64,000 nucleotides of DNA from Oryzias latipes (lineage: Eukaryota > Chordata > Actinopteri > Beloniformes > Adrianichthyidae): assembly GCF_002234675.1 (NCBI RefSeq), contig NC_019867.2, positions 31,376,614 through 31,440,613 on the forward strand, written 5' to 3'. Of the stretch, positions 1 through 64,000 are shown piece by piece. The translations under genes and the position numbers were made by a program. The notes below the pieces were generated by a model, which worked only from the letters and a program-made list of their open reading frames with translations, was not told where the DNA came from and made no database searches. The stretch's first letter is position 1, and each line of letters opens with the position of its first letter.

Positions 1-410
1 GAATTTAAAAACTGACTCAGTCCTTTTATTTTGAAACTTGGCTGAAGGAAATGTTCTCATCACCCCACAGACTGAGGTTTAAAGTTTCCAGCATAGATTG
101 TTCCTGAACAATCCACACTGTTGGCAGGTTTTGGTTGAAAGACGACATGTTTTTTTCTGCTTGTTAACATTTAATATCTTTACGTAAATCCAGTGGTAAC
201 TTTATCCTGAAAGTCGTTGCAATGTGATTGTCTTGTTCGAGCTTCTCTAACTGTTTAGAGTTTCTTTTTTTCATCTTAGTTCCGTACTTGTGATAAAAAA
301 ATTCAAAACCAGAAAAAAAGGATAAGAAAGCCTGAACTTCAATCTGACCGTCTGTGTTTTATGACTTTGAACCGTTCTTGCTTCAAAAATCCTCCACAGA
401 CACGGCCGCG

Positions 411-1160
411 CCCCAGGAACCACCCCGGAAACCGCCCCAGGAACCGCTCCAGGAACCGCCCCAGGAACTGCCCCAGGAACCGCCCCAGGAACCGCTCCAG
501 GAACCGCCCCAGGAACCGCTCCAGGAACCGCTCCAGGAACCGCTCCAGGAACCGCCCCAGGAACCGCCCTAGGAACTGCTCCAGGAACCGCTCCAGGAAC
601 CGCCCCAGGAACCGCTCCAGGAACCTCCCCAGGAACCGCCCCAGGAACCGCTCCAGGAACCGCCCCAGGAACCGCCCCAGGAACCGCTCCAGGAACCGCT
701 CCAGGAACCGCCCCAGGAACCGCCCCGGAAACCGCCCCAGGAACCGCTCCAGGAACCGCCCCAGGAACCGCTCCAGGAACCGCCCCAGGAACCGCCCTTG
801 AAATCGCCCCAGGAACCGCTCCAGGAACCGCCCCAGGAACTGCCCCAGGAACCGCCCCAGGAACCGCTCCAGGAACCGCCCTTGAAATCGCCCCAGGAAC
901 CGCTCCAGGAACCGCCCCAGGAACAGCCCTAGGAACCGCTCCAGGAACCGCCCCAGGAACCGCCCCGGAAACCGCCCCAGGAACCGCTCCAGGATCCGCC
1001 CCAGGAACCGCCCCAGGAACCGCCCCAGGAACCGCCCCAGGAACCGCCCTAGGAACCGCTCCAGGAACCGCTCCAGGAACCGCCCCAGGAATCGCCACAG
1101 GAACCGCTCCAGGAACCGCTCCAGGAACCGCTCCAGGAACCGCCCCAGGAACCGCTCCAG
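411..1160. repeat. 12-bp unit minisatellite
   Basis: About 62 head-to-tail copies of a 12-bp unit of the form AGGAACCGCCCC or AGGAACCGCTCC. The main variation is a C/T switch at one position. Rarer units read CGGAAACCGCCC or TTGAAATCGCCC. The TTGAAATC unit occurs twice, 84 bp (seven units) apart, with similar neighbours, so blocks of several units were probably duplicated together. Because the unit is a multiple of three and lacks stop codons in most frames, long open frames of repeated tetrapeptides run through it on both strands. I do not regard these as genes. Confidence 0.95.
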
Positions 1161-2812
1161 CTGTTTGTGCTGAAGGTTTTTGACGCTGTCACGTGTCACA
1201 GAACGGCTCACGAGTCCGTCAGGAGCACCAGGCGCTCGTCTACCATTCAGCAAACAGCACGGAGGTCAAGTTCTGTGCCTCCTGCTGGAGGACGCGTCCC
1301 GGGCTTTGTTTTAGAGGAGGAGCTGTGAGGAGCTGAAAGAGGCTCATAATTCCATGTAAAGACACCATGAAAGGCTCAAGGTGTGAGCATCCGAGCGCAT
1401 GATGTAAACATGTCTCTAAGCACGAGTGCAGGACAAAAGAACGGGCGGATTCGGATCTTTCTCAGAACTTTAGCAGATTATATCGTCACTTCTTCAGTTT
1501 TTATTCGTAAAGGGAAATATCTAATGTCTAAAAACTAATGTTTACTAAAATAAAAATGAACTTTAAAGGTCTGGATTTTGATTTTATGGTACATTTCCTA
1601 TTTTTGATGCTGCACATTTAGTGATTGACAACAGAACTGGTGCTCCTGAATGCCTTTTGTAGATTTTTATTACTTATAAATCCAAAACAATTATTTTTTC
1701 TATTCATTATCTTGTGTTTGAAGTGAATAATTCCTCTTAAACTTTGCATTAGCCTGTTATCTTGTTTTAAATAGCAATAGCTTAGAACAATAAAAAAAAC
1801 AGCTGACTGTCAGTATTTGATATGGTTTTATCATTTCTGTTATATTGAAGCATGATTTTCTGAAGATACCTCATCCCACATGTTAACATGGATGCTGAGC
1901 TGCACTGACTCCGCCCACTTTAACCAGGTATCCAAAGCTGCATTTTCTCATCAAAACACTGAAAAAGCCATGAAACTGTGCGAGAGTTGACTTGTTTCCT
2001 TTCAATGGGAAACCAGCCACCAGTGGTCATTGGCTTTCTCCACGTTCACTTTAAAACAACAATAGTTGGAGGCTTGGTGATGATAAAACCGTTTTTTAAG
2101 GGTTCAACACAGCTTTTACCTGTCTTCTAAGGAAGGGAGGTTGGAAAAAACAAACACAGAAACATTCATGTTTTAGGAGAAGACACACAACACAGGAGGG
2201 AGGATTTTTTTAAATTTTAATTTTTATCCTGCCCTGTCTATAAAACACAATCTTTGAAATTGCTGGTGTGTTTTAAATGTACAAACCATAAACGGCATCG
2301 TTTTTTTTTAATTGTTTTTTGTCTGTACATCTGTTGGGAAACAACACTAGTTTGTTTCATGAGCGATGAACTCACTGCAGCCGCTTACAGGATGAAGACA
2401 GAGCTCCCTCTAGTGGTGACCAATGGCATCGTTCAACTAGTAAACAGCTGCGTTTGACAGCAAGCTGGACTTTATTAAATAGATTTCCCAAGGTGAAAGT
2501 AAACATAATTGTGTTTATGAAAAATAAACTAAAAAAAAAAAAACCTGTTTTAGTCTGAGGAGACGTGCATTCCAGTCAAAGCGTCAGCTGCAGGTCAGTC
2601 CGGTTGATGGGAGTTAAAATGATGGAATTCAAAGACTTTTTTCAGGATGAGCAGCTGATCTGAGATAAACCCCACCTGAACACCACCACAACACCACACC
2701 TGTAGGAGGGAGCAGACAGGAAGTTGGAGGATAAAACAATCCAACTCTCCCTGTGCAAAGGAAACAAGGAGACTTTGGAGACTTTTTTCAGGTTTGTTGT
2801 TTAGGCCAGCTG
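1161..2812. other. intergenic, no gene seen
   Basis: After about 200 bp of mixed sequence flanking the minisatellite, the stretch becomes AT-rich with many A and T runs. I see no spliceable coding pattern and no recognised repeat. Confidence 0.5.
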
Positions 2813-3032
2813 TTAACCCTTGTGCTATCCTATGGGGTCAAGATGACCCCCCCCCCTTCCATTGACGTGTTCTCCCTACCATGACAAAGGTGGATGAAGG
2901 TGGAAAGATTTCATGTAAGTGACATAAGTGAAGATCACAAATCATTGAAGAAAAAAGGTTCAGAGCACTGTCTAGTGGGTCTAGATGACCCACCTCCCAA
3001 CGTTAAAGTACCTAGGATAGCACAAGGGTTAA
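2813..3032. mobile_element. piggyBac-like MITE, copy A (complete)
   Basis: The element is bounded by TTAA on both sides. Its terminal inverted repeats read CCCTTGTGCTATCCT at the left and the reverse complement (AGGATAGCACAAGGG) at the right. TTAA target duplication with ends beginning CCC is typical of the piggyBac superfamily. At about 216 bp it can encode no transposase, so it is a non-autonomous copy. Four further copies occur in the window. Confidence 0.85.
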
Positions 3033-4734
3033 ACTTACATAGATGTATTAGTCAACCAAAAAAAAAAGGTTGCTATGGAGATAAAGCTGCCATTGTGAAA
3101 AAAGTGAGTTTTGTGGCTGGTAGGGGCAGAAGGGGAGAGTAAGGGCAGGGGAAGGTGGGCCCGTACGACGCCACGTGCACGTTTACTGTCTACTGTAACT
3201 TTTGGATAAACGAGGACAGATTTAACGGTGAACAGGCCACCTAGTGGTGACCTGGTAAAGAGTCCTGGCTCCAGTCACTAATGTTACCTCACATAAGTAC
3301 CCTCAGAAACTGTATAGGCAGAAAGAAAGAGGAAAAAGATAAGAACTTTTTTAAAGTTTTTCTATTCTTATTAAATTACAAAACCAAATTATTTAAATGG
3401 TTTCTTTGGTTTGACTTCAATGTTTTATTCCGATACAGAAATTCTCCCTTCAGAAGAGCAGGTTCATAAAAATAAACAGATTTTGCACTAAGTTGTGTTT
3501 ATATTTTAAATCCCTCAGAAAAAAATGCAAGAATACTGTCCATTTCCACTGATGACAAGTCGTAAGAAAACCCCGAGAATTGCATCATCTTTGGTGGGAA
3601 CACTGGAAAATATGGCTTTGATTCCTTCTCTGACCTCCTTTTCTTCCTCCTCTTCATCCTCTGCTCTGTGGATGAGGAGGCAGCAGACAGCTGCAGATTG
3701 GCACCTGTCAGTCATACGACCACGCCCCTTTTATGTCAACCCTTAAAATAAAAACGTATCGTTCATGAAAAATCAGCTGAAAAGAACTAAAAACATCTTA
3801 AATCTGGATTAATTGAACGCAACAATGAACACAGCAGCTGATGAAGACTTTTGCTCCTTTTAGTTCTTCATCAGTTTTTTTTGAATGTTTACAAATGTCC
3901 TTCAGTGGCCTGAAGGAAAAGGAAGTTTTGGCTAAAGCATTTTCAAATTCCCATCATCACCCCCAGGACGGAAAGTGGTTAAAGTGGGATCGACGAATCA
4001 AAATCTAGAGCTGTGATGTTTTTTTTTATTACTATAGAAAAAATTCTGAAGCTCCAACGTCTTTTCCTTGGAGTCTTAAAATGTTTTTCTTTTTTATCCT
4101 AAAGGTCGTCCTTCAGTCACAAACAAATGTCCAATAACCAACAGCCAAGGTCAACACCTGAACACATCACGCAGACAAACCTGCGGTTATGAGTTATTGA
4201 TTTCTCTGGGCGCCACAGCTGCCCGCCGTGCTGCACACGCCGGAGCGTCACCATCAGAGGAGGAGGGGTCACTTCGGGTCAAGGAGAAACCCAGAACATC
4301 TCCAAACATTTCTAAACAAAGTTTTTCTTCTTGCTCAACTTTTCCCTGAGAAATAATTCAAACATGTTTTTTTGTTTGTTTTGCTAATGTATAACAAAGA
4401 TCCAACTGTTGTGACAATGCGGAACTATTTATGACAAAATGTTTGAATTACACGTTTAGACAAGCAGTACAGTTCTGCTCCGGGTCCAAACACCTCATCA
4501 TCTGTGTTTCTCAGTTTCCGTGACGACGACGCAAAGCTCTTCCTGTGTTTTCCACTGGGTGACACAGGTACGGATGGATCTGATGACGTTCAGATGTTTG
4601 TGTTACAACCGTTTAAATAAAGTTAACCTGAATTGAATCTGTGCTTGGATGAGAGTTCTGGACTCAGAAGCTGTTCCAACAAATACAGAACACCAGCTGA
4701 ATTTTCAAAATAAAAGATGCAGAGACCTCAATTA
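3033..4734. other. intergenic, no gene seen
   Basis: AT-rich sequence with scattered short open frames that overlap on opposite strands and lack splice or codon support. No recognised family. Confidence 0.45.
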
Positions 4735-5110
4735 TTTAATTTCAATTCCATTTTATTTCTATAGCTCAATATTTACAAAAACAGTCGTCTGAATGGGCTT
4801 CATACCATTATTTGTACAGCAAAGATGAATCATAAAGATCCTAAAATCATAGAATTCAATGGGTAATGGCTACACTAAACTACATAGACTAAAATAAACA
4901 GACTAAACTACACAAACTAAACTAAACTAAGCAGACTAAACTAAACTGGCATCTCTGCCCTCAGACCCTCCTTCTCTGTAAGGAAAAACTCCTAAAAAAT
5001 CGGATTCCAGGAAAAAAAAAAAGAAACCTCAGGGGGGGTCCACATGAAGGAGGGATCCTCCCCCAGGACGGACAGGCCATGTAGAAGAACTCTTAGAGAG
5101 AATAAGCTTG
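4735..5110. repeat. teleost interspersed repeat with ACTAAA-rich tract
   Basis: Begins in a TTTATTTCTATAGCTCAATA-like segment, passes through an ACTAAACTA-rich tandem tract (about 4870-4950), then a segment on CCTCAGACCCTCCTTCTCTG and a run on CCTCCCCCAGGACGGACAGG. This order of blocks resembles a repeat I associate with many fish genomes. The class is not certain. Confidence 0.5.
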
Positions 5111-5271
5111 TCTACATTTAACAAAATAAGACCTTTTTCTCTCAGTGGGATTCTGCTTTTGGTTCATTAATGAACCGTTCTGTGCATTTAAAGAGGCGTT
5201 CTAATCAGACCATGAATGAGCAGGAAGACTCCATCCTTCCTTATTCAGAATCAGTGACTGCGTCCGTTTCC

Positions 5272-5545
5272 CTGCACACTACCTAGTGTTCTAAACTACC
5301 AAGTACACTGACTAGTACACTATGTAGTGTACTAAACTACATAGTCTACCTAGTACACTCACAGTGTAGTACACCAGTACACTACATATTGTACTATGTA
5401 GTGTACTAGGTAGTCTGGTACACTACATAGTGTACTAGATAGTGTACTAGGTAGTCTGGTACACTACATAGTGTACTAGATAGTGTACTAGGTAGTCTGG
5501 TACACTACATAGTGTACTAGATAGTGTACTAGGTAGTGCTTTGGG
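5272..5545. repeat. palindromic TAGTGTACTA tandem array
   Basis: Roughly 41-bp units built from GTACACTACATAGTGTACTA and TAGATAGTGTACTAGG repeat about three times, preceded by degenerate copies. Each unit is nearly self-complementary, so either strand can fold into long hairpins. The array is followed by GCTTTGGGCATTTTTTTAGTG. It looks like the expanded end of a DNA transposon, but no flanking target duplication was found. Confidence 0.6.
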
Positions 5546-6122
5546 CATTTTTTTAGTGCTGTCTGAATCTACAATCCCAAAATCCAGTGCCCTAGAAATT
5601 TCCCAGAAGTCTCAGCGAAAAACCAGTGTGCATCGATGCTCACTAGATCAGCAAATATAGACCACAATGCATTGCTGTTTGATCAATATTTGTGATATTT
5701 TTTTTATTAAGTCATCAACATTTTCAACGTCAGAACACAGTGGATTCACAAATGATCATTGTGAAAAGCATATTTCACGAGCCAGAACATTATAGATTTA
5801 TGGGGAAGATATTTCTATAAAAAACTTTGTATTTAATTTATTTTTTCACACCAGGTCAAGATTAAAAAATAGAGTTAAATAAGAAAACATCATTTGGGTT
5901 CAAACGCTGTCAGAAACATGAAGCACACTGTGGTCATTCCCTTCCAGTCAGAGTTTGGAAACATCCAAGCCTTTATTTTCACTGGAACCTCACGGGCCGA
6001 GGACGGATCCCTGTGGGACACCCGTGTTTGGTAAAAGACTACTGAGAGATGGAAGACAGAACAGTTTGGTAAATTCAGCTCAGAACTTTACAGATGAGCG
6101 TAGTCAGAACAGACAGTCTGGG

Positions 6123-6151
6123 ATGATGTCACCTGTCTCAGGTGACATCAT
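6123..6151. other. perfect 13-bp inverted repeat just past ciz1 stop
   Basis: ATGATGTCACCTG, a 3-base TCT spacer, then CAGGTGACATCAT: perfect arms. It starts 6 bp beyond the proposed ciz1 stop codon, so it would fold as a hairpin in the 3' untranslated region. Confidence 0.8.
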
Positions 6152-6156
6152 GTTGG

Positions 6157-8451
6157 TCAGGTGAGGCCAGACGTTTCCTCTTTCTCCTCCTCGTCTCCAC
6201 TTCCTGTTTGAGCTCGATGTCGCTAAACAACAGCAGCAGCCAGCTGTTAGTCTCACCTGCTGGATCACCTGAGCGGCCAAAGCTCCACTGTGGGAGTTAC
6301 CTGCAGGTTCTGGAAGTGTGCGTGCGTCCTGCAGTGCGAGTGGCGAGCTTCGGTTTCTCGGTAGAAGAACTTCTTGCAGAGTCGACACACGAAGCCACAG
6401 ACGGGAACCACGAAAGCTCCTCCTGCAAAAAAAAAAGACCTGTTCACACTTTGAACGTTTCCACACGTTCGACCACAAACAGCAGCCCCGTATCCAGGAG
6501 GCGGAGTCTGGAGAGCACGAATGAGTGAAGCAGCTCAAAGGTTCTTTAGGCGAGCTGCAGAGATCCGAGGCTCTGGAACATCAGCCTGAATGCACCATCA
6601 ACACGGTGGTGGGAGCATCATGTTTTCTTCTGTAGAGACAGGGAGGCTGGGAGGAGCCAGACGCAGATCAAGCCCCGCCCTCCAGATTCAAAGCCAACTA
6701 GAAAGTATCCAATACAGTTTCTCACTGGAGGCAGGTTTCAGAGTAAAAAATAAACCTGTACGATGTGCACTAAATTCTATTGGGGGGGTGGGGGCAGCTG
6801 TTTTTATTGGATCAAAACTTAAATAATTTGGGGGGAACAATTTTGATTGACAGCTGGATGGATCCTACAAACCCCGCCCTTTCCTTTGCCCCGCCCACCA
6901 GTTTACGTGGCAAAGATGAAACATTTCACAGATCATGAAAACCCATCATCTCCCACAAGGGGGCGGGGCTACGGTCACACCTACCGTATTCCACGTGCGG
7001 GTCGTATTCTTCGCCGTCCGCCTCCTCCACCTGCAGCCCACATCAGAACCGGTCAGTCCGTAGAACCGTTGGAGCCCGCTCGGACCCACAGACTGAACCC
7101 ACCTGCGAATGCTCCCCCGGTGACTCCTCTTCATCCCCCTGCTGACCCTCCTCTGCCACCTCCACCTCCTCCTCCTCCTCGAAGCAGCCCACTGCATCCA
7201 GAGTGATGAGCTCCTCCTCCTGCGCCTCCTCCAGCTGCACCTGACAGGTGAGATCACACCTGAGCATCTGTTGTGTGATTCTTGTGATTAATGTTCCCTT
7301 CTTTTTGTCTGGTTGTGATAGTTGTGTGTTCATTCTTGGCTTGTCGTTTGCCGGTTCCGTGTGGTCTGGCCTTCCTTTCGATCCGCCTCTGATAGACGTG
7401 TTTGTAAACCTTTGGTTGTGTTGTGCGTCTTTGGAATTGTTGTGTGTTTAGATAACGTTGTGTTGTCTGTTGTGTGGTTTACACACCTCCTTGTGGTAGT
7501 GTAGAGGTTCTGCTGTTGTTCTAATTATTTTTGCATCTATTTGTGCGTCTGCTTTGTGTGTGCTTGTGATGGTTTTGTGCGAGTCGCCCCTGCTGACCTG
7601 CTGCTTGTGCTCCGCAGACTTCATGTGCTCGACAAACTTCCTGGGCGTCCTGAAGTGTCGCTTACACACGGGACAGAAGGGCCGGCCCCGCTGCTTACAC
7701 ACCTGCGTCACGCACAAGCACACAACAAGGGGAGGCAGTGAGGAAGACTCCAGGCTGCTTCGTCTCCCCAGCTCTCTCACCTTGTGCCACTTTGTGCGCC
7801 GATGGACGATGACGTTTCCGGTGTAGCGGGTTTGGCAGGTGTCACACCAGCGCTGAGGTTGAGTCTGGCGCCCCCTGCAGGCAGACAGAAAAACAAACAC
7901 TGAACATTGAGGGTCGACAAAAACACACACACACACACACACGTCTGTCTTTCTGCATCTGCTTGATTGTTACACAAAATCAACAGGAGCCACAGTCACA
8001 TGACCAGGAACTGCTTTTACCTCAAACTTCTTCCTCTTTAGTCCAGGGTTTTTGCCCCCACCCCTACGGCTTTTCCCTACGCCTCCTATTGTAGGGGCAT
8101 TTGTGGGGGTCAGAACGCCGCCCTCCGCCGCGACGGTGTTCGCGTTGCTCGGTGCTGCGGAGGTGAAGCGCTGTTCTTCACGTGTGCGTGCTCTGATGCA
8201 CAGTGATTTTCATGCACATGTGAGGAATGACTTTGTGTTTTACCTTTTTAAAGTTATCAAACTGATGTTTTTATGAATTTCAGAGCGCTGGCAGCTACGC
8301 TCTAGCGTGGATGACCGGCGACTATTGATGATGTCATCGAGTGGGAGTGACGTCCGAATTAGAAGACACTGTTTTTCCACTACGCTCCGATTGGAGGGCT
8401 AAATGTAGGGAAGGGAATTGGGATTCTGGGTGTGTCTGTCTGCCTGTTTAG

Positions 8452-8482
<31 letters not shown>

Positions 8483-8831
8483 TGTGTGTGTGTGTAAGTG
8501 TGCGTGTCACCTGTCCAGACTGTAAGAGCGGATCCGGCTGGTGACCTCCTGCAGTCTCCTCAGGTGTTCTCCTCCTGACATGTGCTCCTGAAACATCTGC
8601 ATGGCGCAGACCGCCTGTGAGGACGCGTGCAGACGCTAAAGCGTCCTGCAGGTGTGCTCCTCACCTGCAGGGAGTGACAGCAGAGGTCACAGACGTGACA
8701 GCGGAGTCCCGGGGTTTTCTTTTCGGCGCCCCGCTCCGGCTGTCCGAACTCCCGGCTCTCGCTGCTCCTCTGGATGGTGACCTTCAGGGAGCCCGCGCTC
8801 TGCAACTGCACACAGCCGTTCAGCTCCTGCA
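6157..8831 (-). CDS. ciz1: ciz1, 3' part: Cip1-interacting zinc finger protein (partial)
   Basis: Nuclear zinc finger protein. In mammals CIZ1 binds p21/Cip1, promotes initiation of DNA replication and associates with the nuclear matrix. Exons, in transcript order: 8831-8665, 8596-8511, 7874-7781, 7702-7598, 7240-7103, 7030-6985, 6422-6301, 6222-6157. All phases join without a stop, giving 273 visible residues. Landmarks are GSLKVTI followed by C2H2 finger 1 (CHVC, closing EHMSGGEH), finger 2 (RWCDTCQTRY), finger 3 (RPFCPVCKRHF then TPRKFVEHMKS), the signature ITLDAVGCF before a Glu-rich acidic block, and the matrin-type finger (FVCRLCKKFF ending HFQNLQ). These follow human CIZ1 in the same order. 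The glutamine-rich N-terminal half was not found. The last exon gives only about 21 residues after HFQNLQ, much shorter than the mammalian tail, and its acceptor is the least certain. Confidence 0.88.
7922..7941. repeat. (CA)n microsatellite
   Basis: About ten CA repeats in a ciz1 intron. Confidence 0.9.
8455..8507. repeat. (TG)n microsatellite, interrupted
   Basis: TG repeats broken by two TAAG interruptions, in the ciz1 intron that begins at the donor of the 8596-8511 exon (8510). Confidence 0.9.
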
Positions 8832-10206
8832 CTGTAGGAGGCCGGGAGGAGTCTGATGAAGAGGAGCAACAGTTCTGACCTCAGCTGCTCGACTGTCTTC
8901 CGCTGCCCCCTGCTGGTCGGGATCAGGAACATCTGCTGAGACAAACTTCATGAAGGAAAACGCAGAAATGCAAACAACGTGACAGATATGGAGGGATATT
9001 TATGCTACCAACATGCAAACAAAACTTTCTACGTTTCTACAGTGAAAATATTTAATAATTGCTTTTTCTTTGCTTTCAATTTTTTTTCTCAAATTGTTTT
9101 CTCATCCAATCAGCTGCTGATTGAACCGATACAAAGTCCAAGTCTGCCTCCAAGCACAATACAAAACAGAGACCCCTGATTGGTCAGAATCTGGACCAAT
9201 CAGCAGCTGTTTGATGGCAGCTTTTTTCAGGCTAAACTGAAACTCATGAGAGCAAAATCAAAGATAAGAAGAAAGCGAGATGAGACACAACGCATCTAAA
9301 ACATTTGGGTTGCAAACGCAAAAATATTTTTTCAAAGCAAAAAAAAAAATTTAAGCAACAAAAAAAAAAATTGAAAGCAAATAAATAGTATTTGGAAGCA
9401 AAAATGTAATATTTTCGTGGTGGCATAAATATCACTCCATAGGCAGAAACAAACACAAACAAACCTGCAGCTGAGTCACATGACCAGGAAAGCGTGAGTC
9501 TGCTGGCCGACGCTGAGCTGTGGAAACAAGTTAAACCAATCGATGCATACGTGCATCAATATGCTCTTTTGGTCCATAATGACCTCAATTTAGCAGCAAA
9601 ACGATCAACGAATGGGTTTTACTTTTTAAAATATTTGTATGAAAAACTAAAGCAACCGTTACCACGGCAACAACATTGAACAAAATGCTTCATCTGAAGA
9701 AGCTAAAAGAGGAACAGACTTGCTGCTGGAGTCGTCATCGCCGTCAGACGGCACATCCTCGACGGCTTTGTTTCCTGGTTTAAGCTTGAGCTGCTTTCTG
9801 GGACTAAACCAACTTTGAGGCTTTCCAGACACATTTAGCACTTAAATCTGATGAAGTTTGGAATCGCGACGCTACATTTCATCTCAACATCACCCTTTCT
9901 CTTTTGAAGTCTGGGGCCGTGAAAACATGTAGAAGAGCGGCTGTATGATCAGATCAGCTGATTTACATTATCTCTGATCTTCTTCAGTCCCTGTGGCAGG
10001 AGAGTGAATAGAGCAGCAGCTATGCTGGTGAAAAGATGTCTGAAATAACTGAGCTGTCTATCCCAGGAAATGATCCATTTCACACGTTTAATCTAAAGCC
10101 AGAGTCAGAATGAGACCAAAGAGAACCGAAGAGCAGCAACATTTCTGAGCTTTAGGGCCAAAGAGGTTGTGTCAACCTGCAGAGGTCTAAACTTTGTACA
10201 CAAACA
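8832..10206. other. region upstream of visible ciz1 exons
   Basis: The 5' exons of ciz1 should lie on this side, but I found none whose phase fits. The stretch holds A/T-rich runs with imperfect AAGCAAAAA-type units (9300-9420) and two weak opposing open frames (9494-9679 plus, 9659-9841 minus) that I do not recognise. Confidence 0.4.
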
Positions 10207-11645
10207 CCAGGGGGGTATTCCAGGAAGCAGGTTCTGCTAGCTCCCACGGTAAGTTTGAGGCTAAGGAAGTTGATAACCTCAGCTTTCAGTTCCAGAAATG
10301 GAGGTATGTTTCAGGGTAGGTCAAGTTGCCATGGCAACTCATGCTCTGAACCTGGTCTGGAGCAGGTTTAGTTGAAGGCTAGTTTGTTTACAGAGAGGTG
10401 AAGCAGCATGGCGTGTCCATTTGAAGAGGATTTAGTGGATGAAGAAGCTCAGATAATACTTTTTCCACCATGAGAGGGTGATAAGACCACATATGGATGT
10501 TGGAAAAATAAACTTTTTTTACTTTGATCTAACTTAGTTATTTGCTTCAGTTAAAATAATTAAAAATCTTTTCTTTTTGTTAAGTCAGGTTAAAAATAAC
10601 ATGTAGTTTTCAGACAGTTATGTTGCTTTCATTCAAAATAATTCAATGAAGTAGGTGTAACTTTGGTGCTTCTGTTAGATTGGCACTGCAAAGGATTGTG
10701 GGATACCATTCCCTTTGCCCGTCTGGACGGATTTTGGTTTAAGTGTGGTTTTTTGACCAAATGTGTTTAGTTGTTTAACTGTTTTACTGAGTTTTATTAG
10801 TAGTGGTTATTTTGTCCTACTAGGCTTAAGTCTCTGCACCATGAGTGAGAGGGAGGGAGAGGATGATGAGTTTATATAGCAGCCCTACAGCCAAATGGTG
10901 TAACGACAATGTCAGAAAATTCCTAAATAAATGAACGCACGCAGCACATTCTGTTTTGTTCTTTTTATTGTTATAAAAATGAGCATATCTGCCGGCTCAA
11001 ACTTAGACATATGAGAGTTCAAGAAATATAATTAATTAAGATGGAAAAAAGATTAATTGAATTGGAGTAATATGACATTTAGTTAGATAAATATGTAAAT
11101 TTGAGTTGTATTAACAACTATTGAGTTTTATAGACGTAAACAATTAGGTTGAATAAATTTAACTGAATTATTTTTTACCAATAGAAGTAATTCAATTAAG
11201 TTGGCAAAATTGGATAAGTTATATATATATATATATATATATATATGCGTCACATGAAAATGAAAATAAGATCAGAAACTTGTGCGTTTACTTTCTCTGT
11301 TCTTCTACTAAAAGCAGAAACTCTTTCTTTTGCTGATGATGCAGCCGTATTACTTTTTTGATGGACGTATAATCTTCATACACCGTCATTAATCTCAGAC
11401 TCCGTCTCACTAAAGTACAGCGCTCTCTTTTTTTCTCCACGTGTTTCCATGGTGACCCCTTAAATCGGCGATCCATTGAGAATGTCTTTATGTACTTGAC
11501 ATGTACGTGCATTAACCCAGGGTTACCAAGTGGAGCGTAATTTTGGAACGACATATCCAGAGTAAACAAGTTCAGGCGGATTTCAGCCAGAGTTCAGGCT
11601 TAAAGTCAGGGTAGTTTAAACATGCTTCCTGGAATACCCCCCAGG
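10207..11645. mobile_element. DNA transposon with CCAGGGGGGTATTCC ends
   Basis: The left end reads CCAGGGGGGTATTCCAGGAA and the right end is its reverse complement, about 23 matching bases and 1.44 kb apart. The interior is AT-rich, contains an (AT)n run at 11221-11246, and has no open frame of transposase size, so it is a non-autonomous or decayed element. I could not define a clean target duplication, so the superfamily is open. Confidence 0.75.
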
Positions 11646-12266
11646 TATTTAACGCAAAGTATAAAAACAAACAGACCCATCATGTTTGCTTATCTTTGAC
11701 TCCGCCTCTCCATCAGACCCTTCCTGGTGGCTCCGCCCACCCGTTTCCTCTGAGGTAGTGCTGAAGTGAGTCTGACTGCCGGAGCTTCCTGTTGCTGGAG
11801 CCTAAAGACAGACGTGCATCCTCACAGCGAGAACACGAACAGGCCAGCAGCCTTTCTTAGGAACTTTGTTTCCTACCTGCTGAGTCTGAGGGACGGGGGG
11901 GAAGGGGATCCTGGCTGCGCTGCATCCTGCAGGGACCAGGGAGGACCTGCGGGGGGGGGGGGGGGGGGGGGGGGGCAAAGCAGCTGACAGGTCAGGCAGC
12001 CGCTCACATGATGCCAAAGCCGGACCACATGACCTCTCACCTGTCTGTCCTCAGCGTCCGCTTTACCATGGCAACAGATGATCCAGCCCACTCTGATCTC
12101 CACGGTTATCGTCGAATGTCTGCTGTGACCAAAATCCTCCTTTATTCGTCTGCAGCAGGTTTAGGACACGTTTAACACGACACGTCATCTTTAGAGAGCA
12201 CACACACACAAAACCCGTGGTATTAAAACATTCACTTTAGATTTAGTTGGTTGAATGCTATAAATC
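11646..12266. other. GC-rich stretch with poly-G tract
   Basis: Holds a run of about 34 G at 11951-11984, a likely sequencing or assembly trouble spot. A short proline-rich open frame and a donor-like site (CAGACAG|GTGAGAGG, minus strand, near 12040) suggest possible exons, but none connects in phase to ciz1. Confidence 0.4.
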
Positions 12267-12838
12267 AGGGCGTCAGACTCATTTTCACTGGGGGCCACAT
12301 CAGCATAGTGTCTGTCCTCAAAGGGCCAGATATAACTTATACATGTAACTAAATGTAATGAAAAATAAATGTAACTACTCCTTAATGTTAAACAACTCAT
12401 TATTTATTCATTATAACTTTTTAAAGTGACGATTACAGTTGCATAGAAAACATGCTTGCCTTTTATTCTAGCATAAATTCTTTTACATTTGTCCGCTTAT
12501 TAAAACCCACATAACTCCATTAATGAAGGATCAAACTGTCCAAGTGAAAAAAGACAAATAACATCAAACTGAGCCAGAAAGAACATGTATGACCGTGTTA
12601 CATTTTACATAAAAAGGCTGCACACAGCCGTGAATCCAACGGATGGTATGATGACCACAATTTGTCTGAAAACACACAGAAGAGCTGCAAACACTGAATA
12701 ATTACAGCAGCTACACATAAATAATATGTAATCAACTAAAAAAATGTATTTTAAGAAATTAAAACTTTTATGTCCTTGTGAGCCACATAAAATAATATGG
12801 CGGGCCACATTTGGCCCCTGGGCCTTGAGTTTGAACTG
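12267..12838. mobile_element. degenerate hAT-type element
   Basis: The left end contains GTCAGACTCATTTTC then GGGGGCCACATCAGCATAG. The right end contains GGGCCACATTTGGCCCCTGG and CCTTGAGTTTGAAC. These blocks match the ends of a common fish hAT family whose intact copies start CAGGGGTGTCAAAC, as in the copy at 27190. The ends here are eroded and no target duplication is visible. Confidence 0.65.
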
Positions 12839-12889
12839 ATTGTTTTCCTGTTTCTCTTTCTTTATTATATAATCTTCCACAATTTTTTT

Positions 12890-13215
12890 GCTGCTTAACT
12901 CCTTCTACAATTTTTCATCTATTTCAACCATCCAACTATTCAGCTCTTTCAGCTTTTTTTAGCTGTGACTTTTTGTCCTTCAAATCCTTGAATATTTCAA
13001 GATATTCCAGGATTTCTGCCCCCATTTAAATATATGGGGAATTCTTGGTGCAGAAGGTCGCTGGTTCGAGACCCGGCTCGGCATTTTTCACAAACATATC
13101 TTTTTTGTTATTGTGTTGTTTTCACTTAATTTATGGTCAACTTTGATCATTTCTTTTATTTAATTTTTTTGGGACAATTATGACCCTTAAAGTTTCATTT
13201 TCATTCAGCAGTAAA
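12890..13215 (+). repeat. tRNA-B-box-like interspersed repeat, copy 1
   Basis: Contains GGTTCGAGACC preceded by GGTCGCT, which resembles the B box and T arm of a tRNA, inside about 330 bp shared with a second copy at 17525-17915. Shared blocks include TTCATCTATTTCAAC, ATATTCCAGGATTT, GGCATTTTTCACAAA and TTTGATCATTTCTT. No A box or cloverleaf is present, so this is a SINE-like repeat and not a tRNA gene. Confidence 0.65.
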
Positions 13216-14575
13216 GCATTCAACCCCGCAGTTAGTTAGCAGTAGTTAACAAACAGAGATCCTGTACTAAAAACAATTTAACGCAGCTGTGTCGACTAAT
13301 AAACGCTATATTGAATTAATCAAAACACATGAATGTCTACTTTGTTTAGGTGGAGCTACGTTAAGCCATTAGGCAAAGTAAAATTAAAAATACTACTGTA
13401 TTTGTGTTTTTTTCTTACCGAGCAGTTCAGCGGAAGTGCACTCTGCGTTTGGCCGAGGCAATGGATGGGAGCTGTCGCCCCCTGTCGGTTCGGCGGAAAA
13501 ACTACAGCCAAAAATACAAAAAAAGAAACCGAACTGCGTGTATTTTTTATATCAAGTTATGTCAACGATTAGCTTTGAGTGTTTTCCTAAACTATTATAA
13601 AGTTTTATTAAAAATTGAATAAATAGATAAATAAATAAAAGCATTTTAGTTGATTTACTTCATTCAATCCCTTTTAGAAGCCCAAAGACCCACTCTGATG
13701 AAAACCATGAATATTATACAGTAAGTTGAGTAAATAGAGAGCCCAGGTATGGGTGACGAAAAGAGTGGGTGGGGTTGATCTGTGGCAACAGTCCCGCCCA
13801 CAATTCAGAGGTTAATATCGGATGAACTCCTGCCGCACAGCAGAAACTATGTCCTAGAAAACATCACAGGTTTGATGATTTTGGATAAAAACAGCTTAAT
13901 CATAATTCAAAGACCACTGACAAGGCCATGAAAATGGATCAAAAGAGGATCTGAATGGGACTTGAAAGTGACAGCATTGATGTTAAAGTGGATTAAAATC
14001 TGAAACATCTATCACCAGATGTTTTGTTGTTTATCCTTCTTAGTTTGACTGAAACAGTTCATGGACATATGGCTACTGGTTGGCTTCTCCGTCTGGAAGT
14101 TATTTGCTGGTATTTCCTGCATTCTCTGAGCTCCCAGACGAGCCGCAGTGTGTGTCGAGTTACAGACTGGAAACCTTTCCTGGCATTTGTATAACAGGGA
14201 TTCACAGCGGGAAACATGTCTGAGAAGCTGGAAGGAAGCATCAGGAAGAGCAGAGGGACGGAGATGCAGCCCTGCAGACCTGAGAATCAGGGAAATATGC
14301 TGCGTGTGGAAGACGTGATGAAAAACATGCTGCTGCCGATCCAAACCCGTTTTAGTCAGGATTCATTCTGTTTTCCAGCATCAAAGGATGGATTTGGTTC
14401 AACAATAACTTTTTATTCATTGCTGCCTTTTCACTTAATGGCTTAAAAGACTAAAAGATGCTAATTTAAACCTGCTTCATGCTATATAAGGTCCACTTTT
14501 TATTATTAACGACTGTATATGGATTTAGACTTTAGAGAAAAAAGACTCAATGGATGATAAAAACTTTAAAACGCA
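13216..14575. other. intergenic, no gene seen
   Basis: Mixed sequence with short overlapping open frames (for example 14216-14446) that lack splice sites or recognisable domains. Confidence 0.45.
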
Positions 14576-14778
14576 CCCCTTGTGCTATCCTAGGCACTTA
14601 AACGTTGGGAGTTGGGTCATCTAGACCCACTAGACAGAGCTCTGAACATTTTTTCTTCAATGATTTGTGATCTTCACTGGTGTCCATGGATTACATGAAA
14701 TCAATCCACCTTTATCCACCTTTGTCATGGTAGGGAGAACACGTCAATGGAAGGGGGGGTCATCTGGACCCCATAAAG
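14576..14778. mobile_element. piggyBac-like MITE, copy B (right end lost)
   Basis: Starts CCCCTTGTGCTATCCTAGG, carries the shared interior (CATCTAGACCCACTAGACAG), and stops at GACCCCATAAAG. The final AGGATAGCACAAGGG and TTAA are missing. Confidence 0.8.
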
Positions 14779-16143
14779 TGATGCAGAAATATTTCTCTTT
14801 ACCATCAGATAATATTTGATGGTACATCGATAACAGTACGACGGAGTATTAGGGCCACCAAAAAAGAAAATAAATATATATTACGAGGTTTAAAGTTGTG
14901 AATTTATGACTTTTTTGCTGGTAAATGAAAGTGGACGTGAGCATTCAGTGCAGCGAGTGAACGGCGTGCAGCAGCAGAGCAGACCGACTAAACTTTATTC
15001 ATGTTTTATTCATTGATGGGGGGCTTGCAGGATCTCTGCAGCCCGTTGATGAAGACATCGGTGTCCCTGCAGATGTCCATTTCCATACTTTCTTCCTCCA
15101 TTAAACCAAGATTTCTACGTCTGTGACGCTTCCGTCTGAGGAGGAGCACTTTTTGGCATTTTAAACGTTCTAATGCTAATAGAACAGACGATTTTCCTCT
15201 TTGTTGTTTTATGTTGAAACGGGACGTTTCATCTGGAGGAGGGGGGGGTATGGAACACTGTTTACCTTCAGCTTTGGGGTTCTTCTGTGCATGACAGGCT
15301 CATGATGTCATGGGACAAATGGACGTCTGGGTTTGTGAAGGAAAAGGAGAATAAAGGATCGGTCCTCTACACCCAAACGTGTCTCTGAGCTGCTTCTTTT
15401 ACAGATGAAACTCCGCTTTACCGACACCGAACCCCGGAAAGACGGCTCCACTGACAAGAATTTGGTTTTGAGTCGCCAAAAGGTTCAGAATTTCTTTCTG
15501 TTTGAGACCTATTCAGAAATAAAGCTTCACAAAACGCTCCAGATCTTTCATCTTCAAGCTAGGCTCAGATAAACAGAAAACTCTGTTGTTTTTTTCTGGT
15601 AAATTTGTCTTTTTTCATATGAAAATGTAATGAAAAGTCATAAATATGTAACTTTCTTCTCATAGTTTAACAGTTAGGACTTTTTTCTCGTAAGTTTAAA
15701 GTCGTGAGTAAAAAAAGTTTGTTTGTTTTTTGTAAACTGGTCCTAAAACTCCGTCGTAAAAACTGTGTTAGTCTTTTAAATGAAAAAATGCTACAAGAAG
15801 TTGTTTTTTGATGAGTCGTTTTGAGAAATAATATATTTTTTTAAATCCGGTACAGGATAACAAACCCTCTGGCTTTACGGTGGTAACTTCACGGATGACC
15901 TCAACTTTAGAGGAAACCGCCGCTGTGATGCGGTCGACCAGAGGAACCCGCCATGTTCATCATGTCACAGAAAAGAGGCGCCTAAAGGAACCGGCCCACT
16001 TCCAGAACAACCCAAGCTCTGTCAGTCAGCACAGCAGAACTCCTGCCAGGTTCTTTCGATCCAGAAAGCCGATGTCGGCTCTCTGTTTTTCAAAATAAAA
16101 GTCTTTGTGAGACCGCCACAGGGACACAGGAAGTGAGATGGTG
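14779..16143. other. intergenic, downstream of kazald gene
   Basis: Presumed 3' flank of the minus-strand kazald gene. No further gene or repeat recognised. A (G)8 run at about 15241 lies in GC-poor DNA. Confidence 0.45.
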
Positions 16144-18599
16144 TCAGTAGGAGTCCTGATCGTAGTCTGTGTGGCCCATGAGCTGCATCATCTCAGCGAC
16201 GCTGCTGGCCAGGTGGGAGGAGAGCTCCTCTGAAGGACAGACAGACAGAGGGAGGGAGGGACAGGTGAAACCCACCGGGAACTCCGCCCACTGACAGGTG
16301 CACAGGTGTGAGGTCTCACCTGCTTCCAGAACCCTGAGTACGGCCGACGCAGACACAGATCCAAGGTCATTGCGAGCTATGCAGTGATAGGTTCCTGAGT
16401 CACTTTGCTCCGCCCTCTCAATCTGCAGCCAACTGGAAAGCTCGAATTTCAGAGGACCGCCCCTCGACTGGGAAAGGAGGAAATGAGAGCAGGATTGTTG
16501 TCATGGTGGGTGGGTTGGGTCAAAAGGCAGAGCTGCAGGTGTGACCGTACCTGGACAGAGATGTGAGGGTCATCTCCAGGCAGAACGACGTCCCGCCCGT
16601 CCTTCCTCCACTCAACCAGGGCCATCGGAAACGCAAAGACCTCACAGAAGAACAGCAGGCTGCCGCCCGACCCGTTCAGCTGGCTCTGAGGCGGGACCTT
16701 GATGACGGGGACTGACACGGACAGGTGAGGGGTGGACAGGTGAGGCCGGCGAAGCATTACCAACGTAAACCAGAGTAAAGGTAAAGCCCTACCAGCAGAT
16801 ATTATCTGACAGTTCACATGAATAACCGCTACTGAAGCATGTCTGTAGCATAATTACAAATAAAAGTCAATACCAGAGATGCTTTTTCATTTTCATAATT
16901 CAAAGCTGCTGCTTCCATAGACCAGAAGGATCAGTGTTTCCTTCTTTAGAGCTCCAAACTCTCCAAAGAGGTCCTTTATGTCTGAATCAGAAAGGTCAGA
17001 GGTGAGCGGGAACGAGAGGAGGACCAAAGAGGATGTTCATGGGTGGAGAGAAGGAGGACATGAGGGTGGATGGTGTGAGTGAGGAGGAGGAGGAAGGAGG
17101 AAGATGATTGGCTGGTTGGAAGACAAAGAAGATTTAGTCAAACCATTTTCCAACTCAGCATTCAATAAGATTTATATTCTTTTGAGTCGTATAATGAAAC
17201 ATTTCATTCATCACAGGCAGCGCCTTATTTTGATTTGATTTCCTTTAAGGACTTCTTCACTTCACTTGACTTTTATTCCCTCGTTTTAGACATGAACTGA
17301 TGGAATATCTGTTGGGTCCAGCTTCCCGGGTTGGACCCTCGTTGCTTTTAAAGACAGCTTCAGCTGCTAACTTGTCTTTTTTTTCATATTGATTGGTGCT
17401 CTTTGATCTTTAGGACCCTCCACAATAAAAACTAATCTAGTATTTCTGGTTGAAACATTTCCCAGAATTCTGAGGACAGCATTTTCAAAGTTTAAGGGTT
17501 GAAGCTATAAAGTTTTCAACCAATCGTTGTTTTCCGCTTAACTCCTCCTACACTTTTTCATCTATTTCAACTATTCAAATGTTCAGCTATGACTTTTAAT
17601 AATGATGATAATGATAATAACAATAAATCTTATTTAAAATATGCTTTACATTTTGGGTAAAATCTCAAATCGATTCAAATCCATGAACTTTTCAGAATAT
17701 TCCAGGATTTTTGCCTCCTTTGAAATGAATGGGGAATCCTGGTGCAAAAGGTCGCCGGTTCGATACCCGTCTCTGGCATTTTTCACAAAGTCTTTTTTGT
17801 TATTGTGCCATTTTCCCTTTATTTATGGTCATCTTTGATCATTTCTTTGTTTAATTTTTCTTTATTTTTTTGCCAATTCTTCCCCTTTAAGTTTCATTTT
17901 CATTCATCAGGCCTGCAGTTTCTTCTGGAATGCAGATCCTTCTATCGTTTATGTTTATAAAAATGTTCTTTGTCGAAATGATTCTATTGAATAAGAAATA
18001 AACCTGGAGCTCCTCTGCAGCTCAGCTACGGCGCGCGCGCGCGCCAATTTAATCCAGGTGTGCTCACCGGTCCTGCAAGGTCCGCGCGCGCTCAGCTGCA
18101 GGTTCGGTCCGGAGAAGTTGGCCTGCCTGAACTGACACATGTTCGTGTAGGTGGTTCCGTCGGAGCCGCAAACGGGCTCCTGCTCCTCACACACGCACAC
18201 CTCCTCCTCTTCTCCCGATGCGGGGTTCGGGTCCCCCTGACACCGCAGTCCAGACCCGCACAGACCGTAGAAGAGGTTCCGATCTCCCGGATCGCAGGCC
18301 TGACCCTCGAGGTTCGCGCACTCCTGACAGCACCCGCAGCGGTCCGGTACCAGTCCAGCTCGGCAGCCGCGGGTCTCCGGGCACAGCTCCGGGTCACAGG
18401 GTCCACAACCCCCCGCCCCGCCGGTTCCGTTCCCGCCGCCCTCCAGGTCCTCATGAAACAGGTCATAGTCCAGGACCGGGTCTTCCAGGATGAATTGTTC
18501 GGGAGCATCTGTGAGGTTCTGGAAGCTCTGCACTGGGTTCGGGCGGGTAAAGACACAGTCCAGATTCAGACAGAGACAGAACAGAACCAGAACCTGCAT
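16144..18599 (-). CDS. kazald1-like: kazald family protein: IGFBP + Kazal + Ig domains, secreted
   Basis: Four exons: 18599-18068, 16711-16551, 16467-16320, 16229-16144. Phases 1, 0 and 1 join cleanly and give 308 residues, close to the roughly 304 of human KAZALD1. The start has a hydrophobic signal peptide (MQVLVLFCLCLNLDC). Residues about 55-125 form a Cys-rich IGFBP N-terminal module (GCGCCQECANLEGQAC), about 130-177 a Kazal-type module (CGSDGTTYTNMCQFRQA), and about 185-275 an I-set Ig domain (FFCEVF, VEWRKDGRDV, DSGTYHCIARND). The tail ends acidic and Tyr-rich (TDYDQDSY), also a KAZALD feature. Such proteins are extracellular and linked to bone and matrix growth in mammals. IGFBPL1 shares the architecture but is shorter. 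Which fish paralogue (kazald1, 2 or 3) is not resolved. Intron 1 carries a SINE-like repeat. Confidence 0.92.
17525..17915 (+). repeat. tRNA-B-box-like interspersed repeat, copy 2
   Basis: Second copy of the repeat at 12890-13215, lying in kazald intron 1. It contains GGTCGCCGGTTCGATACCC in the place of GGTCGCTGGTTCGAGACCC, so the B-box-like core is conserved between copies while flanks vary. Confidence 0.65.
18030..18044. repeat. (GC)n run beside kazald exon 1 donor
   Basis: GGCGCGCGCGCGCGC lies about 25 bp inside intron 1 of the kazald gene. It is a potential Z-DNA-forming run and a CpG cluster. Exon 1 itself is also CpG-rich. Confidence 0.85.
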
Positions 18600-20262
18600 T
18601 TTAACCCTGGATGGTGAACCGGAGCGACGATACTGGGTCGGATCGGGTCTCTGTCAAAGCGGGACAGAAACCATTCCGGTCCGTCCAGAACTTCTGGAAG
18701 AAGATGCAAAGTTCTGCGCGTGCACGCCAAGCAGTGCCCAGCTGAAACGCACGCGCTGGCCCGCGAGATCAAGTTAGCGTGAGTACAACTGAGCTTCCGC
18801 TACGCCCTTTCAAAATAAAAGTCACGGGCAGAAATTAATCAGCAGATGAAGAACACGAAAGGAAATAAATGCACATAGACTTTAAATGACAGACTTGTTT
18901 TGAATTTTTACGACTAGACCTCGAAACCATCAGTTCTAAGCTTAAAGCATGTTTGGGAAGCAATGCCCCCTGATCAATCATCAATATTTAGAGATCAATT
19001 TTACACACATGCAACATATTTTTGTGCCTTTTCTCATTTCACACATTAACATGCAAGAGCTTTAGAGCAAATAAATTTCTTCACATCCCATAATCTTTCT
19101 TTAAATGCATATATCACATGCATTTCAGACTTTTTAAGGGCAATATTCAAGATCAATTACTGTACATTTCATATATTTAGCAGATCTGTGCATACACTGA
19201 CATCATGTTTAAAGTATGTCTTTGCTTCAGACATTCACAGCTGAATTCACTGGTCTACTATTCTAGTGTTTCAGCCCCACATCCCAGCCATGACATGGTG
19301 TTTGGATGAAATATGCATAAAGGTATTATCTGTTTTCAGTTCAAAGTCATGGTTACTAAAGTTACGATTTTGTCTTGAATGTTGTTTTAAGATCCACTGT
19401 GATGTGGGTTCATGAGCTCGACCAACCAGAACCCAGACACAGGTTTGCTGCTGAGATTCTGCGGGTGGCCGTATATTAATGAGATTACACACACAGGTTG
19501 TTTTTGTTTCTCTTTTCAGTGTTTTCTCTAAAGCAAACCGAGTAACCAATTTGCTCAGATATCTTCAGATACAAAATTTTGATTATTTTCTTCACAAAAT
19601 CCGTTTGTGTAATAGTAAAATGAACTAAATTCAAAGTAATTGATTGGGTTGTCAGTGGAACAGCCATCCTCCTGCTTTTATTTTGAATGTACAGATTTCC
19701 TGTGTGGTAGTTTTTCTTAACTGACAGGAGTTCTGACTCCAGCTCCTCTTCCTCTTCCCTCCCACTGCAGACCTGTCAGCTGTTAAAGCCATCATGAGCA
19801 GGAAGTTGATTTTTAAAGAGGCTCCCAGGGCCCTCCGGGGGGGTTTTCGGGTCTTACATTTAGCTTTAAAGAGGGCTCCCGAATTGTGAAGCAATCTTTT
19901 TTGTCTTCACTTGGTTTCATGCTTGCATGAAGAAACACTTCTGCCAAAGAAACCTCCTCTGATGCCTGATATGACGTCCCTTCCAGCAGTGGGTGGGTTA
20001 AACCAAAACTTCTGTTTATGGTGAAAGAGTTTGACACAAACAACACTGAAGTCCCTGACTTACTCTGGATATATTTTGTTTAGCAGGTTATAATCCTTTT
20101 ACTTACAAAGTAATAAAAGCGTAAACTTTTGGCTTGGAAATACATCCGTTTCATGATGTCCTTTTGAGCGATTTCTGCTGTTTTTCTGGCTGCTATCTGC
20201 GTCCCAGAAACCCTAAAACATGAATCTTTGGAAAGCTCATTCCTCATTTTACTATTGGATAC
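18600..20262. other. kazald upstream region, no gene seen
   Basis: The first 200 bp are GC-rich and would hold the kazald promoter; no TATA box is obvious. Beyond about 18.8 kb the DNA is AT-rich with no recognised coding or repeat structure. Confidence 0.45.
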
Positions 20263-20900
20263 CATTGACTGTACAAGAGAACTGGACTGAGTTAGTATCT
20301 GCTGTAAATCAAAGTGTTATTCACATCCGGCACCGCGTTTTTGAATGACTTATCGCGTGAGTTGGTTTGTGTTCGCATTCGCATACTTACGATCTAATGG
20401 AAACAGTGTAATTGCGAAATTGTTTTTTTTTTTGTCAGCTATTTCTAGAATTTCAAAAACGTTTTGAAGATTTTGATGTGAGGATGAACCTCTGCCTGTA
20501 TAAGAGAACTGGACTGAGTGACCCCACCCCCCTGGCATTCCAAACAGGAAGTATCCGCTGGCTCCAAGAAGCCCAAAACCCACAGACTTCTACAGAGAAA
20601 TAAACAGCTGTTACTCCGTCTTTATATTGGTCAGAATAAACAGTCTGGATCTGATACCTTTTTTTTTAAACATCTTCTTGATAATCCTATTTTTTTCACG
20701 ATATTTCTTCTGTCATAAACTGACCAACCAGACGCCTCAGTAAAAGTATGTTGTCTCATGCCCAACATTCAAAACGTTTGATTGACAGCTTCTCTGTAGC
20801 CTACTTGAAGCTCACTGCTGATTGGAGAGAGTGGTTGCCGTAGTAATGGTGACTCGGACCAATCCCTGGTTACTGACGTCATTTGGCTCCAACATGGCTG
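20263..20900. repeat. composite GAACTGGACTGAG repeat, copy 1
   Basis: Contains GAGAACTGGACTGAGT twice, a block on AACAGGAAGTATCCGCTGG, a block on AATAAACAGCTGTTACTC and AACATCTTCTTGATAATCCT, and ends with CTCGGACCAATCCCTGGTTA near TGACGTCA. The same blocks occur in the same order at 46240-46980, and parts recur at 36915, 42225 and 48066. Class unknown. Confidence 0.65.
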
Positions 20901-21360
20901 TAATGTCTGCTCTTGTCTTACAGACATAAAATAGAATGCGCGACACTCTGTAGGTTCAAACTGTTAGACTTTTGTTTCTCCGTTGCTCTTTCTAACATAC
21001 ATTCCAGTTCCAGTCCTTCATCAACTCTTCCTCGTGCCCTTTCCTCATCAATACCTTCATGCTCAACTAACCAGTGCCCTCTACTGGTCATTTCTAACAT
21101 TACACTGGTGACATCCGTATCACGATTAAATGACTACTGAAATAACTTCACGCATGAGCGAGGTGCTGAACCCAGGAGAACCGTGTCTCCTGGGAGATTT
21201 GTATCTTCTGCAAAGCAGCCGCTTAGCTATCCGTACGAACGGTTTAGCAATCCGTGTGCTCGGTTTATCAGAGTTTAATTTTTTCATCACTGTCACCTGG
21301 GGGGCTCTGCATGAAACACATGTAATTGGGTGATTTTTTTTTCTTTGTTATTTTTTTAGG

Positions 21361-21712
21361 AGATGCATACGCAAATGTGTCTTTCCACGACCGTTCCACG
21401 TTTGTCTAACAGACTTTTCCCGCGTGAACCACCGATGTAGAGTTTTTAGATCACGTATACGGCGCACACATCACACATTCAAATTATGTAATTGACACAC
21501 GAATCACTGATGACCTACATATAAACAGCAAAATAATCACGTACGGTTCACGTTCTATGTTGGTTTACGTGTTCTTTGCGTGGTTTATTCCTACTTCTTC
21601 TGTGGTTTTAGATTAGATTTGCTTTTTTGGTTCATTCCTGATACATCTGTGGAAATTTGACGTAAAGACCACAACTTTTCTCCCTTTTTCCACGTAGATT
21701 GGCGTATGACTG
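21361..21712. mobile_element. GGCCGTGT-family MITE, internal fragment
   Basis: Shares ATCACGTATACGGCGCACA, TTGGTTTACGTGTTCTTTGC and GACCACAACTTTTCTCCC with the full copies at 40791 and 55235, but both terminal inverted repeats are absent. Confidence 0.7.
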
Positions 21713-24705
21713 TCTTTCCTCCGTGCCGCCTGCTGCCTCTTCTTTCTACAAACTCCTAGAATAATGCAGTCATGCTTTGTGTCGTCCACCTGAACATGAA
21801 GTGTGTCCGTCTGAGATTTGAGGATCTGCTCCTCACAGACGTGGGGCAGGAGTCCAGCTTGAAAAAAACCTACTTTAGTTCTTTAGGGATCGGCAGCTTT
21901 TCACGTGACGTTTGTGGGCGACCGTAACATTCTGCTTTGACATGTTTCATGTGAAAGACAAGTATTTGACGCTTCCGCCTTTGTTTTAGCTGTGATCGAT
22001 GATAACATCAGTTAACGAGCAATTCAGTCACTTCAGTGTGTGATAATCAGCTGTGTGATGTTTCTGTACCAGTGTGTCATGTCAGAAACGGTTCTTTTAG
22101 CAAACACAGTGTGAAAGAATCGAGGTCCTCTGCCTCATGCTGCTAAACACAGGAATCCCCTTTTTCTGTTTTCTGACTGTTACAACACGGGGCCTGTTGA
22201 TTTGTGGGCAGTCCCAGAGATTTTTTCGGACAGTTTTTAACCACGCCGATAATTAAAGCCACCATAAATCAAGCAGAACCAAAGTGAGAGTCTTTGCAGG
22301 ACGAACTCTTCATGTTTTCACCAGTTAGGGAAATGCTGTGAAAAGATCTGTTTACAATCCCAAAGCAAAGATTTATTCAGACCCTGGAGGTCTGAATAAA
22401 TCTGGTTGAATAAAAGCTTGTTGTTTCTGCCGCGACTGACTTTGGCTTTGTTGTTTTTTAAATTTCTCTACAGTTCCTGGTCCTTCTTGTTGTTGAGGCC
22501 CGTCTGTGACCTCTCTGCTACCAGTCCTGTCCTAAGCTCTCCCTGGTTTGACTTTTCCTGTAAAGCTGTTTTGTTCTGCTGCTCACATCTTCAAAAGTGT
22601 CCGAAATCATCGCTGCACGGATGACAGCCTGTTCTGCAAACGTAATGGAGGGTTTGCAGCAGCAGATTGGAGTTTGTCTGCAGAGTTATGGTCTTTAGTT
22701 TGAAGGACTGTACTTTTGTCGAGTCGCTGTAACCACATGTTTGCCGTCAGCCGGGGTTCAGTCCAGCGCTTTAGCAGCTCTGCAGAGGTTTCCTCTGCCT
22801 TGTTTTCCCAACAGGTCTGGGCAGGATCCCTGTGAACCTGGTCTTTATGACCGCAGGCTGCTCGGAAAAGACATCACACTCAGAAACGCTAACATGTATT
22901 TGCTGGACGGAGCTAAATTTACATTTCTTTTTTTTTTCTATTCTCAGATGCAAAGCTGAAATATCACAGGTCTTCCGGTTTAACCCCTAGTGCTCTGGTG
23001 GGACCTTTCTGAGAATTCAATTTGCTCTAATAATTTACCTGTTAAACAGACATTTTGAGGCAATGCTTGATATCCATCTCATTATTACAACACCAGCTTC
23101 TTCTTTTTTTACAGATATGTTTTGGTGACGTTGCACAATAATTCCACAACCGTTCAAAAAACTCAATTCCGAGTGGTAAACATAGTATTTTTATGTTTAC
23201 TGCAAAAAAGAAAAAAAGACAGTTTTTATGTTTTAAGTCGAAAGAGCAAACATGTAGAGACAAAATAAACAAGTAAGACGAGGTCAAAACATGTGACATT
23301 TGTCCTAAAAAGCAGGCAAAGTTCCAAGGCTTTATTTCAAGGGATTTCACAGTGATGTGTTTGCCTTAATTTAAAATTTTCAAATCTTAAAACTTTTTAA
23401 AATCTTCACGTTAAACTTGGATTGGCATTCCTGTGTCATTGTAAACGGCCAATGGGATTGGCAAACTCCCCAGTGACGTCAGAGGCTACTGAGGGTCAAC
23501 TCTGTGGCAGAAACAGTCTGAGGGTGAATTCAGGACACATTTGGCTCACTTAAAAGTTCGTTAACCTCATTTACCCCAATAATCTGGAACAGGTTTTCAG
23601 TCTGAATACACCAAAGTGGTCCGGGACCAGGAACCACCCGTTTGTTGAGGTGATCTCGGTTTCAAACGGACTGAGCTCCAGTTCGCTCGGAGTGGACCAA
23701 CTGATCCAAAACGGCCACCGTAGCCAGTGGTCACATGATGTAAACAGAGTAACGGAGCTACAACAAGGCACAGCAAGTTATTGAAGTGAAGCATTGGTGC
23801 AATTTCAATAAGGAAGATCTGCCTCATCTTCAGGTACTCTGAGCTGCTGATTCATCACTCACACGTCACTCATCAATTGGTCTTCACTCTCAGCCAATGG
23901 CTGAAGTGCTCACTTTCCTCACAGCCAATCACAATCAATTTTGCACTTTCAAAATCACTGAAGTTTGTTTTTCTGCAGTCCAGACATGTCGCCAGCCCAC
24001 CTCCGCCCCGTTCTCCTCCTGGCTCTTTGATTCGGCGTGGCCTTCACCGCCATCAGTGTCTGGGGCCTCTTCATTTTGTCTGAGGTCTTCACAAGCATGC
24101 AAGAACCCAACCACCAAAGACTTCTGACTGTTTGTGCTTCACTATCAAATCTTTCAATCCCACTTTCAAGATCTCTCCAATTTGGAATGTGGTCGGATGA
24201 ATGCAGACCTGACATGCATTACTTCTCACTGTTTTCCAATAATTTATACATCATAAACACTTATCAGCGTCCCTTCTTATCCGTCGTCTCCTCAGTAACC
24301 GCCTTGCAGCACGACTCCACCGTACCAAAACAGAAAGTGTTGAACTTGACGTTTGAACAGACGTTCAGAACCGGTCGGCAAAACATTTCCACAAATCAGA
24401 AATGGTGCTTTATTTATTATACTCTAAATCATAATTGAATCCAGGTTTGAGCAGTCCAGATCCTGCGGTTTTTGAACAGGACCCGGTCCTAGGTGGTCTT
24501 AGTGTGAAAAATGCGGTGTCATGTTCCTTTAGTGCCCTCGCCAATTGGAAGCTGTGAATAGGAAGCCAACTTCAGCGTTGTGATTTGTCCAGCCTATTCT
24601 AAGCTCTTTAGAATAAAAAAGCGGTTTTGGAACCTCAGAAGTGACTGATCAGCCAACTATAGCTGCTCCTCAAGAAGCTATCAAACCACAAGGCCACTAC
24701 TGGAA
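21713..24705. other. intergenic, no gene seen
   Basis: No supported gene. At 22377-22407 the sequence TTTATTCAGACC / GGTCTGAATAAA forms a short hairpin around CTGGA. Between about 23.6 and 24.5 kb several blocks look like a decayed DNA transposon, but I could not pair its ends. Confidence 0.4.
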
Positions 24706-24851
24706 TCATTCATTCATTCATTCATTCATTCATTCATTCATTCATTCATTCATTCATTCATTCATTCATTCATTCATTCATTCATTCATTCATTCATTCA
24801 TTCATTCATTCATTCATTCATTCATTCATTCATTCATTCATTCATTCATTC
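24706..24851. repeat. (ATTC)n microsatellite, about 36 units
   Basis: An uninterrupted 4-bp array, CATTCATTCATT. It reads in frame as repeated FIHS-type peptides but is not a gene. It abuts a LINE tail. Confidence 0.95.
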
Positions 24852-24975
24852 TACTTCCATTTTGTCCCTTCCGGGGTCACTGGGCGGCTGGAGCCTATCC
24901 TGGCCACTCGTGGGCTAAGGCTGGGGACATCCTGGAGAGGTCGCCAGTCTGTCGCAGTACTGGAGTCGGTGTATT
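24852..24975. mobile_element. microsatellite-linked LINE tail
   Basis: CCGGGGTCACTGGGCGGCTG followed by GAGCCTATCCTGGCCACTC and GGTCGCCAGTCTGTCGC. A related block (GGGGTCACAGGGTTACTGGA) follows the CATC array near 51820. Such blocks next to tetranucleotide arrays are commonly 3' ends of fish LINEs. The family is inferred. Confidence 0.5.
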
Positions 24976-26177
24976 TGGAAGGTTTTTTGCTGTTTTGTGA
25001 GGAGATGATGCATCAGGTGAACTCGGTCTTTGCTCAAATGACCCATCTGTCCAGCCAACTCTCTGAAAGCCCCAGCTCTTTCAACATCACCTTTCCTGGG
25101 GGGCCTTTACACTCTGGAACCGTTCTGCAGTGATTCTGGTAGTCTCCTTTTCAGTCATGTATTTATGCAGCACCTATTCAATCAGATAAATCCAAAATAA
25201 TCCACACCAAGACTGTAGAGGCAAATCATTTCTCCTCTTGCAGTCAAAAGGCTACTTTGAGTCAACCCTTAAGTCATTGTTAGAACCCCCCCCCCCCCCC
25301 CCCCCTGACCATGCACGTCCTGCAACTGTTTGTCTCTTGGATCCAGATTGAAGCAATGCTGAGCCTTCAGATGAGTCTTGCATCCTGACTGCTGACAAAG
25401 CTGCTCTCACAGGGACGATTCTGGGAGGTTTGAGTGAGCCCTTCTAGCTTCCACACTGCAAAAACCAAATCTCAGGCTTTATTCAGACTGGACACATTTG
25501 GTCCGCTTTAAGTGATAATCCTAATTCTGACAGTCTGGAATTAGGTGTTTGCAGGTTTTCCATCGTGTTGGGATGCAAAAAAACCCGTTTGTGAATCCAG
25601 ACTTCAGATTTCAGAGAGTTTTTTGTGTCTGCAACACACGTCTTTCTTTAATCTCTACGAAAAGAAAAGCATTGTGTTGTTCTCCTAAATAAAATTTGAA
25701 TGTGCCGGTGCCTCCAGCTGTTCATAAACTGTAACTGAATGTACAGACCGAGCAAAAACGTCAGTCTCAACACAAACACGTGTGTGAGAAGTGGTTTCTT
25801 TTTTCAAACGAAGCTGTTAGCTCTATGACCTATGATCACATGTGTCTGTGACAGACACATGTGATCCAAGTCTGTATGATAATGTCCAGAATCCAGGAGG
25901 ACGGAGGCACAAAAACAGGAAGTTAAGTGTGGGTTAGGCTGCACGAACATCAGGGTTACCGCCTCTGTTGGACTCTGTTGTCTTTGCGTCAAAAACCATC
26001 ATCCCATCTGTAGAAGAGTCGCCGGTTTTAAGTGGAGGGGGGGGCGGCCGGCTCCTCCTCCTGTTCGTCCACATGTCTCCAAACCATGGATGCTCTCTGC
26101 TCGTCTATCCTTTTGGACTGAACTCTCTGGAGAAGACAGAAGAAGTCCTCCTGAGCCTTGGGAACTGGAACCATCAT
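24976..26177. other. intergenic, downstream of GoLoco gene
   Basis: Presumed 3' flank of the GoLoco gene. Holds a poly-C run (25287-25304) and a perfect palindrome (25834-25866). No other gene supported. Confidence 0.45.
25834..25866. other. 33-bp perfect palindrome
   Basis: GATCACATGTGTCTGT, one G, then ACAGACACATGTGATC: sixteen-base perfect arms around one base. Perfect short palindromes of this length are unstable and uncommon by chance. No gene or element ends here that I can see. Confidence 0.9.
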
Positions 26178-28759
26178 TTAATCCAGGTCTGGAAGGGAGC
26201 ACCTCTGATCCTCCATCCTATCAGACTGCAGACAGGCGGGGACACGTAGAACAGACTCAACAAGATCAGGAAACATTTTCCACCATCGTCTAAATCATCT
26301 TTGTGTTTATTCTCTGAAAGATCTACGTCGACAGCACATGTGGTCACGTTGGAACTTCAGCAAACCAGCCTTCTAGGTTCATTCTTTTAAATCAAAGCAG
26401 AAAAGATGTTTGTTATATAAATGAGGCAGGTTAGTTTGCCTTTCATATGAGAAAAAGAGTAAAAGTTTAGAGTTCAAAAGCGGACTGGAAAGAACATTTC
26501 TGCAGTTTCACTCTGTTTTAAAAACTGGTAAAACCCCTTTAGCAAGGCAGTGTGCTAAATGTGACTAATTCTAAGTATTTGTCGGTCATCTTTAGTCCAG
26601 CCTGCATCTGAGTGTCAATCAGTGAGTGTCCAGACTTGCTGGTGACCCAGTGACTGTGTGCTGGTACCTGGTAGTGTATGAGCATGCAGTAAAAGTCCAG
26701 AGCCTGATCGCTGCTGCAGGCCCCACACAGGGAAGCAGCATCCCGGTCAGGCAGAAGGCTGAGGCTGGCTCTCTGGTCGTCCAGTCTTTGGCTCTGGGAC
26801 TCCAGGATCAGGTCCAACAGGGCCTCTGCCTCCCCCTGTTGGTTGCTTCTCAGCTAGAGCGACAACAGACGGAGCATTTATCCGTTAATCTCCCTTCAGG
26901 GAAAATTAGATTCTTTTGAAGACTCAGACTTGGCGGTAAAGCAGAACTATGCAGCAGAACGACTGTGTTTTGTCTGCTTGTCTCTGTAGAACCCACGGGA
27001 ACACACACACTGACTGGAAATCAGCCTCCTGTAGCCCCTTGTGCTATGCTACGGGGGTCAAGATGACCATTGACGTGTTCTCCCTACCATGACAAAGGTG
27101 GATAAAGGTGGAAAGATTTCATGTAATCCATGGACACCAGTGAAGATCACAAATCATTGAAGAAAAAAGGTTCAGAGCTCTGTCTAGTGCAGGGGTGTCA
27201 AACATACGGCCCGCGGGCCGAATCCGGCCCGCCAGAGGGTTCAATACGGCCCAGTTATGAAGAGTAAAAATTATAAGAATGTTTAAAAAAACAAGCATGT
27301 TTCTGGTCCATTCCCATGGCGAGTTATGATTTTTTAAAGAAATTACCGAAATGCGCAATTCCGCCACTAGGGGGAGCAAAGGCTGAGCAAAACAGGTGAA
27401 ACAGCATATCTTTGCACCTGCCAAAAGTGAAACCTAACGGCTCTGTGTCTGAATCAGATGTAGTTTGGTTCCCCGCAAGCCCCAATGCTGTTACATTGTC
27501 ATCAGAATGATTCATCAATGATGAAGTGAAGTGCTGAGTTTTCCAGGAAAAATGTACAGAGATTTATTTGTTTACGGAGTTGAATGCAAAACCTGCGTGC
27601 TTGTTATGTCATCAACAGATGGCAGTGCTCAAAGAATTTAGCACCACTTTGAGACAATGAGGAAAGTTTCACCATTTGCAGTTAAGAAAAGAGAGGATTT
27701 ACCAACTAAAAGCTGGACTGAAGAACAACCGTCTGGATTTACTGCAGCGTGACGTCAGTGATGGAGCAGTAACAGACACCTTACTGCAGACGAGTTGGAG
27801 CAAACATCCAAACCATTTTCAGATGCTGAACCTATTGAAAAATGCTGAAGGCTGCAGAGGTCTTGTTCCCCAGAAAGCAGTCTGTCAAGGATTATGATCA
27901 CAGATCCAACATCTCTGAGGAGACTTGGGCGCCATATTAAGGAATCCAGGCATTTATTGTATTTTCAGTCACTATTAATGAAAGCACAGATACAGATATT
28001 GCACAATGGTGCATATTTCTTAGAGGTGCTGAAGAAACCGTCACAGCAGAGTTTCCTTGGGATCAGACGCCCCCGAACCAAAATTAGTTTGACACCCCTG
28101 GTCTAGTGGGTCTAGATGACCCAACTCCTAATGTTAAAGTACCTAGGACAGCACAAAGGTTAATCATTCAGAAAAGCAAAAATGAAGAGCCAAAGGAAAA
28201 GCTGGAGCCTCCTCTTCTTTACTTTTGATTGATGGAAACAGAGCGAGCCGAGGTTTTTCAGCAGCGATGTTAGAACTGCACTTTCCTCAGACATGTCCCA
28301 CCAATACTACAGCTTAGTATTAAGAGGTTTCCTCCTTCACTGTCAGTGTGAACGTGTTTCTGTCTCTTTGAAAGGATCCTGACTCAATAGATGTCGAGTT
28401 AAACCGTGCTGAACTTGTGTTTCTTTTTCCAGCTCACATTGTAAATCTGTGCATGAACCTTTCTTTACCTTTCTCTTGACTGGGGTGGATTTGTTTCTGG
28501 AGTTTGGTGCCGAGCCAAGGCTCTGACCCCGGGGTCTGCTGGAGCCCGACCGGCCCTCAGAACCAGACGTTGCTGCAGGAGGCACGAGCCCTGCCAAAGC
28601 TCTGAGGGGGGAGGCGGAGGGTTTGCTGGGGTCTCCCAGTCCTGGGCTGCTGCTGTAGTGAGCTTTTGGAGAGCATTTGAGCCCCGCTCCTCCAGTTCTC
28701 CGACTCTTGTGCGCAGTTGGAGCGGTGGAGGACAAGCTTGAATGCTCTTTTTCAGCCAT
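26178..28759 (-). CDS. two-GoLoco-motif G-alpha regulator (GPSM-like), 174 aa
   Basis: Three exons: 28759-28469, 26853-26668, 26225-26178. Junctions are phase 0 and give 174 residues. The first exon (from MAEKEHSS) is Ser/Pro/Arg-rich and shows no domain. Exon 2 encodes GoLoco motif 1 (ALLDLILESQSQRLDDQRAS) and starts motif 2 (DFYCMLIHYQ), which exon 3 finishes as SDRMEDQRCSLPDLD before the stop. The arginine of the DDQR/EDQR core, which contacts nucleotide in known GoLoco-G-alpha complexes, is present in both. GoLoco proteins bind GDP-bound Gi/Go alpha and block nucleotide release. Motif wording resembles GPSM1/GPSM2 (RLDDQRAS, MLIKYQS) while size and layout resemble GPSM3 or PCP2, so the symbol is left blank. 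The start is the first ATG after the acceptor-like site near 28830; an upstream exon cannot be excluded. Intron 1 carries nested transposons. Confidence 0.8.
27035..28163. mobile_element. piggyBac-like MITE, copy C, split by a hAT insertion
   Basis: Left part 27035-27181 begins CCCCTTGTGCTATGCT. The right part resumes at 28109 (GGTCTAGATGACCCAACTCC) and ends GACAGCACAAAGGTTAA. Removing the hAT element and one copy of its target duplication restores the usual MITE layout, proving the order of events. Confidence 0.85.
27190..28100. mobile_element. hAT element with 8-bp target duplication
   Basis: Ends are CAGGGGTGTCAAAC and its inverted partner GTTTGACACCCCTG. The exact 8-bp duplication GTCTAGTG flanks it (27182-27189 and 28101-28108), which is diagnostic of hAT. 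The 911-bp body has plus-strand pieces (frame-broken, about 27535-27900) that resemble the BED-finger region of hAT-derived proteins such as the GTF2IRD2 transposase-like part. It is decayed and not coding. Confidence 0.85.
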
Positions 28760-29277
28760 GATGGTTCTGGTGCTGTTTGTGCTGTGCAGTGTGGACCTAT
28801 CGGGTGAATCAGAAACACCTGGACAGGTGACAGACAGTAGAATGTGAGACACTGACACAATCATTCATCCTTCTTCATATCATCTTCTGGAGTTGCCGTC
28901 TTTCTGTCCTGAATGGAGAACGTAAAGGAGTTGCCATGGCAACTTGACCCGCTTTGCAGCTTTTTCAGGTGACCAACGCCCTTTTTTCTCAATGACCTGC
29001 TCCACTAGAAGGAACTGATCTGAATCCACAAGAGTGAAGGTTGGTTTGGTGAGTTTGAGGAGCAAAGCTCTGACTTCTGTGGGGAACTGGAGCCGAGTCC
29101 GTTTGTCATGTGACCTGTGGGCGGGGTTTCTCATCTGTGGCCTTCAGATGCCACTAGCCTGCGTGTGACTCCGCTTTAACAAACCTGGTTTAGCTGTGCA
29201 GACGCCTCACATCCACAGTCAGGAGAGGCAGCAGTGTTTGAGTCCAGGAAATGTGCTGGCTGGACGCTCTGGTCAGT
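28760..29277. other. upstream of GoLoco gene
   Basis: An acceptor-like site (CTGTCCAG, minus strand) near 28830 suggests a 5' untranslated exon further right. An unrecognised minus-strand open frame at 28880-29134 is possible but unsupported. Confidence 0.4.
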
Positions 29278-29699
29278 AGGCCATGTTACACCTCACACTA
29301 GGTACATTTTGCACATTTCCTCGTATGAAATTTTAAGTATTTTGTGATAAATGCGTGATATATGTAATTCACAAGTATTTCTTGCATTTGTCACTTGTAG
29401 ATCACGTATACGGCGCACGCATCACATTCAAACTATGTAACTGATGCACGAATCACCAATGAATTGCAGATAAACATCACAATAATCACACGGTTCATGT
29501 TCTACGTTGGTTTACGTGTTCTTCGTGTGGTTTATTCGTACTTCTTCTGTCGTTTAAACGTGGTTCATTTCTGATCCATCTGTGAAAATTTCACCTAAAA
29601 CCCAAAACCTTTCACACTTTTCCACTTTTTTTTTACATCTGACCAATTTTCATCCGTATAATATGCACAAAATGTACGTAGTGGCTGTGGTGCAGAGTC
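29278..29699. mobile_element. GGCCGTGT-family MITE, copy 2 (shortened)
   Basis: Starts AGGCCATGTTACACCTCACA and ends ATGCACAAAATGTACGTAGT plus GGCTGTG, which pair as long inverted repeats. The interior shares ATCACGTATACGGCGCACG with the other copies but lacks about 200 bp. Confidence 0.75.
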
Positions 29700-29795
29700 T
29701 GTCCTGATTCACTGATATCTAAAAATGTTACATTTTAATCCAGTAATGTCTGTTTCTAAAACTCTTCTCTGCTCCTCTGTGGTTAAATTAGATGC

Positions 29796-30008
29796 TTAAC
29801 CCTTGTGCTATCCTAACGTTGGGAGTTGGGTCATCTAGACCCACTAGACAGTGCTCTGAACCTTTTTTCTTCGATGATTTGTGATCTTCACTGGTGTCCA
29901 TGGATTACATGAAATCTTTTCACCTTTATCCACCTTTGTCATGGTAGGGGGAACACGTCAATGGAAGGGGGGGGTCATCTGGACCCCATAGGATAGCACA
30001 AGGGTTAA
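29796..30008. mobile_element. piggyBac-like MITE, copy D (complete)
   Basis: TTAA on both sides, ends CCCTTGTGCTATCCT and AGGATAGCACAAGGG, about 209 bp between. Confidence 0.9.
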
Positions 30009-31690
30009 TGGTTATTGCTAGGGTAAAAAACGCTTCTATTAAAGTTATTCTTAAGCCAAAGTCATCTTTATATGTCAAATAAACTGCATACACGATATAC
30101 AGCACAGATGGAATATCTTTCCTCTCAACCAAAAGTGCAAGCAGCCTATAAAAATAACTATAACTATAACAATAACAGCAATCTAAAGAGGTCAGTTTAA
30201 AAGGTGACAACAGGGCTAAGAAACAGGAAGTAGACGAGTGGGTGGTGGCAGTCTGTGGTTAAAATGATGTCCTGGTGCAGGTGGAAACGTTTTTTTTAAG
30301 TTACAAGACTCAATATTAATTAATGAAATTATGAAATAGAATATGAATTTGGGTTTGATCATTATTTCTTTAGCTTAGGGGCAGAAAAGCTCATACAATA
30401 GAAGAAATAAACATGTGATTCTTTGCTGATTTTGTAGATTTGCCCACTAAAAAAGAAAGTCTGTCATCCCAATGGTTCATTTGAAGAGTTAGATAGACTC
30501 CAAACTCTCAGATGTGTAAAGACTAAAGAAGTAGACTACAAAACTGTCAACAAGAAGCTGGGGGTTACCATGACAACAGTTGGTGCAACATGACCATCAA
30601 TTCAGCTGTCTTTGGCTTGGATCTGAATTCAGAAATCGGTCACACGTTTGGTGCTGCCTGGCACAAAGGCGCTGGACTGCATAAGTGATGTTTTCTAGAC
30701 CTGAGCAGAGGTCAGAGAAACATCTAAATCCAAAAAATGCAAGAGATCTGAAGCTTCAGCAACAGTTTGCACTGCTGGAGACCAGCCTGAGGATTAGCCA
30801 ACAAACAGCAGAAGTAGGTCAACTGCAACACTGCAGCCCGGAGCATCTAATCACATTTACAACACAAAGACCCCCACTCACTCGCTGATGAATGTGTCCC
30901 CGAGTTTATCCGCCTCAGAGCTCCATTCAGGGTGATGCGCCCCCTGGTGGCTGCAAAAGGAAAGAGAACACATCAAGAAGAAAGCAGCAAAGTAGAATTT
31001 TTATAACGGCTGTTCCCAAAGTGATCATGAGATGAAGATTGTCACTCACAAATTGCTTCTCTTCTTACAGTTTGGACCTCAGGTCTGAGGTGAGGGAGGA
31101 AGAATCCGGCGTCCACTTCAACACTTCTGCCACGGAGAGACAGCAACGCACAAAGTCCAAGTGTCCAAAGTTTTTCCAACCAAACTTTCTTCAAAGTTTT
31201 CCCCTCGACTTCTGTCCACATCCCATGCATGGATTCTTCCTCCTCCTCCTCTTCCTCCTGTATTTTGTCCCTTTTGCAGTTGCTTGTCGTCTCCCGGTCT
31301 TATCAGATGAGCTTGTCAAAGCGCACACACCGTTAACAAGAGAGAACACCCCCACCCAACTCACAGTCCGGGCTTACATCACAGTAACCATGGAAACCAA
31401 AGGGAAGGCCTTAAAATCCCGCTCTCCTCCACTGTGTCCAAAACACACATGCACTCCCATGCGCACGTGCACACACACAGACAGGCCTTCAAACGCATAC
31501 ACAAACACACACACATACCAACACACACTCCTTCATTACTTTGAGGGCCCCACTGGGAGATCTTTGTGTGAACCCCAACTTCTGCCGTGGCAGGAGGGCT
31601 GCAGTAAACAATTGTGACAGCAGGTGATAGCAGAGAGTCACTGTGAAAAAACTGAAAGACATGCGTTCCTGCAGTCAGGACCATCTGATG
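30009..31690. other. intergenic, no gene seen
   Basis: Holds CA-rich tracts near 31440-31530 and a long but unsupported plus-strand open frame at 31039-31617 whose composition follows these tracts. No domains recognised. Confidence 0.4.
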
Positions 31691-32584
31691 TAGGTACCAA
31701 AACTGTTTGGCCTGGAATAAGCGTTCGGGGTCTGACACTAATGATGACGTCACACTACGATAACCACAGTTGGACAAACTAGCCTCGAGATATTTTTATT
31801 TCACGTTTCCTTTTGTAACCCAAAGTTCTTTTCCCTCGTACTTGTCTCTGACATTATTCTTTGTAATGTTTATTGAAAGATTTTGCCAGAACCCACTTTG
31901 TAAAAAGGTCTGTGGCTGTTGGAATGAACCTGCTGCTCCACGCCAGAGTACCGTGTCTCTGAGCACAGCAGCCGGACTCGTGGCTTTGTGTTCGCGGGCC
32001 GGGGGGGTTGCTTTGTTAGCGTGTGCGGTCTGGAGAAGGGTTCGGACCGTTCAGGAGAGCCGTGTCTCCTGGTAGAACTGTATCTCCAAGCAGAGGTGCG
32101 GCTTTGGGACAAGCGGAGGCGGCTTTTAAATGAGCTGTCCTGAGAAACTGTGCGAACAATCATGTGAACTTGTGTTAGCAGTCGGGTCCGGACAAAGTAA
32201 AGGCTGATGTTATTCCCGTTTAAGTCCCTCCACGTCTAAATGTAGTTAGCACCTATTAACCTAATCCTAACCCTTCTTCTGGGTCCATTCTGCCAATTAT
32301 AAAGCACTGGCCGCACAGATTTAAAAAACTATAAGCAAACATGCACTTAATAATAATCATAACAACAATAACAGCCCGTTTGAAGATCATCTCGCTCTAT
32401 GTTGGACCTTTGTTTGTTTACCACGTAACTTATAATTTCTTCTACTACTCCTGTACCGTATGTTGTTAGGACTAATCATATTGTACACGTCATTGGACCA
32501 GCAAACAGCCAATCAAATAGTGTGCTGTCATTAGTCGCAGGCCCCACCGAACACTTATTGCAGGCCGAACAGTTTTGGTACCTA
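31691..32584. mobile_element. DNA transposon with about 54-bp inverted repeats
   Basis: The left end TAGGTACCAAAACTGTT and the right end AACAGTTTTGGTACCTA are exact inverse partners. The similarity continues inward for roughly 54 bp with few mismatches (GGCCTG, AATAAG, GTTCGG, ACTAATGA). The interior of about 790 bp has no transposase. The target duplication is not obvious, so the superfamily is open. Confidence 0.8.
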
Positions 32585-33718
32585 CACCGAGAACTTGGAA
32601 GCAGAAAATGTCCTGGTTTTTTTGTGCTCTGATATTTCTAGCTGCCTAGTCATTTCAAACAAACTCACAATTTCACCAAAACGTGTTGATGTGAATGTTT
32701 CAATTTTTCAGAGACGCACACCTTTGTGTGTCCAAGGAACCCCTTTGTTGGCAAAAAGGCTGTTCTGCTCTGCAGAAGTGACTCCCTCCTTTGAAAGTCA
32801 CACATCATGACCCAAAAAGATCATTTTGAGATGGTTCATCTTCAAATAACTTAAAGAACAGGTTTAGTTACAGAATCCGGCTGGTTTTGTACCTTTGTAA
32901 CCGTGATTCTCTGGGACAGTGCAGTTTACAATAAAAACACTTTTTTCTTGTATGCATGTTGTTAGGAGAAAAAACTGTCACTTTTTTTATGATCAATTTT
33001 TTGACTTTGTTTAATTTCAAACATATTTAAAAATAATAAACCTCTCCATGGTGAGAAGAGCATCATGGGTAATCTCTCTCCTTATTGGAGCTGGAATGTT
33101 GATGGGGTTGTGTTCAGACGTGACTGCTGGGGCCAACGGGGTGGGGGTGGAGGGTTAGAGATAAACACACTGAAATAAACTAAAGAGCCTCCAATCAAAG
33201 ATGGACCGGGCCTTAAGTCCGGCTCCAATAGAGATGGTTCTGCTGCCTGCACATCTCCAGCAAGCAAATATAACTTAATGAGCTAAATAAATAATTAAAA
33301 CTTGGTTTGGAAGTGATAAAAACACATTTCTAGCTGCAAACACGCAGAGTCAAAAACTCTTCAGGTGGATTTCAAAGCCTGATCTGAGTCAGCAAAGCAT
33401 CGAGAGTCTGGAAGCCATCACTGGGAACTCTCATAAGCTCTCCGAGGGGCCCAAACATGAAGGACTCGGAATTAAAGTCCTGAAATTGAAGCTGAGTTCT
33501 ATGTTGAAATGGGAGCCAGTGGAGTCATTTTGCTGGTGTGAGTAAAAAGACGTGCAGAACGTTCAGAACAGCCAACACTGTTTCCATAATCCAGGCATGA
33601 TTTTGTCAATTTCCATGCGGGAACCTCCCAAATGGATAAATAAAGTTGTCTATCTATGAAGAGATGAACGGCTGAATAATCAGTCCACGTTTAACCAGAC
33701 ACAGCTGTTCCTGCTTCA
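32585..33718. other. intergenic, no gene seen
   Basis: AT-rich, no supported coding or repeat structure. Confidence 0.45.
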
Positions 33719-34156
33719 GGGCCGTGCCACACAGCCACTTTGTACATTTTGTGCATTTTCCACATTTATCTTTATATGTGGACAATTTTATTTATGTTTC
33801 ATTTGGTCTTCCGTGATTCATGCGTGATCTACGTCATTCATAAGTGTTTTTTTGTGTTCGTCATTCGTCGATGTGTGCAGATGTCCGTCGAGGGTTTCAG
33901 CTGATTGGTTTTGACATGAATTCGGTTTCGAGCTATTCCACATTTTTGGTCGGTTGAGAATATTGCAGTTTGTTATACATTTGTTTCCGTGTTCTTTGCG
34001 TGGTTTATTCCTACTTCTTTTGTGGTTTTAACGTGGTTTATTCCTGAAACATCTGTGAAAATTTCACTCAAAGACCACAACTTTTCTCACCATTTCCACA
34101 TAGATTCACGTATGACCAATTTTCATAAGAGCAATATGTGAAGAATATACGTAGAA
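33719..34156. mobile_element. GGCCGTGT-family MITE, copy 3 (right end eroded)
   Basis: Starts GGGCCGTGCCACACAGCCAC and shares CATTTTGTGCATTTTCCACA, CGTGTTCTTTGCGTGGTTTA and CCACAACTTTTCTCACC with the other copies. The right inverted repeat is degraded. Confidence 0.75.
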
Positions 34157-34994
34157 TATCTCCAGAACTTACATTTTTTATTATTTTCACAGAGAAAATA
34201 ATATAAAAGGACCTGTAATTGTCTGTTTACTTTCCCCTGTCGGGTTTAGGCAGGACAGTAAGTTTTCAAAGTGGGTCACAGAGACACAGAAACCTCGCCT
34301 GTGCCGCTCATTCAGATGCAACTCCTGCAGCAGGAGTGTACCTGTTCAATCTCTGAAGGATGACATGAACCCAAACCTGGAGGCCTGATCATTACCAATG
34401 TTTTTGTAGAGCTCTTTCAAACAAATGAACCTGATGGCATTCAAATGAGACACATAGACACCGTTTCCGTGTAGCGATCAGGCTAAAAACATTTGGTGGG
34501 AGCTCATCACACATGCAGCTGGGACATCAAGCTATGAACACATGGCTTGTTCGTGAGCGGTCCGTGACCTAGAGCGGTCCGTGACCTAGATGCTTCCTGT
34601 GGGTCACCTGTGTGGCCCGATGAGGTTTGCCCATTTTCCACCTGCAGGCAGTCCACATCCACCCAAAGGGGCAGCTGGGACTGAGGTGTAAGACAACATG
34701 GTCTCATTGAAACTACTTAGGTTACAGAATCATTTCTTGATTTGAACTGTTGCTTTATGAATGAACTGAACGTTGCTCATTACGTTGAAGTTGTGGCATC
34801 TGGACTTAAGAGGTTTAGCCACTCATCCAGGTAGCTTCACCAGACGTGACGTACAATCAGAGCTAGAAGAGAGTTCATGACAGTTTAGAGAGACAAGGAG
34901 GAGTTTATCCTGACTGAAAAAAAACTTGGCTTCACGGTGCAGTTTCAGGGATTATCCATTGCTTTGGTGTCGCTGTGTAGTTTTTGCTCGATTG
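34157..34994. other. intergenic, no gene seen
   Basis: No supported gene. A short direct duplication of GAGCGGTCCGTGACCTAGA sits at about 34556-34590. Confidence 0.45.
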
Positions 34995-35208
34995 TAACCC
35001 TTGTGCTATCCTAGGCACTTTAACGTTGGGAGTTGGGTCATCTAGACCCACTAGACAGTGCTCTGAACCTTTTTTCTTCAATGATTTGTGATCTTCACTG
35101 GTGTCCATGGATTACATGAAATCTTTCCACCTTTATCCACCTTTGTCATGGTAGGAAGAACACATCAATGGAAGGGGGGGGGGGTCATCTAAGATAGCAT
35201 AAGGGCTA
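34995..35208. mobile_element. piggyBac-like MITE, copy E, next to myosin promoter
   Basis: Left end CCCTTGTGCTATCCT intact, right end altered (AAGATAGCATAAGGGC), TTAA no longer exact. It ends about 220 bp before the TATA-like box of the myosin light chain gene. Confidence 0.85.
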
Positions 35209-35426
35209 AGCAAGGCTGTGGGGGGAGGGGGGCATTCTTTGTCGTTTGGACTGATTGTGGAGTCAGGCTTTTGAAGGGCTGTTGGGGTGGCTGAGCCAGA
35301 CACATCCACTCCTGTTCAGGCTTGTTCTTATCTTCTGAGTGCTTCTATTCCAGGCTTCTTCCATCTTTGGTCACACGTTGCTCCCCTCTGTGACTTCATC
35401 GATCCCCCCCTTGCTCCCCCCACCTC

Positions 35427-35435
35427 CAATAAAAG
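35427..35435 (+). promoter_or_regulatory. TATA-like box of myosin light chain gene
   Basis: CAATAAAAG lies about 50 bp before the ATG at 35485, which leaves room for a short leader of roughly 25 nt. A GATA-type site (CTTATCTT, 35329-35336) lies about 100 bp upstream. Both are suggestive of a muscle promoter; neither is proven. Confidence 0.5.
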
Positions 35436-35484
35436 CTGGACAGCAACGGACCAAGCAGAAAGATCCCTCCATCCTTGACGCAGC

Positions 35485-36078
35485 ATGGCTCCAAAGAAAG
35501 TGGAGCCCAAGAAGACGGAGGTGAAGAAAGTGGAGGCGAAGAAAGAAGAGCCTCCACCTCCCCCCAAGCCTGCAGAGCCGGAGCCCAAGCCACCGGAGGT
35601 GGACCTGAAGAGCATCGTGGTGGAGTTCACTCCCGACCAGGTGGAGGAGTTCAAAGATGCCTTTTCCCTCTTTGATCAGACTCCCACGGGGGAGATGAAG
35701 ATCACCTACGCTCAGTGTGGCGATGTCATGCGCGCTCTGGGACACAATCCCACCAACGATGAGGTGCTGAAGCTGCTGGGCAGACCGAAGGCCGAGGAGC
35801 TGAACGTCAAGCTGCTGGACTTTGATAACTTCCTGCCCATGCTGCAGCATGTGGCACGCTCCAAGGAGCAGGGCACCTTTGAGGACTTTGTGGAGGGCCT
35901 CAGGGTTTTTGACAAGGAGGGCAATGGCACGGTGATGGGGGCGGAGCTACGCCACGTCCTCGCTACTCTTGGAGAGAAGATGACGGAGGATGAGGTGGAC
36001 CGTTTGATGGCTGGACAGGAGGACGCAAACGGACACATCAACTACACCGAGTTTGTCAAACACATTCTGGCCGGGTAG
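35485..36078 (+). CDS. myl4-like: intronless essential (alkali) myosin light chain, MYL4/MYL3-like
   Basis: A single uninterrupted frame of 197 residues encodes a full-length essential myosin light chain, the subunit that wraps the lever arm of the myosin heavy chain in striated muscle. The start [10 protein letters not shown] opens a Lys/Pro/Ala-rich N-terminal extension (residues about 1-45), typical of the long A1-type cardiac or atrial chains and thought to contact actin. EF-hand-like modules follow at about 51-85 ([18 protein letters not shown]), 125-160 ([20 protein letters not shown]) and 165-197 ([20 protein letters not shown]), ending at the usual length. MYL genes normally have six or more coding exons; this one has none broken, so it is a retrocopy or a gene that lost its introns. 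Codon use is strongly GC-ending and the frame is intact, with a TATA-like box and poly(A) signal, so it is probably expressed. MYL3 versus MYL4 ancestry is not settled. Confidence 0.93.
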
Positions 36079-36129
36079 AGCATGGAGCCCCGCCCCCCCG
36101 TGACGCTCGCAGATGTTGTCTCTCCATCA

Positions 36130-36135
36130 AATAAA
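36130..36135 (+). terminator. poly(A) signal of myosin light chain gene
   Basis: AATAAA 52 bp after the stop codon. No poly-A remnant or target duplication is seen after it. Confidence 0.75.
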
Positions 36136-36914
36136 GCAACTTGAGTGATTTTTGAGTCTGACTTTGAATGATGGTTTGGTAAATAACAAGGGTCTGCTCT
36201 GCATGTGGCTGCAGGTTTTAGGACTTGAAACAGACAAACGGGGAGTTGCAGGCATTCCAAACAAACTCCTAAATACTCTCTGAAATTATTATTTACAGAA
36301 GCTCTGTTGTTATTAACTCATAAAACCAGTTCTGACACCAGTTCATCTCAGAGTTCAACCGATTATCAGCCAGGCCCATATTTGTTATTTTGACGAGAAT
36401 CGGCATCTGTCTTTGTTTAATCCAACGTGATTTTATGTTTATAGAAAATGTTTCTGATCTTTTAGTTCATCTCACAGAGTATGGGTGAGGGTGGGGGGTA
36501 TTCACGCAGAGGGGGCAATTATGCAACCCCTTCGGGTGCTGATTGGTCTTTACAGTGCAGAGACCCCAGATTAATGTGTGTGTGTGTGTGTGTGGGGGGG
36601 GGGGGTTGCTCTTCCTCCAAAGACTGCAGCTGCTGAGACCTTTGCAGGCTTCATGTCGTCCTGAAAACCCACCTTACTCACTGGCTTTAATACGTTTCAG
36701 TTTAAGATTTATTCAACTCCTTCATATATTATTTATTTCCTTTTATGTGTTTTTGTGCGGCAGTTTTGCAGCTTTTTGCTGTTTGTGCAGCACTTTGGGT
36801 TCCATTCAACTTGTAAACGTACCATACAGATAAAATGACTAGTAGTTAGTATGACTTGACTTGGGACGTTTGCTTTTCTCAAACGATGACTTGACTCACT
36901 TGGTTTGCCCCCAC
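36136..36914. other. intergenic, no gene seen
   Basis: Contains a (TG)n plus poly-G run at about 36572-36605. No coding support. Confidence 0.5.
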
Positions 36915-37140
36915 TGACTATAAAGGAGAACTGGACTGAGCGAGTGTGACGTCAGCCATAGAAAATACCTTCCTTCCAACCAACCAGTCGCCATTTTTTA
37001 CGGGCGCCGCCATGTTGGACCCATATGACGTCAGTAAGCAGTGATTGGTCTGAATTGACATTTCAATGCCTACCGGTCTCACCAATCAGGAGTGAGCTTG
37101 TTGAAAGTCCACACCCCCTACCACTTGAAAGCAGGCTACA
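36915..37140. repeat. composite GAACTGGACTGAG repeat, partial copy
   Basis: GGAGAACTGGACTGAGCGAG followed by TGACGTCAG and, inverted relative to copy 1, CATGTTGGACCCATATGACG and TCACCAATCAGGAGTGAGCT. Confidence 0.55.
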
Positions 37141-37896
37141 CGGAATCTGTCAAACATTTTTAACAATGAGCATGAGATCACATGCTTTTATAGAGCCATC
37201 TGAAAGTCTTGTGAGCCGTTCCACCACAGACGAGATTTCCTTTTATTTTGAAACCATCTCACCTGCAGGTGAGAGAGGGAGGTACAGGTGATCAAAGCTT
37301 CTTCTGTTACGCTAACATCCATAAACACAGTCTAGCATGACGACGTTAGCTTCAGTTAAACTGTTAGCAAAAATATCCAAAGTGGTTTTGACGTCTCATT
37401 TTCCGGTCTGCTCATGATTCCTGATGGATTCCAGCGATAGAGCCTCATGCTCGTTCACTGCATTCAGCGAACCGTGCCGTCCCAATGGTCCGTGCAGCCG
37501 AGCATGATGGGAAACCTGTGTGATGAACTCACTTACAACACATGTCCACAATCTGTGAGTGGACGTCCAACAGATTTACTAACAGCAACCAGAGACGGCT
37601 TCATCAGATCCATAACATGTTGAAGAGACCAGAACCTGAACCTTTACCAGATTAAATGTCACCAAATCAGACACACTTGAAAAGAAAACAGCTCAAATAC
37701 ACATTAAACACTTGAATTAGTGCCTGGAATTTAGTTAATTATTCAAAGGGAACTAATGTAGTGTGTAACACATGAGTAAAAATGTTAGAAAGACATGGAG
37801 GATCTGAGCAAAAACCTCTGTTTTTGGGCTAAAAACTGGACCCATGGTGTTAGTGGTCTTAGGAGACACCTAATCATCTGATCGGTCAGACTCTGA
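37141..37896. other. 3' flank of rgs3
   Basis: Presumed 3' untranslated region and flank of the minus-strand rgs3 gene. A minus-strand AATAAA (TTTATT near 37243) could serve as its poly(A) signal, about 650 bp after the stop. No other gene seen. Confidence 0.4.
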
Positions 37897-38523
37897 TCAC
37901 GCCTGGCTGACAGATCTGCTATGACTCTCCGGCTTTGCAGCCATCTTTGTGTTGTGATCGGCCAGCTGGGCGTAGAGCCGGGACTTGAGGAAGCGCGGGT
38001 AGCTGTCCGTCTCCATCAGACTAAAGATCTGGTCCTGGGCCAACTGGAAGGAGGTGGGGGTGACACCCAGTCGCAGGCTCTGGTTGGTCATTTCCCGGAC
38101 GGACGCGTCCACATTGACCTGTTCGCAGAGCGCACTTGTGTCACATGAGCAGGCGTGAACCAGTCGTGCTGACAGACAGCTTACCTGTCGCGCCGCATTC
38201 GCAGAAATAAACTCCTCCTGGATTTTTACAGCCCTGGCAGCCATTTTACTGAAGGGGCGTGTATTCTTGAATCTCTCTACGGCCAGCCAGAAGTCCAAGT
38301 TCTCCTCGCTGAACTCTGACCTCAGGAAGTGACGAAATACCGCCAGGCCATCTGACCAATAGGGAAACAACAGAGCAAAAGGTGAAGGGAGTGGACGGAC
38401 TTTCCCAGGCTCCTCCCCTTCCTGATTGTTCACTTTGCACTAAAGAAGGGGTGTTCCTTACACTGATTGGTCAGCAGAGCCTCCAGGCTCTCCGCCCACC
38501 TCCTCACCTCCGCTGAAGATGGT
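37897..38523 (-). CDS. rgs3: rgs3 exons for the RGS domain and C-terminus
   Basis: Three exons: 38523-38462, 38351-38185 and 38118-37897, ending in TGA. They encode [39 protein letters not shown] and [13 protein letters not shown]. The Glu-Asn of SEEN, the Asn of VNVD and the Asp, Ser and Arg of DSYPRF match residues that contact the G-alpha switch regions in RGS4, so the domain looks catalytically competent. The introns are only 110 and 66 bp. Confidence 0.95.
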
Positions 38524-41500
38524 CTGTAAAACAGAAGAGAGTCTGCTGCAGGCACCCACCACCACCACCGTCAGAAGAGGTTCGGGCCTTCGCCACGCTT
38601 TCGTTTCAGGATCAAAACTTGGTAAGACTCAAATCCTGTTGTTTCTGACCTGTTGTTTCTTAAAGCCTTCTCCAAGCTGTTTCCATGGATACCTGTACCG
38701 TTCTTCCATCTCCGCAGAAAAGCAAAGCGGCTCAGGACGTCGGCAGCCCTGCGGAGTCATGAGGGGACCATGAATGATGGAACGTGGAAAACATCGGTGT
38801 TTATTTGGTTACATACAAACTCTTAGTCCTGTTCCTCCTCAGCTGACCAGCTCCAGACGCTTCGCCCTGAACGAACAAAACCACAACTTAGACTCCACTG
38901 GTGAGTGAAGAAGATTCTCCTCAATCCTGAAGAACTTTGCTCGAGAAGCCTCAACTGGTCTCCAACATGCAGCTGCTGCACGGTGGCCATGCCCTTTACC
39001 TTCAGGCCATCGAGCAAGGCCAGGATGTGAATCAGAGACGACTCCTCGCTGGTCAGATGCTTCCTCAGGGTTTCTGGAGAGGGGAGGCGTGGCGAAAAGC
39101 CTGAAGGGGCGTTAGCTTCAAAGGGCGCTGGGCGGGTGAGGCGGTGGATGGTGCTGTCAGACAGGAAGCGGGGCGATCGAGGTTCCTGCAGCAGGGACCC
39201 TTCAGAGAGTGAGCGGCGGAGAACTGAAACACACAGCAAACGCAACAGGTGGGCTACCTCATCTCAGTCTGAGAGACACAACTCAGCTGCTTTCAGCTCC
39301 AACTATGCGGGCATCACGCCTTCAACCGGCTGCACCGTCACCCCAAGTCCAGAGGTTCTCCTGGAGTCACCTGTGCTGGGGATCAGGTCAAGCATCCACC
39401 TGGCCTGTTGGGTTCAGAGCCGACGACCTGATGGAACTCAGGTCAGACCTTTTTATTGGTTTTCATCCTAAATGTGTAAATGTGACGACAATGATTTAAG
39501 AAGAGAAAAACTGTTCATAGAAAGACGGTTTTCATCCATTATCTCCCGCTAGCTTACAGCCCCTCACACCCCCAACCTGACATTAGCGGAGCAACAAAAC
39601 TGGGGATAAATATCGTAGCTATCCATCCGTCCAGTTCTGATCCAGATTCCAGCTCCGACCAGGAAAACAGACGTTCATGGATCCGTTTGTCTGCAGGAGG
39701 ATGATCTGAAAGGGGCGGAGCAGGAAGCTTGAGGCCCCGCCCACCTTATTTTCTACAACGATTTGAATAAGATAATCCTCAGAAAAGCAATTTTCAGTTG
39801 AATTTTCTTTAAAAATTTGTTCTCCATCGTGAGGAAAATGCCACCTGAACACGTTAAAAACAGAATCTTTATTGACATGTGTCTATAAGTGACTTTTAGC
39901 AGAAATCTGCTGCTGCTGCAGGAAACCTGAAGGAGCCAGACTGCAGACTTCTGAGCTGTCATGACTCCAGTTTCTCCTCAGAGGACTCGGTCTCCTCCAG
40001 AGGAGAGCAGACAGTTTTCTCTGAACTCCTACATAGAGCAGGAGGACAAACAGCTGTCAGTACTGAGCTGGGTCAGTTCTGACCCACTGAACAGGCCGGA
40101 CCATGCAGGCGGCCCTCCCCTCACCCGCTGCTCCTGTCAGAGCGGCAGGAGGTCACGCTCTCCCTGTCGTTTCACTGACCTTCTGGTCTACAGGTGAAGG
40201 CCAACTCCCCGGCGCCTCCTCTGTCCTCCTCCTCACTGTCCTCGCTCTCCTCATCGTGGTGTTTCATGTCAAGGTGGAGGGGGCTGAGCAGGAGGCCCCC
40301 CACGCTCTCAGAGGTTTCCGAGGCACTCTCTCCTTCGCCCTGCTGCCGCTCCTCCAGCCTCCTCCTCCGCCTCTCATCGTCTTCACTTCTCTCCTTCCAC
40401 ACGGGACTCCTCAGAGTGGAGGAGCAAGAGGGAGGTGGGGAGCATAAACGGGGTGGGGAGGTGACACCTCTGTAGGGAGGTGAGGAGGAGGAGATGTACG
40501 CTGACACAGAGCAGAAATTAGGAGGTGGAGGTGTAGAGGAGGTGAGGCTAGACATAGGGGGGAAAAGGCATGGGGAGGGAGGTCTCAGGGGGTCACAGAG
40601 AGAGGAGTAAGGAGAAGAGGGCCGGTAGAGGAGGTCAGAGGGACCAAGAGGAAGGACGCCGAAGTCTGTGGGCCGGTCCGAGAGCTGGAGACAGCAAAAG
40701 GGGAGGAGCACAGGTTAACCTTTCCCCACATCTCCATGCCCCGCCCACTGCTGGACAGCCTACAGCCTGTGGCTCCTAAGCAGGAGCTTCAGGCCGTGTA
40801 AAGTAGCCATTATGTACATCTGTGCATTTTCCACATATGACATGTCGGTGTTTTATGATCCATGTGTGATCCACGTCATTCATGAGTGTTTCTTGCGTTC
40901 GTCGATGTGTTCAGATGTCCGTTGAGGGTTTCAGTCGACGGGTCTTTACGTGACTTCTGTTTTGAGACTGTTCAAAATTTCTGGTCGATTGAGAATTACT
41001 CAGTTAATGTGTTTTTTAAGTAGTTTACACGCAGTTATTATGTAAATCTTATACAATTGTGTGTGATTTTTGTGAGATGCAAACACTAATGTGTGTCTTT
41101 CCACGGTCGTTCCACGTTTGTCTAACAGACTTTTCATGCATGAACCACTGCCGTATAACTTTTATATCACGTATACGGTGCACAGATCATGTTACAATTA
41201 TATAATTGATCCACGAATCACTAATGAACTGAAGATAAACATCACAATAATCACACGGCTCATGTTCTATGTTGGTTTACGTGTTCTTTGCGTGGTTTAT
41301 TCTTACTTCTTTGGTTTTAACGTGGTTCATTCATCTGTGAAAATTTCACATAAAGATTTTTCATCTGTGCAATATGCATAAAATGTACATAATGGCTGTG
41401 GGACACAGCCTTTACATCTTAGTTTTAGCTCAGGATGGACGGACATTTTCCTGATTGAGTATAAAAATTGTAGAAGGGATCAACCCCAAAACATTCACAA

Positions 41501-44500
41501 AGAACTGTGCAGAGTCAACTTCCACTGACAACGGGACAGAAATGTTTGCAGATGGCTCTTCTCACATCCCCCCTATCCCTCTGTCTGTGCCTGCTGTCCA
41601 CACGCATCAGCATCACCACAACGCAGAAAACCCGGAGATCTGCTACTCAAGAGAGAAGATCTGCTGTCAGACAGTCACAGACGGGGAACGGCGCAGTACC
41701 TGGTGACTGTGACCGGTCTCCGTGTTGACCAGCTGGAGCTGGATGTTGTCATGGAGACAAAGCCGGACTCGAACTTTCTGTTCCATGCTGAACGCCTCCA
41801 AACTGAACAGACAGCGCCAGCAGCTCTGCGAGTTCTGCAGGAAGTAGATGTGGAGCGGTTCTGATGACACTGCAGGGAGACACAAGCAAAGGCAAAATCC
41901 TGACAGCTGCTGATGGTGGCTCTGGGATTCATCCACATGGAACATTCAGTCTTTCAGGTCAGGGGAAATGAGGACTTCTCTGGGGGGGGGGCTTCAGGTT
42001 TGTATCCTGATCTCCAGGAGGACCACCAGCCTTTTAAATGTTTGTCTCTTTCTCCTTTTTTGGAACAAGTCTGGCAGAAATTGTACAAATAGATAAAACT
42101 GTTTTTTTTGCTCCATTTCTATCAGTTCAAAACAGAGTCACACGTACATTTGCATGAAAAAATAAAAAGCCTTTCTCACTTTTCAGCTCTGGGACTTGTT
42201 TTTCTTTTTAGGATACAGGATACTTTCAGGATACTATAAACTGACCAGTCAGATGCCTCGGTAAAAAGGATGTGGTCTCACCTCCAATGCTATAAAAATT
42301 TGATGAATTTTGTGGAAGGGGTCTGGACATCCAACTAGCTCATTTCTAATTGGCGAGAGCGGTTTCCATAGAAACTCAGACTGACTCGGACCAGTTACTG
42401 CTAACTGACGTGGTCTGGTTTCAACATCCGGGTCGCCAAAAAAATGGCGAGTGAACGAACTTTATATGGTTGGAGCCAGACGTGAGTCATTTTCCATGGG
42501 TGAGGTCCCACCAACTCACTCCCGTTCTTGGACAGTCCTGTTTTTTTCCAATGTTGTTCAGATGTTTGTCTGTCTTCTCTGAGTCCTCAGGAATCTGGCT
42601 CTGCAGCAGCTTTCAGAGTCATTTCAGCCTTTCACCGAAAACTCTGGATCACATGTGGCGCATCTGTCACTCCGTGAAACACACAGTCGTGTTGCAGTAA
42701 ACTAAAAAGTGAAAAAGCATAAAAGAATTCTAACAAAATTTCCCCTAAGATTCTTGGTCAAACTTGTTTTGATGAACCCAAACAGATTTGAACCACTTGG
42801 GTTCAAATCAAGAGAATGAACTGGTTTGATCTGACGGATTCTGACCACTAAGGTCGAGTTATTTCTACAATGTTTGATATAAAAGTCCTCATTTTTAACA
42901 AAAACATTCTTTTCTAACCTAGACAAACTGATTTCATCATTTACATGGAATGGAAAGACTGCCCGCATTCGCAAAAATATTTTACAATACCACAAAGATT
43001 ATGGGGGGGGGAATGTCACTTCCCAATTTCCAATACTAATACTGGGCTGCAAATATCCGTACATTGCTTCATTGGCTAGAGACATCAAGTTCTAGGGAAC
43101 CTAAATGGTTATATCTTGAATGAATGTCATGTCAATCTGCCTCTGCCACTCTCTGCTTTGTTCAACAATACCACTGTCGCAATCTCTCGACAAAATTTCA
43201 CAGAACCCAATAGTTAAACATTCAATTAAGATCTGGGCACAATTTAGGAGAAGCCTGGGCCTTAAAAATATGTAGATATATGCCCCAGTTGTGAAAAATA
43301 TTCTGTTTATCCCTGCTATAACTGATAAGTCTTTTACAAATTGGTCCGCAAATGGTCTGAGAACCCTGAAGAATCTGTTCATCGAAGGTCAATTTGTTTC
43401 ATTTCAGAGACTAAAAAGGGAATTTAGAATTCCCGATGTCCACTTCTTCAGAGACCTTCAGTTTAGAAGTTTTCTATCTACCACACTCACTTATTTCCAC
43501 TCGCGACCACCAGCCTCACTTTTTGAAAACATCTTGACCTTTAATCCACAATCAAAAGGATTCATCGGAAAAATCTACACAGCAATCAGCTCATCCAACA
43601 CAGATCCACTGACTCATAGCAAAATAAGGTGGGAAGAAGATTTGGCTACAGACCTATCAGAGGATGTATGGCAGACTGCTCTTCAGAATACCTATTCATC
43701 CTCAATATGCTTAAGACAAAGGGTTATACAATTCAATGTGGTTCCCAGACTGCACTGGTCCAAAGTAAAGCTAGCTAAAGTCAAACCAGACCGTAATGTT
43801 AATTGTGATCGATGTGAAACGGAACCAGGTACAAGGTCACATGTGTTTTGGTTTTGTCTGACACTGGGGGCCGTTTTCTGGCACAACTTCTTTCTGATGC
43901 ATTGGGGACACACGTTGCTCCTGAGGCTTTAATTGCGATATTTGGTGTATCAGAGTTTTCTCTGCGGCTTCCTAATACATCCAAAAGTGTAATCGCCTTC
44001 ACTACACTTCTGGCCAGAAGGCTCATCCTCCTACACTGGAAAAAGAACCAACTGCCTACTTTTAGGACATATCTTGTTGATCTAATGTGCCATCTTACCT
44101 TTGAAAAAGTCAGATTTTCAATGAAGGGATGTACTGCAGGGTTTTTTAATGTGTGGCAGCCACTTCTGAGCAAGATCAAAGATTTTGATCCATCGCTTCT
44201 TTCTGAGGGGTAACAGTGTTACTCCAATTGGAAAAATTTGCGTTTATTGTATTGAACTATTTTTCTTTTATGGTGCAACAGGCTGGGTTTGCTTGTTTGT
44301 TTGGGGTATAAAAAAAGACAAAAGTTTGAATGTCTTTTACACTGCATATGTTGCTGAATACTCAAATAAAATGAAACTTAAGTTAAAAAAAAAGATATCA
44401 AAGTCACACACACATGCACAGGCATGCAGTCAGAACAAGAGGGGGGGTACCTTCTCTGAGCTTCACCGTGTTCAGGTACAGGGGACTCTGGAGGACATTA

Positions 44501-47500
44501 CAGCGTCCAGCTTCATCTTCTCTGGTCAACAGCAGCAGGTCACTGTAGATCAGCACTGTCACCTGAAACACACACGGTAAATGGGAATCAGCGTATACTT
44601 TTAAAGGGCTTTACTACCTTCTTCAAGGGCCCAAAGTGCTTTACAGTCATAGACCCATGCACACACGTGCACACACGTGCACGCCTTCATTGGCTATGAT
44701 TTTCAGTCAGTTTTTATTATTATGCTTAAAGAAGGTTAAGCAACTGGGTTAAGGCCGTGTCTCACATCCACTGGTCATACGTGAATATCCGTGGAAAAAG
44801 GGAGAAAAGTTGTTGTCTTTACGAAAGACTTTCACAGATGACGAACGCAGGAAACACTCATGGATTACATGCATGGAATCAGGAAAGACCGACATTTCAT
44901 ACGTGGAAAATGCGCAAAAGTGTACATAGTGGCTGTGGAATGTGGTCTTTTAGTGTACTGGCACGTGGGAAATCAGGATTTGATTCCCAGGGGGCGCGAT
45001 GAGGGTTCTTGGGTTAGACCCGTCACGCTGCTGCCTAACTATGTAGGTACAAGGGAACCCGGGTCCCCCTGTGCCGGTCCCTAGCCCGGATAAAAATACA
45101 GGGTTGTGTCAGGAAGGGGGTCGGGCGTAAAAACTGCTGCCAAACCACCTGTATAACCCCTGAAAAAAGGTGGAAGAAAGTTCATTCAGATTCGTTGACT
45201 GTGTTTCATTGACAGAGGGGAACCCGGTGTTCATCCATGAACATGCTGTCACGTATGGGGACTTCCATGTGTTGGGGAGGACCACAAGCGGTGGCGTTTT
45301 ACCACATATGCAGCAGTTTTGTTTTTTAGTCCCTCCCCTTTCCAGGTGATCAGCATTATCTGTCTCACCTGTGCTCTGCTCCATCTGCAGCTTTGGACCC
45401 AACAACCGTCTGAGTCTGACGGCCTGATGAATCCTGCTGTCAGCTCTTCCAGGACCCCCCCTGTGGGAATCTGCCCGTATCTGCCTCCCTTCTGGGTTTG
45501 GGGCTCTTTAGGATAGATGTTCACAATTTGACCTTTTGCATACCGGGGATTATTGTCTAGATATTTCTATTCTTTAAATGAGGAGCAGTCCTTCTGAGCC
45601 TCCTACTCTTTAGAATCTCTTTTTTTGTTTTGTTGCAGTTGTTTTCACTTCTGTTTCAACTTATTTTCATGCGTTCACAGGCGGAGAAGCCAACGGTTCT
45701 TCCGTCTCCCTCAGTCCTCGTTGTGCTGTGCTTCTCATCGACGTAAACCTCTTCAAGTCCCAACATCATATTTATCAGGTCTTCTTGCTCTATGGGGGTG
45801 ACTTGGTGGCTCCGGTCAGGGGTAAAGTCAGGCTCACTGAAGGTCACATGACCCCAAGATCAGAGAAATCAAAGCATCTCCGATTCTGAGCCAGCATCTC
45901 CCTTTCCCTTCCTGAAACCAAACTGCAGTGAATTCCCAGAAATGGCTGCATGTGTGTTTTTCAGAATCCATTTAGTGTAAGACTGATCCTGGATCAGATG
46001 TCTGCTCTTCACCATAAGATATTGGTTTTTATCTTCTGAACGAACAGATTCTCGGACAGTTCATCAATACTCAGCAGACAGAAGTCTGCCTGCCTCACAG
46101 AGGAGGACTCTGTTTTCACTCTGCACAGCTTAAAGGTGGGGATCTTCACTTTGGAGGATTTAGAGCTGGGGGAGCAGCACTATGTTAGCATGTCTGACTT
46201 TGATATTCTATGTTTGTGAGTTCCTGGAGCTGACAGTAGCTGCGTTTCCATTCACTGTAAAATTGTGCAAATTGGATTTGCGACAATAAATCCGCCCAAT
46301 GAAAAAACACGCCGTTGTGTCCTATGGTAGATAATGATGAGCGCTAGCGCCGTGGCAGAAATTTGAATGGATCTGCTGTCAAAGAATGGTTCACATTCAT
46401 CACCATGTTTCTGAATGACTGCTCACGTCAGCTGGTTTGTGTTTATTTGCATAATTAGGATTGAATTCAAAAACTGCAATTGTGACGTTCTACACACACA
46501 TGTCATGGAAACACAGCTCACAGCTATAGTGAAGATTTTGATGTGTAGGGGAACTCACCACTGACTGTACATGAGAACTGGACTAAACAGGAAGTACCTG
46601 CTGGTTCCAGGAAGCCAACATCCCATAGACTTCAATAGAGAGATAAACAGCTGTTATTCTGTCATTCTGTTGGTCAGAACAACCAGTCTGGATCTGACAC
46701 ATTTTTTTTTTAACATCTTCTTGATGATCCTAATTTTTTTGGGATATTTTTTTTCTGCAGTCCCAAGTTGTTCAAGTTATAAACGGGCCAATCAGATGTC
46801 TCGTTGAAAGACTGTGGTGCCCACTGTCCTCCATTTACAACGTTTGAAACAGCCGAGTGCTACTGAGGACGTCTGATTCCAACGTGGCGGCGTCCATATC
46901 GCGAACAGAATGACGGTTGAATGGACTTTCTTTGGTTGAAGCCGGAAGTAAGTCATTTTCTATGCGGGACGTGGTCCTCACTCACTCTGGTTCTCTTAAA
47001 CGGTCAGTGGGAGGAGTCAGAACAGGTCCCCGTTACCTTAGCAGGAAGTGCGTTGGCTTGATGTAAAACCATTTCCTCTGACATGAGCAAAGTCCGGTCC
47101 GGGCTGCACAGGTCCAGAGGCTGAAGAAACACAAACATGTCAGGCGGGTGTGTCAGCGTCAAAACACCCACACAGAAAATTCTTCTTTAGGCTGCGTGAA
47201 CTTTGGGAATGAGGGAAGAGATTTCCATGCTGGACAGAAATGTAGAACAATAATCTGATTTTCTAAAATCAAACGTTGCTTCTACAAGACTGATTGTTAG
47301 CTTGTAGATTTTGTTTGCTCCTTTTTACCCCCAAATATGAGAGTCCCATAGAAGTTGGTATCTCCACTCAATGATGAGTAAAACACAGATGACCACCTCT
47401 GTTTGCTCTTCTCACATTGACTCTGTGGCCTGAATGACCTCAAGTTGCATTTCTGAATTTGTTCTCAAATTCAGTGACTGCCACTGTGTTTGTTGTTTTC

Positions 47501-50500
47501 AAACTTTGCACAAAAATCTACTTTAGCCATAAACGCATCTGTTTTTTTTCTTTTGATGCATCAAAAACAAGCAGGAAAACTTTCAATGTTGACATAAAAA
47601 GAAGGCTTCAATAAAAGCTCCTGTGGTTTCATCTGTGATTTGCTCAGAAAGGTTCAAAACCAAAGTGCCCAAGGTGCTGTGCTGCAGCGTCCCAGCTGGC
47701 ATGAGCTGAATCAATGTGTTTAAACTCTGACACTAAACTCTCAGCTTTGCTGAAAAAGGACACCAAGAAATGCTCCGACAGGCTACATGCCTGCTAGAGC
47801 CTCTGTGTGCGTGCACGTACATGCACGCTCCTGCGTGCCCCTCCCCACTTTAACAACGAGCCCACCACCCCCGGTGGTCTGCTAACAAATGGTTGGTTTT
47901 ATGGCAAACAGGATAATGGAGGCACAGAGAGGCAGCGTGAAAGGGACCCGTCTTTCTCTCTCATACATGTTTGGCGCCGGTTCTGAATGCTCCAGATGAC
48001 CATAAGTCACCATCAGGGCTTGGTCCTGTTCCAGCAAAACAAAAGTTTTCAGAATTAAAACCACTGATTGAATATAGGTACTGGACTGAGTGGCACCCCA
48101 CTGGTGTTCAAAACAGGAAGTGGTTCCAAGAAGTTCCATAGACGTCTATAGAGAAATGAACAGCTGTTACTCAGTCATTCTATTGGTTGGAAGAACCGTT
48201 CTGGATCTGAAACCTTTTTGAACATTTTATTTTGAGTTAATGTCAAAATATGTCTAAAACATATTCGACCAGCTGTTTGTGAGTTAAATCATATTTTAGA
48301 CATGTGTTTTAGTATTTCTTTGCATTATAGTTGGTGAAATGCCATAAAAGTGTTTCCTAAACAAAAGTCAAAATAAAACATTGGGGGGGTGAGAAAAGGG
48401 GTCATAGTTGTTCGTAGTATTGTTCTGATTTTGGTGATTTTATTGATGTATACCGTGGGGAACTATGTATTTTAAACCTTTTTAAAAGTAATCTATGTTA
48501 TGTTAATTTTATGTCATTTTATTTCATGCAATTTCATGTTAATAATGTTCTTTTTAATTTTATTTGATTTATTTAGTTTTATCTGCAGTCTCTTGGTGGC
48601 TGGCCATAGTCAGCTCAGGACGGAGGATGAAAATGAGCTAAGGCGTCTGTACAGTGTTTCTCTATTTTAGAGCACTCCACACTGTTTTTTGTGAGCATTG
48701 TACCTTTAAGAAATAAATATAAATACAAAGGCAGAGTTGTTAAGGAGAAAGAGATTTGAATGAGCTATTCGTGTCATAAACGACCCCTTGTCTAGACCAA
48801 ATTGAGGGTTCCATTCCAGCTGGACTGGGCTCCAATGAGCTTAAACTAAGTAGTTTGATGAATCTTTGGGTTTGAGCGCAGCAGAGAAACACAACTTTAG
48901 GAGTTTGGGGGGGGTTCTGACCTGGACAAAGACTGGGAAGATGAGAGTTTTTGGTGCCAGACTGACGTAGGTTCCGTATCCAGAGTGGGGCAGATGAGAC
49001 TGGACGATGGTACAGTTCTGGTAGTTGCCACAGTTACCAGGTGAGGTAGATGATGAGGTTTTGGCAGGTGGGGGTGGCAGAGTGGCGGGATGACTGGAAA
49101 ACGATGGCACAGAGGACTTGCTCCGAGAATTGTGAAGGAGGTTCTGACCTCTGCTCGGGTGCGTCTGGTACAGACGACCTGCGGACCGGAGGCGTTTGTG
49201 TGAACTCATATTTGTCAAAACTCAGTATAGGTGACCAACATCCAGATCAGACGTACCAATGGTCCCGTTCCTGTCCTGGTAAACAGGCTGCAGGAGCTGA
49301 GACAGAACCAGACAAACAGGTTAAGTGAAAGCTGTGGTTCAAGTAAAAGATTCTGGAGCAAAAATAAGGAAAGCCCTAAATCTGGCCAAAGTATTCTGAA
49401 CACGCCGGACTCACCTGGGCTCCTGCATTCACAGGGGACAGAATGATGTAGTTGTCTCCATTTGATGATGTCACACGGGTGCCTTTCAGCGTGGCAGTGG
49501 GGGGTGAGTACACCTCCTGGTCTTCATCTCGCTCCTTCTGCTCCTCTACCTTGTCCCGCCACAGGGAGCCCAGAGCCCCCAAGCTGGAGCGGACCCCCAG
49601 TCCCTGGCCCCACCTGCGTCCGTGTTTGCTGTGGGACGGGTGCGACAGCAGCTTGCTGCCTGTCATCTGCAGGAGCCACAGAGACTGGACACAATCAAGT
49701 CTGTTCAGGAAAGTCCATCAGAAATTTAGAGGAGTCTGGGAGCGGACCAAGAAAAAAACAACAAGCTCCAGACTCCACAAGAGAAGAAGCAACCTTTAGG
49801 GAAACAGAAACCAGACACATGACAGCCGGTATCCGGCCAGGGGGGCTGTTCTGACAGACTCACCGTACTGTGGGGTTGTGAGCGCAGCAGAGCATCACAT
49901 CCTGACCCAGCCTCAGGTAAGCCTCTCCACACCACCAACGTGATCTGTGAAGGACAGCTCCTGAGGAAAAGAGTTTCAGACCAAACATCACGAGGTCAAT
50001 GAGATTCTGCTCTAAAACGGATGCCTGCCTCAGGACCATCCCGTCCGGAACACACGGTAATGACCAAAGGTAGACGGTGGCTACCAACCGGACGGAAACA
50101 AAGATAAAAGACCACCAAGTGAGGTGAGGGAGCAAAGCCTGAGGTACCTGATGGCATGAGCAAGGTCCACGCATTTCCAGGTTTCTACAGGAAGTCCATT
50201 GAGCTGCATGACAGAGTCTCCCTGACGGAGTCCGGACAGATGAGCCGGGCCTCCTAAAGACAAGAGACACTCACTGAGGTCAGGCTGGAGGCTTTCATGG
50301 AGGTCAAACAGGGAGAGGAAAAGTTCACCTCCTGTCTTTACAAAAGGAAGTTGAAAGTTGTGCCTTCCCAGGTTCATAGCTGGGTTTTTACCCATTTTAC
50401 CCTCTTTCACTAAGTTTTATTACTTACCTTCATTCTGACTATGCATTGACCACCAGATCACAGCTTGGTGACACTTCCTGCAATAATGGATCTGTAGTGT

Positions 50501-53500
50501 TGGTTTTCCAGTACTGAGCTGCAGGAACCTTCAACCACCCTTTGGACTCTTCAGAAGTACGCGTCCCACTGTTACCCTTGAACACAGCAGCTAACAAGGG
50601 CACCGACCCCATTCATTATCCTTTCACATTGATGGCGCCCACAGTGTTGGATGATCTGCTGAGTCACTCTTTCCCTCCGGACTCGTCACTGTGTTTAAAT
50701 CTCACAGTTTGATGCTCAGCAGACGAAACATCACCAACGAGGGTTTTCTCACCAAGTGTGAGCCCCCGTGCTGCAGACCACCTGAGCAGACACACAGTCC
50801 TGGAGCCTCACATACTGTGGTCTGTTGGTGAGGTAATCAATAATCCATGCGGTCAGCTGGTTGTCAACCCCAGCTCCTTCCAGCTTTCCCCTGAGCAGTG
50901 ATGGTTGGATGGTGTTGAAAGCGCTGGAGAAGTCGAAAAACGTGACTCTCACAGTACCTCCAGGTTCCTCCAGCTGTAACAGAGTTCTGTGCATCAAGTA
51001 GATGACCGCGTCATCCGCTCCAATGCCCGGTTGATACACAAACTGCAGAGGGTTAAGCACTGGGCTCACTAGGGGCTGGAGGTGATTCAGGATCAGCCCC
51101 TCTAGGGCCTCCATTGGGTTAGACGTTAAAGCCACAGGTCTGAAGTTGTTGGGCTCCACCTGTCCATCCATCCACCCACCCACCCACCCACCCACCCATC
51201 CATCCATCCATCCATCCATCCATCCATCCATCCATCAGTCCATCCATCCATCCATCTGCTGAATCTAGGGATGGGTACCGAGCCCCGGTATTGAACGAGC
51301 CCCGGGGCAACATTCTTCAAGACCGCAGTATTGTTAAGATCTGACCTGAACAGTTCTGCTGTAGGTACGGGAGAAGTCGCTTTTTTTGTGTCCCACAAGA
51401 TATAAAGGTTATCTGCCATTGCAACTGTCAGATGGAGTTTTAGACGCAGCTTTTAATGCGGGAGTTGAAGCAGAGATTCTCTCTGGGATGATTTTATGAA
51501 CTCAAACATTTATTTAGTTTGTTTTGTATTTACGTCATGACAGCAATATGTCAAAACGTTGCTGTTTATTTTTCTTTAAATAACTTCTTTCTTCGTGTAT
51601 TTTACTATTCAAGTTGGAAAAATGTATAAAGTAAAATGTTTTGTTAAAAAACAAAGTTGTTGCATAATGAGGAAATAAAACACTTTATGTTCTTAATTTG
51701 TTATTTATTTATTTTTCGTATGGATAAGAGTATCGATAAAATACAGGATGGATAAGCAGTATCAATAAGAGTAGTAGTACCGTTAAAACCTTAATGATAC
51801 CCATCCCTAGCTGAATCCCTTTTGGGGTCACAGGGTTACTGGAGCCGACCCGGCTACTGTTGGGCAACTACTTTTTCAGAGTTTTAGATTGATTTGAACA
51901 CTTCGCACCTACTTCAAAGTATTCTATGGATTGAACTTGGTTGGAATAGTTTTCCACTGGTTTCAAGCTTGGTTCCAAATTCTATGCTGATCCTCCACCC
52001 AACAGGCTCCGCCTTCCAGACAGGTAAACTGTCCTCGTGTTTTTGTCAGAATGGCCTCCATCTGAGCAAACGCTCACATGTTGAGTTCTGCACATGCAGT
52101 CAGGATGTGTGACGATGGAAGAGCCTCACCAGGGTCCACAGCCTGAACTTTGACCGGGGAATCCGAGCAGATGGTGAATCCAAAACCATCTTCTCCACGG
52201 AGGATGCTGACCTGCAGAAAAGGATTGGCAGTCAGTTGAAGACCAGCAGAAGCTGAACATCAGAGCAGACCAAGAGCCACCTGGAGGACGGGATCTGGTT
52301 CTGTTCACGCCTGTTTCTGGGTTTATTTTCACGGTAATATTTATCAGATCCAGTAGAAGTAGAAGTTTTGCCTGAAACCTGCTGCTGGTTGTTTGTCAGC
52401 TGGATTTCTTCTCTCATTTTGAACAGCTGATCTTCTGCGATGCTGTGTGGGTTATACGTATACAACGGTTCTGCTGATTTCCTTCAGAACCAGCCGGACA
52501 CACAGCAGCTAAACTGTCACCACTTCTGTTTCATGTGTCTGGAAAAGTTTATTTTAATGCAAACGTCTTGTTTTTTCAGAGCAGTGCTGGCTGCAAGCTG
52601 CAGGAGGTGCAGTCTTGAGTCGAGCTGAACGGTCAAGTTCGGGTCTGTGTGCGGTTTCCATGACTTTAAAAAAAACAGAGAAAAAGGTCGACGCGTCCTG
52701 AGACTTTTCTCTAACAAAGGAAGTTTAATGTCCTGGAGTCCAGACTGACAGGCTGATATTAAAACTGCTGCAGGGTTCCTGAGAGGCTCTGGACCCTGAG
52801 GAGCTGGACTCCAGGGTGAAGGTATTTGTGAAGGACAGTTTGTGTGTCTTCACAGGATCGGAGTGGCTCCTCTTTGCCAGTTCTGCCTGTTATTCTGCTC
52901 CAGTGAGTCGCCTGAGCAAACAGAACTGGTGTTGCAGATGAGATGTCCGCTTTAGACAAACATCTGTCAGCCTACAACAAGCTTCAACAGGAACCATCAG
53001 GACACGCAGAGACGAGAAGCCACCACATTCTCCTGTCTGCCACCAGAACCCTAAGGGGAAGAAGCCCAGAAGGACCGGTAGACGGGTTCTGCTCTGTGGT
53101 GCCTGAACAGCTCAAAGATGTTTGCACAGAAAAAACACACCCTGCAGGTTTTCCTGACATAGAAGTGTTTGTGTAGCTCTGGACGACATGTTCAAACACC
53201 TGCTCCTCCACAGACCCGGGTCAGGGGGTTTGCCTGCAGGTTCTGCCGCCTCATTCCCACTCTCGGGTCTTGACGCTCCTGCAAACGGCCTCCTGGAGGG
53301 CAAAGCCCCCCGAACAAAGGCTCAGCTTGGAGCGGCTCTGCAGGGACCATGTAATCGTGGATCAATGACAGCGATCAGGGCGATCAATGAGGACACAGCC
53401 GCCTCATCAACTCATAGATGTGCACCACAACACAGAGCAGAGCCGGCACATGAATGTGGGGCAAAGTGCCATCAACTGTCTGAGCACGCACACACACACG

Positions 53501-53564
53501 TAAACGCACACACACACGCACACCCACACCCACACACCCACACACACACACACACACACGCACA

Positions 53565-53608
<44 letters not shown>

Positions 53609-56600
53609 ACAGAGTTTGTTTCTTTCTGCTTTTTCACTCCTTGCATTCTTCAAAATAACTCAAACGTCACAAAAGTTCCCTTCATCTCACTTCACTGAGG
53701 TTCTGCCAGACTGAGCGGATCCAAACTTTTAGCCCCCCCCCATCTGATCATTAAAGTGGAGGCTCAGACCTGTGGCAGGTTCTGTCCGATGCAGACGCGA
53801 CACAGGCGGTGAATGGTATGCATGGTAGCAGAACAGAGGTTCTGAACGGGTCTTCTTCCAACTGGATCCAGAACCTGTGAGGCCCAAACAGGGGCTCAAA
53901 TCACAGCAACAGTTCTGCCAGAGCTGGCTCTGGATGTAGAGCAGACTTCAGCAGAATAGTCCAGTCCTGATCCAGATCTGTCCGTACATGAACTCCACAA
54001 TCCAGGACAGTGCAGACAAATGTCAAAAGTCCAGATATGGTTCAGTGCAGAAACCCAGTCCGGTCCGGGAGAACCAGAGTGAGCAGCCTGCTGCTGGGTC
54101 CACGTCAGACTGGATGTTTGTGGGAACCGGCGTGCAGAAGAATAGCAGGAAACGTGCACACACATTCCGGCCCACAACAGCACAGAATGTGTGGATGTGC
54201 CACAGCGATAAGACAGACACTTCCTGCACACACACACACACACACTCGCATCCCTCTCACCTTGTGAGGACTAATGACCATCATGGATGATCCCGGCGAC
54301 CCCAACTTGAAGATTCTCACCTCTCACGCTTCCTCAGGTCGCCGCGGCGTTGTGCGCTGTGGGGTAGGCGTGGACTGATCCGAGCTGTGGACCGCTCACG
54401 CCGCCTTTGTGGGGGGGTGTTTGGATGTGTCGCAGTCGTACTGTCATATTGTGGTTGCATTTCCTCTCAGGGCCGCGGCAGCAGCTTCATTCTATAATTC
54501 ATCATGTCTGAATGTTTGATGAGTGGGCACAGAAATGCTCCCTGCAACCTTTCCGCTGCTGCAGTCTGGTTTCTGCAGCCAGCATGGAGAGCAGAACCAC
54601 TGACGACCGGACCAGGACGGTCCTGGTTCCGCTCACTCTGCCTCCTTTGACCCAGACTGCCACAAAACTGGAGCTGTGACCTCAAAGCCTAATGAAAAGA
54701 TTGTTCTGCACAACCGCCTGAAACTGTTATTCCAAACAAGATTTCCCGTCAGATCTTGAGAGAGAAAACCTCCAGATCTCCACTACAGACGTCAGATTAC
54801 TGATGAGCTTCTGTGGCTCCCGTCGCCGTCTGTCCCTTTTCAGCCGCAGTTGGCTTTACGAAACAAACAGGCAGTCCAGTACAATCCTATCAAACACGAA
54901 ACGTTTCTTCAAAACGGTCATCCAGTCCCATCAGGCTGACAGAGGAGGGAAGCTGTGTCTGCTGTGACTGACAGCAGGACTTCTGGATCAGCGTCTGGTG
55001 GACAGATGAGACCAAAGCCAACGATTTTGGCCGTGCTGTCACCTGTTATATCAGCGCCTGCCAAACTGGCCCCCAGGCGGGTGAAGCACTGTTCTCTGTC
55101 CTGGGACGGGTGTGGACACTACACGCCAACAGGAAAGCATGGTGGTGGAAGGGTAGTGATTTGGTCTGATGAAGGCGACTAGTGATGGAAAAAGGTCTAA
55201 AAATGTCTCTGTTTGATGTTCCTGACAGATGTGAAGGCCGGGTCACACAGCCAGTACGGACATTTTGTGCATTTTCCACGCATGAAATATCGGTCTTTCG
55301 TGATACATGCGTGATATATGTTATCGACTTCCACCGATGTATAACTTTCAGATCACGTATACGGCGCACATATCATGTTAAAGTTATGTAATTGATCCAC
55401 AAATCACTGATGAACTGGAGATAAACATCATAATAATCACACGGTTCATGTTCTATGTTGGTTTACGTGTTCTTTGCGTGGTTTATTTTTTTACTTCTTC
55501 TGTGTTTTTAATGTGGTTCATTCCTGATACATCTGAGAAAATTTCACATAAAGACCACAATTTTCTCACTTTTTCCACATGGATTCACCTATGACCAGTT
55601 TACATCCGTGTCATATGTGGAAAGTGTGCACGTGGCTATGTGACACGGCCTTTACGGAGAAAAATGTCTGCTTATGTCTAAATGTTTAAGTGAAACTGTG
55701 TTCAATCCTTTTTAAAATAACTCAAATGACTTTTGAAGAAGGTTCATTGTTGAGCTGCTCTTTAGCTTCTAAAGGCCGATCTGTCAGGCGAGTCCAGCTT
55801 TCCATGGAGGAATGATCAACAACCACTGGTTACTGCTGTCAGGGCTGGATCTGCAAACCTTTGTGTCATTAATCCCAAATTTTGAGACCCGCCATGGAAA
55901 CAAACAAACAACACAAAAGCAAACATGAACTGATGCCTCAGATTGAGGGTTTCATCAGTCTGTAAATCGGCCGTCAGCCTCCTCCGCCAGCGACTGCATC
56001 TCCTCCATGCTTCACAGCTGTGACTCAAATGTTGCACACAGCCTGCAGCCCTGCTCTGTAGGTCAAGCACCTCCAATGTGAAGATGGCAGACGTGGACTA
56101 GAAAAACCCAGTTCTGAGGTTTGGCGACTCAAATGTGCTTTTGTTGAGGACGACAACGGCTGACAGAACAGTAGGAACCCCTGAGGGGTCTGGTCCCAAA
56201 ATCAAAGGCGTCACAGATGGAGGTTTAGATGGACCACTCACCCGCAGGTGCTGAGAACCGTTGCTGGCAGACAGGGTGGTCTTGTAGTTGATGCAGTCGG
56301 CCTTGGCAGAGTCGAGGCCCAGGGGCCGACTGGAGGTCGCGACACCACGGCCGGGTTCTTTGGCTCCAGCTGAGGCGTTGGGGACGTTGGGGAAGTTGGA
56401 GACTTGGTTCTTGTCTGCCTCTGGAGCCGAGCCTGGAGTTCCACCGAGGTCCGCTGCAAGAAGAAAACCACCGTCGTCATCATCATCCGCGCCTGCAGTG
56501 TCGTCCCAGGACCAGGCTGTGCTCTTCCAGAACATCTTAGCTGTCCTCAGTCCAGAACCAGACAGAGCGAGACCAGATGTGGCGCCCCAACTTGAAAAGT

Positions 56601-59600
56601 CCTCTGCTTCAGGAAGATGTTGGTTTTTGTCTTTTGGGTCTGTCCACACATCATGAGTTTATGGTCCAGCTTGCAGAAACTCCAGAAGGAGCCCAGAACC
56701 AGAGACTTGGTTCCGTTTCAGCGTCCAGAACCTCTCCAGGGGTCCGAGGGTTCCAGTTCAGTGCTGCTGCTGACATGCGTCCAGCAGCCCGTCTGCTCTT
56801 CTTCTTCTTCTGTGGTCCTGCTCGCTCGCTCGCTCAGTGCCCCCCGCCCCCCCTGCCCCGGGCAAGCGAGTGTCAGATCTCAGCATGATGTCAGAGGGAG
56901 AGAGAGGCTGGTTGAGGGACATAGGCACAGAGGTATTGTTAGGGTCACATGGTTTTGGGACTACTTCTCATCGCCATGGCAACCGCGTGTAACCCCAGGG
57001 GGACAGTGAGCGAGCGGGACTCATGCTGTAGCTCACTCGACCCCCCTCCCACCCCTCTATAAATAGATGTATGGATCCTCCAATGAGACGAGCCCGTCTG
57101 TCAGACCGAGCCCATCTCCATCAGCCGCTCCCACACTGATGGAGATGTTCAGCTCCCTGTTGACACCCCCACCCAGGAGAGAAGCCTGACCCAGGGCACG
57201 TCCAACCGTCGGTGCTGGGATCCGCTGGGTTCCCAGGTGTTGGTTCCACCCAGGGCAGCCCCTGGGATCCGCTGGGTTCTGCTGCGGAACAGACCCTCAG
57301 TGTACCAGCCTACTCAGCCGGAATGGCAGCCATCATCTCTGACATACTTTTCTGCCTGGCTGCTCCGCTTGTTTCCAGAACGAGTTGGTGAGCTGCTGCC
57401 GCTGGGCCCCAGTGATCCTTCTGTCAGCAGCACAGTGAGCGGCACATGTGTGGACCCGGAGCCGTGCGGCTTCTGTTTGCATCTCGGTAGAACCCCATGG
57501 AAGCCGCCTGGGGTTCTGTTACCTCGAAAACGTCTGGTGGCATTTGAAGGTTTTGTTTTTTTATTCAGTCCTTCTGCTTGGACCTGGTGACGCAGACGTG
57601 AGGATGATCTCTTCCCTTCAGACCTGCTGCTGTTTGAGGACTGATGAAGATGAAGAACACTCATGTGATGTGCAGAGAGGATCAGCCAGCACCATTTCAT
57701 TGTTCCTGTCATTCCACCGCAAACGTCTTCACTCACTCACTCATTCTGGGTCTGGTTTCACTTGGAAAACCTTGAATTACTCCCACTGCATCCATTTGAG
57801 CCTCTTTCAGCAGCTTATTATCGAGAGGCTTCAGAAACTGAAAGAGTGTAGAGATCTGCAGGCCGGCCCCTGATCTCCTGAGACGGGAACGCCGTCTGAG
57901 ACGTTGACGTGGATGGACCACCTCTGTGTCTTTTCAAGATTTGATCAAAAACGTAGAATAAGTTTCCAAAGAAAACCATACGACCAGTTAGACACAAGCA
58001 AACTGTGAGGACGGATAGATGGAATCACACAATGAATGATTGTCTAAGTAGAGAAAAGTCTGGTTGTTTGTTGGTTTATTTGTTCATTTTTATGTTTTAA
58101 AAAGACGCCAGTTTGTCTTAGTTGTAAAGAAAACACACAAAAAAATGTTGCTTTTAGGTTAAAAAAAAGACTCTAAACATTCATCTGTGAGTCATTCAGA
58201 AAGTTTAGCTCTAAGTCTTTGAACAATAATAAGGATGTTGGATAAAACAACTGCCCTTTGACATTTTTGGGACCAAAAATCCCTTTAAAGCTGTTGCCTT
58301 AACGTACTTACTTACGTGTCACGTGCACACGTCACATGCATGCAGCGTTTGCACGCGCTCAGTAAAGAGTCACCTCACTAACAATGGGAGCGCAGCGTAA
58401 AGGACATCCGCTCTGTGTCGTCATGTAATTTACATTACCCGCACAAATACTTCAAGATACACCTGCCGGACGCACAGCAATGGTACGTTCCGTTTTCATG
58501 ACGTCCCCCAAAGGGGCTGCATGTGCCTCAAGGGACCCTCAGTGCTCATCTAAAGATGCAGCCCCTCCTGTCTACGAGCCGGACCAAAACCCGCAGAACC
58601 CGTGTGGGTCAGCCCCTGAGCGGGGGCATCATGTGACATTTCCCCCTCCAGGTCTGAACTGCTGACTTTCACAATAGAAACAACCCGGAGATGCAGCTTC
58701 TGCTCAGCCATCCGTCACATCGCAGCAGATGCATCGGCGCCGACTCACCTCTCACTGCCGTCTCCCCGTTGAGGCTCATCGCTGGTCTGCGCCTCCATGA
58801 CGTCACTCTGAGATGTTTGCTCCTCCCAAAGTCTTCATTCAGCAGGTAGAACCAGTCAGTGAGCTGCAGACGGCGGGAAGGAGTGAACCACGTTAAAACC
58901 ACGGGAGAAGTACGGATAATCCACGCAAAGAACACGCAAACCAACGTAGAAGATGAACCGTGTGATTATTGATCTGTTTATCTGGAATTCATGAGTGATT
59001 CCTGCATCAATTACACCGTTTGAGAGTGACATGTGTGCCGTATACCTGAAATAAAAGGTTCATGTGTGAAAACGGTCGTGACACACATTTGTCTCACAAA
59101 AATCACACACAATTGCGTTTAGATTTATGTAATAATTGTGTATATGTAAAAAAACACATAAACTGCGTAATTCCAGACCGACCAGAAATGTTGAACAGGT
59201 CAAAACCAAATTTAGGTAAAGACCCGTCGGCCAAAACCCTCGACGGACATCTGAGCACAACGACGAACGCGCTTATGATGGATATCACACATGGATCCCG
59301 AAAGACCGACATGTATGTGGAAAACGCGCAAAATGTATGTAGTAGCTGTGTGTCACGGCCTGAAGGTCACGGCCTGAAGGTCACGGCCTGAAGGTCACGG
59401 CCTTAAGGTCACGGCCTTAAGGTCAGCATGGTCCTGCTACAGCAGTCACGAGGTCCGTCCATAGACCTGAGGGCATCATCCCTGTCAGGACTCTGACCGC
59501 TATCATTCAGGACTTCAAGTGGGAGCCGTCCTGATTGGCTGCAGCCTTCCATCTGTCCAGGACCTTTACGTCTCCAGAACCCGAGGACGTGCAGCTCGGA

Positions 59601-61972
59601 TAGCTGCCGACCCGTCTCACCCTGGACATGGTCTACTTGAACCACTTCTTTCAGCAAGAGGTTACAGTCCATCCGGACCAGAACCTCACGACACAAGAAC
59701 AGTCACTAATCAGTCACAACAGTCCAGTTTTCCACTTCCTGCACCGTTGCACTACTGTGTTTCTTTTTATTGTTGTGATCACTGTGTCTATTTTTTTTAG
59801 TTTCTTATTATTCTTAAGTGTTGTATGTGCCTCATTGGCACCGCAGCAAATTCCTAGTCTGTGACAATGGCAAAGAAAACCCCTCTGACCTCTGACCTGT
59901 GAGATGTTTCCTCTGACTCACATGGAGATGCCTTCAGATTCAGCTTCATTCGTGAAGCACTTTCCAGCCTGACAGAAAATTCACAAAGATGCATCTGGAC
60001 CTGGACCAGCAAACCAGAACCCTCTCTGAGGTCCGTTACAGAGTTCTGGCTGTGGACCGGATCCCGGCCAGCAGATCCTTCAAACCGCCATCTCTCCAGG
60101 TTTAGGTGTGGAATGCAGAACTGGGTCAGCCATGACCTTTCCTTTGACCCACTCAGAGCCAAGTATTTACCAAAGTTCTGATGCGGCCCGTTTACGGCTT
60201 TACTGACAGAACCACTTTGTCCTCAGTGAGTCTGAACCCACCTGTGAGCGCGAGACGAGAGAACCGATGCTGAAGCTCATGCAGCCAATCAGCTGACTGC
60301 CCCTGCAAAGACACATGTGCACACACACACAGACACACACATGTGCACACACACACGTACACACACAGACACACACAGACACATGTACATACACACACAC
60401 AGACACATGTGCACACACACACGTACACACACAGACACACACACATGCACACACGCACACACAGACACACATCAGCCTTCAGGCCTTCATGGATGAATAG
60501 TTTCAGTTTGTTTCCCGTCACTGACCTGCAGTCATGCAGCCGCCTGCACACAGACACCAACAACCTGCTCTGGAGTTTTCCCCTGACACACCTGAGAGGA
60601 ACACCCACGCAGCCACCGGCATGCACGCGCACACACACACACACAGGTTAGCAGACAGAGCAGAAAAAGGGCGGCATGGCGCTGCTGCCCTCCTGTGGCA
60701 GAATGCTGTCACTGCATGTCACTGTTTCTCTGTGGTGCAGTTGTGACGTCAGCCAGAACTCACAGTGAGACGCTCTGGTCATATTTTGGGTTCTTTTCAT
60801 TTGGCACCGTTCGAGTCTTCATCCAGACGCTGTTGTGACGGTCAGAGGTCACGCTGACCTTTACGTATGAGTCACATGACCTGTGGGACTTTTCCATCAG
60901 CCCTCTGGCTTCGTGGACTGCAGACATGAAGACATTCTACTTTAGGGCTTCTTTGAAGATCGTTTCTGTGCAGGTTCTGTTTGGTTTGACTCAGACGTTT
61001 GGAGCATGTTTGTAAAAACGGATCAGATTCAGATTGCTTTTCAAAAATCGAAGGTTCGGGCTGACGTACCGTGGATGGCGAGCTGTCCGGCCTCTGGAGT
61101 AACTGACAGCTTCAACTGACCTGTTGTCAGACAGACGGAAAAAGCGGCCAGTATCAGAAACTTGGCATCATGGGTAATCAATCAGAAGGCCGATGGTCGG
61201 ACCCCACCTCTCCCTCTGAAGGCTGAAGGGTGGATCTTCCTCCTCCTCCTCTTGGTTTCCCTCTCGTCTCTCCCGCTCACACGGCGGATTCTCTGCTGGC
61301 CGTCTCGTCTTCTGTCGAGATCTAGGTCCGGCTCGATCCGGGTGGTTCTGGTCTGTGAAGACTGACCTGAGATTGGAACTGCAGGTCTCTGAAGACCCGA
61401 CCCGTCCTAATGCAAACACAGAGAGATTTGCAATGCTGGATTCTGGTCGATGGCCACAACCCTGCAACTTACATCAGAGGTGTTTCGGGTTTGCTGGTTC
61501 TGGTCCAGATGTGTAAGTCCTTGGTCACTTTTGTGTTTAGGGATCAGGGCTGGATGTTTCTCAGAGCCTTGGACCTGCCTTGAGTGATGGGTCCTTGTCC
61601 TTCTGATCAGAGCCTCCCTCACCTCCGGTCTGCAGGTCTGAATCAGAATTCCAGGCCTGAGTCCAGTTTTAGCCTCAGACCCGATTGCACCTTCGGTCCT
61701 GGTTCTGGAGTTGAAAATCCTGTAGAGAGTCAGAGTGGCAGGGTTTGGAGCTGCAGTCATTAACCGCGGATCGGTGGGGGACGGGATCTCACCGTCCTGA
61801 GTCGGTGTTCTGCAGCCATGGGGTCCTCCTCAGGTGATCTGATGGGTCTTCATTCTCCTTCAGGCCTCCTCCCCTCCTCATCCTCCTCCTCCTCTCCTCC
61901 CGCTCCTCTCTGAACGTCCTCTTGCGGCCGGAGCGCCGCTGATACAGCTGGACAGCCGCTCCGCCACAGGGC
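37897..61972 (-). CDS. rgs3: rgs3: regulator of G-protein signaling 3 (C2-PDZ-RGS)
   Basis: RGS3 accelerates GTP hydrolysis by Gi and Gq alpha subunits; its PDZ form links G-protein control to ephrin-B. Exons in transcript order: 61972-61793, 61719-61623, 61388-61208, 61120-61070, 60917-60764, 60582-60526, 60302-60242, 58863-58749, 56453-56242, 52211-52130, 50253-50148, 49960-49864, 49666-49415, 49296-49257, 49178-48922, 47120-47037, 44562-44451, 41869-41700, 40684-40180, 39223-39000, 38866-38817, 38748-38650, 38523-38462, 38351-38185, 38118-37897. Every junction is GT-AG and in phase, giving at least 1211 residues. The order C2, [29 protein letters not shown]-like segment, SEGSLLQEP and RGS follows human RGS3 throughout. 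The true N-terminus is not established. Alternative first exon 53823-53770 gives an 860-residue PDZ-RGS3 form. Confidence 0.93.
38650..39223 (-). CDS. rgs3: rgs3 exons between SEGSLLQEP segment and RGS domain
   Basis: Exons 39223-39000 ([14 protein letters not shown], then [11 protein letters not shown]), 38866-38817 ([17 protein letters not shown]) and 38748-38650 ([13 protein letters not shown]). The last two align with the Lys/Arg-rich KSKNLAKDMKNKLGIFRR stretch of human RGS3 at almost identical spacing. The 50-nt exon ends in a GTATGT donor and was chosen because it alone restores phase. Confidence 0.85.
40180..40684 (-). CDS. rgs3: rgs3 large Ser/Pro-rich exon
   Basis: A 505-bp exon starting [13 protein letters not shown], Ser/Pro/Tyr-rich, then Arg/Glu-rich, ending with an acidic run ([10 protein letters not shown]). 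It stands where human RGS3 has its Pro/Glu-rich disordered region and acidic block. Confidence 0.85.
40791..41411. mobile_element. GGCCGTGT-family MITE, longest copy
   Basis: Starts AGGCCGTGTAAAGTAGCCAT then TATGTACATCTGTGCATTTT. Ends AATATGCATAAAATGTACAT then AATGGCTGTGGGACACAGCC. The ends form long imperfect inverted repeats (about 45 bp). The 620-bp body has no transposase frame. It lies in an rgs3 intron. Class unknown. Confidence 0.8.
41700..41869 (-). CDS. rgs3: rgs3 exon, [13 protein letters not shown] segment
   Basis: 170 bp, phase 1 in, phase 0 out. Encodes [20 protein letters not shown], matching the CLFTLEAHSQEQKKRV stretch of human RGS3. Confidence 0.92.
42225..42500. repeat. composite GAACTGGACTGAG repeat, right-half copy
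   Basis: Shares ATAAACTGACCAGTCAGATG and GACTGACTCGGACCAGTTAC with the copies at 20700 and 46760. Confidence 0.55.
42860..44395 (+). mobile_element. L1-type LINE, 5'-truncated, frame-broken
   Basis: Plus-strand frames spell the C-terminal part of an L1-clade reverse transcriptase protein: [14 protein letters not shown], then a long frame 43291-43930 with [31 protein letters not shown], a frame change near 43,860-43,930, and [19 protein letters not shown] and [14 protein letters not shown] to the stop. A short A-run at 44385 marks the 3' end. The palm domain is missing, so the copy is dead. It sits in an rgs3 intron in antisense orientation, only about 55 bp from the exon that ends at 44451. 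Confidence 0.85.
44451..44562 (-). CDS. rgs3: rgs3 exon, [13 protein letters not shown] segment
   Basis: 112 bp, phase 0 in, phase 1 out. Encodes [17 protein letters not shown], nearly the human wording (KEDEPGRCDVLRNPLYL). Confidence 0.95.
44752..44950. mobile_element. GGCCGTGT-family MITE, inner part deleted, inverted
   Basis: About 200 bp with both ends (AGGCCGTGTCTCACATCCAC and GTGTACATAGTGGCTGTGGA) but most of the interior gone. Confidence 0.7.
44951..45150. mobile_element. RTE-like LINE 3' fragment
   Basis: GTGTCAGGAAGGGGGTCGGG followed by CGTAAAAACTGCTGCCAAA is the usual wording of RTE/Expander-type LINE 3' ends in fish. Assigned from memory of the motif. Confidence 0.5.
46240..46980. 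repeat. composite GAACTGGACTGAG repeat, copy 2
   Basis: Repeats the block order of 20263-20900: TTTCTGAATGACTGCTCACG, GTGAAGATTTTGATGTG, GAGAACTGGACTAAACAGG, GAGATAAACAGCTGTTATTC, AACATCTTCTTGATGATCCT, then the AATCAGATGTCTCG block. Confidence 0.65.
47037..47120 (-). CDS. rgs3: rgs3 exon, [16 protein letters not shown] segment
   Basis: 84 bp, phase 0 both sides. Matches PLDLCNPARTLLLSEE of human RGS3. Confidence 0.95.
48066..48240. repeat. composite GAACTGGACTGAG repeat, short copy
   Basis: GTACTGGACTGAGTGGCACC, AACAGGAAGTGGTTCCAAG, GAAATGAACAGCTGTTACTC. Confidence 0.6.
48922..49296 (-). CDS. rgs3: rgs3 exons, NYQNC / [10 protein letters not shown] segment
   Basis: Exons 49296-49257 ([13 protein letters not shown]) and 49178-48922 ([12 protein letters not shown] to [19 protein letters not shown] and [12 protein letters not shown]). 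The second acceptor (TCCGCAG|GTCGTC) was chosen because it is the one that keeps phase; its pyrimidine tract is weak. Confidence 0.85.
49415..49666 (-). CDS. rgs3: rgs3 exon, [14 protein letters not shown] segment
   Basis: 252 bp, phase 0 both sides, starting MTGSKLL. The tail [14 protein letters not shown] matches NYIILAPLNPGSQ of human RGS3. The in-frame ATG at the acceptor could mislead gene finders into calling a start. Confidence 0.92.
49864..50253 (-). CDS. rgs3: rgs3 exons, second half of PDZ domain
   Basis: Exons 50253-50148 ([20 protein letters not shown], then [13 protein letters not shown]) and 49960-49864 ([13 protein letters not shown]). They complete the PDZ fold; human RGS3 reads WKCVELAHEIRSCPSEIILLVWR at the same place. 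Confidence 0.95.
50749..51160 (-). mobile_element. Rex/CR1-like LINE reverse transcriptase fragment
   Basis: The frame encodes [50 protein letters not shown] and [16 protein letters not shown], the fingers and palm start of a CR1/Rex-type reverse transcriptase. It stops just before the region of the catalytic YADD-type motif. It lies in an rgs3 intron in sense orientation and is followed upstream by a CATC array. Confidence 0.8.
51162..51257. repeat. (CATC)n / (CACC)n microsatellite
   Basis: Tetranucleotide array of CCAT and CCAC units, adjacent to the LINE fragment and to a hAT insertion. Confidence 0.9.
51266..51809. mobile_element. hAT-type MITE with TAGGGATGGGTAC ends
   Basis: Left end TAGGGATGGGTACCG, right end GATACCCATCCCTA, flanked by the exact 8-bp duplication GCTGAATC (51258-51265 and 51810-51817). 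544 bp, AT-rich, without transposase. It split a CTGAATCCC-type LINE tail from its CATC array. Confidence 0.9.
52130..52211 (-). CDS. rgs3: rgs3 exon, first half of PDZ domain
   Basis: 82 bp, phase 0 in, phase 1 out. Encodes [24 protein letters not shown] is the carboxylate-binding loop of the PDZ. Both the 18-codon first exon and the linker exon splice to it in phase 0. Confidence 0.96.
53484..53607. repeat. (CA)n microsatellite
   Basis: Long CA array with CG and CC interruptions, in an rgs3 intron. Confidence 0.95.
53770..53823 (-). CDS. rgs3: alternative first coding exon of PDZ-RGS3
   Basis: ATG followed by [17 protein letters not shown], 18 codons exactly, then CACAG|GTCTGAG. Human PDZ-RGS3 also begins with 18 residues before its PDZ exon and shares the LC-x-VC core. 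Phase 0 fits the PDZ exon. This implies a promoter somewhere right of 53823; no TATA box is obvious. Confidence 0.85.
53824..55234. other. rgs3 intron / PDZ-RGS3 promoter region
   Basis: Should contain the promoter of the short form. Holds a CA run (54228-54246). No exon or repeat otherwise recognised. Confidence 0.4.
55235..55651. mobile_element. GGCCGTGT-family MITE, copy 6
   Basis: Starts AGGCCGGGTCACACAGCCAG and ends TGTGACACGGCCT. The interior shares ATCACGTATACGGCGCACA and TTGGTTTACGTGTTCTTTGC. A central piece found in the 40791 copy is deleted. Confidence 0.8.
56242..56453 (-). CDS. rgs3: rgs3 linker exon between C2 and PDZ
   Basis: 212 bp between CTTCTTGCAG and CGG|GTGAGT. In the chosen frame it encodes [20 protein letters not shown] through [20 protein letters not shown], with strongly GC-ending codons. 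It accepts phase 1 from the last C2 exon and gives phase 0 to the PDZ exon, which no other frame does. I know of no equivalent in human RGS3, where a short stretch joins C2 and PDZ. Confidence 0.75.
56454..58748. other. rgs3 intron
   Basis: GC-rich with long chance open frames on both strands (for example 57314-57736 minus). A TATA-like CTATAAATAG at 57057-57066 faces the plus strand, but no gene follows it. Nothing else supported. Confidence 0.45.
58749..58863 (-). CDS. rgs3: rgs3 exon, end of C2 domain
   Basis: 115 bp. Encodes [20 protein letters not shown], matching WYYLLGEHLGRTKHLKV of human RGS3. A MITE copy begins only about 19 bp upstream of its acceptor. Confidence 0.93.
58882..59361. 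mobile_element. GGCCGTGT-family MITE, inverted copy 7
   Basis: Reverse orientation. Shares AACACGCAAACCAACGTAGA and CGACATGTATGTGGAAAACG, and ends at GTGTGTCACGGCCT. The end beside the rgs3 exon is truncated. Confidence 0.8.
59352..59421. repeat. 14-bp tandem repeat grown from the MITE end
   Basis: Five copies of GTCACGGCCTGAAG (last two TTAAG). The first unit overlaps the terminal bases of the adjacent MITE, so the array seems to have started there. Confidence 0.9.
60242..61120 (-). CDS. rgs3: rgs3 exons for the C2 domain core
   Basis: Exons 61120-61070 ([16 protein letters not shown]), 60917-60764 ([20 protein letters not shown], then [17 protein letters not shown]), 60582-60526 ([17 protein letters not shown]) and 60302-60242 ([20 protein letters not shown]). 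The C2 pattern of human RGS3 (QLRLSI, CDPYVKISL, KTQTVP, LIGCMSFGV) is followed across all four with exact phase. C2 domains bind phospholipid or protein partners. Calcium-binding Asp residues are only partly kept. Confidence 0.92.
60308..60470. repeat. (CA)n-rich microsatellite, interrupted
   Basis: CA runs broken by CACATGTGCACA and ACACAGACAC units, inside a 223-bp rgs3 C2 intron. Confidence 0.95.
61208..61972 (-). CDS. rgs3: rgs3 basic N-terminal extension exons
   Basis: Three predicted exons: 61972-61793 ([18 protein letters not shown] to [10 protein letters not shown]), 61719-61623 ([20 protein letters not shown]) and 61388-61208 ([20 protein letters not shown] to [10 protein letters not shown]). 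Phases 2, 0 and 1 link them to the first C2 exon with no stops, and the splice sites are good (CTCTACAG, GGAG|GTGAGG). They are very rich in Arg and Ser and have no domain I recognise. Human C2-RGS3 forms also carry a variable N-terminus here, but without visible similarity. Confidence 0.6.
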
Positions 61973-62457
61973 CTGCAGGAGACACTTGTGATGTTGGCGC
62001 GGCATCACTTCCCAGCATGCATTTCATCAGATCCTGTTTGGATGTTGGCATTTCAAACATAAGGTTGCTCCTTCAGTGGGACTCCCGCAGGTTCGGAACT
62101 GACCCGCCTTCATTAGACACTGGACTGTGAGAGTTCTGATCCGTTTCATCTCAGGAGAATTTTAGAATAAAAAGCTGTGCGGTTTAATTTTGACGTTTGA
62201 AACACCTTTCAAAGTTTCTTTTCTATTTAGTCTTGATGTTCGTTTTTGCCCTTTTGGTTCCTTTGTTCATTCATTTAAATGAACTGTTGGGTATTTAATT
62301 AAATCACAGCTGTTTCTTTGGTTTAAATGTTGTTATTAAGGTTTTATCTTTTTGTTTGGTGTTTCATAAATGTCTCCCATTTTGTCTGCTGAGTTTTTCT
62401 TCAGTTTAAATCTTGTAAATGTAACCAACAGTGGTCCGTCCGGTGACGGGTTTGGAC

Positions 62458-62530
62458 CTGCGGCTCTTCACTAACGCTCTGCGGGACGCTGAACCGGTCC
62501 GGGGGCCTCCTCCGAAGGGCCCGCAGCCCG
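62458..62530 (-). CDS. rgs3: possible further upstream rgs3 exon
   Basis: 73 bp between CTCCCTCCCCCAG and CGCAG|GTCC. Encodes GCGPFGGGPRTGSASRRALV and joins the 61972 exon in phase 2. The acceptor is strong, the donor weak, and there is no start codon. Tentative. Confidence 0.3.
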
Positions 62531-64000
62531 CTGGGGGAGGGAGGTCGCCCGGGTTCAAACGTGAAGAAAGCGATGAATGGAGACAGCAGTGAAGCTCGTT
62601 ACACTGATTAAGGCTAACGAGGAGGATTAACAGATTAGCACACAAACAGACACACGGGGACACGCTCCCGTTTGCCTCTCCTCCCCCAGGAGGAGGACGC
62701 TCACTCCTGAGCCCGACCTCCTCTCCACCCAACCTGGATTCAAGCCTCAAAGTTCAAGCCGGTGGTTCCGGGGAAGTCCTCCTCATCCATCAGTCAGTGA
62801 AGTGTTTGAAACTTTATTCAACGTCTGGGTCACACAGGACCCAGAACCAAGGACCTTTTTGATGGCTGAGTTGGGCCAAAACCTCCTTCAGAGAAAATTC
62901 TGCTCCCTTTTCTTCTGCAGGAGCTGGACCGACACCTCCTGACTGACACCTAAAGGGAAAAATGAATTCTTCCTTCTCAAAGAGCGAAGAGCCGTTTCTG
63001 TGCTCTCAGCCTATATTTGAAGTCTCTCCTCTTTTAACTCATTAAGACCAACTCCAGTAGAAATGCTGTGTTTCAACATGTGCTCAGCATTTTCTTATGA
63101 TGGAGGACAAATGTATGCAAAGTTCAGCTTCAACGTTGCATTTCTGAGGATTTCTCCACTCAAACGGTTGTGAATCAGGAGGAGACGCGTTCGGGTCTCC
63201 AGAGGAAGGATCAGCTGATTCACAAGTGGAGGGGTTTGAATGACCCGCGCGCGTAAACTCATCGGTTTCCATAGTTACCAGTGTTTCGGTTCAGACTGTG
63301 GGGCTGAAGGACGTAGAGGGAAAGAAAAGAAACACTTTTCTGATTGCAGTTTTATCTCCACCTGAGTCAGACGTTGTCATTTTGAATCTACTTTAAAACT
63401 TTCTCTCGTTCGTTTTCCCTGTTTTTCCAGCCTTTTTCAACAGATGCTCTGCTTTCTGGATCAGCTCTCATCAGGTTTTGGCTGAAGCTCTGCGTTGGTC
63501 TTACCTTTCGTCTGCCGCCTCCATCCGTTCCGGGTTCCTCCGTGAAGAACTGCAGCCTTCCCTCTTCGTATTCTGTCTGTACAAAAAGAAAAAAAATTCA
63601 AACCAGATTCTTTTTTGGGGGGGGGGGGGGGGGGGGGGGGGGGCATTAAGTTCCACCAGATTTTATACTGTGTCCTGTTACCACTATCAAAATAAAAGCC
63701 TGCACTTAGCAGAAGTTTTATTTCTGCTTGAACAAAAGAACTTTAACGGGTTGTTTATTTTCATATTCCAAAGTTTAACTTCACTATGATGATTTTATCA
63801 CAGATGGATTGTCCAAAACGCTTAATTTAAATGCCTAAATAAACCAAAAAATTCCAAACAGGTTGTTTTTGGTCTGTGGCTGTTAGGAACAGTGGCCAAC
63901 AAAATCACACACATGCTTTAGACGTAATGTGGGCTACACTTAAAAAAAAAGTGGGAACAGAGAACAAAAGAACATAAATTACACCAAACAACAACCGCCC
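62531..64000. other. right edge, no gene resolved
   Basis: Would contain the rgs3 5' end or its upstream flank. A poly-G run of about 27 (63617-63643) may limit assembly quality. No other coding or repeat structure seen. Confidence 0.4.

Follow-up and report, generated by a model that had tools for sequence, protein, structure and literature searches.

How did a complete essential myosin light chain gene come to occupy a single exon in the genome of the medaka, Oryzias latipes? The gene lies on contig C9, in the 64,000-nucleotide stretch of DNA that was analysed as a whole (hereafter the window; C9:31376614-31440613, in a genome of 734 Mb and 25 contigs). A first-pass annotation had suggested that it may be an old, domesticated retrogene. 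The evidence assembled below supports this reading: the gene is intronless and intact, is under purifying selection, lies away from its spliced relatives, and forms a pair with a second copy on what we take to be its partner chromosome from the teleost genome duplication.

A full-length A1-type light chain

The open reading frame on C9 runs from ATG to TAG over 197 codons with no internal stop (Table 1), and the frame is thus as intact as had been claimed. In phmmer searches of the PDB, residues 1-196 of the predicted protein matched Myosin light chain 3 entry 9ya8 (E 3.3e-90) and residues 1-197 matched Myosin light chain 3 entry 5n69 (E 9.4e-89), with the MYL1 (best E 1.2e-72) and MYL6 (best E 9.5e-71) families ranking lower; the similarity to MYL3 is far above chance. 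The Pfam domain EF-hand_7 passes its cut-off at residues 140-193. The core also contains a two-residue TP loop insertion common to MYL3, to MYL4 (represented in our alignment and tree by one provisional sequence) and to a spliced medaka gene on contig C17; the MYL6 and MYL1 types lack it. Full-length homology, the long Lys/Pro-rich extension and the TP loop insertion identify an A1-type essential light chain. Judged by these features, the protein is predicted to be an essential light chain of sarcomeric myosin, with a presumed role in muscle. Codon 184 of the C9 copy (window 36034-36036) encodes His, against Cys in all seven relatives in the comparison.

Table 1. Features of the C9 light chain locus (window coordinates)
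Feature	Position	Strand	Remarks
Weak TATA-like element CAATAAAAGC	35427..35436	+	48 nt before the ATG
Essential myosin light chain CDS, A1-type (MYL3/MYL4-like), single exon, 197 aa	35485..36078	+	ORF, phmmer, Pfam
Lys/Pro/Glu-rich N-terminal extension, about aa 1-46, as in the long A1 type	35485..35622	+	aligned to the MYL3 extension
EF-hand-like core	35623..36075	+	alignment, Pfam
AATAAA polyadenylation signal	36130..36135	+	begins 52 nt past the stop codon
RGS-domain ORF of rgs3	37897..38433	-	nearest neighbour found, 1.8 kb from the C9 gene; anchor common with C12

Signals and surroundings of the C9 gene

The C9 gene had been credited with its own TATA-like box and AATAAA. The polyadenylation signal is present, but the upstream element is weaker than claimed, and no TATAWA was found within 1 kb upstream. 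As the first-pass annotation stated, no trace of a poly-A tail or target duplication is left: no direct repeat of at least 10 nt flanks the gene on both sides within 34800-36600, and runs of A in the 600 nt past the stop codon are 4 long at most. A poly-A remnant and a target-site duplication are marks of young retrocopies and do not define old ones; at the age proposed below, such marks are expected to have decayed. A scan of 1 kb upstream for muscle motifs found one MEF2 and one CArG match on C17 and neither motif on C9 or C12; the scan was run without a shuffled control, and we draw little from it.

Domain matches confirm the neighbours named at first pass. The gene sits between kazald (IGFBP and Kazal domains) and ciz1 (PF23330) on one side and rgs3 on the other; an Ig match near kazald falls below the Pfam cut-off. 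The DNA about 280 bp upstream of the C9 gene (window 34996-35207) is an interspersed repeat. It is about 210 bp long, has inverted ends resembling CCCTTGTGCTATC / GATAGCACAAGGG and looks like a small DNA transposon. The C17 light chain gene also contains it, in its intron 1 (stretch L016, 3627-3837), and partial copies are suggested near 2.9, 14.6, 27.1 and 29.8 kb of the window and on C12. Elsewhere in the window, positions 271-1253 form a repetitive tract, probably a minisatellite, in which several frames are open and show PGAV, RFLG and RNRP repeats, and an ORF at 43291-43929 with a zf-RVT match below the Pfam cut-off is probably a retrotransposon remnant.

A second intronless copy and the spliced relatives

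A genome search revealed a second uninterrupted full-length copy at C12:11262021-11262626. It encodes 202 residues, is 77% identical to the C9 gene and has TATAAA at -94. With mammalian MYL3 (PDB 5n69) as the query, these two intronless genes again ranked first across the genome (74% and 70%, nearly full length), the remaining 27 matches being only partial in coverage.

The C17 gene was the only spliced gene of the MYL3/MYL4 subtype found. It has five coding exons and four coding introns, one in phase 0 that follows codon 36 and three in phase 1 that follow codons 45, 95 and 153; all four are absent from the C9 and C12 copies. Placed on the C9 gene by hand from the alignment, these introns would fall inside continuous codons at about 35619/35620, 35647/35648, 35797/35798 and 35971/35972. 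Together with the intact frame and the end-to-end alignment to MYL3, this bears out the earlier description of a whole 197-residue chain in one exon. At its end, the C17 gene runs on to the stop codon (L016 5721-5827) where the MYL6-type gene on C7 has one more exon, and by this comparison C17 seems to have lost its last coding intron.

The MYL6-type genes on C7 and C5 and the MYL1-type genes on C21 and C2 (type names assigned by eye) are all in separate exons. Two of the seven essential light chain loci seen are thus intronless, in a list based on the 38 and 41 scored candidates of two genome searches, which a gene in an assembly gap would escape. The placing of the MYL6-type genes on C5 and C7 matches the Ola5/Ola7 pair given in PMC3986909. 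Matches on C13, C15, C22 and C24 look like calmodulin by eye, and a weak match on C3 was likewise set aside as a spliced calmodulin-like gene. Searches of general genome-contig and viral-contig collections confirmed no relatives. The first-pass annotation had named an ancestrally intronless family in fish as a finding that would speak against its reading. In the lineage of the C9 and C12 copies, the lack of introns does appear to predate the teleost duplication, but the family as a whole is not intronless, as the genes on C17, C5, C7, C21 and C2 are spliced.

The same comparison bears on how the introns disappeared. A spliced gene could have stayed in its place and been stripped of every coding intron there, as might happen through conversion with a cDNA. 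Such an event would leave no retroposition scars, as is the case here, and the reading-through at the place of the last coding intron of the C7 gene indicates that intron loss does occur in the family. We nevertheless regard this route as quite unlikely, as at least four introns would have to go and an ancestral spliced gene would have to have stood beside rgs3, whereas spliced relatives were found only at unlinked loci (C17, C5, C7, C21 and C2). Introns missing relative to a spliced relative and a locus unlinked to it are the features of a retrogene.

Age and selection

A comparison of the C9 and C12 copies over 197 codons gave 37 differences at first, 26 at second and 106 at third codon positions. 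By the NG86 method, pS is 0.757 (saturated) and pN is 0.154, falling to 0.109 in the core (152 codons). A dN/dS comparison had been proposed at first pass; for this pair, it yields low nonsynonymous change, while the saturation of silent sites precludes a finite ratio. Both copies are intact under purifying selection, and the intact frame and selection are those of a functional gene. When an abundantly expressed gene has a copy in one exon, that copy is, on its face, a classic processed pseudogene. Recent processing, or an assembly artefact derived from cDNA, is nonetheless of negligible probability for the C9 gene, given the saturated silent sites and the intact frame. A near-identical spliced gene was not found, the core identity of the spliced genes to either copy being at most 78% (73.9% for C9 and 76.9% for C12 against the C17 gene).

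It could also be argued that the C9 copy, although intact, has drifted to another role or is decaying and is no ordinary muscle gene. It departs from otherwise invariant columns at six places (R65Q, Q87H, A92D, V97L, I123V and C184H) and the C12 copy at one, in a count among seven relatives of which three are near-identical MYL3 rows, and the lack of TATAWA, MEF2 and CArG matches in the 1 kb upstream points in the same direction. By the same count, however, the spliced C17 gene departs at eight such columns. None of the relative-rate tests is significant (15 v 10, 14 v 11 and 18 v 10; p 0.42, 0.69 and 0.18, the third set against the provisional MYL4), the low core pN speaks for constraint, and C12 is also without a MEF2 or CArG match. 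We consider such drift unlikely.

Relationship of the two copies and the genome duplication

Trees of the EF core were built from 11 sequences with the provisional MYL4 and from 10 without it (supports given as SH-aLRT/UFBoot). Both trees unite the C9 and C12 copies, with modest support (80/68 with the provisional MYL4, 82.5/76 without). The two copies share the motif INYT.FVKHIL, which reads INYEAFVK(H/Y)IM in C17 and in the three MYL3 rows. MYL3 and MYL4 group without the two copies (87.6/72, in the tree with the one provisional MYL4), and the placement of C17 is almost unsupported (41/36; 0.4/44). The search for a multi-exon parent proposed at first pass has produced a spliced gene of the same subtype, which the trees place with almost no support. 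C17 may be MYL3, MYL4 or another duplicate.

The surroundings of the two copies were compared. Among 37 listed matches to the RGS domain of the window, the second-best lies at C12:11916977-11917465, and the gene there is RGS3 (PDB entry 2oj4, 208.9 bits; next RGS8, 147.7 bits). Gene order and strands agree between the two contigs, with RGS3 lying 1.8 kb from the light chain gene on C9 and 654 kb from it on C12. Two papers pair chromosomes 9 and 12 of medaka as products of the teleost duplication (PMC2711117; PMC3986909). We apply this pairing by taking contigs C9 and C12 as medaka chromosomes 9 and 12; provided that contig numbers equal chromosome numbers, the two copies lie on paired chromosomes, as expected of ohnologs. 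RGS3 is the one shared neighbour among the three tested: ciz1 had no second match in the genome and kazald no match on C12, a pattern that loss after duplication would also give. When the ORFs of the 64-kb window were compared with those in 98 kb of C12, no gene anchor besides the light chain was seen, and the other matches were repeat-like. The flanks of the two copies do not align beyond chance-length matches, except for one 32-bp downstream match in opposite orientation, as is expected of an old duplication.

Two independent retrocopies of one parent that landed on C9 and C12 would also lack introns and have non-aligning flanks, and the distance of RGS3 on C12 would then be no surprise. This explanation is very improbable. 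Against it stand the grouping of the copies, their common motif, and the presence of RGS3 beside both, arranged alike, on two chromosomes known to be a duplicated pair.

Proposed origin of the intronless pair

The data presented above have led us to a model in which there was one retroposition near rgs3 before the teleost duplication, with two functional retrogenes as its outcome, and we consider this model probable. An A1-type light chain gene of the MYL3/MYL4 subtype would have yielded a spliced mRNA that was reverse-transcribed, and the cDNA would have been inserted near rgs3 before the teleost-specific genome duplication, which would then have copied retrogene and rgs3 onto the present C9 and C12, both copies being kept intact by purifying selection. 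The protein is most likely an ordinary essential light chain that would clasp the lever arm of the sarcomeric myosin heavy chain, while its Lys/Pro-rich N-terminus would contact actin. The N-terminal extension of A1-type chains is described as binding actin (PMC10777021). We infer the route by retroposition and its date before the duplication from the comparisons above, and myosin binding and muscle expression from likeness to known light chains.

Functional intronless genes are already known in teleosts, among them troponin T (PMC1919359) and opsins (PMC10339062). The intronless troponin T gene (iTnT), described as apparently teleost-specific and present in zebrafish, fugu and sea bream (PMC1919359), likewise encodes a sarcomere protein, although of another protein family. 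The intron-less teleost opsins (rhodopsin and Opn4), again of another family, are presented as old ray-finned-fish retrogenes still in use; they were dated by comparing bichir, sturgeon and gar (PMC10339062), whereas the C9 and C12 copies come from one genome. In amphioxus, a single-coding-exon copy of the spliced SYCP1 gene was kept working and its spliced parent was lost (PMC5803294). The C9 gene resembles SYCP1 as a kept retrogene, the loss of the parent being a feature of SYCP1. Among its own relatives, it is like MYL3 and MYL4 in its full-length alignment, N-terminal extension, TP loop insertion and EF-hand-like core, and differs in the lack of coding introns and its location beside rgs3.

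Possible replacement of the spliced genes

A more far-reaching reading, which we offer as a tentative possibility, is that the intronless copy assumed the essential light chain role of heart and slow muscle before the duplication and that spliced MYL3 and/or MYL4 were then lost from their ancestral places. Three observations are compatible with it: a mammalian MYL3 query finds both intronless copies best, C17 was the only spliced gene of the subtype found, and CCDC12, a neighbour of human MYL3, is on C16, where neither of two genome searches gave a light chain match. A spliced MYL3 at that place thus seems absent. We had considered assigning C17 to MYL4 by its synteny with a CRH receptor gene about 7.5 kb downstream (L031 3297-3566; L032; further exons read by eye); this was dropped, as a 45-residue exon scoring 81.8 bits with CRHR2 and 78.3 bits with CRHR1 does not decide. 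The CRHR2-like gene near C17 is useful for tracing the duplication history of the light chain family.

The zebrafish genes myl13 and cmlc1, the latter presumably the lazy susan gene, are possible orthologues of the two copies. They are two separate entries among cardiovascular genes (PMC9375324), and myl13 is used as a slow-muscle marker (PMC8263256). The lazy susan mutant is reviewed as an MYL3 cardiomyopathy model with a stop at Y186 and a role for phosphorylation at S195 (PMC7717946). The step of 9 from Tyr to Ser agrees with INY...S of the C12 copy, whereas Ala occupies the Ser place in C9 and C17. Since mammalian MYL3 (5tby) has Ser as well, this agreement is a weak hint and does not test orthology.

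Fish genome annotations may already show a single-exon model for the gene. Among the open-access matches listed, no title or abstract opening was on the subject of the C9 and C12 light chain gene, and neither "myosin" nor "myl" occurs in the main text of a zebrafish retrogene paper (PMC3091775). The C9 and C12 copies may be the counterparts of zebrafish cmlc1 and myl13. If they are the working cardiac and slow-muscle chains, a core contractile protein of the fish heart would be made from retrogenes, the promoters of which would not descend from the mammalian MYL3 and MYL4 promoters. This would bear on the mapping of zebrafish MYL3 cardiomyopathy models to the human gene and would add to intronless troponin T a second sarcomere protein whose teleost genes have no introns.
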